Shown here: in pieces, positions 1 through 35,703 of the stretch
Position numbering within the stretch: the stretch's first letter is position 1
How the letters are laid out: every line of letters starts with the position of its first letter
Source of the DNA: a virus
Length of the DNA stretch: 35,703 nucleotides
Direction: 5' to 3' (one strand)
IMG/VR virus record: IMGVR_UViG_3300044846_001439
Span: 1 to 35,703 of that record
Made by a program: the position numbers and the translations under genes
The notes under the pieces: generated by a model
Seen by the model: the letters and a program-made list of their open reading frames with translations, nothing else
What the model was told of the DNA's origin: nothing
Database searches by the model: none

Positions 1-59
1 ACTACCGCCTTCTCTTGATCCTCCCCAAAATAAATTTTTTGGGTTCGTTTTCTCGGCAT
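1..59 (-). CDS. N-terminus of probable phage RNA polymerase sigma factor (gp55-like), truncated by window edge
   Basis: Reading the minus strand from 59, an ATG overlaps the TAA stop of the upstream glycosyltransferase gene (TAATG). It opens a frame of 19 complete codons that leaves the window. The visible peptide is basic and then reads KIYFGEDQEKAV, which resembles the first residues of some phage late sigma factors that start with a basic stretch followed by a YF..E.E.A(I/V) helix. Only about 20 residues are visible, so the family call is tentative. The overlap shows translational coupling to the operon upstream. A late sigma factor here would fit the recurrent TATTTATA element found throughout the window, but that link is inference. 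Confidence 0.42.
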   Translation of the reverse strand, partial: MPRKRTQKIYFGEDQEKAV

Positions 60-838
60 TAAGCTGGTTGATAATTTACATCTCGTTTATTTTTAAAGAA
101 AAACTCTTTCTTTGCTGTGTCCAACCAAAATTTAACTTCATTTTCAGATAATATCATTTTTTCATCATTTTTGTATTTCCAAAATAATGAATCTTCTCTT
201 AAATTTACGTGTTGATATCCTGCCTTTGGTACCGTCATTATTCTAACTCCATTATGTGTTAATCTCAATAAGAATTCATAAATAAATGTTAATTTAATGT
301 TTTCTTTAAATTTACCATTGTCTTTAATCACTTGTGTTTTGAATAATCCACCACTTGTTTGATAGTTTTGAAAATCTAATAGCACCTCGTTATCGATAAA
401 ACCTTGCATATCGGTAAACCCATAAGCCCAAGCAGATTCGTTAGTATAGTTGATAAACTTACCCTCTACGTTGATGTCTTTTACTATTGGTAAAAATACC
501 GAAACGTCGGTAAAGACTTTACTGTATTCGTTCATTGATTTTAACCAAATTGGTTTAAATTCATCATCAACTTCTAAAATTGTAAACCATTCGGTGTCAC
601 AATTGTCGATACCTAAATTTACTTGTGAACAAAAATCAGTTTCACCTTTATTTTCAATAATATTAATTTCTAATTTATTTGATAAATCTTTTAGTTCTTT
701 TTTTAATGATGTTGGGCAAACAATAGAAACTTTTACATCATTATGAAAGTCTTCAATTGACGATAGGGAGTTGTTTAACATTTCCTTATAATCATCGGAT
801 AAGGTATGAATTGGTAAAATTACTGTTATATTTTTCAT
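59..838 (-). CDS. Glycosyltransferase, GT2-like (GT-A fold)
   Basis: The 259-aa product begins with a beta-strand typical of GT2 enzymes (ITVILPIH), followed by a loop and helix (LNNSLSSIEDF). Near residues 86-93 it has an acidic motif after a hydrophobic strand (FTILEVDDEF) in the place of the nucleotide-sugar and metal-binding DxD. This suggests transfer of a sugar from an activated donor to an unknown acceptor such as modified DNA, a virion protein or a host surface glycan. The start codon overlaps the stop of the next glycosyltransferase gene (835-1902) by 4 nt, and its own stop overlaps the sigma-like start, so it is the middle of a coupled operon. Family level is fairly secure; donor and acceptor cannot be read from the sequence. 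Confidence 0.68.
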   Translation of the reverse strand: MKNITVILPIHTLSDDYKEMLNNSLSSIEDFHNDVKVSIVCPTSLKKELKDLSNKLEINIIENKGETDFCSQVNLGIDNCDTEWFTILEVDDEFKPIWLKSMNEYSKVFTDVSVFLPIVKDINVEGKFINYTNESAWAYGFTDMQGFIDNEVLLDFQNYQTSGGLFKTQVIKDNGKFKENIKLTFIYEFLLRLTHNGVRIMTVPKAGYQHVNLREDSLFWKYKNDEKMILSENEVKFWLDTAKKEFFFKNKRDVNYQPA

Positions 839-1902
839 GCTGTAGTTTCTTCTTCTTTTAATTTATTAAGTGCATTCTCGATAGATTCCACTCTTTTATT
901 TATTAGTGATTTGAAAATTGATACTATATTATTTTTTGTTATTTCAGTATCATATGGTAATAAAGTTTCTTTCATTTTTTCCTTAACTTCATCACTCAAC
1001 TCTACTCCTTCAACCCAAGCAATAACGTAAGTTGCCAAAATTTCCACTAACTTATTGGTATCATATGTCCACATTCCATTCTCATCTAACCATTCAGGTT
1101 CAATGTTTGGTATTTTACCTACAACGGGTACTCCACATTTCATTGATTCTAATGGGAATGTACCAAAGGTTGATTCATCATCTACCCAAACAGAAACCAT
1201 ACATTCTTTTAAAGCGGTTGCAAATTCATCATAAGATAATTGAACCATATCTTTAAATGTTATCCAACGTAATTGTGGATATTTTAAATAAAATTCAGAT
1301 ATAATTCTTCTATGGATTAATCTGTCTCTTGTACTAATAGCAATGAATGGTTTTAACGGTAACGATATTGGTTTAAAGTTTTCACCAATGATTGGAGGTA
1401 TAACAAAAACTAAAGACTCTGGAAATATATCTAAAATATATTTTTTAGTTTCTTCTGTTGTTGTAATAACTCTATCAAAACCGTAATCACTCCAACGACT
1501 ACCAATTGGTAAATTTTCAAAAATGTAATCTTTTTGTTGTATCAACATTACTTTTACACATTTAACACCGGATAGTTGTTCTAATGCGTTTGAATAATAT
1601 TCAGGTACTACAAGTACATCGTCTATTTTTATTTCTACCTTATCTTCTTTGATAGTAACAACACTTAATTCATCATATGTGTTACCCAACCAATTACTAA
1701 CACCGGTATAGTTTTTATCCTCCACCAATATTTTAACATTGTAATCATTTTGTTTCAATGTTAATGCCATATCATAGATATGTTTTACTGATGCTCTTGC
1801 GTTATTTCTTGTGTCATATGTTAAAAAATATATGACATTTTCTTTTGTTGCGAGTCTTCCTAATGAGGACTCTAATTTTTCAATGTTTTCTTTATTACTC
1901 AT
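835..1902 (-). CDS. Glycosyltransferase, GT4/GT1-like (GT-B fold)
   Basis: The 355-aa protein has two Rossmann-like halves. The C-terminal half carries the donor-binding signature STFGTFPLESMKCGVPVV at roughly residues 254-271, typical of GT4-like retaining enzymes. In the usual E-x7-E pair the second Glu is present, but the first position is Ser, with a Glu one residue earlier. The N-terminal half contains an ARASVKHIYDMALTL helix, which fits the acceptor-domain helix of the family. The gene overlaps both neighbours by a few bases (835-838 and 1895-1902), so the two glycosyltransferases are co-translated and may act on the same glycan. Its target is unknown. Confidence 0.75.
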   Translation of the reverse strand: MSNKENIEKLESSLGRLATKENVIYFLTYDTRNNARASVKHIYDMALTLKQNDYNVKILVEDKNYTGVSNWLGNTYDELSVVTIKEDKVEIKIDDVLVVPEYYSNALEQLSGVKCVKVMLIQQKDYIFENLPIGSRWSDYGFDRVITTTEETKKYILDIFPESLVFVIPPIIGENFKPISLPLKPFIAISTRDRLIHRRIISEFYLKYPQLRWITFKDMVQLSYDEFATALKECMVSVWVDDESTFGTFPLESMKCGVPVVGKIPNIEPEWLDENGMWTYDTNKLVEILATYVIAWVEGVELSDEVKEKMKETLLPYDTEITKNNIVSIFKSLINKRVESIENALNKLKEEETTA

Positions 1903-2185
1903 CGTCTTCGTTTAATTCTTCGATTAAGATTTTATATTTTATTAGGGTGTTAAATGCCAATTTAAATGATGTGGTAGTTGAGTTTTGTGCAAATGCACCC
2001 ATTTCTTCGTCAACATCGTCTACCTCACCTAAGATTCTTTCTAAACACATTTTAATAATTTCATATTTAAAAATGTTTATTTCTAAAGTATCTTCTTCTT
2101 CAGTTTTTATTTTGTTTCCTGTTCTACATTTTTCTGTGATTCCGTCAAGGTCAATGTAGTAGTATTTTCCGAAAATTTCGACCAT
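1895..2185 (-). CDS. Small protein of unknown function overlapping the HAD-like gene
   Basis: This 96-aa acidic product opens with GKYYYIDLDGI and has a predicted helical middle and C-terminus rich in Glu and Leu. No family is recognised. The ATG at 2185 lies 79 nt inside the upstream gene (2107-2757) in another frame, and the stop overlaps the start of the downstream glycosyltransferase by 8 nt. The frame is open throughout and fits the operon's spacing, so it is probably real, but the first ~25 codons are in a dual-coding stretch and the start could be later. A role alongside the glycosyltransferases is only guilt by association. Confidence 0.55.
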   Translation of the reverse strand: MVEIFGKYYYIDLDGITEKCRTGNKIKTEEEDTLEINIFKYEIIKMCLERILGEVDDVDEEMGAFAQNSTTTSFKLAFNTLIKYKILIEELNEDDE

Positions 2186-2757
2186 GGTTCTTGTATTTCA
2201 GTTAATTTAGTTATTTCTTTTGTATAAGTAAAGTGTCCGTTATATTTGGTACTGAACTTTATACCTGTTTTATTTTCAGGACATAAGTCTAAAATTTTCT
2301 TATTGTCCGTTACCCATGCATCACATAAACCCCAATTGTGATTAATGTCTTCAGTCTTTATGAATTTTATGTTATTACCAAGAAACCCATTTTTTGATAA
2401 AAAGAATAAAGTCGCCGGTTTAGATTTACCCAATTCATTTAAACCAACTAATGTAAAATTATGTTCTTTATTATCGAACAATAATCTATGTAAGTCTGTA
2501 AATGTTGTTGAATAACTTAACCCTGCGTGACCAAATATTTCAATGGGGTATTCCATAAAAAGAAAAAAGTCGAATTCGTCTTGTGATTGAAACCTATAAT
2601 GATTAAATAAATCATCATTTTGAATTGGTTCAACGACACCGTATTCGAACTTATTTTCGTTCTCAAAATCAGATGCCAGATAAGCATCATTATAGTGGTA
2701 GTCAAATTTTTGTATTGTGTTTCTTAAAACACCATCGATGCTAATGAATATTTCCAT
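2107..2757 (-). CDS. HAD-superfamily-like protein lacking the nucleophilic Asp
   Basis: The 216-aa product follows the order of HAD hydrolase motifs. Motif I is at the extreme N-terminus (IFISIDGVLRN), a hydrophobic motif-II strand with a following Lys region is near 100-122 (FTLVGLNELGKSKPATLFFL), and a motif-IV-like acidic site is near 148-152 (WVTDNKKIL). In active HAD enzymes motif I is DxD; here the first Asp, the covalent nucleophile, is Ser6 and only Asp8 remains. The protein may therefore be a non-catalytic member or bind a substrate without turnover. It is the first gene of the operon that leads to the glycosyltransferases. Fold assignment is moderate; loss of phosphatase activity is inferred. 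Confidence 0.5.
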   Translation of the reverse strand: MEIFISIDGVLRNTIQKFDYHYNDAYLASDFENENKFEYGVVEPIQNDDLFNHYRFQSQDEFDFFLFMEYPIEIFGHAGLSYSTTFTDLHRLLFDNKEHNFTLVGLNELGKSKPATLFFLSKNGFLGNNIKFIKTEDINHNWGLCDAWVTDNKKILDLCPENKTGIKFSTKYNGHFTYTKEITKLTEIQEPWSKFSENTTTLTLTESQKNVEQETK

Positions 2758-2794
2758 GTAAGAAATATAACATTATTGAGATTATAAGTAAACC

Positions 2795-3526
2795 CTAATC
2801 GTATCTATTTAGTATTTCACCTATGATTGGATTTCGTACAATATCCTCCATACCAAACTCAAATATTCCAATTCCCTTTACATCGTGTAATCTTTTCTTT
2901 GCATCGAATAAACCTGATTTTGTTTTATCTCTAAACTTATCTGATTGTTCAAGGTCACCCGAAATAAAAAATTTAGAATTAAATCCGATACGAGTTAATA
3001 ATAATTTAATCTGAGATGGAGTGGCATTTTGTGCTTCTTCAAAAACAAGGATAGTATTGTCTACGTTCCAACCTCTCATGTAAGCAAGAGCGGCAACTTC
3101 AATATAACCTTGGTCTTTTAATGTTTCACGAGCCTCTTTACCGATAATCTTATTTAAAAGGTAATATGATGGATAGATGTATGGATCTAATTTCTCTTCT
3201 AAACCCCCTGGAAGTGACCCTAATTTCTCCTCAGCTTCAACTGCTGGTCTTACTATGATAATCTTCTCATACTTGTTAGAATCATCATATAATAGGTCTA
3301 CGGCACGTTTCATTGCTATGTAGGACTTACCCACACCCGCGGGACCGAAACATAATGTGATTTGATTTTCACCAAGTATATTCCAATAGGTTTCTTGGTT
3401 TTTGGTTAGGAACTTTTCTTTTGGACGTTTTATAATTTGTCTAATCTTATCTTTATGAGATATCTTCTTCTCTTCAACAACTACAGGTATTGAGTAGTTT
3501 TTTCCAATCTTAGGTTTTAATGCCAA
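2795..3526 (-). CDS. phoH: PhoH-like P-loop ATPase
   Basis: The 243-aa protein carries Walker A (GPAGVGKS, residues 61-68), the PhoH family signature with VEAEEKLGSLPGGLEEK and LDPY, Walker B in ILVFEEAQNATPSQIK, and the sensor-like SGDLEQSD. PhoH proteins are RNA-associated NTPases, common as auxiliary genes in marine phages; their exact role during infection is unclear. No in-frame ATG precedes the ATPase core: the only start near the expected N-terminus is TTG at 3526, with an in-frame TGA a few codons upstream. A TATTTATA element (3560-3567) lies about 33 nt upstream. Family assignment is very secure. Confidence 0.93.
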   Translation of the reverse strand: MALKPKIGKNYSIPVVVEEKKISHKDKIRQIIKRPKEKFLTKNQETYWNILGENQITLCFGPAGVGKSYIAMKRAVDLLYDDSNKYEKIIIVRPAVEAEEKLGSLPGGLEEKLDPYIYPSYYLLNKIIGKEARETLKDQGYIEVAALAYMRGWNVDNTILVFEEAQNATPSQIKLLLTRIGFNSKFFISGDLEQSDKFRDKTKSGLFDAKKRLHDVKGIGIFEFGMEDIVRNPIIGEILNRYD

Positions 3527-3559
3527 AACTTTAAATTTTAAATTTCAATTCTTATTGTA

Positions 3560-3567
3560 TATAAATA
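3560..3567 (-). promoter_or_regulatory. TATTTATA element upstream of phoH
   Basis: On the minus strand, GATATTTATATAC lies 33 nt before the TTG start of phoH. It matches the recurrent element seen before many genes in the window. Confidence 0.45.
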
Positions 3568-3572
3568 TCTAA

Positions 3573-4172
3573 CTATTGGCCAGTGCTACCAAATCCACCT
3601 GTACCTCTTTCGGTATCAGATAATTCATCAGATTCAACCATTTTAACTTGTGGATAAGGTAAAATAATGATTTGAGCTCCTCTATCACCTATTTTATACT
3701 TAATTGAATCCAGTCCGTTGGTCTTTTTAAATGTTGCTTGAATTTCACCTCTATAACCACTATCAATTACACCAACACAATTTGATAATATTAAATCTTG
3801 GTTTCTAACTGATGAACGTGGGAAAACTAAACCAACAAAATTTTTGGGTATCTCCATTGAAATACCAAATCCGTAGGAAACACTAAAAGATGTATTTTCA
3901 ATTTCTCTTGTGATTGTTAAATCCATTCCCGCATCACCAACTTTAGAATATGATGGTATAACGGCATTGTCACTTAATTTTTTAACTTTAACAACTAATG
4001 AGTTATTAACAATCGGAGTTTCTTGAGTTTCATTTTTAATGTCGGTATTAATTTTATTTAAAACACCGTTTAATTCATTTATAAAATTAAAATCTAAATC
4101 GTCTTCATTAGATAATTCCGTTTCGAATTCTTTTAATTTTTTAATATAATCTTCTATTTCTTCTTTATTCAT
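3573..4172 (-). CDS. dut: dUTP diphosphatase (trimeric dUTPase) with acidic N-terminal extension
   Basis: All five trimeric dUTPase motifs are present in order: AGMDL (81-85), PRSS (118-121), the substrate-binding GVIDSGYRGEI (134-144), GDRGAQIII (162-170), and the C-terminal arm RGTGGFGSTG (189-198). The enzyme hydrolyses dUTP to dUMP and diphosphate, keeping uracil out of replicating phage DNA and supplying dUMP for thymidylate synthesis. The first ~58 residues are an acidic, probably helical extension not found in typical ~150-aa dUTPases; its role is unknown. The start overlaps the stop of the upstream 73-aa gene by 8 nt, so the two are coupled. Confidence 0.93.
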   Translation of the reverse strand: MNKEEIEDYIKKLKEFETELSNEDDLDFNFINELNGVLNKINTDIKNETQETPIVNNSLVVKVKKLSDNAVIPSYSKVGDAGMDLTITREIENTSFSVSYGFGISMEIPKNFVGLVFPRSSVRNQDLILSNCVGVIDSGYRGEIQATFKKTNGLDSIKYKIGDRGAQIIILPYPQVKMVESDELSDTERGTGGFGSTGQ

Positions 4173-4386
4173 TTTTAATTTTTTTATCTAAAATCCATTT
4201 ATCTAATTTCTTAACTCTCTCTTTTAAGTCATTATCTTGTGGTCTTAAACAACACTCGACAAATACATCCGTTACACGTTGTAATTCCTCAAATGTAACT
4301 TGAACACCAACTGTATTAAGGTATTCTAAAGCCATTTTACTTTGCGATTGTCGCATTATCTGTATATCTCTACCGTAGAAATCCAT
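4165..4386 (-). CDS. Small helical protein of unknown function upstream of dut
   Basis: The 73-aa product is predicted to be mostly alpha-helical, with an N-terminal IMRQSQSKMALEYLNTVG segment and a lysine-rich C-terminus (ERVKKLDKWILDKK). No recognised domain. It begins 22 nt after the end of the 77-aa gene and overlaps dut by 8 nt, which supports real translation. Nothing in the sequence assigns a function. Confidence 0.6.
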   Translation of the reverse strand: MDFYGRDIQIMRQSQSKMALEYLNTVGVQVTFEELQRVTDVFVECCLRPQDNDLKERVKKLDKWILDKKIKNE

Positions 4387-4408
4387 AATTCAGTTGGTGT
4401 GTTTGTTA

Positions 4409-4642
4409 TTAACCCTTGTAATATTCCGGTGTGTTCTTTTTGTCGATTACACATTCAATCGCCATTTTCGCAACTGAAATACTTTCGCTTGTTCGAACAT
4501 CCCCCGATCTATATTTTGAGGCAACAATCGTTGCTTCTTCAACAGTTTCCGCCTCAATGACGTACTTTAATTTTTGTAGACGTGGATTACCTTCTCTGTC
4601 CATTTGTTCGGTTTCATAACCGATAGTTACTAAATAATGCAT
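4409..4642 (-). CDS. Small protein resembling DUF4494-type proteins
   Basis: The 77-aa product has a beta-rich start (YLVTIGYETEQ), a hinge with a charged turn, and a strand-helix unit (LKYVIEAETVEEATIVASKY). This strand-helix pattern is reminiscent of DUF4494-type small proteins from Bacteroidota and their phages, but the resemblance is judged by eye and weak. It is the first gene of the group that runs into the 73-aa gene and dut. No role is known. Confidence 0.55.
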   Translation of the reverse strand: MHYLVTIGYETEQMDREGNPRLQKLKYVIEAETVEEATIVASKYRSGDVRTSESISVAKMAIECVIDKKNTPEYYKG

Positions 4643-4653
4643 ACTTGTTTGTT

Positions 4654-5877
4654 TTATTTGTTTATAATTGATTTGAAAAATTCTACTCTATCTTGACATA
4701 CCTTTTTTAATGAGTATGTATCTTTAACTGTTTCATATAAACGATTACCCATGTCCTCAATCATGTTTGGGTTCTCAATTAATCGTTTCATATGTCTTGC
4801 CCAATCTTTATGATTCTTTTTAGTTCCCACCAATAACGCATTTCCCTTATCGTTAAATTTACCTTCATCTATTGAGGATATTAAATCTATAGTAAATGGA
4901 TCAGTATCACTTGCAATTAATGCTTTTTTATGGAAACCTGCTTCAATGACTTTTAATTGTGATTTATTTGCATTAAATACAGATTCAACCAATGGTGCCA
5001 AAGATATATCAAAAGTATTATAGTTTGTTGCATAACTATTTATTTCTTTTGTCCATCTTCTTCTATATGGTTCGTTTTCATCATCAAATGGAGTTTCCAT
5101 AAACGTACCAAGATATGTCTTATACTCCTCACTTAAGACTTTATAATCGTCAGTAAAGAATTTTTCATATCTAAACCAAACTGTTTCATGTGGTTTAATT
5201 GGTCTATTTCTTCTATTACCTTTCTCATCAATTTCCATAACATTACCTCTTAAATCAAATCCACATAAAACAAATTGAACTTTACCTTTATGTGAATTAT
5301 GTATTGAAGAAATGCCACTTGACATTAATTCTAAATCATGTAAATGAGATGAACCTCCTAACCACCCGAATCTAATTTTATCTGATTTGGTTACGTTCAA
5401 TTTAAATTGTGGTTCTTCATCGTTTACCGCATTTGGAAAAATAATAATGTTTTTAACACCTAACCTTTCTTTAATTGTTTTAGCAAAGATATGGGTTGTT
5501 GTGGAAACATAATCGGCTAATTTAAGTAACTCAATTTTTTTCTCAGCCATTTTAGAAATTTTTATTTGATGGTACATCGGGTGCCTTTGGTCGACAAACC
5601 ATAAATCATCAATGTCCATAATAACTTTAATTCCTTGTTTTTTTAACCATAAAACTCTGTTAACATTATCCTCGTGACTTGTTTGGTGTATAAAACTATG
5701 AAACACAACAATATCGTAGTTTAAAAACGTTTCGTCATCGTTTTCAACATTATATGAAATGTCAACATGAAATTCATCCATGTGATTATCACCAATATAT
5801 TTGTATGGATCCATTATCCTGAATTTACCCACACCATGGGCATCGGACGGAATAGCTAAAATTCTCAATTTTGACAT
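4654..5877 (-). CDS. Glycosyltransferase, GT4-like (GT-B fold)
   Basis: The 407-aa protein shows a glycosyltransferase family 1/4 layout. The N-terminal half has the MDIDDLWF motif (around 90-97) found in many O-antigen or teichoic-type phage and bacterial transferases. The C-terminal half has FGWLGGSSHLHDLELM and a donor-site segment (LAPLVESVFNANKSQLKVIEAGFHKKALIASD region, about 292-323) in which Glu316 could bind the nucleotide sugar. It is the third glycosyltransferase within 6 kb but is not contiguous with the first two. Acceptor unknown. No TATTTATA element is seen immediately upstream. Confidence 0.78.
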   Translation of the reverse strand: MSKLRILAIPSDAHGVGKFRIMDPYKYIGDNHMDEFHVDISYNVENDDETFLNYDIVVFHSFIHQTSHEDNVNRVLWLKKQGIKVIMDIDDLWFVDQRHPMYHQIKISKMAEKKIELLKLADYVSTTTHIFAKTIKERLGVKNIIIFPNAVNDEEPQFKLNVTKSDKIRFGWLGGSSHLHDLELMSSGISSIHNSHKGKVQFVLCGFDLRGNVMEIDEKGNRRNRPIKPHETVWFRYEKFFTDDYKVLSEEYKTYLGTFMETPFDDENEPYRRRWTKEINSYATNYNTFDISLAPLVESVFNANKSQLKVIEAGFHKKALIASDTDPFTIDLISSIDEGKFNDKGNALLVGTKKNHKDWARHMKRLIENPNMIEDMGNRLYETVKDTYSLKKVCQDRVEFFKSIINK

Positions 5878-5928
5878 TATATTACTTTATATGTCTAAAA
5901 TATAACTAAAAAATTTGGAAAAACAAAA

Positions 5929-6507
5929 TTACTTGGCTTTATTTACACCTGTAATTTTACCCTTAAAAATGGAGTCACCAACTTTTAATACTAAATTTTC
6001 ATTTATAGTTGATGTGGTTTGGGCGGTAAGAATTTGATTTAATTTCTCATCCATCACTTTACGTACCGTATTTTCAATAAGAACAGCAATTGCGTTCATA
6101 TCAATATTACCACCAGTGGGTATAGAAGATTGTCTTTGTTGTGGTTGTTGTTTTTTAGTTACAACACCTTCTTGTTCCATTAAACGTTTTGCACCTTTAA
6201 CGAAATCCATATCTAAAGTATCGTTTAAAGATATTTGATTCATTTGAGGGATTGGACTTTCTATCATCGCTCTTTTAATTGCATCAGGTAATTTAGATTG
6301 GTTTATCCTGTCAACTGAAGAAGTACCCATTTGTCTTGTTGGATTTTGTGGTTCTTGATTAGCCAACGAATCGTCTACATTAGAAAAAAGAGCAGCTTCG
6401 TTAATGTTACCTCTTTGATAATCTCCTCCGTCAACTTTATTCATGACCTTTTTAGCTTGTACTAATTTGTGCATCAAATCGTTCGATGATATAACTCCTT
6501 TTGACAT
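5929..6507 (-). CDS. Unknown protein, probable virion or head-assembly component
   Basis: The 192-aa product has a low-complexity Gln/Asn/Pro-rich middle (KKQQPQQRQSS around 118-128), a helical stretch after it (AIAVLIENTVRKVMDEKLNQIL) and a small beta-rich end (LVLKVGDSIFKGKITGVNK). That layout is compatible with an assembly or scaffold-type protein, but no family is recognised. It has its own TATTTATT element 3 nt before the ATG (6511-6518), like several virion genes in the window, which suggests late expression. The role is inferred from context only. Confidence 0.5.
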   Translation of the reverse strand: MSKGVISSNDLMHKLVQAKKVMNKVDGGDYQRGNINEAALFSNVDDSLANQEPQNPTRQMGTSSVDRINQSKLPDAIKRAMIESPIPQMNQISLNDTLDMDFVKGAKRLMEQEGVVTKKQQPQQRQSSIPTGGNIDMNAIAVLIENTVRKVMDEKLNQILTAQTTSTINENLVLKVGDSIFKGKITGVNKAK

Positions 6508-6510
6508 AAT

Positions 6511-6518
6511 AATAAATA
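6511..6518 (-). promoter_or_regulatory. TATTTATT element 3 nt before a start codon
   Basis: Minus-strand ATATTTATTATTATG places the element 3 nt before the start of the 192-aa gene (5929-6507). As a -10-like box it would give a leaderless or nearly leaderless mRNA. Confidence 0.5.
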
Positions 6519-6540
6519 TTTTATATAATAATAATGTTTT

Positions 6541-7338
6541 TTATGAAAACATTAAACTCTTAATTTTTTTAATACTTTCCTGTAATTCTTTATTCTCCTC
6601 ATCCTCAGGGTTTTGTACAGGTTTTTCTTCTGGTTTTGGTTGTGGTAATTCTTTTTCCACTTCTTTTTTGAATCTATCTCTTGTGCCTTGACCTGGTTTG
6701 GTATTACCACCAATCTCTTTTTGTTTGTTAATCCATTCAGATTCTTTCTTTTTATATAATTCTTTTTCAGGATTAACTTTATCTTGTGGTGTTGGTTCAG
6801 GTTTTACTTCTGGTTTTGGTTGAGGTAACTCCGTTGGTTTAACTTGAGGTTTAGGTTTTTCAATAGGTGGTTTAACCGTAGTAGTTGGTTCAACCTTAGG
6901 TTCAGGTTTTTCAATTTCTTTGGTCTTAGGTTGTTTAGTCCAATCAGTTGTTACATATGTTACACTTAATCCACCGTCAGGTCCTTCTTTATAACCTGGT
7001 CTTTTTTCATTAAAAATTTCATCGGTAATTTCAGTACTACTCATCCTACCTAACATAAATGTTCTCCACCCATGTTTTCCAAACCCTTTTTTAGAGGTTG
7101 ATGGGGGTTGTACATATGCTCTCATGACTAAGTTACCCTTTTTACTTAATCCTAACGCAACCGCTTCCGCCTTTACTCTATAACCCGATTTTACACTATC
7201 TTTTTTAGGTGTTTTTGGTCCAGAATAATAAAACGTAATCTTCTTCCTATTTTTGATTGCATCAACAATAGGTTTTGTTTTTGTTGTTTTAAGTATAGAT
7301 TGTTCTTCGATTATGTCGAAGATTATATTATTTAGCAT
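6541..7338 (-). CDS. WYL-like domain protein with Pro/Lys-rich tail
   Basis: The 265-aa protein begins with a short hydrophobic peptide ending in IIEE (residues 9-12). Residues ~23-110 resemble a WYL domain: a helix PIVDAIKNRKKITFYY, a middle strand block (GYRVKAEAVALGLSKKGNLVMRAYV) and a closing strand (WRTFMLGRMSSTEI) matching the family's F..dRI segment. WYL domains sense nucleic acids or nucleotides in bacterial regulators and some defence proteins. No DNA-binding HTH is present. Residues ~140-190 are Pro-Lys-Glu repeats (KPKPQVKP, QPKPEVKPEP) resembling a TonB-like extended linker, followed by a charged helical C-terminus. It sits 3 nt after the 125-aa repeat protein in the same operon. 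WYL similarity is by eye; function unknown. Confidence 0.5.
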   Translation of the reverse strand: MLNNIIFDIIEEQSILKTTKTKPIVDAIKNRKKITFYYSGPKTPKKDSVKSGYRVKAEAVALGLSKKGNLVMRAYVQPPSTSKKGFGKHGWRTFMLGRMSSTEITDEIFNEKRPGYKEGPDGGLSVTYVTTDWTKQPKTKEIEKPEPKVEPTTTVKPPIEKPKPQVKPTELPQPKPEVKPEPTPQDKVNPEKELYKKKESEWINKQKEIGGNTKPGQGTRDRFKKEVEKELPQPKPEEKPVQNPEDEENKELQESIKKIKSLMFS

Positions 7339-7341
7339 AAA

Positions 7342-7719
7342 TTAAAAATCAGGATATCCCTTTGATCCGTTATATTTGTTTCTTGCAACAACATCAGTTC
7401 TTGTTTTTATGTCTGTTAAAGAACCAACTTGTCCATTATTTTCTCCTTTACCTAATTCATCACCATCAGAAATGGCATCTTTATTTACGGAAGAATATTC
7501 ATTTTGTCCGTTATATCTGTTTCTTCCTAAATTGTCAATTCTATTTTGTATATCAACGGAAGAACCGACTTGACCATTAACGTCACCTTTACCTTTATCG
7601 TCTCCATCGGATAAGGCGTTTTTATTAACCGAAGAATAGAAGTTATTGGTATTATAACCATTCTTACTAAGAACTTCTTTTCTAAATTTTTCTGCTAAAA
7701 TTTCTAATTGTGTTGCCAT
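7342..7719 (-). CDS. Protein built of 47-residue tandem repeats
   Basis: The 125-aa product has a short helical N-terminus followed by two near-complete copies and a partial third of a 47-residue repeat. The Tyr pairs at 22/28, 69/75 and 116/122 mark the period. Each full copy contains YSSVNK, SDGD, GKG, NGQVGS, DI..R and RN.YNG. The D-G-D-x-x-G-K-G stretch looks like a turn-rich, possibly metal-binding loop, but no known motif is matched. It lies 1 nt after the 165-aa gene in the operon. A structural role in the virion is a guess from repeat character and context. Confidence 0.6.
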   Translation of the reverse strand: MATQLEILAEKFRKEVLSKNGYNTNNFYSSVNKNALSDGDDKGKGDVNGQVGSSVDIQNRIDNLGRNRYNGQNEYSSVNKDAISDGDELGKGENNGQVGSLTDIKTRTDVVARNKYNGSKGYPDF

Positions 7720-7720
7720 G

Positions 7721-8218
7721 TTAATATGATATTAATTTTTTAAATTTTTGAATCTCTTCAAATAATCCAAGTGATGATATTGGACTTATTGTGCTTTTAT
7801 GTGAATTACTTTTTAATAAATTGGTTGGTATCTTTAAAGTCTCATCTTTAGTGTGAGTTTTAAGGTGACTATTTTTTCTTTGTCCGTTTATACTACCAAT
7901 TTCGTCAGCTCTTTTTCTAGCGTCTTTAACATTACTAACTAAATCTCTTTCTCCTTGTAAATGTTGCTTAGACCATTTATCCATTAAGTCCCCTCCTGAT
8001 AAATCATATTTAACTCTATCTACTGATTTATCCATTTTTTGGAAATCATGAATAATTCTTTTAAGTTGTCCATATTTTACAGTTTTATCATTTAAAAGTT
8101 TTTTAGCTCTTTGTACCCCGTGTACATGTTGTCCACCTAAACTTTTAATAGTATGATTAATTTTGTCTAATATGTTTTGAGGTATATTGAATACCCTATT
8201 TTTTAAATCTTTATTCAT
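7721..8218 (-). CDS. Basic helical protein of unknown function
   Basis: The 165-aa product is Lys/His-rich and mostly helical (IPQNILDKINHTIKSLGG and QHVHGVQRAKKLLND at the start). It ends in a short amphipathic segment LGLFEEIQKFKKLI. It overlaps the upstream 247-aa gene by 8 nt and is followed 1 nt later by the repeat protein, so all are co-translated. The basic character would suit an internal, DNA-associated virion protein, but nothing proves that. Confidence 0.55.
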   Translation of the reverse strand: MNKDLKNRVFNIPQNILDKINHTIKSLGGQHVHGVQRAKKLLNDKTVKYGQLKRIIHDFQKMDKSVDRVKYDLSGGDLMDKWSKQHLQGERDLVSNVKDARKRADEIGSINGQRKNSHLKTHTKDETLKIPTNLLKSNSHKSTISPISSLGLFEEIQKFKKLISY

Positions 8219-8954
8219 TATCTTTTAAATGTTTCATAATATCATTAATTGATAATTTATGACTATTCATTGTATTTTTCAATGATTTTAATTGTTTTAA
8301 AACAATTGGATTGATTTCTTTTTCTTCTGTTTGTTCATCTTTTGAAACAATTTCATTGTCTTTTGCTTTCTTTGCTAAAACACTTTCAATATACTCTTCC
8401 ATGAATTTTTTAGGATTTTCCACCAACCTAACTTTATCTGCTGGTAATTTTTTATCATATCCCATTTGAGCCAACCTATCCTCGGCTTCGGGTTCATCCA
8501 AACCTAATTCATCCTTAAAATGGTCTTCAGCCGCCTCATAATCGGCATCTTTTGCCATTGTATCGTCAAATCCTAACGCTTTACTCATATCAGATTCCGC
8601 CCAATATCTCATTGTGGCACCACCAACATTAGCCATTCTACCCATAGAACCAAAAGCGGCCTTTGCAACATCATCAGTTGTTTTCTTTTGTGTAACACCC
8701 TTTGTATCAAAATTGGTTGGTTTTTTACCTGTGGCAATATTTCCGTATTTGTCCACAATCTCATCAACCTCTGTTTCTACCTTATCAGGTATTTCATCAT
8801 AATTCGTTTTATCTGAGAATTCTTTAGCCCATTTACCCCATTTCTTCTTTTCTTTGTTAGGTTTACCCTTTTCATTGGCCTTCGCATAAAAGAACCTTTG
8901 TTGTGCTTTTGATGCAAATTTCTCCTCAATTACCTGTTTTATAAAATTATTCAT
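8211..8954 (-). CDS. Unknown protein with SKAQQRFF motif, possible internal or head protein
   Basis: The 247-aa product starts with a short helix ending in IEE (residues 9-11) and then SKAQQRFFYAKA (15-26). SKAQQ(R/K)F motifs are typical of small phage and bacterial proteins related to DUF3008, though the rest does not obviously fit that family. The remainder is acidic and helical with KLPADKVRLVENPKKFMEEYIESVL near 195-215. It is the first gene of a five-gene minus-strand operon and faces the plus-strand gene at 8987 across only 32 bp. A TATTTATA element on the minus strand lies 15 nt upstream (8970-8977). Confidence 0.55.
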   Translation of the reverse strand: MNNFIKQVIEEKFASKAQQRFFYAKANEKGKPNKEKKKWGKWAKEFSDKTNYDEIPDKVETEVDEIVDKYGNIATGKKPTNFDTKGVTQKKTTDDVAKAAFGSMGRMANVGGATMRYWAESDMSKALGFDDTMAKDADYEAAEDHFKDELGLDEPEAEDRLAQMGYDKKLPADKVRLVENPKKFMEEYIESVLAKKAKDNEIVSKDEQTEEKEINPIVLKQLKSLKNTMNSHKLSINDIMKHLKDNE

Positions 8955-8969
8955 CTAAATCGGTTTTAT

Positions 8970-8977
8970 TATAAATA
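8970..8977. promoter_or_regulatory. Shared TATAAATA/TATTTATA element in a 32-bp divergent gap
   Basis: TATAAATA on the plus strand (TATTTATA on the minus) sits between two divergent starts, 15 nt from the minus-strand ATG (8954) and 9 nt from the plus-strand ATG (8987). It is the only obvious signal in the gap, so it may serve both directions. Confidence 0.45.
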
Positions 8978-8986
8978 TCAAATCTT

Positions 8987-10501
8987 ATGAAAGATATTTA
9001 TAGAAACATGAATAGACAGAATATTTTAAATTTTTATGGGTCAAAATTAGATTTAAGGTTGGATTCTTCCGAATTATATGATTTTGAGTTGGGTAAAACT
9101 CAAGGTGATTACGATGTTGAGGTAATAGATATAAACAATCCAATAGTTTATTCGACGTTGGTGATTAATACCAATTTAACCGATTTCGATTGTGATAGAA
9201 CAACAATCACATTAACGGAGTATGATAATAGGGTAAACGACCCATATTATCCTTATTCAGCATTAACCACCACAATATCATATACTGGATTTACTAACTT
9301 CATATCAAATTACCATAAAAGGATAATTTTAAACAATGATGTTTATAGATTTATGGGTATTACGGGTGAAATACACTACATGAGGATAACCGGATATAAT
9401 AATCCATTATCTTTTAATCCTAATATGGGTAATTCAAGTAATGAAATCATTAACAAGTTTGATGATGAATACTTAAAATGTACATCTAAATTATCCACGC
9501 CAGGTTCAAGTGCTTGTTGTCCAATAACCTCAAAACTATCAAATAAACCTTGGGCTTATCAATTTTATCAACCAGCAACCAATTGTACATCACCAATCAT
9601 TCAAAAAAGAACGGAAAAGGGATGGACATTAGATTTTGTTTTTAATAGGGAAAGTCTACCTTGGTCGGAAGGTAATATATTTTATTATTACGGGGTAAGA
9701 GGTAGTACGAGTACAACCGAGACCGCAGACAATAGTTTATTGTTTAAGTTTACTAACGATGGTAAAATCGAATACAACGCAGTTCGTTACAGTGGTAACT
9801 GTGACCCATCAAGCGGATACTCTGAAAATTATTACACTGAAGTTGGTGTCACCCCAACATTATGTACAACCGGATTAACTGACAATTTTAATATTACAAT
9901 TGTTTTTGATAGATATAAACATTACCAAGATTGTGATATTGAAAATGAAGGTGGTTGGAATGATTTAATTATTGGACCACACCCAATTCAATATGATAAT
10001 GTTGAGGTTACGGCAGTTACATCAACCCAAATAACAACAGGTTATTTGATAACTAACTCATTGGAAGTTTTAACTGGTGCAACCCCAAATTACCAATATG
10101 TTGAGGAGTTAAATAAAAAATGGAATTCGGAAAGACAAAAAAGATTGGGTGTTTTAAAAATATATTTAAATGGTAACTTAATCTATAAAAAAGAAAATTT
10201 TGAGGAGGTAATTGCATCAAACAGGGGCATACAACCATTCATACAATCTTGGGGTGGGGTGGATAATGAAAGTGATGGGGTTTGTTGTTTTAATATTAAA
10301 TCAATAAAATATTTTGAAGAACCTTTGAATTTTCCAAGAGTTAAACATCATTATTTAACCGAAATAAAAACAAATTTTGAAATTGTCGAATGTAATGAAG
10401 ATTGTTTAGATACCTTATTAGGGGTATTTTCAAATGGTTTGACAACGGAAAATGGTGAGAGCATAATAAACGAAAACAATAACGATATCATACTATTTTA
10501 A
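8987..10501 (+). CDS. Probable virion appendage protein with LamG/lectin-like fold
   Basis: The 504-aa product is beta-rich. The segment ~207-405 resembles a concanavalin/LamG-like sandwich: a first strand with aromatic residues (WTLDFVFNRESLPW), a middle strand (ADNSLLFKFTNDGKIEYN), FNITIVFDRYK, and the hallmark late strand LKIYLNGNLIYKKENFEE. Such domains on phages usually bind glycans or decorate fibres. It contains several Cys residues (ACCPIT, CDPSS, GVCCFN). It is the first gene of a short plus-strand group with two other probable appendage genes. The ATG follows a TATAAATA element by 9 nt. The exact virion position is unknown. Confidence 0.55.
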   Translation: MKDIYRNMNRQNILNFYGSKLDLRLDSSELYDFELGKTQGDYDVEVIDINNPIVYSTLVINTNLTDFDCDRTTITLTEYDNRVNDPYYPYSALTTTISYTGFTNFISNYHKRIILNNDVYRFMGITGEIHYMRITGYNNPLSFNPNMGNSSNEIINKFDDEYLKCTSKLSTPGSSACCPITSKLSNKPWAYQFYQPATNCTSPIIQKRTEKGWTLDFVFNRESLPWSEGNIFYYYGVRGSTSTTETADNSLLFKFTNDGKIEYNAVRYSGNCDPSSGYSENYYTEVGVTPTLCTTGLTDNFNITIVFDRYKHYQDCDIENEGGWNDLIIGPHPIQYDNVEVTAVTSTQITTGYLITNSLEVLTGATPNYQYVEELNKKWNSERQKRLGVLKIYLNGNLIYKKENFEEVIASNRGIQPFIQSWGGVDNESDGVCCFNIKSIKYFEEPLNFPRVKHHYLTEIKTNFEIVECNEDCLDTLLGVFSNGLTTENGESIINENNNDIILF

Positions 10502-10503
10502 AC

Positions 10504-10511
10504 TATTTATT
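10504..10511 (+). promoter_or_regulatory. TATTTATT element 3 nt before fibre-like gene
   Basis: CTATTTATTTAAATG: the element ends 3 nt before the ATG at 10515 and leaves no room for a Shine-Dalgarno sequence. Confidence 0.5.
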
Positions 10512-10514
10512 TAA

Positions 10515-11318
10515 ATGGCAGGGAAAAAAATAACAGAATTATCTAGCTCAATTGCACCAAGCATGACGGGAGTAACCGTTGTTGCATATGGTGGTACAAC
10601 ATATAAATCAACATTATCAACACTTAGACAAACTTTGGTTGATAGTGGGTCACACAGATTCACTGGTAGTCAATTTATTAGTGGTAGCCTAACATTAACA
10701 GGGTCTATGCCTAATTTAACCGTGGGTAGTGGAACATATCATACCGACAATCCTGAAATTTTACACGTACAGAATAGTGGTAGTTTTAATATTGCACATT
10801 TTGAAGCTGATAACCAATATTATGCACAGATAAACATAAAAAACACTAATTCTGGAAATAACTCAAGTACTGATTTGGTTTTAACGGCAGACAATGGTAC
10901 CGAAACCAATCATTATATTGATTTAGGTATAAATTCATCCACATATACTGGCGGTTTAGTTGGTTTAGAGAATGATGCATATCTATTGAATGTTGGTAAA
11001 GATTTATATGTTGGTACTGTTGGTGGAATAAATCATCCGGCTAATTTAAAATTATTTGCTCAAAATTCATGGGAAAATCCACAGATATTGATTAGTGGGT
11101 CTCGTCAAATTTCTTTTAATACTGGTTCTGTAAGTTCAGGTTTCACTTACGAATTTAGTGGAAGTATTAAGTCTAACCATAATATTAATAACAACGGGTT
11201 TACCATTTTGACAAGTGTAACGTCAAGTTTTGTTAATGATACTGAAGCTGCAGCTGGTGGGGTACCATTACAAGGACTTTATAGAAGTGGTAGTTTTGTA
11301 TTAATTAGATTAACGTAA
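10515..11318 (+). CDS. Probable tail fibre or appendage protein, Gly/Ser-rich beta structure
   Basis: The 267-aa product is rich in short Gly-Ser beta repeats (RFTGSQFISGSLTLTGS, GSGTYHTDN, LISGSRQISFNTGSVSSG), as in trimeric phage fibres and decorations. Residues ~25-110 and ~190-240 carry most of this pattern; the centre is Asn/Gly-rich. No catalytic motif or intramolecular chaperone is visible. The ATG is only 3 nt after a TATTTATT element (10504-10511) and 13 nt after the stop of the preceding gene. Fibre identity is an inference from composition and neighbours. Confidence 0.5.
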   Translation: MAGKKITELSSSIAPSMTGVTVVAYGGTTYKSTLSTLRQTLVDSGSHRFTGSQFISGSLTLTGSMPNLTVGSGTYHTDNPEILHVQNSGSFNIAHFEADNQYYAQINIKNTNSGNNSSTDLVLTADNGTETNHYIDLGINSSTYTGGLVGLENDAYLLNVGKDLYVGTVGGINHPANLKLFAQNSWENPQILISGSRQISFNTGSVSSGFTYEFSGSIKSNHNINNNGFTILTSVTSSFVNDTEAAAGGVPLQGLYRSGSFVLIRLT

Positions 11319-11329
11319 TATTATAGAAT

Positions 11330-11701
11330 ATGGAATTTTTTATCAGACAGGGCGCAAGTGACCCAATATTAAAGATGAGAATGATTGATGATGGTAAAAA
11401 CGATAAATCATCATTTAATGATTTGTTAGAAACTGGTTGTACAATCACATTTGAAATGTCGGACGTTAAAACAGGGGAACCTGTGGTATTGAATAGTGAA
11501 TGTTTCTTAACAAATAGGACAAAATTATATAATCAGACAACTGATGAATATTATATCACACATAGATTTACAGAAACCCACACATCAGAAATTGGTAAAT
11601 TTGAAGGTAAAATAACGGTTCAATTTTTAGATACCAATCAAAATCCAACAACAAAGTTAATTTTACCCGTTAAGGAAAAATTATTCATTAATATTTTTTA
11701 G
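11330..11701 (+). CDS. Small beta-sandwich protein, BppU N-domain-like
   Basis: The 123-aa product fits an all-beta, Ig-like layout: FFIRQGASDPILKMRMIDD, then a strand with CTITFEMSDVKTGEPVVL, and later GKFEGKITVQFLD followed by LPVKEKLFINIF. This order resembles the N-terminal domain of baseplate upper proteins of siphophages (BppU type) and related adaptor domains that plug receptor-binding proteins into the baseplate. It is 11 nt after the fibre-like gene, supporting a shared role in the tail tip. The similarity is judged from pattern only. Confidence 0.45.
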   Translation: MEFFIRQGASDPILKMRMIDDGKNDKSSFNDLLETGCTITFEMSDVKTGEPVVLNSECFLTNRTKLYNQTTDEYYITHRFTETHTSEIGKFEGKITVQFLDTNQNPTTKLILPVKEKLFINIF

Positions 11702-11719
11702 TACCGCAAATTATTCTTA

Positions 11720-11727
11720 TATTTATA
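11720..11727 (+). promoter_or_regulatory. TATTTATA element upstream of DNA polymerase
   Basis: TATTTATA is followed 65 nt later by the polymerase ATG; the leader between holds two small hairpins. Confidence 0.5.
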
Positions 11728-11760
11728 CTTGTAAACAAGGCAAACTACTGATTTTCAGTA
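11728..11760 (+). promoter_or_regulatory. Two small hairpins in the DNA polymerase leader
   Basis: CTTGT (11728-11732) pairs with ACAAG (11735-11739), and TACTGA (11746-11751) pairs with TCAGTA (11755-11760). In T4 the polymerase binds a hairpin in its own mRNA leader; a similar translational operator is possible here but the hairpins do not reach the start codon. Confidence 0.4.
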
Positions 11761-11792
11761 AGCTAATACGTCACATTTAAAAAAAATATAAG

Positions 11793-14696
11793 ATGAAAGA
11801 GGTTATCTCTCAGGAAGTTATAGAAGGCTTCCTTAACGGTGGCGACGATGAAATGTATATCGTCGGTGTTGAATACGACTACCCCACCAACACAATTTAC
11901 AAAATTATTCAGGACCCCGAAAAGGGAAAGATTGTAAAATCAGATTCATTTACTCCATTTATGTGGGTTGGTGATTTATCAGGTTTAGGTTTTTACAATA
12001 ATTCAAAATCCATACAAAAAAAACGTATGGGTGAATTTGGTATTTTAATTGAAAAATTAGATACTCATGGTGATGAACGACTTGAATCGGGTATGAAATA
12101 TTTGGTAAAAAGTCTTAAATCATATACCGATTTAATTTCATTTTTCAGAATGGGTGGTATTAATCCGTGGGATGAAAAATATAGACAACACTTTACGGTT
12201 TTATCACCAGTAGAACAATATCTTGTTCAAACGAAAAAAAGATTATTTAAGGGTATTGATGAATATTCAGGTGTTAATAGATTTGTATTTGATATTGAAA
12301 CCACAGGTCTTGATCCTGAAACTTGTGTTATCATATTGATTGGGGTTAAAGATAATCGTGGTTTAAACATAACAATTCCTGCCTTTGGGGAAGATGGAGA
12401 AAAAAAATGTATTGAAAGATTTTTTCAATATATAAGGGATTTAAAACCAACAATTATTGCTGGATACAACTCCGCATTTTTTGACTGGCCATTCATATTA
12501 AAACGTGCACAAATTCTTGGTGTTGATGTTGATGGAATGACTCAAATTTTCACGTCTCAAGGAATGAAAGAGAAAGAGGGAATGTTAAAATTGGCAAATG
12601 AAGTTGAGCCATATAAACAACATATCATTTGGGGATTTAATATTATTGATATTGCACATTCTGTTCGTAGAGCACAAGCAATTAACTCAGAGATTAAGTC
12701 TTGGGGTTTGAAATATATCACAACATATTTGGAGAAAGAAAAACCTAATCGTGTGTATGTTGAGGGTAGTAAAATTTCAAAGATATATCTTGATAATGAA
12801 AGTTATTATGTGAATCCAAAAACGGGTGGATATAAACAAATAGGTGAACCGGGTACTGAGGATTTATTAAAAAAATATCCAGGTAAGTTTGAAATATGGC
12901 CAGGTAGAAAAATTGTAGAACAATATCTTGACGATGACTTGTATGAGACAATGGTTGTAGATGATTCATTCTCTCAATCCACATTCTTACTTTCAAAACT
13001 TGTACCTACAACGTATGAAAGAATTGCCACCATGGGTACTGCGACGTTATGGAAAATTATCATGTTAGCATGGTCTTACGAAAATAATTTAGCTGTACCA
13101 TCTAAAGATGAGAAACGAGCATTTACAGGAGGATTATCTCGTTTATTAAATGTTGGTTACGCAAAGAACATTGTGAAGTTTGACTACTCATCACTTTACC
13201 CATCTATTCAATTAGTATATGATGTGTTTCCTGCTTGTGATGTAATGGGTGTACAGAAATCGATGTTAAAGTATTTCCGTAACATTCGTATTAAGTACAA
13301 ACACCTCGCGGGTGAATTAAAAGATAGTAATCCTGTTGCGTCAGAAATGTACGACCGTAAACAATTACCAATTAAGATTTTCATTAACGCTTACTTTGGT
13401 TCATTATCCGCACCTCACGTATTTCCTTGGGGTGAAATGGATTCAGGTGAAACCATTACGTGTATTGGTCGTCAGTGTTTACGTATGATGATTATGTTCT
13501 ACATGCAAAAAGGTTACAAACCTCTTGTGATGGATACGGATGGTGTAAACTTTGAAACTCCTGAAAGTGCAAAAGATGCTGTGTATGTTGGTAAAGGATT
13601 AAATGAATTAGTTAAAGAAGGTAAAGAATATTTTGGTATTGAAGCACATACTGCTGAGTTTAATGATTTATTCATGAGGGGTGAGATGGGACTTGATATT
13701 GACTACACCGCACCAGCTTGTATTAATGTATCCCGTAAGAATTATATTATTAAATTAATAAAGAAAGGTAAGGAGAAAATTAAATTAACAGGTAATACTA
13801 TTAAATCAAAAAAATTACAAACTTACATTGTTGAATTCTTAGATGAAGGATTAAAATATTTGTTAAATGGTGATGGGCATTCATTCGTGGAATTATATTA
13901 TAACTATGTTGAGAAAATCTACAATAAAGAAATACCATTATCAAAAATAGCAAATAAAGCTCGTGTTAAACAATCTATTAATGAATATAAAAAACACGTA
14001 CAAAAAACAACTAAGTCAGGTTCTTTAATGTCAAGACAAGCACATATGGAACTAATAATTCAAAATGATTATCCCGCTGGTTTAGGTGATACGATTTATT
14101 ATGTTAACAATGGCATAAAAAAATCATCTGGTGATGTTGAAAGAAAAACTAGATGGACAAAAAAAGAGATGATTGAGTATGTTGAAAAAATGGGCGAGGA
14201 GATGCCAAAGGATTATGCCGTTATAAATGTCAATTGTTATATGATTGACGAAAAGGAAATTACGAATAATCCTGATTTAAAGGGTGATTATAATGTTCCT
14301 CGTTATTTAAGTAATTTCAATAAACGTGTTGAACCTTTATTAGTTGCGTTTAATCCAAACATTAGAGAAGACATTCTTATAGAAGATCCAAAGGATAGAC
14401 AATATTTTACCAAATTACAATGTGAACTTGTTAATGGTTATCCATTAAAAGAAAGTGGACAAGATAAATTTGATGAGGTAATGACACTTTCAGACAGTGA
14501 AGTTATTTTTTGGAATAGAGTGGGTCGTGATCCTTATTTCATGTATGTTGAAGATAGTTTAAAATTGGTTGACCAAAACTGGGTTGAACATAATAGAAAA
14601 GTATTATCACTACAAGCTGAAAGTACTATTAGTAATGAAGATGAAATTATTGAAAACAATAATCACGATTATGCATTTCATGCAATCGAAAGTTAA
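11793..14696 (+). CDS. Family B DNA polymerase with 3'-5' exonuclease (gp43-like)
   Basis: The 967-aa protein carries Exo I FDIETTGLD (Asp167, Glu169), Exo II AGYNSAFFDWPF, and Exo III in QYLDDDLYETMVVD. The polymerase motifs are A FDYSSLYPSI (Asp464), B KIFINAYFGSLS (Lys528) and C VMDTDGVNF (Asp581, Asp583). Motif C has Gly where most family members have Ser (DTDS). The A-to-B spacing of ~64 residues is shorter than in T4-type gp43 and closer to compact cellular B polymerases, so the fingers look short. It replicates the phage genome in the host cytoplasm. The leader (11702-11792) has two small hairpins. The first ~35 codons are richer in C-ending codons than the rest. Confidence 0.93.
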   Translation: MKEVISQEVIEGFLNGGDDEMYIVGVEYDYPTNTIYKIIQDPEKGKIVKSDSFTPFMWVGDLSGLGFYNNSKSIQKKRMGEFGILIEKLDTHGDERLESGMKYLVKSLKSYTDLISFFRMGGINPWDEKYRQHFTVLSPVEQYLVQTKKRLFKGIDEYSGVNRFVFDIETTGLDPETCVIILIGVKDNRGLNITIPAFGEDGEKKCIERFFQYIRDLKPTIIAGYNSAFFDWPFILKRAQILGVDVDGMTQIFTSQGMKEKEGMLKLANEVEPYKQHIIWGFNIIDIAHSVRRAQAINSEIKSWGLKYITTYLEKEKPNRVYVEGSKISKIYLDNESYYVNPKTGGYKQIGEPGTEDLLKKYPGKFEIWPGRKIVEQYLDDDLYETMVVDDSFSQSTFLLSKLVPTTYERIATMGTATLWKIIMLAWSYENNLAVPSKDEKRAFTGGLSRLLNVGYAKNIVKFDYSSLYPSIQLVYDVFPACDVMGVQKSMLKYFRNIRIKYKHLAGELKDSNPVASEMYDRKQLPIKIFINAYFGSLSAPHVFPWGEMDSGETITCIGRQCLRMMIMFYMQKGYKPLVMDTDGVNFETPESAKDAVYVGKGLNELVKEGKEYFGIEAHTAEFNDLFMRGEMGLDIDYTAPACINVSRKNYIIKLIKKGKEKIKLTGNTIKSKKLQTYIVEFLDEGLKYLLNGDGHSFVELYYNYVEKIYNKEIPLSKIANKARVKQSINEYKKHVQKTTKSGSLMSRQAHMELIIQNDYPAGLGDTIYYVNNGIKKSSGDVERKTRWTKKEMIEYVEKMGEEMPKDYAVINVNCYMIDEKEITNNPDLKGDYNVPRYLSNFNKRVEPLLVAFNPNIREDILIEDPKDRQYFTKLQCELVNGYPLKESGQDKFDEVMTLSDSEVIFWNRVGRDPYFMYVEDSLKLVDQNWVEHNRKVLSLQAESTISNEDEIIENNNHDYAFHAIES

Positions 14697-15325
14697 TCAA
14701 TAGTTGGAAATAGAATGGATGTCATAAATTGTTTTGCTCTATCCTCTCCGAGTTTAGCTTTTAAAACATTATACGTCCTTTCATTTTTTTGTTGATGTTC
14801 ACAGTATTTGTTTTGACCTATTTTAATATCATTAACTAAATTAAGGTTCGTTTCTGCAACTGATAGTAACTCAATATATTCTTCAAAACTTCTTATTGCA
14901 ATATTTGCCATTATTTGAAATTCATCATCGTTGGGTACAATAGCGATTGCGTCTTTTGAAAATATAACTTTAGCCCATTCGGGTAAATTGTAAGGAGTCT
15001 TAAAATCATATGGTGAAACATATGTATCATTACTAAGAACAGGACTCCAATCTAAAAACGATGCTAAACACTTATTAGGAGTTGTAATAATATCAAACCC
15101 AAATATCGGTTCTGGATTAAGGTTACTTGGAAAACATGTAAAATGTAAGACTTCTAAATTTTTATCACTATATCTTTCAATATGTGCAATTCTGAATACA
15201 TCAGAAATAAATCTACGGTTATCCCACCCAAAATCTTCTGTCGGTATTTTTACTCCGTCACAACTTTCAAGAATTATTTTTTCAAAATTATTTGCAACCC
15301 TATCTAGTGTTTCTTTATAATTCAT
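14693..15325 (-). CDS. Ferredoxin-dependent bilin reductase (PcyA/PcyX/PebS family)
   Basis: The 210-aa product matches the FDBR family along most of its length: LEVLHFTCFP with His61, FGFDII with Asp78, DWSPVL, LPEWAKVIFS, and the C-terminal GQNKYCEHQQKNERT and MTSILF blocks. His61 and Asp78 are 17 residues apart, as are the catalytic His88 and Asp105 of cyanobacterial PcyA; a His at this place points to a PcyA/PcyX-type rather than PebS/PebA-type enzyme. The PcyA Asp220/Lys221 pair is conservatively changed to Glu182/Arg183. These enzymes reduce biliverdin IX-alpha with electrons from ferredoxin to phycocyanobilin or phycoerythrobilin. The gene overlaps the heme oxygenase gene by 11 nt, forming a heme-to-bilin pair. 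The product made cannot be told from sequence. It is somewhat shorter than the usual 230-250 aa. Confidence 0.87.
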   Translation of the reverse strand: MNYKETLDRVANNFEKIILESCDGVKIPTEDFGWDNRRFISDVFRIAHIERYSDKNLEVLHFTCFPSNLNPEPIFGFDIITTPNKCLASFLDWSPVLSNDTYVSPYDFKTPYNLPEWAKVIFSKDAIAIVPNDDEFQIMANIAIRSFEEYIELLSVAETNLNLVNDIKIGQNKYCEHQQKNERTYNVLKAKLGEDRAKQFMTSILFPTID

Positions 15326-15815
15326 TTAAAATATTAATAATAAATTCAAATCCTTTATTAACTTCATCAGACCATTCATCTTTTTGTACAGCACGAATAG
15401 AACCAACACATTCCATCATATTATTAAAGTCATACATTTTTCCTGAACCCGGAACTTTTGTTTTTATCATTTGACCACCGTAAACTAATGCCAAATAATT
15501 TAAATAAACATGTGGTAATATTTGCTCATCATTTAAAGATTGTAAATAAACACCATATTCTTTAGTTGATTCTAAATGTAATGTCTTGTAATTAACTTCG
15601 GATTCTAATTCTTTAATATCGTCAAATATTTTACTCTCTCTAGCTAAATCTAAATGTGGTAACTTATGTTGTTCAATAATTGTAAAGATTACAGATTGTT
15701 GATATAGGTAATTTAAGTATTCATTTTTACTTAATTCACCTTTAATCATTTTTTGATTAAACTCCATTTTTTCAGCCTTGCTGTGAAGTTCTGCGGTTGA
15801 TTCTCTTAAATTCAT
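15315..15815 (-). CDS. Heme oxygenase (short phage form)
   Basis: The 166-aa product has the classical heme-oxygenase start LRESTAELHSKAEKMEF with proximal His11, and the distal-helix segment VYLNYLALVYGGQMI with Gly113-Gly114-Gln115. The enzyme opens heme to biliverdin, CO and free iron using reduced ferredoxin. Aligned to human HO-1, the Gly139/Asp140 pair becomes Ala109/Leu110, so the Asp that orders the distal water is missing; plant enzymes also lack it. The protein is much shorter than the ~230 aa of cyanobacterial HO1, with the middle shortened but the C-terminal helix kept. It starts 12 nt after the neck-like gene and overlaps the bilin reductase by 11 nt, so all three are probably one transcript. 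Confidence 0.85.
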   Translation of the reverse strand: MNLRESTAELHSKAEKMEFNQKMIKGELSKNEYLNYLYQQSVIFTIIEQHKLPHLDLARESKIFDDIKELESEVNYKTLHLESTKEYGVYLQSLNDEQILPHVYLNYLALVYGGQMIKTKVPGSGKMYDFNNMMECVGSIRAVQKDEWSDEVNKGFEFIINILNEL

Positions 15816-15827
15816 AATGTAATATAC

Positions 15828-16943
15828 TTAAATTACATTGAATGGTGAAGGCATTGCTCTAAATTTAAGTGCTTTATTAAGATTTTCAGCTTCTCCCGCC
15901 TTTCTTTCAAGTATCTTGTCAGGACGAAGTCTTTCTAATCTAGCCATTAATTCTTCTATTGCTTTTGATTTTTCGTCTTTACCTTCGGTTATTAGACTTG
16001 AATAGTCTAATTTAATAGAACTATCAGGAACTTGTAAATCCCCCGAAAATTTACCCCAAATACGTCCTAAACCCTCTTTAGAATATCCAATAAGGTATTT
16101 TCTAACCCAGTTTTGAGAAGGTTTGTTTAATTTGTCCCAAGTAAGTTCCTCAGTCATTACATCAGATGGTAATTTAATTACATCTTTGTTTTTTGTTAAA
16201 CAAGTGTCTCTATCCATAGTATCGTAATACCAATACCATACTTGATAGTTTTTATTAGCATTATTACCAAAATCATACTTACCTCCAGGTACGTTATATA
16301 GATGGATTAATTTTTTCCCTTCAGGTCCCGCGGTAATTCTATATGTTAAATCCCCACCGATTATTCTATTTTTAATACTTCTATCTTGCATTCTTAAAAG
16401 AAGGTCAAATGCTGGTAACATAAAATATGAACCAGAAGAACCAACTTGAGCAAAACCACCTACACCACCAAAACCAACACCCCCAAGTCCACCAAAACCA
16501 CCTAAAAATGGGTCAACAATAGAATCTGTCAACTCCGCTCTTGTAAACCATAATAGTTCGTTTATTTCACGACCAGCGGGTATTTCATAGGTTTGTGTAC
16601 CACCTGTAAGGGTGAAGTAATCTTTTTTCATTTCATTGTCACCACCAGCTTGTAAACCAACTATTTTAGAATATGAATAGGTATATTGCGTTTCATAATC
16701 TAAACTTCTTGTTGTGAACGCTCTAGAAAGAGATTGTGTATCAACGTCTAATCCGGCCAATGACGACCATTGGGATTCAATTAACCAATCACTAACATAT
16801 TGTTCATATTCAGATAAGGAAAGTTCTAAAAAAGTATCCATTTGTTCCTCAGTAAGTTCGATACCACGAACAGGCATCCCTAATAGGTGAAAAACCTGTG
16901 TATATAATTTGTCCTTTTCAGATTGTGAAATAATTGTTGCCAT
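15828..16943 (-). CDS. Probable neck/head-completion protein (T4 gp13-like)
   Basis: The 371-aa product has an N-terminal helical domain (ELTEEQMDTFLELSLSEYEQYV), a Gly-rich flexible insert (GGFGGLGGVGFGGVGG around 149-164), a beta-rich centre, and a C-terminal part with WVRKYLIGYSKEGLGRIWGKF, VPDSSIKLDYSSLITEG and a coiled-coil-like helix (KAIEELMARLERLRP). The last part resembles the neck protein gp13 of T4-related phages. Neck proteins close the packaged head and join it to the tail. A TATTTATT element is 15 nt upstream (16959-16966). It is the promoter-proximal gene of the unit that contains the heme oxygenase and bilin reductase. Confidence 0.55.
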   Translation of the reverse strand: MATIISQSEKDKLYTQVFHLLGMPVRGIELTEEQMDTFLELSLSEYEQYVSDWLIESQWSSLAGLDVDTQSLSRAFTTRSLDYETQYTYSYSKIVGLQAGGDNEMKKDYFTLTGGTQTYEIPAGREINELLWFTRAELTDSIVDPFLGGFGGLGGVGFGGVGGFAQVGSSGSYFMLPAFDLLLRMQDRSIKNRIIGGDLTYRITAGPEGKKLIHLYNVPGGKYDFGNNANKNYQVWYWYYDTMDRDTCLTKNKDVIKLPSDVMTEELTWDKLNKPSQNWVRKYLIGYSKEGLGRIWGKFSGDLQVPDSSIKLDYSSLITEGKDEKSKAIEELMARLERLRPDKILERKAGEAENLNKALKFRAMPSPFNVI

Positions 16944-16958
16944 AATTTGGTATATTAC

Positions 16959-16966
16959 AATAAATA
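16959..16966 (-). promoter_or_regulatory. TATTTATT element upstream of the neck-heme oxygenase-bilin reductase unit
   Basis: Minus-strand CTATTTATTGTAAT lies 15 nt before the neck-like start (16943). No other element is seen before the two downstream bilin genes. Confidence 0.5.
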
Positions 16967-16982
16967 GTTTATTTTTGGTATT

Positions 16983-17192
16983 ATGACTACAACAAATAAA
17001 CTAAATGAACTATTAATCCTTTGTGGGATAAATAATGTTGTTTTTACATACCAAAAAGAGGATGGAGGTAATTACGTGGATTTTAATAAGGAAGAAAAAA
17101 CCATAGTGGTTAATGTATCAGATTATGAAGATAAAGAGTTAGATTATCTATTGGATAAAAAAATTGGGGAGTTAAAAGAGTTGTTTAAGTAA
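16983..17192 (+). CDS. Small protein of unknown function
   Basis: The 69-aa product is predicted alpha/beta, with KLNELLILCGINNVVF at the start and a Lys/Glu-rich helix LDYLLDKKIGELKELFK at the end. No family recognised. It diverges from the neck-like gene, with 39 nt between starts, and its 3' end overlaps the 3' end of the convergent helicase gene by 21 nt. The short length makes translation likely but unproven. Confidence 0.45.
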   Translation: MTTTNKLNELLILCGINNVVFTYQKEDGGNYVDFNKEEKTIVVNVSDYEDKELDYLLDKKIGELKELFK

Positions 17193-18923
17193 ATCTTTAC
17201 TAAAAGATTCAGAGTATTCCCCATCTCCCATTACTTGGTCTATAACACCTTTCTTTTTTTGTAGAATATTATAAATAATCTTTTCAACAGTGTTCTCAAA
17301 TACTGGATAATAAACGAGAACACTATTTTTTTGCCCATATCTGTAAGCTCGGTCTTCACCTTGTGAATGATCCGCAGGTACAAATGATAAGTCATTCATA
17401 ATAACGACTTCAGCGGCGGTTAATGTAATACCAACTCCTGCAGCTTTAATGTTACCAATGAATACTTTTATCTTATCATCATTTTGAAATCTGTCTACAT
17501 TTTCTTGACGTCTATCTTTGTTCATACGACCATCAAGAGTTACTGAATTCTTTTTATATTTCTCGTGTAACATATCAAGACTCATTGTAAAGTTTGTTAA
17601 TACAATAACCTTCTTACCCTGTTCTAAACATTTATCAATTAATTCACAAGTATAAGGAATTTTTTCATATGCAATAAGTTGACGAATCTTCATTAAACGA
17701 TTTAACGTTACAGTTATTGTCTCGTCATTTTTCTTATCGGTACTAATACGTGTAAATTCCTCCAACTCCTCATCGTACATTTTACTACTCAACTCAACAA
17801 ATACAGGAGTTACTATTTTTTCAGGTAAATCAAGAATGTCTGTTTTCATTCTACGAAGTACTATGTTCTTGGTTCTTTCTCTTAACTCATCTAAATTACT
17901 CGCACCACTTGTGTTCCAAACCTTACGATTACCCACATTAAATTGATAACCCTTACAATATCTACGAACATATGATTGCCAATTCAACGTTAACGGGGAT
18001 TCAACAATCTTTAATAAGTTAAAATAGTTAATTGGTCTTGATGTCATTGGTGTTCCTGTTAATAACCAAACTTTTGGTATGGTCTCAAGAACATCATTTA
18101 ATAAACGAGTTCTATTTGCGGTTGCATTAGAAATGTAGTGTGCTTCATCTACGATTGCCAAGTCAAAATTGGCATTAACCAATAATTTATAATCGTCGCT
18201 ATCCTCACTCTTGTCTGTAGTGTGGTAATTCTTAATAATATCATAATTAATAATGTAGAAATCAAATGTAGAACCCCATTTACGTCCTTCGACAATTAAA
18301 ACTTTTCTATCTGAATAGTTTCTTATTTCCCTTTCCCAATTTATTTTTAAAGATGCGGGACACACTATAAGTATCCTCCTTGCTTTACTTTCCATAGAAG
18401 CAATAACCGCCGATGTTGTTTTACCAAGACCCATATCATCCGCCAATATAAATTTATCATTTGCAAGTAATTTTTCAATCGCAACTTTCTGATGTTCCAT
18501 TGGTGGTCTTGATTTGTACTTACTATAATCAATTACCCTATCTAATTTTTTTTCATCCTGCATAACGGCAGCTTTCGGTAACCACATTGCACTTAATTGG
18601 TCAACTTCTAAAACTTTACCCCATATATGAAATGCTTTATCCGATTCACACAATAACTTTTCACACCATATTTTAGTTGGGGGGGTCGTTAATAATCTAT
18701 CCTCCATTATCTTTTCACCAAAAGTACTTACAATATTAATGTGTTTTCTAGCGATTTTTGGAATTACTTGATGATATTTTTGTACGTACTCGGATTGGGG
18801 TCTTGTTAACTTAAAATTCTTAACATCTATAAATTTCCTTTTCCAATCTAATAATTGATTATTAGAACCTTCATATGTTGAAAGTATATTTCTAGCCTCA
18901 ATTTCGGGAATCTTTGTTTCCAT
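17172..18923 (-). CDS. SNF2-family DNA helicase/translocase
   Basis: The 583-aa protein has the SNF2 (helicase superfamily 2) motif set: Walker A DDMGLGKTT (162-170), motif Ia LIVCPASLKINWE, motif II DEAH (259-262), motif III LLTGTPM (287-293), and, in the second RecA domain, VIVLTNFTMSLDML, GVGITLTAAEVVIMNDL and motif VI QGEDRAYRYGQ. Such phage enzymes are thought to remodel replication forks, branched DNA or DNA-protein complexes, similar in context to T4 UvsW. The first ~130 residues are a phage-specific N-terminal domain that is not recognised. A TATTTATA element is 7 nt upstream of the ATG (18931-18938). Confidence 0.9.
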   Translation of the reverse strand: METKIPEIEARNILSTYEGSNNQLLDWKRKFIDVKNFKLTRPQSEYVQKYHQVIPKIARKHINIVSTFGEKIMEDRLLTTPPTKIWCEKLLCESDKAFHIWGKVLEVDQLSAMWLPKAAVMQDEKKLDRVIDYSKYKSRPPMEHQKVAIEKLLANDKFILADDMGLGKTTSAVIASMESKARRILIVCPASLKINWEREIRNYSDRKVLIVEGRKWGSTFDFYIINYDIIKNYHTTDKSEDSDDYKLLVNANFDLAIVDEAHYISNATANRTRLLNDVLETIPKVWLLTGTPMTSRPINYFNLLKIVESPLTLNWQSYVRRYCKGYQFNVGNRKVWNTSGASNLDELRERTKNIVLRRMKTDILDLPEKIVTPVFVELSSKMYDEELEEFTRISTDKKNDETITVTLNRLMKIRQLIAYEKIPYTCELIDKCLEQGKKVIVLTNFTMSLDMLHEKYKKNSVTLDGRMNKDRRQENVDRFQNDDKIKVFIGNIKAAGVGITLTAAEVVIMNDLSFVPADHSQGEDRAYRYGQKNSVLVYYPVFENTVEKIIYNILQKKKGVIDQVMGDGEYSESFSKDLLKQLF

Positions 18924-18930
18924 ATTAAAA

Positions 18931-18938
18931 TATAAATA
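18931..18938 (-). promoter_or_regulatory. TATTTATA element upstream of the SNF2 helicase
   Basis: Minus-strand TATTTATATTTTAATATG: 7 nt separate the element from the helicase ATG. Confidence 0.5.
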
Positions 18939-18958
18939 ATTAGAACGTAAGATTAAAC

Positions 18959-18966
18959 TATTTATT
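18959..18966 (+). promoter_or_regulatory. TATTTATT element 5 nt before an ATG
   Basis: CTATTTATTAGAATATG precedes the 170-aa structural gene. Together with 18931-18938 it gives each of two divergent genes its own copy in a 48-bp gap. Confidence 0.5.
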
Positions 18967-18971
18967 AGAAT

Positions 18972-19484
18972 ATGAACAATAAATTACCAATTACTAGATT
19001 GTCTAAATTCTTCTCTCAAGACGACTTTGATATTAATATTCAAATGGGTAGGGAATATCTTCACGGGGATTTAAACATGAAATTAGTCCTTTATCGTGTT
19101 GATAGAAGTAAAACGGATAATGATGCTGTTTATGCTGAAGCGGGTGCGGATGAAATAAAGTACTTTCCTCCTGTTGAAATTAATGCATTGGTTAAGATAG
19201 AAGAACCAAAGAATGTTACATATAAAGCTGGTATGGTTAGATATAATGAACCGGGGAATTTAACATTATCGGTTTATATAACACATTTGGAAGAATTGAA
19301 TGTAGATATTAAATACGGTGATTATATTGGTTATCCCGATTCAGAGGAAAAATTAAGGTTCTACACCGTTTCAAATGATGGTAAAGTTACTTCGGATAAT
19401 AAACACAAGATGTTTGGATTCAAACCACACTATAGAACCATAGTTTGCGTACCAACACAACAAAACGAATTTAGAGGAATATAA
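18972..19484 (+). CDS. Virion structural protein of the neck/tail region
   Basis: The 170-aa product is mostly beta-strand with a strongly aromatic C-terminus (FGFKPHYRTIVCVPTQQNEFRGI). No T4 counterpart could be named with confidence. Its ATG lies 5 nt after a TATTTATT element (18959-18966), and the next gene starts 1 nt after its stop, with AGAGG from its last codons placed as a possible ribosome-binding site for that gene. Position just before the gp15-like protein and sheath gene suggests a tail-completion or connector role, which is inference. Confidence 0.55.
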   Translation: MNNKLPITRLSKFFSQDDFDINIQMGREYLHGDLNMKLVLYRVDRSKTDNDAVYAEAGADEIKYFPPVEINALVKIEEPKNVTYKAGMVRYNEPGNLTLSVYITHLEELNVDIKYGDYIGYPDSEEKLRFYTVSNDGKVTSDNKHKMFGFKPHYRTIVCVPTQQNEFRGI

Positions 19485-19485
19485 C

Positions 19486-20742
19486 ATGGGAATACCTAAA
19501 AGAAAAAACAATATTGATGTTTATGGTGGTGCGAAAGAATCGTTCCAAGGTAAACAGGTTATGGAGAGAAGACAGGAATTATTGGATAGGATTACCAAGT
19601 CTGATGCTTATTTACCTGATTCTATACTTCATGACGATTTAGATGGGGGTATGTTAGATTTCATAAAGACAAATTTTGTGGTGGTATCTGACGGGACCCA
19701 AATTCCAATTATACCAAAAATTCTTACAATACAAAGATGGGGTGAATTTGCAAACAATTGGGAATTTTCTGATGATGATGGTAATGTTAAAGTTCCATTT
19801 ATTGCAATTATTAGAAAACCAGATGTACAACCCGGTACAAATCCTGTAACACAAAGAACAATTCCTGATAGAAGAACATTCCATTATGCTTCTGTCCCAA
19901 CTTGGAACGGAACACAAATTGGTGCAGATATCTATAAAATGCCACAACCAGTTGCGGTTGATATTACTTTTGAGGTTACAATTGTATGTCATAAATTTAG
20001 AGATTTAAATAAATTCAATAAAATTGTTTTACAAAAATTCTCATCAAGACAGGCTTACACATCAGTAAAAGGACACTATATACCAATAGTTTTAGAAGGT
20101 ATTGAAGATAATAGTCCTATTGATACGGTCGATGGTCGTAGATTTTACATTCAAAATTACAAATTTGTAATGTTGGGTATTTTAATAGATAGTGAGGAAT
20201 TTGAGGTGAAGCCGGCGATAAGTCGATTCTTCTTAATGAATGAATTTATAAATCAGAAACAGGGGTCGAAAAAATTTGTAAATAAATTGATTGACATTAC
20301 CGTAGCAACTTTTCCAGGTGACGGAATCCAAACCCAATTTAGTGTTGGGGAAAGTATAGGTACTTTATTTAATGTGTCAATTAATGGTCTTGTACAAGAA
20401 AGAGACGTAGATTATTTCCACGTGGCTTATACATCAAAAATAACATTTTCAGAAGCACCTCCTGAAGGTAGTGTAATTGCTATAACATATTATAAGGGTA
20501 GAAATAGTGTAATTGTCGATACATACGGGACTATATTACAGGTTTCGACCGAATATTTCACATACAACGGTACTACAGTGGAATTTACATTAAACAACTC
20601 TATTAACAGTATTGTAACGGTAGATATAAATGGTCTATTACAAGAAGAGGGTTCTGGTTTTAATATAACAAGTGGTCAAAAAATTACATTAGGGGGAACT
20701 CCCGATATCGGATCAAGAATTGGTGTTACCTACATTTATTAA
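19486..20742 (+). CDS. Probable tail terminator/sheath stabiliser (gp15-like) with duplicated C-terminal domain
   Basis: The 418-aa product has a core (~95-255) with RTFHYASVPTWNG, VAVDITFEVTIVCHKFRDLNKF and RRFYIQNYKFVMLGILIDSEEF, resembling the tail terminator gp15 of T4-like phages, which caps the tail tube and stabilises the sheath end. The last ~150 residues are two similar beta units, each with IQTQFSV/TVEFTLN, a (D/S)INGL(V/L)QE hairpin, a KITF/KITL strand and a closing I(A/G)(I/V)TY. This unit is common in phage virion proteins as an accessory decoration. The gene immediately precedes the sheath module. The gp15 assignment is moderate. Confidence 0.55.
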   Translation: MGIPKRKNNIDVYGGAKESFQGKQVMERRQELLDRITKSDAYLPDSILHDDLDGGMLDFIKTNFVVVSDGTQIPIIPKILTIQRWGEFANNWEFSDDDGNVKVPFIAIIRKPDVQPGTNPVTQRTIPDRRTFHYASVPTWNGTQIGADIYKMPQPVAVDITFEVTIVCHKFRDLNKFNKIVLQKFSSRQAYTSVKGHYIPIVLEGIEDNSPIDTVDGRRFYIQNYKFVMLGILIDSEEFEVKPAISRFFLMNEFINQKQGSKKFVNKLIDITVATFPGDGIQTQFSVGESIGTLFNVSINGLVQERDVDYFHVAYTSKITFSEAPPEGSVIAITYYKGRNSVIVDTYGTILQVSTEYFTYNGTTVEFTLNNSINSIVTVDINGLLQEEGSGFNITSGQKITLGGTPDIGSRIGVTYIY

Positions 20743-20897
20743 TCGTCACCATAAATATCTTTCTTTTTAGGTTTACATAGGTCTTCTATAAATTTTTCTA
20801 AGACTTTGTAAATTTTTAATCCGTTCTTCTCACAATGTGTTTTTAACATCTCATGGTGTTTTTCACTGATTTTTACATTTTTTTGACTGTTTTCCAT
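20739..20897 (-). CDS. 52-aa ribbon-helix-helix-like small protein
   Basis: On the minus strand, ATG at 20897 opens a 52-codon frame that stops at 20739. The product has a short strand (KNVKIS), a helix (EKHHEMLKTHCEKNG) and a second helix (KIYKVLEKFIEDLCK) before a lysine-rich tail. This strand-helix-turn-helix order and length are typical of small RHH regulators. Its stop overlaps the end of the preceding plus-strand gene by 4 nt. Directly before its start are three perfect tandem 10-bp repeats, a plausible operator for autoregulation. The gene stands alone against the direction of the tail genes. RHH identity is a pattern-based inference. Confidence 0.6.
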   Translation of the reverse strand: MENSQKNVKISEKHHEMLKTHCEKNGLKIYKVLEKFIEDLCKPKKKDIYGDD

Positions 20898-20927
20898 ATT
20901 AAAAGATATTAAAAGATATTAAAAGAT
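20898..20927. repeat. Three perfect 10-bp tandem repeats (ATTAAAAGAT), candidate operator
   Basis: ATTAAAAGAT is repeated head to tail at 20898-20907, 20908-20917 and 20918-20927, one helical turn apart. The block abuts the start codon of the minus-strand 52-aa gene and lies between it and the sheath gene promoter. A further copy in inverted orientation follows: AAAAGATA (20921-20928) pairs with TATCTTTT (20935-20942). Confidence 0.8.
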
Positions 20928-20979
20928 AATTAACTATCTTTTTTAAGAAAAGTACGGAAATCTTTGGTAAAAACAAAGA

Positions 20980-20987
20980 TATTTATA
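20980..20987 (+). promoter_or_regulatory. TATTTATA element upstream of the tail sheath gene
   Basis: GATATTTATAGAATA ends 37 nt before the sheath ATG; the A-rich leader has no Shine-Dalgarno match. Confidence 0.55.
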
Positions 20988-21024
20988 GAATAACTAATAA
21001 AAATAATTAACCAAACAACAATCG

Positions 21025-23898
21025 ATGGCAAATTCAAACAGAGTATTCGTTTCTCCAGGTGTCTACACATCTGAGAAGGATCTAACATTCGTAGCACAAA
21101 GTGTCGGAGTAACAACATTGGGATTAGCAGGTGAAACCTTAAAAGGTCCCGCTTTTGAACCAATTTTAGTAGGAGACTTCGACGAATTCAAAACATATTT
21201 TGGTGGTACTTCTCCTGAAAAATACGGAGACGGTTCTAATAACCCAAAATATGAATTACCTTACGTAGCTAAATCTTATTTACAAGAGTCAAATCAATTA
21301 TTCGTAACAAGAGTACTTGGATTGACAGGATATAAGGCGGGTAAAACATTCGCAATAAAAACATTAGGTGGTATTTCACCAACGGGTGCAACTTGGGATG
21401 CGAGTTATAGTACATCTGGAAGTACTACTATGTCCGCAACAACTGCAACAATCACTGGAAGTACAATATTCGGTGAGTTATCTGGTAAAACTTCAACAGA
21501 AGGTGTATCAATAACAAGTTATATAGTTTCAAATTTTAGTGGTTTTACTACAACAGATGATGGTAAATGGTTTACAATAGGGTTAATACCTTCAGGCGTA
21601 ACTTTACCTAGTACAACATTACAAGTGGTATCACCTTTAACGAGTAAACTATATAGTGAAACTCCTAATAATAAAGAATGGTATAATACTTTCTTCAATT
21701 CAGGAGCAACTATAAATCAACTTTATTCATATAAATTTGTATGGAATTCAGGTTCAACTAGATTTGATGTTGTAAAATACACATTCGGTGCCGAAGTAAA
21801 TACTGATTACGATAACGTATCTGTATTAACATTAAGATCAAGAGGTCGTTACGTTTCAGAAGTATTAACTTATGAAGTAACAGGAACCACACAAGTTTCA
21901 TTAGCAGAAGTTACAGATATTGAATTAAACCCATTAGGTGAATTCCAAATTAATGTAACAGGTTTAACGGGTGGAGCGAAATCATTTAATTGTACATTAG
22001 ATACATCATCAACAAAATATGTTAAAAAAGTATTAGGTTCTGATGTATTCGATAAAACATATACTGATTTTCCTATTTATGTATATGAATCTTATCCTAA
22101 TTTAGTTAAGGCAGCGTATGAAAGAGGTTTAATTAGAGGTTTAAGTACCACTAAAGTATTCAACGACGAAGGTTCTAACTTTATTGGTCAATGGTCAACA
22201 TCTTTATCACCAATGGTGGTTTCAGAGGTTCGTGGTGGAAAAGTTTCTGATTTATTTGAAGTAATTACAATTTCAGACGGAGAAGGTTCTAACTATCAAG
22301 TTAAAATAACAATTCAAAATATTAATTTGGATTCAGGTGAATTCGATGTTGTTGTTCGTGATTTTAATGATACTGACGACAATATGGTAGTTCTTGAAAA
22401 ATATTCAAGATGTTCAATGAATACTGAGGCACCTGGATTTATTGGTAGAAAAATTGGTACGGCGGACGGTGAATATGAATTACGTTCAAAATACATAATG
22501 TTATCTTTGGCTGATAATCATCCATCAGATGCGTTCCCAGCTGGTTTTAAAGGATTTGTTAACAATGAAAACTTTAGTGGAACAACAGTAGGTAGTATTA
22601 TTTATAAAACTGATTATAACGATGCTGGTGATGTTGTAACATACAACGCAGATGGTACCGAAAATATTGAAAGTGGGGATAAAGTTAAAAAGGTAATGTT
22701 AGGTCTTTCATCTCAAGTTGGGTATGATAAAGATTTATTCAAATATAAGGGTATTGATGGTGACACAGAAACCTTTGGTTTCCACTTATCTGTTAATGCG
22801 ATTGATATCACAGGAACTACGTACCAATGTACACCTTATGATTTAGAAGGTACTTCAAAAGGAAAATTAGATAATATTGCATATCGTAAATTTACATTTG
22901 CAACAGGTGGTGGTACAGATGGTTGGGATATCTATAGAACATCTAGAACTAATACCGATTCTTATATTTTTGGTAAAACAACTTACACAAACAATAAAAT
23001 CGCTAATGGAGGTGTTTTCAGTCCTGATTCAGGTAATTCAGATTATTATGCTTACTTAGATGCTATAAACACATTTGCTAACCCTGAAGCGATTGATATT
23101 AACGTATTTGCAACTCCAGGTATAAACTTCAACGACCACAGTTCTTTAGTTAATCAAGCAATTGATATGATTGAGAATGATAGAGCGGATTCATTATATA
23201 TAATGAACTCACCTAACGTTACAGGTACAACAGCGGCAGAACAAGTTGTTGGTTTATTAGATGACGTAAGTATCGACTCTAACTACTCAGCAACATATTG
23301 GCCTTGGATTCAAGTAAGAGATACGGATAACGCAACTCAACTTTACATTCCACCAACAGGTGAGGTATTGAAGAATATTGCATTAACTGACAATGTTTCT
23401 TATCCTTGGTTCGCAGTTGCGGGTTATTCAAGAGGTTTGGTAAATGCAATTAAAGCAACCAAAAAATTAACTCTTGATGAAAGAGATGAATTATATAAGA
23501 ATAGAATTAACCCAATTGCAACATTCTCTGATACAGGTACCATTATTTGGGGTAACAAAACGTTACAAGTTAGAGAATCTGCACTTGATAGAATCAACGT
23601 AAGAAGATTATTATTGAGAGCAAGAAAATTAATTTCTGCAGTTGCGGTTAGATTACTATTTGAACAAAATGATGAGCAAGTAAGACAAGAGTTCTTGAGA
23701 CTGGTTAACCCTATCTTGGATTCAATTAAGAAAGAAAGAGGTTTGTACGAATTCAAAGTTACTGTTTCCAGTGACCCAGAAGATATTGATGCAAACACAT
23801 TGAGAGGTAAAATCTATATTAAGCCTACTCGTTCTCTTGAATTTATTGATGTTGAATTTGTAATCACTCCGACAGGAGCTTCATTTGAGAATATCTAA
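21025..23898 (+). CDS. Contractile tail sheath protein (gp18-like), enlarged
   Basis: The 957-aa product starts with the sheath hallmark FVSPGVYTSEKDLTF and continues with PILVGDFDEFKTYFGG and YVAKSYLQESNQLFVTRVLG. Its C-terminal ~300 residues are the conserved sheath domain: ALDRINVRRLLLRARKLIS, FEQNDEQVRQEFLRLVNP, ILDSIKKERGLYEFKV and the final strand KPTRSLEFIDVEFVI. Contracting sheath subunits drive the tube through the host envelope. T4 gp18 is 659 aa; the extra length sits in Thr/Ser/Gly-rich material from ~100 to ~350 and probably forms outward domains. A TATTTATA element (20980-20987) lies 37 nt upstream. A terminator follows the stop. Confidence 0.93.
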   Translation: MANSNRVFVSPGVYTSEKDLTFVAQSVGVTTLGLAGETLKGPAFEPILVGDFDEFKTYFGGTSPEKYGDGSNNPKYELPYVAKSYLQESNQLFVTRVLGLTGYKAGKTFAIKTLGGISPTGATWDASYSTSGSTTMSATTATITGSTIFGELSGKTSTEGVSITSYIVSNFSGFTTTDDGKWFTIGLIPSGVTLPSTTLQVVSPLTSKLYSETPNNKEWYNTFFNSGATINQLYSYKFVWNSGSTRFDVVKYTFGAEVNTDYDNVSVLTLRSRGRYVSEVLTYEVTGTTQVSLAEVTDIELNPLGEFQINVTGLTGGAKSFNCTLDTSSTKYVKKVLGSDVFDKTYTDFPIYVYESYPNLVKAAYERGLIRGLSTTKVFNDEGSNFIGQWSTSLSPMVVSEVRGGKVSDLFEVITISDGEGSNYQVKITIQNINLDSGEFDVVVRDFNDTDDNMVVLEKYSRCSMNTEAPGFIGRKIGTADGEYELRSKYIMLSLADNHPSDAFPAGFKGFVNNENFSGTTVGSIIYKTDYNDAGDVVTYNADGTENIESGDKVKKVMLGLSSQVGYDKDLFKYKGIDGDTETFGFHLSVNAIDITGTTYQCTPYDLEGTSKGKLDNIAYRKFTFATGGGTDGWDIYRTSRTNTDSYIFGKTTYTNNKIANGGVFSPDSGNSDYYAYLDAINTFANPEAIDINVFATPGINFNDHSSLVNQAIDMIENDRADSLYIMNSPNVTGTTAAEQVVGLLDDVSIDSNYSATYWPWIQVRDTDNATQLYIPPTGEVLKNIALTDNVSYPWFAVAGYSRGLVNAIKATKKLTLDERDELYKNRINPIATFSDTGTIIWGNKTLQVRESALDRINVRRLLLRARKLISAVAVRLLFEQNDEQVRQEFLRLVNPILDSIKKERGLYEFKVTVSSDPEDIDANTLRGKIYIKPTRSLEFIDVEFVITPTGASFENI

Positions 23899-23921
23899 TC
23901 TAAAAGGAGATATAAAAATAG

Positions 23922-23951
23922 GAAGGGGGTCTTTGGACCTCCTTCTTTATT
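23922..23951 (+). terminator. Rho-independent terminator after the sheath gene
   Basis: A 10-bp stem (GAAGGGGGTC at 23922-23931 and GACCTCCTTC at 23936-23945, one G-U pair) with a TTTG loop is followed by a T-rich run. It is by far the most GC-rich hairpin nearby and lies 23 nt after the sheath stop. Confidence 0.8.
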
Positions 23952-24193
23952 TGTGGAACGTTCCATGTGGAACCTTTTGTATAATGATTGGATTGTTTTA
24001 CTGCACCCAGTATATACTAGTATTATCTAGAACTGGTTATACTAGTATTTATTTAATATTCAATAAATTATTAAAAACTAGATATATTATTTATTACTGG
24101 AACTGGAATACTGGAGGGTTTGTAAAAAACTACGAAAAATAATTGATAAAATCAAGTACCTAACCAAAAATAAATTTATTTCCAAATAACATA
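23952..24193. other. Noncoding gap with clustered palindromes between sheath and tube genes
   Basis: No convincing gene is present. The stretch contains the 12-bp palindrome TGGAACGTTCCA (23954-23965), whose right half also pairs with a further TGGAAC (23968-23973). It also contains two copies of the palindrome ATACTAGTAT (24014-24023 and 24039-24048, 25 bp apart), four ACTGG pentamers (24032, 24096, 24102, 24110), and the 14-bp palindrome AAATAAATTTATTT (24168-24181). These could be protein-binding sites or RNA hairpins; no function can be read. Confidence 0.6.
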
Positions 24194-24201
24194 TATTTAT
24201 A
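24194..24201 (+). promoter_or_regulatory. TATTTATA element upstream of the tail tube gene
   Basis: ATATTTATAAGAAG ends 37 nt before the tube ATG, exactly the same spacing as in front of the sheath gene. Confidence 0.55.
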
Positions 24202-24238
24202 AGAAGTATAAAATAACAAAAAATTTAACAAATACAAA

Positions 24239-24727
24239 ATGGCAGATTTACTAATGAAAATGCCGGTTCCTTACGAACCGAAAAGACAGAACAGATTTAT
24301 TCTTAGATTCCCTTCATCTTTGGGAATTAACGAGTGGTATGTATCTTCAACAAAAAGACCTTCAGCTAAAATTAACTCAACAGAGATTCCTTTCTTGAAT
24401 ACTTCAACTTATGTTGCTGGTAGATTTACTTGGGAAGAAATGAGTGTTACTTTTAAAGACCCAATCGGTCCTTCAGCTTCTCAAGCATTAATGGAATGGT
24501 TCCGTTTACACGCAGAATCAGTAACAGGTAGAATGGGATACGCTGCTGGGTACAAAAAAGACATTGAACTTGAAATGCTTGACCCAACGGGAGTTGTTGT
24601 TGAAAAATGGATTATCCAAGGTTGTTTCTTAACAAGCTTAAACTTTGGTGATTTAGATTACAACAATGATGCTTTAGCTCAAATTACTTGTAACTTGAGA
24701 ATGGACCGTTGTATCCAAGTATACTAA
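24239..24727 (+). CDS. Tail tube protein (gp19-like)
   Basis: The 162-aa product matches the T4 gp19 type of tail tube subunit in length and pattern: YEPKRQNRFILRFPSSLGI, SAKINSTEIPFLNTSTYVAGRF, WEEMSVTFKDPIGPSASQAL, MEWFRLHAESVTGRMGYAAGY and the final LDYNNDALAQITCNLRMD. Hexamers stack to form the inner tube through which DNA passes. The gene is isolated by terminators on both sides and has its own TATTTATA element (24194-24201), suggesting a separately tuned, high-level transcript. Confidence 0.93.
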   Translation: MADLLMKMPVPYEPKRQNRFILRFPSSLGINEWYVSSTKRPSAKINSTEIPFLNTSTYVAGRFTWEEMSVTFKDPIGPSASQALMEWFRLHAESVTGRMGYAAGYKKDIELEMLDPTGVVVEKWIIQGCFLTSLNFGDLDYNNDALAQITCNLRMDRCIQVY

Positions 24728-24745
24728 TAGTTTCTATTTAATACT

Positions 24746-24795
24746 AAAACCGATAATCAAATTAGTAAATCTGTCTAATGGGTTATCGGTTTTTT
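24746..24795 (+). terminator. Rho-independent terminator after the tail tube gene
   Basis: AAAACCGATAA (24746-24756) pairs with TTATCGGTTTT (24783-24793), with a T run continuing after the stem. The loop holds a nested ATTAG/CTAAT stem (24761-24765 and 24775-24779). It begins 19 nt after the tube stop codon. Confidence 0.85.
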
Positions 24796-24840
24796 TATGC
24801 AAAAACTTTACTTTAATCTACTTATAGTTTAAATTGTACT

Positions 24841-25590
24841 ATGGAAGAATTTAGAATTGACCCCAACATTGCTTATGATGTAGTTGAATTACCTAGTAGA
24901 GGTATTCACTATACAAATAATAAAAAATCGGTGAGAATTGCATATCTAACCGCAGCGGATGAAAATATCCTATCGTCCCCAAGTTTAATCGCAACTAACA
25001 AAGTTGTTGATGAATTACTAAAAAGAAAAATTTTAGATAAAGATTTACCTATTGATGATTTGGTTGAAGAAGATAGACAGGCTATTTTAATATTCTTAAG
25101 GAATACCTCATTTGGAAGTGATTATAAAGTTACGTCAACGGACCCAAAAACAGGGGAACAGTTTGATTTTGAATTAGATTTATCAACAGTAAAAACAAAA
25201 GACTTTAAATTAGTTGCGGATTCAAATGGTGAATATTCTTATTTCATGGAAAAATCAAAATTAGACATCACATTTAATTTTTTAAATAAGAAACAAGAAA
25301 AGGAAATAGACGCAATTAGAGATAGTTGGAATGGTAACGGAGTGGCTCCAATTATAACTAAACAACTTGAAATGATGATTAAATCGGTTGCTGGTAATAA
25401 AGACCTAATGAATATCAGAAACTTTATTGAAAATATGCCAATTAAAGATTCACAAGATTTTAGAAAATTTATCAACGAAAATAAACCAGGGTTAGACTTA
25501 ACCCAAAAAGCAATCACCCCGTCAGGAGACACAATCCAAGTTGAAATTGGATTCGGGGTTGAGTTTTTTCGTCCTTTCTACGGATTATAA
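24841..25590 (+). CDS. Tail assembly chaperone / baseplate hub protein (gp26-like)
   Basis: The 249-aa product resembles the T4-type baseplate/tail chaperone family: VVELPSRGIHYTN near the start, RIAYLTAADENILSSPSL, a helix (NKVVDELLKRKIL), DRQAILIFLRNTSFGSDY, and a beta domain before a helical C-terminus. It lies directly before the tape measure gene, where tail assembly chaperones are always found. Near the 3' end the frame reads through a run of six T (25564-25569) and stops at 25588-25590, while another frame continues with a conserved-looking tail. The protein is probably made in a short form (249 aa) and a frameshifted long form of about 293 aa. Confidence 0.72.
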   Translation: MEEFRIDPNIAYDVVELPSRGIHYTNNKKSVRIAYLTAADENILSSPSLIATNKVVDELLKRKILDKDLPIDDLVEEDRQAILIFLRNTSFGSDYKVTSTDPKTGEQFDFELDLSTVKTKDFKLVADSNGEYSYFMEKSKLDITFNFLNKKQEKEIDAIRDSWNGNGVAPIITKQLEMMIKSVAGNKDLMNIRNFIENMPIKDSQDFRKFINENKPGLDLTQKAITPSGDTIQVEIGFGVEFFRPFYGL

Positions 25591-25723
25591 AAAGGGACAG
25601 TTAGACGAGATTTTATTTTTAGTTAAAAGAGGATTCTCATATGGAGATATCCTTTCTATGCCCGTATATATTAGACGTTATTATATACAATATTTAATAT
25701 CGTTAGAAAATGGAAATAATTAA
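25541..25723 (+). CDS. Downstream chaperone frame (gp51-like), likely expressed by frameshift
   Basis: This frame overlaps the gp26-like gene by 50 nt and extends 133 nt beyond its stop. It has no ATG upstream of its conserved part: its first possible starts are TTG codons, and the only in-frame ATG (25658) would leave 21 residues. The encoded tail KKGQLDEILFLVKRGFSYGD and ILSMPVYIRRYYIQYLI resembles the second part of tail assembly chaperones and gp51-type hub-assembly proteins. Translation most simply occurs by +1 (or -2) frameshifting at the TTTTTTC run, giving a fusion ending in about 50 residues from this frame. Confidence 0.65.
   Translation: MKLDSGLSFFVLSTDYKKGQLDEILFLVKRGFSYGDILSMPVYIRRYYIQYLISLENGNN
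25564..25570 (+). other. Candidate programmed frameshift site (TTTTTTC)
   Basis: The upstream frame reads GAG TTT TTT CGT. Slippage of the Phe tRNA one base forward, or two bases back, keeps Phe pairing and enters the downstream frame at TTC GTC. Placement just before the tape measure gene matches the known position of tail-chaperone frameshifts. Confidence 0.6.
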
Positions 25724-25728
25724 ACATC

Positions 25729-25736
25729 TATTTATA
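25729..25736 (+). promoter_or_regulatory. TATTTATA element 4 nt before the tape measure start
   Basis: CTATTTATATGATATG leaves 4 nt between element and ATG, again too short for a ribosome-binding site downstream of it. Confidence 0.5.
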
Positions 25737-25740
25737 TGAT

Positions 25741-27651
25741 ATGGCAGATGATAAGAAATTACAAGACTTAGCGAGAAACGACTCAGACGGGTTTGAGGAA
25801 TATTACAAAAAAAACGTGAATAGTAAAGCGGATGGTGCAACCATAGCTGCAAAACAAGCATACTATAAAAATTTAGACCTATCGTCAACAAGTACAACAA
25901 GTACAACAAATCCAACAACACCTAAACAACCTATAGGTAATAGTTTTGTAGATATATTGAAAGCAGGATTAGATACACAAAAAACACAAACTGGACAATA
26001 CAATGCTAATGAAATGTATCGAATTAATGATATGTTAGACATCATTAATAAAAAAGGTGAAACTACGGGAGGATTAATGGGAATGGCCGAAAGAGCATTA
26101 GGAGATATTGGATCTGCAATTGCCACTCAACTATCACAAGAAGCACAATTAAGAACAGATATCAACGAAAAAGTTGGTATGCAAGGAGAACTTTCAAAAG
26201 GTTTAAGAGAGGAAATGGTTGCGGCATATCCATCTGTACTTAGATTAGGATATGGTATTGACCAATTGTCTAATATGATGACAAATATGATGTCAGAATC
26301 GGGTAGATTTAATCTTATTTCACAAGGAACCATTCAACAAGCAGCGGAAACCGCAAGGTCTTTTGTTGGAGACTTAAATGAAATGGGTAGAGTATTTGGT
26401 CAATTTGAAAAAGTTGGTCTTGGTGCTTCAGACGCAACAAAAGCCATCGACAAAGCGGGTAAATCTTCATTATCTTTAGGTTTGAATAGTAAAAAGACAA
26501 CACAAGATTTAAGAGACAATTTAGGAAAATTAAACGAATTTGGATTTGCAAATGGTGTACAAGGATTAAATAGAATGGTTCAAAAGGCTAATGAATTTAG
26601 AATTAGTATGGATTCTGTTTATCAAGTTGCGGAGAAGGTGTTCAGTCCTGAAGGTGCGTTAGAATTAAGTGCAAATTTATCGGTATTGGGTGGTGCAATG
26701 GGAGATTTTGCAGACCCAATAAAATTAATGTATATGGCAACCAATAATGTAGAAGGATTACAAGATGCATTAATTGGGGCTGCTGGTTCATTAACCACAT
26801 ATAATCAAGAACAAGGTAGATTTGAAATTACAGGTGTTAATTTAAGAAAAGCCAAAGCGATGGCGAGTGAATTAGGAATATCGTATCAAGAATTGGCAAA
26901 AGGTGCAATTGCAGCTTCAGAAAGGTCAGCAGCAGCAAGTGCTTTAATGATAAGTGGATTAGTAATGGAAGATAAAGAAAAAGAATTCTTAACTAACTTA
27001 TCACAAATGAAAGACGGTAAAATGGTTATTGAAGTTCCTAAATCTTTAATGAGCGAATTAGGTGGACAAACAGAAGTTATTTTAGAAGATTTAACAAATG
27101 CACAAAAAACCACATTATTAGCAAACCAAAAGGCATTTGAAAAAATGTCTACAGAAGACATTGCGAGAGGACAGTTAAGTGCCACTGAAAATATACAAAG
27201 AGATGTAGCCTTTTTAGCTGCAACAACTAGAGGTCAAGCAGTTAAAGCGTTTAAATCTGCGGCTGAGGCTGCAGGTATGACGGGAGAAGATACTCAAAAA
27301 TTTGTTAAAGAAATGACAAATAATGTTGCTAAGGGTGAAATAGAAATGATGGATGATTTCAATGCAATGGCAAGAAACTTCATAAAAAACATATTGGGTG
27401 GCACATCAAAAACCCAAGGTACTGCCACAACAGAAACAAATGCAATGAGAGTTGCGGATGCAGAAAAGAAAGCTGCCGAAGCTAAACAAACTGCGGGAAA
27501 TACAACAAAAGTTGTGAAAGTTGAAGTTTCGGCTAAATCATCTGAAGCGTTAATGGATGGTTGGACTAGACAAATTATCAGAGACGCAAGTGTAAAGGAA
27601 GATTTTATAAACACAGGTAACGACGAATATACAACACCACCAAAAAACTAA
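25741..27651 (+). CDS. Tail tape measure protein
   Basis: The 636-aa product follows the tail chaperone frames, the standard place for the tape measure. It is mostly alpha-helical and Ala-rich, with long heptad-like stretches (e.g. GLNRMVQKANEFRISMDSVY and SLTLTGS-free helices through ~150-560), a Thr-Ser-rich linker (STSTTSTTNPTTPK, ~45-60) and a short C-terminal segment. Length is close to T4 gp29 (590 aa). Tape measures set tail length and are ejected ahead of DNA. The ATG lies 4 nt after a TATTTATA element (25729-25736). No lysozyme or peptidase domain was recognised. Confidence 0.75.
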   Translation: MADDKKLQDLARNDSDGFEEYYKKNVNSKADGATIAAKQAYYKNLDLSSTSTTSTTNPTTPKQPIGNSFVDILKAGLDTQKTQTGQYNANEMYRINDMLDIINKKGETTGGLMGMAERALGDIGSAIATQLSQEAQLRTDINEKVGMQGELSKGLREEMVAAYPSVLRLGYGIDQLSNMMTNMMSESGRFNLISQGTIQQAAETARSFVGDLNEMGRVFGQFEKVGLGASDATKAIDKAGKSSLSLGLNSKKTTQDLRDNLGKLNEFGFANGVQGLNRMVQKANEFRISMDSVYQVAEKVFSPEGALELSANLSVLGGAMGDFADPIKLMYMATNNVEGLQDALIGAAGSLTTYNQEQGRFEITGVNLRKAKAMASELGISYQELAKGAIAASERSAAASALMISGLVMEDKEKEFLTNLSQMKDGKMVIEVPKSLMSELGGQTEVILEDLTNAQKTTLLANQKAFEKMSTEDIARGQLSATENIQRDVAFLAATTRGQAVKAFKSAAEAAGMTGEDTQKFVKEMTNNVAKGEIEMMDDFNAMARNFIKNILGGTSKTQGTATTETNAMRVADAEKKAAEAKQTAGNTTKVVKVEVSAKSSEALMDGWTRQIIRDASVKEDFINTGNDEYTTPPKN

Positions 27652-27658
27652 ATAAATC

Positions 27659-27666
27659 TATTTATT
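27659..27666 (+). promoter_or_regulatory. TATTTATT element upstream of the giant baseplate gene
   Basis: CTATTTATTATAAAAT ends 10 nt before the ATG at 27677, within the 25-nt gap after the tape measure gene. Confidence 0.5.
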
Positions 27667-27676
27667 ATAAAATATA

Positions 27677-30600
27677 ATGCCAAGTTACTTAGACTTTAAT
27701 TCTACTAAAAAATTCAGAGATTATATATTAGGTAAAACACTTAATGTACCTAATGGTCCACAGACTTTTAGTAGCACATCATTTTCAGTTGATAAATTGA
27801 GTGATATGTCTAATAAAGACACTGGCGACGTTATTTTAAACGACTCTACAAGTAGAAAAACACAAATTGATAATATATCTAATTTAAATGTTAACCAACC
27901 GTCTGACAATTATTTAATTGTTGAAGATTTAAATACATTTTTAATACAAAGAAGAAGTAATGGAATAAATTTATATCCATATTTCCCTACGAATACTCCA
28001 ACATATAATTTAGTTGGTATTATGGGTTCATCATCATATGATAGTGAATCTGAATTATTTAAATTTGCGGCTAACAATATTAAAAATAATCCTGATGGTC
28101 CCGTTCTTTCGAGAATATCAAGAAATATAGAAACGGCTACAAACGGTAGATTAAGATTATTGGATGCTCTTAATGGTAACACTGCGACCGCTTTTAATAT
28201 TGTTACAGGTAGGGAACCATTGGTTGACCCAAATAATAAAATTACGGTAGCGAGAACTCTACCGGGGAAAGCGATAGATTTTTTACAAACTATTTCAGGA
28301 ACACAATTACCGTTTAGTGAAATACCGGGTGATTATTTATCAAACCCCGCAAATCCTGTAAACGTTAGACCACAAGCAAAAACCGAATTTGGTAAATTAT
28401 ATCAAGATGTTACTGGTGTATTGGGATCATTAATTGGAATACAAAGAAGACCGAGGTTATCAAGAAAACCTTCGGACTTATTAATTGAATATATGGGTGA
28501 CGGTCAAAAAAATAGGTTATATGACACGTTAACATTTAACAAATATGCACCAAATTATACAACCAGTGCAAGATCACAAAACACCTCAAAATTATTTAAT
28601 TTTATTGATAAAGCGGCACAAGGTGTAAAAAATATTTTAGGTGTTGAGGCGCCAGCAGGAAAGGCGTACATTGGTGATGATAGAGGAGAAGATGTAAAAT
28701 ATGCAATGGGTGATTTTAATGATAGACCCGTTAGAAGTCCATATTATCTTTCATTAATGTTTGATAAAGTTTCTGCTGAATTATTCCACAGAAGTAAGAA
28801 TATTACTGAGGGAGGTAAAATTACCGGTAATCTTACATGGATTAGTAGAAATTCTAAAAATAAATTAGGTTCAGGTAATAAAGAATGGGGAAGTGAATCT
28901 TCAACATTTGACGATTCAAAATCCACAGCATTTAATTTTAGAGAAGATTCTATATTAGGAAGTACACAGGAAATTTTAAATTCGATGCCATCCGACGGAG
29001 GTTCAATTTCACATGTTGGAAATGTAATCGATCAAACAAGTAGAGTATTTGGAGAAGGTGATTTAAGAATATCAAAAGGTTCTGCAATAAAATACACAAA
29101 TAAATTTTCAGGTGAAGAAAGTGGTGTTGAATATTGTAGAGTGTGGACAAAGGATAGGTCATATATGCACTATTCCGATACCATGAAAAGAACAGGTAAT
29201 GTAAGAAAATTTGACGGTAGTGTAATGGGTGGGGGAAGTACACCTTGGAATTTAAATTACGCACCAATGTCTAATGGTAATAAATCATTTGATGGATCAA
29301 CAAATATTGTTGATAAGTATCCATATGGTGGAGGTTTTTATGCTAAAAAGTATATGTTCTCAATTGAGAATTTAGCTTGGAAAACTTCCAATAGAGATGG
29401 TTTTAAAGTTACCGATTTACCTGCTTGTGAAAGAGGAAATAATGGAGGTCGTGTTATGTGGTTCCCACCATATGATTTAAAAATGAACGAACAAAATAGT
29501 GCAAGATGGGAGGAGAATTCTTTCTTAGGAAGACCCGAACCAATTTACACTTATCAAAATACATCAAGAAGTGGTACTATATCATTTAAAGTTGTTGTTG
29601 ACCACCCAAGTATTTTAAATTTATTAGTTAGAGAACACTTCAAAGGAATGTCAGATGAAGAGGCGGATAACTACATTAATGCATTTTTTGCGGGATGTGA
29701 AGAAATTGACTTTTATAGTTTAATACAAACATATACAACTTTAGATAGTGATGATATTAATTTAATAAAACTATATTTAAATTCTTCTAAAGCACCACAA
29801 GAAATTACAAAATACAAATATACCACAACACAAGTTACATTCCCTAAACCTGATAAAGGACAAAACGGAGGTAAAGACACGACGGTACAATTTGATAAGA
29901 GATTTTATTTCGCTAATGACTACCCTAAAAAGGACGGATCAACAAAAGGTACAACAAATTTAACATACACACAATTATATAATCAGTATGTTGCACAAAA
30001 AGTAACATACACTGGAAACACTGTTATCGATTTAGGTGAATTAGTAACAGGAACAACCGAAAATCATAAGAAAGATAGATTGGTTATTTTTGGTAAAGAA
30101 TCTATCGATTCCGCAACAAGTGGTGCCACAATTAGTAAAGAAGCACAAAAAATTGCAACAGGGTTTGATGAACTTACAAGTGGATATACAGAATACAATA
30201 CAAAATTAACCGCATTAAAATCTGATATTACAGGTAAGACGGTTAGTGAGGTAACCTTTCTAATTCAATCATCAACTTCAGAAGTTGCGGACGCAACTTA
30301 TAATTTTTATTTAGGTGTTAGAAGAGGACATAGTATTTTTCAAGATATATTCAAAGGAATATCAAATGGTAAAACACCTGAACTAAAATGGTTTAATGAT
30401 ACCGTTTTAAAACCATATGAAAAAACAGGAACTAATCAAAAACCAGGAGAATTTGTAAAAGAATTTACATTTAAGGATTTTGGTTATGACGTAGATGGTA
30501 AGTTTATTTTTAAATTAATTACAAATGGTGAAGACGCCACTTTAAAAAATACTGGCGGTAAAGAAAACTTAAATTGTAATCAAGCAATATTAACAAAACA

Positions 30601-32425
30601 AGGTCTTAAAGATACATCACCTATTGCATTTTATTGTAGACAAGCGAGAGTTAAATTTGAGTATAAGAAAAAACCGGAACAACCACAGGAAATCACAGTA
30701 CCAAATATACCGGTTCCAGTAACAACAATTGAACCAGGTGGTACAACGACCATACCAAATAGAAAACCTACCATAGATGTGATGAAGAGAATCATCATGA
30801 AAACATTATCGGAATGTCATTACTTTAAAAAATTAGAAGAGGATTCTCCTGTTGCATTCACATCACTAAAAGAAAAATTAAAATATTTCCATCCAGGTTT
30901 TCACTCAACAACACCTGAAGGTTTAAATAGTAGATTAACATTCTTATTACAATGTGTAAGACCGGGTGATACTATTCCAATTAAAGGAGTATCAGACCCA
31001 TTAGATGTTGGTGCAAGAAACACCTCATTTGGTCCACCACCTATTTGTGTTTTAAGAATCGGTGATTTTTACCATTCTAAAGTTATTATTAGAGATGTTG
31101 GAATTACATATGACGACAGTACTTGGGATTTAAATCCTGAAGGTATTGGTGTACAACCAATGATTGCTAATGTAAGTTTACAAGTTTCATTTATAGGAGG
31201 TCAAGGTTTAGAGAAGCCGGTCGAGAGACTACAAAATGCGTTATCATCAAACTTTTTTGCAAATACGGAGATGTATGATGAAAGAGCAATTTCTACCACA
31301 ACTAAAATAGATGGACAAGATGCTGAAAAATTCACAAAAGATTTTTTAGAAACATTGTACACAAAGGCCGGTTTCGCATTAGAAAGTAAAAATGATTCCG
31401 CTAATTCAAATCAAACGGTCGAAGGAACATATATTGGAACTCCAAATGGGGATAAAATGAAATATACTAATACCATTGATATGGTTTATAGTAGTGTTGG
31501 AAATTACTTTAACACATACCAATCATCATATAATGAAGTTTTAAAGAACTTTGGTCCAAAGATAGGTCAAATGTTTTTATCACAAAATTTTAGAACAATA
31601 ACTGGTTACACCGTTAACACCAATACATCATCAACAGAAGACATAAAATTATTAGGTGAATATAAAACTTTAGACTTTAATAAATTAAAAATAAGATTAA
31701 ATGACTCTTTGGTTAATTATGTTTCTAATACTGCGGATTTAAGTAGTGTTTTAGGATTTTCAGATGTATTACCATCATCATTAGTGTCTAATTCAAACGA
31801 CTTATTAAAACCACATATTAAAAAATTGATTTTAGATAAGATGCAAAAGATTAGTGATTTTAAGGAAATGAAAAAAGTTGAAGATGTTAGAAAAGAAGTA
31901 ATTGAATCCTTAGATAAAGTTAATTTTATTACAAAATATGAAAAAGATGGTAAAATAGAAAAAGGAATTTATAGTGGAGCTACTTTTAGTGTTGGGTTTA
32001 CGAACGAAGGGTTTTACTCAAATTACTCAAGTGTCATAACATATATTAAAAATAACTACCAATATTTTACGGAAGATTTTACAACCACATTAGATTACTC
32101 ATCTTTATCAACTAATGATATGAATGATATGTTATCGGTATTATTGAAAGATGATAAGAAAGGTATTTTAGATTTATATAATGTCGATACTGTAAACTTT
32201 ACAGATAAGATAAAAACAAAATTAGAAAAGAAATTAGATAATTTTATAACAAAACCAACAGAGAAGAAGTTTAAATTAGATAAATTCCCTGTTAAGAAAA
32301 ACGATAAAGAAATTGAATTTGAGGTAGTAACAGGAGATTTAACGACAGAAGCAAAAACAGATTTGAAGAAAATTTTTAATACTAAGAATAAAATTGGTGA
32401 CACACTAAACTATTATAAACCATGA
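27677..32425 (+). CDS. Giant baseplate/tail-tube-initiation protein
   Basis: The 1582-aa product is the largest in the window. A Pro-rich linker (~1000-1030, EQPQEITVPNIPVPVTTIEP) divides it. After it, ~1070-1190 contains GFHSTTPEGLNSRLTFLLQC, CVLRIGDFYHSKVIIRDVGI, TYDDSTWDLNPEGIGVQPMI and VSLQVSFIGGQ, resembling the tube-like fold of proteins that start tail tube growth on the baseplate (gp48/gp54 type, LysM-adjacent tail proteins). The N-terminal ~1000 residues are beta-rich with many aromatic residues and are not recognised. Its stop overlaps the next gene by 4 nt (ATGA). It probably merges functions that are separate genes in T4; that is inference. Confidence 0.55.
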   Translation: MPSYLDFNSTKKFRDYILGKTLNVPNGPQTFSSTSFSVDKLSDMSNKDTGDVILNDSTSRKTQIDNISNLNVNQPSDNYLIVEDLNTFLIQRRSNGINLYPYFPTNTPTYNLVGIMGSSSYDSESELFKFAANNIKNNPDGPVLSRISRNIETATNGRLRLLDALNGNTATAFNIVTGREPLVDPNNKITVARTLPGKAIDFLQTISGTQLPFSEIPGDYLSNPANPVNVRPQAKTEFGKLYQDVTGVLGSLIGIQRRPRLSRKPSDLLIEYMGDGQKNRLYDTLTFNKYAPNYTTSARSQNTSKLFNFIDKAAQGVKNILGVEAPAGKAYIGDDRGEDVKYAMGDFNDRPVRSPYYLSLMFDKVSAELFHRSKNITEGGKITGNLTWISRNSKNKLGSGNKEWGSESSTFDDSKSTAFNFREDSILGSTQEILNSMPSDGGSISHVGNVIDQTSRVFGEGDLRISKGSAIKYTNKFSGEESGVEYCRVWTKDRSYMHYSDTMKRTGNVRKFDGSVMGGGSTPWNLNYAPMSNGNKSFDGSTNIVDKYPYGGGFYAKKYMFSIENLAWKTSNRDGFKVTDLPACERGNNGGRVMWFPPYDLKMNEQNSARWEENSFLGRPEPIYTYQNTSRSGTISFKVVVDHPSILNLLVREHFKGMSDEEADNYINAFFAGCEEIDFYSLIQTYTTLDSDDINLIKLYLNSSKAPQEITKYKYTTTQVTFPKPDKGQNGGKDTTVQFDKRFYFANDYPKKDGSTKGTTNLTYTQLYNQYVAQKVTYTGNTVIDLGELVTGTTENHKKDRLVIFGKESIDSATSGATISKEAQKIATGFDELTSGYTEYNTKLTALKSDITGKTVSEVTFLIQSSTSEVADATYNFYLGVRRGHSIFQDIFKGISNGKTPELKWFNDTVLKPYEKTGTNQKPGEFVKEFTFKDFGYDVDGKFIFKLITNGEDATLKNTGGKENLNCNQAILTKQGLKDTSPIAFYCRQARVKFEYKKKPEQPQEITVPNIPVPVTTIEPGGTTTIPNRKPTIDVMKRIIMKTLSECHYFKKLEEDSPVAFTSLKEKLKYFHPGFHSTTPEGLNSRLTFLLQCVRPGDTIPIKGVSDPLDVGARNTSFGPPPICVLRIGDFYHSKVIIRDVGITYDDSTWDLNPEGIGVQPMIANVSLQVSFIGGQGLEKPVERLQNALSSNFFANTEMYDERAISTTTKIDGQDAEKFTKDFLETLYTKAGFALESKNDSANSNQTVEGTYIGTPNGDKMKYTNTIDMVYSSVGNYFNTYQSSYNEVLKNFGPKIGQMFLSQNFRTITGYTVNTNTSSTEDIKLLGEYKTLDFNKLKIRLNDSLVNYVSNTADLSSVLGFSDVLPSSLVSNSNDLLKPHIKKLILDKMQKISDFKEMKKVEDVRKEVIESLDKVNFITKYEKDGKIEKGIYSGATFSVGFTNEGFYSNYSSVITYIKNNYQYFTEDFTTTLDYSSLSTNDMNDMLSVLLKDDKKGILDLYNVDTVNFTDKIKTKLEKKLDNFITKPTEKKFKLDKFPVKKNDKEIEFEVVTGDLTTEAKTDLKKIFNTKNKIGDTLNYYKP

Positions 32426-32748
32426 GTAGGGACTATTTTGACAGGTACCAATATTTTTTAGCGGACGGTAAATTTAGAATTGTCCCTGGCATTGAAATTC
32501 CTATAAAAGGAAGTGATAAGTACATGCAATATAAAAGGGGTAAAGATAGATTAGATAAAATCTCACAAGAGTATTATAATTCACCATTATTTGGTTGGAT
32601 TATATTACAAGCAAATCCATTACTTGGTAGTGTGGAATTTGAAATACCTGATAATTCTTTTATTAGAATACCATTTCCTCTGATTAGCACTTTACAAGAT
32701 TATAAAAGTGCTGTAGAATTGTATAAGTTATATTATGGCGAACAATAA
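32422..32748 (+). CDS. Baseplate wedge protein, gp53/LysM-like
   Basis: The 108-aa product has the short domain typical of gp53 and tail protein X types: a strand, then DRLDKISQEYYNSPLFGWII, LQANPLLGSVEF and IRIPFPLIS. In T4, gp53 clamps neighbouring baseplate wedges together. The gene overlaps the giant baseplate gene by 4 nt and the following gene by 14 nt, so all three are translationally coupled. The rest of T4 gp53 is not present; this is a compact form. Confidence 0.65.
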   Translation: MSRDYFDRYQYFLADGKFRIVPGIEIPIKGSDKYMQYKRGKDRLDKISQEYYNSPLFGWIILQANPLLGSVEFEIPDNSFIRIPFPLISTLQDYKSAVELYKLYYGEQ

Positions 32749-35703
32749 GTTAAACAGTGGTGAAAATATTTTAGTCAAAGTCGACCAAAACAATTTAATA
32801 TACATTGACCCAAACAGTGTTGTAAACAACGGAGTTGTTGAAGAACGAGGGGTTAAACAAGAAAACTTGGTAATGTATGTTAATTTGGAGGCCGATTTAA
32901 TACCAAGAACAACATTGGTTGATTCGGGTAATAAAACCACGTTAGTATCTGTTGCAAAAGGAACCCTCAACATCCTAAAACCAAAAACAGGAGATTACGA
33001 TACGTCATGGACGGAAGCATATAATGGTAGTGACAATGTTGTTACCGAAAAAGATTCTAATGGTAATCAAATCTATAAAGGTGTAGAAAACAAGGGTTAT
33101 GACGGTACAGCACAATCTTTCGGTATTGATAGTATTAACATCAATATTAAAGGTGCAAATTTTATACCACAAATTAATATAAACTTTATTGACGTTAGAG
33201 GTAAGACCCTATTTGAGTCTCCTGAGAATTCACCATATAATGCATTTTTCCACATGCCGTGGCCAATATTTTATTTAACGGTAAAAGGATATTATGGTAA
33301 AGCGATTAGATATCGTTTACACTTAGTTAAGTTTAATACAAAATACAACGAGTCTAACGGTAATTTTGAAGTATCAACCACATTCGTCGGTTCAACATAT
33401 GCGTACTTAAATGATATACCACTAACAGGTATATTAAATGCACCATATATGTATGCAATTGAAAAGGAAACAAATACCTCTTTCAATGAAAAAACTGGTA
33501 GGTATGAGAAGAAAGTTTCAAAATCTTCAAGAGGTTATACAATGTTAAGGTCGGTATATGATGAATATATTGCAAAAGGATTACTACCTAAAAACTTCCC
33601 AACAAAAACATTAAGAGAAGTTATTACGGTTGCAAGAAGTTTAGATAAGATATTAGAAAAAGAAATATTCAACCAAGTTGTTGATTATAAAATATTTGCG
33701 GGTTTAAAAGAATTTGAAACAACGGTACAGAATTTTGAAACCGCAGTTAGAACGTGGGGTTCTGTTAACTTAGAAAAAAACACATTTGAAATAAATGGTG
33801 TTACAGGTGTAACATATAGTTACCTTTCTGGACAAGAAAAAACAAGTACCACTAAATTAATCGGTGCAGATAAAGCGGGAACATTAGAGAAAATATTAAT
33901 AGAATACCCAAAAGAACTATTAAAAACACAATTATTTGCTCAAAAATATATTAACGATACAGGTGCTGACTTTAAAAAAGAAACATTTTCTTTCATTAAT
34001 CAAATTAAAAAAGTTGGTGAATATTACACACCAAATGAAGGTAAACTTGCAATAAATTTAAATGCGATATTAACGGATATTTTCAACATTCAAAAATCAT
34101 TTGTAGAACAACGAGATAAATTAGAGGCTAAAGTTGAACAAAAAATTAATGAAGTTATTAAAGACCCAACAAAGGGTGGAATAGGTTTTGAACCCACAAT
34201 AAGAAATATTATGGGAGTTATTCTTGCAAACGCAGATGTTTATATTCGATTAATGAAAGATGTTCATACTAGAGCATTTGAAGTTGCTGGAAGAAGAAAA
34301 AAAATAATAGGTAACTTAGAGGATGAAACTAAAGACGGACAAATATTCCCGTGGCCTGAAATAAAGAAACAAACACCAAACAAACAAAAAGTTTTAGCAT
34401 ATCCTGGCGACCCCGATTTACAACAAAAATTACAAAGTTTTAATAGATCACTTTGGCCGGAAATTGACTTTCTTGAAAACTACCACGGAGTGGCTACTAA
34501 AAGAGTAGACTCATTAGCACAAAAAGAAGGTAACGTTGGTAATATTAGTTATGTTTTTGAAGAAAACTCACAAGAACAAAGTTTTAATAACATATCAACT
34601 TTATTATCATTAACACCAAACATCCCATATTCAAACAAATCAATATCTTCTCTAATATATGAAATATATGAAAGGTCAAGATATACGATGGCGATTGATA
34701 CATTTAACAATGCATCCATAAAAGAATTGGCATTAATTGATTTCTCTAATTTGGAGAAACTTTTGAAAGAGGATTATGACATTATAGATATTTTAAACAC
34801 AATAGATAGTAAAGCGAAAATGGAAGAATACCTTCTATCGTTTTCACCATTCGAAAGATATCCATATGTACAAGACCAATTACCAACGGTTGAATATGTG
34901 AACCAATTATTGGCAACCCCATTTCAAATAGAAGAATATAGTACATCTAAAAAAAGAGGTGAATCTGGAAATCTTTATAAAAACTTAAATAGTAATTTAT
35001 ATTCATATTTGGCGGAACCATATAGAACAAAAATCTATCCATTCAGTTCTGAACAATATCTTTCATATATTAACAAACCAAAATTTGAACCACAAGAATT
35101 TAAATTTGAGGGTATCTTACAAGTAAACACTAAAGAAGGTTTAATTAGTTCACCAATCAATCCATTATTTTGGGTTAAAAATGGTTACACTACTGATATT
35201 TTTGCAAGAAAATTAGACTTAGATACTTCTGATGGTTTATTTAGTTCTGTTAATATTTTAAACACACCATATTTCCATAAACAATTATATAATGATTTAC
35301 ATAAAACATCATCATATGGAAAATATGCGGGCTCCGCGTATCTTTTATTAAACTCATTACCATTTGTTGATTTAGACGAAATGGTTAATTTTGGATTATC
35401 GAGTACAAGACCGTCTTCATTATTTAAAGAAGTAAGTTCTTCACACTATATTCCATATCATTTAATGTTAAAGTGGGGTTCCCAATATCATAGATATAAA
35501 AAGTATCTAACAGAAAAAGATGCTAATGATAATCCTATTGACATTATTGGAACATATTACGTAAAAGACTCAAACAATAATAATATATTGATGGAAGGTG
35601 CTTTAACTGGTAAAACTGGAACATCAATAAACACATCTACATTTTTTTCGGGAACTACCTCATCATTAACAAACGTTAAAATAGGTAGTGAAACTATAAC
35701 CAC
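32735..35703 (+). CDS. Large baseplate structural protein, truncated by window edge
   Basis: An ATG at 32735 opens a frame that stays open to the window end (989 codons visible). It overlaps the gp53-like gene by 14 nt. The start of the product has SININ IKGANFIPQINI followed by FIDVRG, and then AFFHMPWPIFYLTVKGYYGK, a beta-rich block with conserved-looking aromatic and Gly residues; later parts are helical and then mixed. Gene order after the gp53-like protein points to a baseplate component, but no T4 homologue could be named. The C-terminus lies outside the window. Confidence 0.6.
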   Translation, partial: MANNKLNSGENILVKVDQNNLIYIDPNSVVNNGVVEERGVKQENLVMYVNLEADLIPRTTLVDSGNKTTLVSVAKGTLNILKPKTGDYDTSWTEAYNGSDNVVTEKDSNGNQIYKGVENKGYDGTAQSFGIDSININIKGANFIPQININFIDVRGKTLFESPENSPYNAFFHMPWPIFYLTVKGYYGKAIRYRLHLVKFNTKYNESNGNFEVSTTFVGSTYAYLNDIPLTGILNAPYMYAIEKETNTSFNEKTGRYEKKVSKSSRGYTMLRSVYDEYIAKGLLPKNFPTKTLREVITVARSLDKILEKEIFNQVVDYKIFAGLKEFETTVQNFETAVRTWGSVNLEKNTFEINGVTGVTYSYLSGQEKTSTTKLIGADKAGTLEKILIEYPKELLKTQLFAQKYINDTGADFKKETFSFINQIKKVGEYYTPNEGKLAINLNAILTDIFNIQKSFVEQRDKLEAKVEQKINEVIKDPTKGGIGFEPTIRNIMGVILANADVYIRLMKDVHTRAFEVAGRRKKIIGNLEDETKDGQIFPWPEIKKQTPNKQKVLAYPGDPDLQQKLQSFNRSLWPEIDFLENYHGVATKRVDSLAQKEGNVGNISYVFEENSQEQSFNNISTLLSLTPNIPYSNKSISSLIYEIYERSRYTMAIDTFNNASIKELALIDFSNLEKLLKEDYDIIDILNTIDSKAKMEEYLLSFSPFERYPYVQDQLPTVEYVNQLLATPFQIEEYSTSKKRGESGNLYKNLNSNLYSYLAEPYRTKIYPFSSEQYLSYINKPKFEPQEFKFEGILQVNTKEGLISSPINPLFWVKNGYTTDIFARKLDLDTSDGLFSSVNILNTPYFHKQLYNDLHKTSSYGKYAGSAYLLLNSLPFVDLDEMVNFGLSSTRPSSLFKEVSSSHYIPYHLMLKWGSQYHRYKKYLTEKDANDNPIDIIGTYYVKDSNNNNILMEGALTGKTGTSINTSTFFSGTTSSLTNVKIGSETIT

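Follow-up and report, generated by a model that had tools for sequence, protein, structure and literature searches.

The window, by which we mean the whole 35,703-nt stretch analysed (positions 1 to 35,703 of virus record IMGVR_UViG_3300044846_001439), carries a two-gene cassette consisting of a heme oxygenase-fold protein (HO) and a ferredoxin-dependent bilin reductase (FDBR). The features of the locus are as follows:

11793..14696, + strand: Family B DNA polymerase (PF03104 and PF00136), convergent with the cassette; a flank, outside the system
14693..15325, - strand: FDBR, 210 aa, PcyA-type by its triad (PF05996, structure, residues)
15315..15325, - strand: 11-nt overlap between the end of HO and the start of FDBR
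15315..15815, - strand: HO, 166 aa (PF01126, AlphaFold model, residue mapping)
15828..16943, - strand: head-tail connector (neck-like) gene (PHROG 211 head-tail adaptor, E 5.7e-8)

The original prediction of adjacent HO and FDBR genes overlapping by 11 nt, together with the motifs quoted from them, was confirmed from the coordinates and translations. The overlap is likely to couple translation of the two genes and was found in nearly all the loci listed of the viral group to which the window belongs (clade A, below), with the exception of L158, where the genes are 254 nt apart. The neck-like gene is located on the strand of the cassette, 12 nt upstream of HO, has a CTATTTA motif at position -24 relative to its start, and probably shares one late transcript with HO and FDBR. 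The motif resembles a late promoter, so that a cassette placed behind this neck gene probably acts late in infection; our literature search on the motif found no paper.

HO and FDBR were both present in 13/13 viral loci that the first scan for FDBRs turned up, and HO was observed near FDBR in all 43 clade-A neighbourhoods (4-kb flanks), where the next widest family reaches 16 of the 43 and no third linked gene was found. The position of the cassette varies among different phage backbones. Pairs that are at least 80% identical in amino-acid sequence gave pN/pS values of 0.05-0.34, which indicate purifying selection, and values of up to 0.63 were obtained for more distant pairs, in which silent sites are near saturation. 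These ratios, together with the family scores, rule out chance or decayed ORFs.

Profile searches, on which the original prediction had staked its family assignments, place the FDBR in PF05996 (E 8.7e-24, 84.9 bits, Pfam cut-off 31) and the HO in PF01126 (E 1e-12, 48.7 bits, cut-off 23). The AlphaFold model of the FDBR (pLDDT 94.7) has cyanobacterial PcyA as its best structural match (Nostoc PcyA, VIA Z 27.0, rmsd 1.9, 208 residues aligned), and the protein scores 86.7 bits with the NCBIfam PcyA equivalog NF002760, below the 206-bit cut-off of that model. Our alignments show that Glu50, His61 and Asp78 correspond to PcyA Glu76, His88 and Asp105, which make up the full catalytic triad; the His and Asp equivalences had been predicted and the Glu is added here. 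The Asp that PcyX has at the Glu76 site (Asp55) was observed neither in the window nor in any of the 43 members of clade A, all of which have Glu. A PDB sequence search suggested PcyX as the identity, with PcyX_EBK42635 as best match (4.1e-23) and PcyA next (1.3e-16), but the residue at position 76, which is Glu rather than Asp, and the rooted tree rule this out. The FDBR assignment holds at the level of the family and is narrowed to the PcyA type by Glu50. Glu76 has been linked to phycocyanobilin synthesis in published papers and PcyX makes phycoerythrobilin; with the PcyA triad kept here and Asp at position 76 in PcyX, phycocyanobilin is the predicted product.

Clade A comprises, among the matches listed, 43 distinct viral FDBRs including that of the window, all with the Glu76/His88/Asp105 triad. 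In a tree rooted on a plasmid PebA/PebB pair, clade A (support 97) is sister to PcyX (96), while 15 cyanobacterial PcyA sequences form a separate clade (94) within which clade A is not nested. The plasmid pair served as outgroup because four cyanobacterial genomes each yielded one match, the already-known PcyA. The tree holds 44 PcyX-type sequences, 20 of them randomly chosen, and was built without alphaproteobacterial and green-algal PcyA. A first FDBR tree had suggested that clade A groups with cyanobacterial PcyA, which the outgroup tree rules out; as the first tree consists of three unrooted groups, its split shows just that PcyX is one clade. For a bacterial source, a species-genome scan gave 31 matching stretches; a relative is encoded in 13 of them, in each case cyanobacterial PcyA at 27-30% identity, and a plasmid scan gave no HO and a single weak match annotated as PebB.

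The HO model (pLDDT 92.6, AlphaFold) superposes on rat HO-1 with VIA Z 19.6 and rmsd 2.6 over 165 aligned residues. In the PDB sequence search the best match was an HmuO chain (D136A mutant) at 1.6e-4 with the single sequence, and the same chain was reached at 3.4e-11 using a 13-sequence HO profile. The proximal His is kept as His11. The distal residues of the HO-1/HmuO type, Tyr58, Arg136, Gly139 and Asp140, are replaced by Phe44, Asn106, Ala109 and Leu110, so that the GGQMI motif had been misread as the sign of a conventional HO and biliverdin formation cannot be assumed. In human HO-1, D140A gives a peroxidase, and D140H loses much of the activity of the enzyme; a cited title indicates that the choice between oxygenase and peroxidase activity is governed by the region of G139. 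Plant HOs that are without the same Arg and Asp are still active, according to an excerpt of PMC7948506.

The altered pocket was observed in all 43 partner HOs of clade A, which retain the proximal His and have Phe or His for Tyr58, Asn or His for Arg136, Ala for Gly139 and Leu or Ile for Asp140. In contrast, Tyr, Arg and Asp are retained in 74/74 readable HOs of PcyX-type cassettes; of these, three are gapped where the proximal His aligns and two carry Ala in place of Gly139. The two HO classes are told apart best by eight positions, five of which are located at or next to the distal network. Residue 76 of the FDBR is Glu in 43/43 of clade A and Asp in 44/45 of the PcyX clade of the rooted tree; because the FDBR classes were defined by this residue, "all Glu" and "all Asp" are true by definition, and the actual test is that clade A forms a single clade without intruders and that the HO residues follow the clade. 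One locus, L183, fits neither class, having Ser at position 76 and Phe/Asn/Gly/Met in its HO; its FDBR clusters with PcyX and its HO with clade A. The relatives taken in were 80 of 270 HO relatives in one scan and 80 of 194 in another, and mixed cassettes could be missed because the two classes supplied the seeds for the scan patterns. FDBRs shorter than 180 aa and HOs shorter than 130 aa were left out, identical sequences were counted once and ORFs were taken to begin with the first ATG or at the stretch boundary. The source contigs of two loci, L003 and L004, are near-identical.

Phage cassettes of HO and FDBR have already been published for the marine PcyX phages, the pelagiphage Mosig and the freshwater CB_2. 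Mosig resembles the window in its families, its HO-FDBR order and its T4-like phage, and the Mosig and PcyX_EBK42635 FDBRs belong to the clade that is sister to clade A. Unlike the window, PcyX cassettes have Asp at the Glu76 site, the Mosig HO retains Tyr/Arg/Asp and Mosig uses SD sites (14/18). CB_2 (Crystal_bog_pmoC-phage_2), which we compared by its published description, also pairs HO with FDBR; an excerpt of PMC11480375 describes its FDBR as being without the PcyX Asp55 and making phycocyanobilin, its HO as active and its proposed host as Methylocystis, and reports a 5-ALA synthase; the 14 clade-A records searched for this family (TIGR01821), which include several fragments, gave no match. 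Cyanobacterial and cyanophage PcyA have the catalytic triad in common with the window FDBR, and the pcyA of P-SSM4, unlike the window FDBR gene, has no adjoining HO. Plant-type HO-1 also is without Arg136 and Asp140 and has Ala beside the 140 site of the distal helix, but it places His at that site within a different hydrogen-bond network, in contrast to the Leu or Ile of the phage proteins (plant data from the same excerpt of PMC7948506). The predicted setting outside the classical cyanophages is supported in that a T4-like phage with little resemblance to these carries the genes, but it is not new, since Mosig and CB_2 already represent it. As read from the sequences, what is new is a viral clade in which a PcyA-type triad FDBR is paired with an HO that is without the distal network.

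Our main reading, with a probability of about 0.64, is that of a phage-borne, late-acting two-enzyme cassette which converts heme via biliverdin to phycocyanobilin, a blue-green pigment of light sensing, in a probable Bacteroidota host. Host heme would be bound by HO via His11 and opened by it to biliverdin, CO and iron with the help of O2 and of electrons that host ferredoxin probably supplies. FDBR, together with host ferredoxin, would carry out the four-electron reduction of biliverdin to phycocyanobilin. The HO may be active despite its lost distal network, as plant HOs manage via another network. Ferredoxin and phytochrome genes, which the original prediction had proposed to seek, gave no match (Fer2, PHY) in the 14 clade-A records, several being fragments, and no phage bilin-binding partner was found.

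A Bacteroidota host, rather than a cyanobacterium, is likely. The claimed Bacteroidota-like initiation signals are borne out in that SD-like sites precede 1/28 ORFs of the window (rate in coding sequence 0.11) and 22/426 ORFs in 42 clade-A loci versus 419/737 in 87 PcyX-type loci, being scarce in most clade-A phages with the exception of G013 (18/49). However, SD scarcity alone does not discriminate: S-SM2 (4/26) and Nostoc N1 (4/24) are also near background and crAss001 gave 3/14, which weakens it as proof of the host. These low values also fit ordinary cyanophage auxiliary genes, acting in a cyanobacterium to supply phycocyanobilin for phycobilisomes, a reading that we consider quite improbable. 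It is favored by the tail sheath, whose match of highest coverage comes from Microcystis phage Mel-JY01 (coverage 84%, identity 31.2%), by 23 genes common to a 42-kb piece of Mel-JY01 and relative G007, and by a PcyA-like match in 26 cyanophage records; the window FDBR is, however, 24-31% identical to cyanophage PcyA and its clade stands apart from cyanobacterial PcyA. DNA polymerase matched 19 phage records, and the Nostoc, Anabaena or Dolichospermum phages that form 7 of these are set against Salinibacter phages, which are the top matches and form 10. Seven window proteins have matches among four reference phage pieces, scoring best with Mel-JY01 (4), Mosig (2) and Flavobacterium phage immuto (1); the two scoring best with Mosig would include the cassette itself. 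Bacteroidota-type promoters and TonB-dependent receptors in relatives argue against cyanophages, and so may Photo_RC and CpeT, which had no match in the 14 clade-A records, several being fragments and two being 176 and 209 kb. TTG-n-TAnnTTTG promoters were observed in five relatives (7/169, 5/176, 4/51, 2/115 and 2/85; expected 0.8, 0.7, 0.1, 0.1 and 0.2), were not found in the window lineage (0/29, 0/42 and 0/41) or in G008 (0/60) and G013 (0/51), and precede just 1/49 in immuto. The CTATTTA motif is common to the window and immuto and was found twice in Nostoc N1 and Mel-JY01; it did not turn up in crAss001, Cellulophaga phi14:2 or the Salinibacter phage. TonB-receptor plug domains occur in 7/25 clade-A-type records (L158, one of the 25, being classed by HO alone) versus 0/9 PcyX-type records and 0/4 reference phages.

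The same receptors would suit iron or heme turnover as the selected function, where HO frees iron late and FDBR merely clears biliverdin. This is compatible with the main chemistry, and we regard it as possible without favoring it. In G013 the TonB receptor gene follows FDBR at a distance of about 1.5 kb, an excerpt of PMC11480375 considers iron supply, and PHY and CpeT were without match in the 14 records. On the other hand, the putative ferrochelatase near the Mosig cassette would consume iron, and residue 76 tracks the clades, a hint that product identity matters, although any active enzyme would keep such a residue. An unlikely account is that the HO-fold protein no longer forms biliverdin and is heme-binding, peroxidase-like or regulatory, the FDBR being fed with biliverdin from a host HO. 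The replaced distal residues in 43/43 HOs, the concentration of class-separating positions around them and the D140A and G139 precedents would agree with such a loss, whereas the retained fold and proximal His, the intact-triad FDBR beside HO in 43/43 loci and the active plant HOs argue for a working oxygenase.

The sequence does not discriminate among the three roles of the original prediction, namely chromophore supply for host phytochromes, iron release and redox protection. We tentatively propose, with considerable doubt, a phage HO subfamily in which O2 activation and proton delivery do not depend on the Tyr-Arg-Asp network and which is kept with a phycocyanobilin-forming reductase; phages of non-photosynthetic Bacteroidota would then make phycocyanobilin in hosts without a known use for it, perhaps to load, at a late stage of infection, a bilin-binding sensor as yet unrecognised. 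An excerpt of PMC11480375 calls the reason for bilin genes in phages of non-photosynthetic bacteria "still enigmatic". With a further cassette type, of predicted phycocyanobilin-type chemistry and in probable Bacteroidota phages, this question can be tested in one more host phylum. The HO in turn provides a natural experiment, in which the whole distal network including Asp140 has been lost and purifying selection persists.

The cassette lies directly behind a neck-like gene on the same strand:

15828-16943, minus strand: neck-like gene (PHROG head-tail adaptor), 12 nt upstream of the cassette
15815..15315, minus strand: heme oxygenase (HO), 166 aa ORF, Pfam Heme_oxygenase at 48.7 bits (cut-off 23)
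15325..14693, minus strand: ferredoxin-dependent bilin reductase (FDBR), 210 aa ORF, Pfam Fe_bilin_red at 84.9 bits (cut-off 31)

The HO and FDBR ORFs overlap by 11 nt, and a family B DNA polymerase gene is convergent with them. The window is an entire 35.7-kb virus record and may be a fragment, as such records often are. In the PDB sequence search the FDBR matched PcyX_EBK42635 first and PcyA second, and the HO matched HmuO, HO-1 and HO-2, weakly as a single query and at 3.4e-11 as a 13-sequence profile. AlphaFold models of both were confident (mean pLDDT of 92.6 for HO and 94.7 for FDBR). The HO model aligns with rat HO-1 over 165 residues (Z 19.6, rmsd 2.6) and the FDBR model with Nostoc PcyA over 208 residues (Z 27.0, rmsd 1.9); the match of the FDBR model to PcyX (Z 20.2 over 170 residues) is not directly comparable, the PcyX chain having only 181 residues.

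An initial scan of viral contigs for FDBR returned 13 loci, all with HO upstream of FDBR. L002, L003, L004, L005 and L012 have a window-like backbone with the cassette at the same site (L003 and L004 are near-identical); the other loci carry it elsewhere, in different backbones, several of which are interrelated. Wider scans used the FDBR alignment (28 loci), the HO alignment (80 of 270 loci taken in) and PcyX of the Pelagibacter phage Mosig (80 of 194 loci taken in). His88 and Asp105 (PcyA numbering) were found in all 149 unique FDBRs compared. Forty-three viral proteins, the window's among them, have Glu at position 76 with Val at 86 (clade A), and 89 have Asp with Met (PcyX type). Cyanobacterial PcyA (n=15) has Glu and Ile, and PcyA of the cyanophage P-SSM4 has Glu and Val.

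The identity of the HO pocket residues changes with the FDBR class. Tyr58, Arg136 and Asp140 of HO form one hydrogen-bond network, according to excerpts of PMC5623701. HO was readable in 118 cassettes. In the Asp class all three residues are present in 74/74, with Gly139 in 72/74 and Ala in 2/74. The Glu-class sites are occupied by Phe (42/43) or His (1/43) for Tyr58, Asn (40/43) or His (3/43) for Arg136, Ala (43/43) for Gly139, and Leu (23/43) or Ile (20/43) for Asp140. Eight HO positions split the classes at a level of at least 85% on both sides, and five of them (F44, L105, N106, Y107 and A109) fall at the distal network or next to it. Positions kept in at least 97% include His11, Glu48, His102, Gly113, Gly114 and Gln115. 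In the L183 cassette (45% GC), the FDBR has Ser at 76 and Met at 86 and the HO has Phe/Asn/Gly/Met at the four sites; by its residues it is intermediate, and it is possibly an evolutionary link.

Glu76, His88 and Asp105 are essential in PcyA and Ile86 is important (PMC9800206, in part). Gain of Glu76, missing from PcyX and pre-PcyA, has been tied to phycocyanobilin (PCB) synthesis in sections of PMC10151467, and a freshwater phage FDBR lacking the PcyX Asp55 produces PCB, its partner HO being active (PMC11480375, excerpts). By this analogy PCB is the predicted product of the window FDBR. HO activity is plausible but not assured, since D140A turns HO into a peroxidase (PMC5623701, excerpts), yet plant HO, whose distal helix has Ala and His, lacks both Arg and Asp and uses a different network (PMC7948506, in part).

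The FDBR trees recover clade A as one clade (support 0.93; 97 in the PebA/PebB-rooted tree), and the HO tree does so with L183 included (0.994). Therefore, the coupling of FDBR and HO may come from a single split, after which genes were exchanged within classes only, rather than from repeated co-evolution. In the rooted tree PcyX plus L183 form the sister group of clade A (96), and the PcyA proteins of cyanobacteria and P-SSM4 fall outside; this tree was built without alphaproteobacterial PcyA, which is reported in PMC10151467 to share a lineage with PcyX. Pairwise identities indicate that HO and FDBR alleles are exchanged independently of each other: FDBR 84% and HO 60% for the window and L002, 58% and 86% for L002 and L012, 96% and 67% for L101 and L103, and 66% and 91% for L085 and L091. 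L002 looks like an HO/FDBR recombinant. L012 shares four backbone proteins with the window at 71-92% identity and a fifth at 46% (HO 58%, FDBR 57%); here the cassette is swapped at a constant site. For pairs at least 80% identical, pN/pS was 0.05-0.34.

Shine-Dalgarno (SD)-like sites precede 22/426 ORFs in 42 clade-A loci versus 419/737 in 87 PcyX-type loci, and 1/28 in the window. Bacteroidia ribosomes do not recognise such sites, as stated in excerpts of PMC9976891. Counts were low in the Flavobacterium phage immuto (1/46), Cellulophaga phi14:2 (3/31), a Salinibacter phage (3/21) and crAss001 (3/14), and higher in P-SSM4 (18/54), the Microcystis phage Mel-JY01 (14/35) and Mosig (14/18). However, the cyanophages S-SM2 (4/26) and Nostoc N1 (4/24) are low too, which weakens SD scarcity as host evidence; the relative G013 uses SD sites (18/49).

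TTG-n-TAnnTTTG, which we take to be the Bacteroidota-type promoter consensus, is enriched in G007 (7/169, 0.8 expected), G012 (5/176, 0.7), G009 (4/51, 0.1), G005 (2/115, 0.1) and G010 (2/85, 0.2). It occurs at 1/49 in immuto and is absent from the window (0/29), G001 (0/42), G003 (0/41), G008 (0/60) and G013 (0/51).

A second motif, CTATTTA, was counted in the 100 nt preceding each ORF against shuffled expectation. It precedes 5/29 window ORFs (0.4 expected) at -12 to -24, with sites before the starts at 10515+, 16943 (the minus-strand neck gene, at -24), 18972+, 25741+ and 27677+. Relatives gave 5/42 (G001, 0.9 expected), 4/41 (G003, 1.1) and 6/51 (G013, 0.8), and immuto 9/49 (0.6). P-SSM4 had 1/56 (0.9), Mosig 1/18 (0.2), Mel-JY01 2/35 (0.3) and Nostoc N1 2/24; none preceded ORFs in crAss001, Cellulophaga phi14:2 or a Salinibacter phage. 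We infer a putative late promoter, possibly a T4-like variant common to the window and immuto; it is a weak indicator of the host. Glycosyltransferase-like genes occur in the window at 59-838 (above the Pfam cut-off), 835-1902 and 4654-5877 (both below). The 176-kb relative G007 has a cluster of 23 tRNA genes (G007:C1:14352-21309); G012 has 19 and G005 has 17.

TonB-receptor Plug domains were found in 7/25 clade-A-type records (G012, G013, G014, G015, G017, G018 and G019), in 0/9 PcyX-type records, in 0/4 reference phages and not in the window. One lies close to a cassette:

G013:C1:47710-47973 (locus L014): TonB-dependent receptor with Plug and CarboxypepD_reg-like domains, ~1.5 kb downstream of the cassette

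Seven of the receptor proteins, cut at locus ends, were nearest to the B12, SusC/RagA and generic TonB models of NCBIfam, all below cut-off. The best-covered tail sheath match is Mel-JY01 (84% covered, 31.2% identity), and an uncultured phage of 484 kb comes next; for immuto the identity is 36.7% over 32%. Salinibacter phages lead the DNA polymerase matches (10/19 records), followed by Nostoc/Anabaena-type cyanophages. Seven window proteins matched any of four reference pieces, the best being Mel-JY01 for four, Mosig for two and immuto for one. A search of 14 clade-A records gave no match to Fer2, PHY, Photo_RC, CpeT or 5-ALA synthase; a Fer2 protein is present in Mosig. In Mosig (L017 3497-8582), HO-PcyX belongs to a run of genes that also includes a putative ferrochelatase and four genes annotated as 2OG-Fe(II) oxygenases. 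We consider a Bacteroidota host for the window lineage probable, at roughly three chances in four.

The species-genome scan, with two patterns, showed no cellular source of clade A, as all 13 relatives were cyanobacterial PcyA at 27-30% identity. Phage HO-FDBR cassettes are already published. In the search listings, abstracts and text excerpts covered, no cassette with this HO pocket or host was found, nor any such Bacteroidota or Flavobacterium phage; no word starting with heme or bilin occurs in the main text of PMC12619734, a paper about large phages that mostly infect Bacteroidota.
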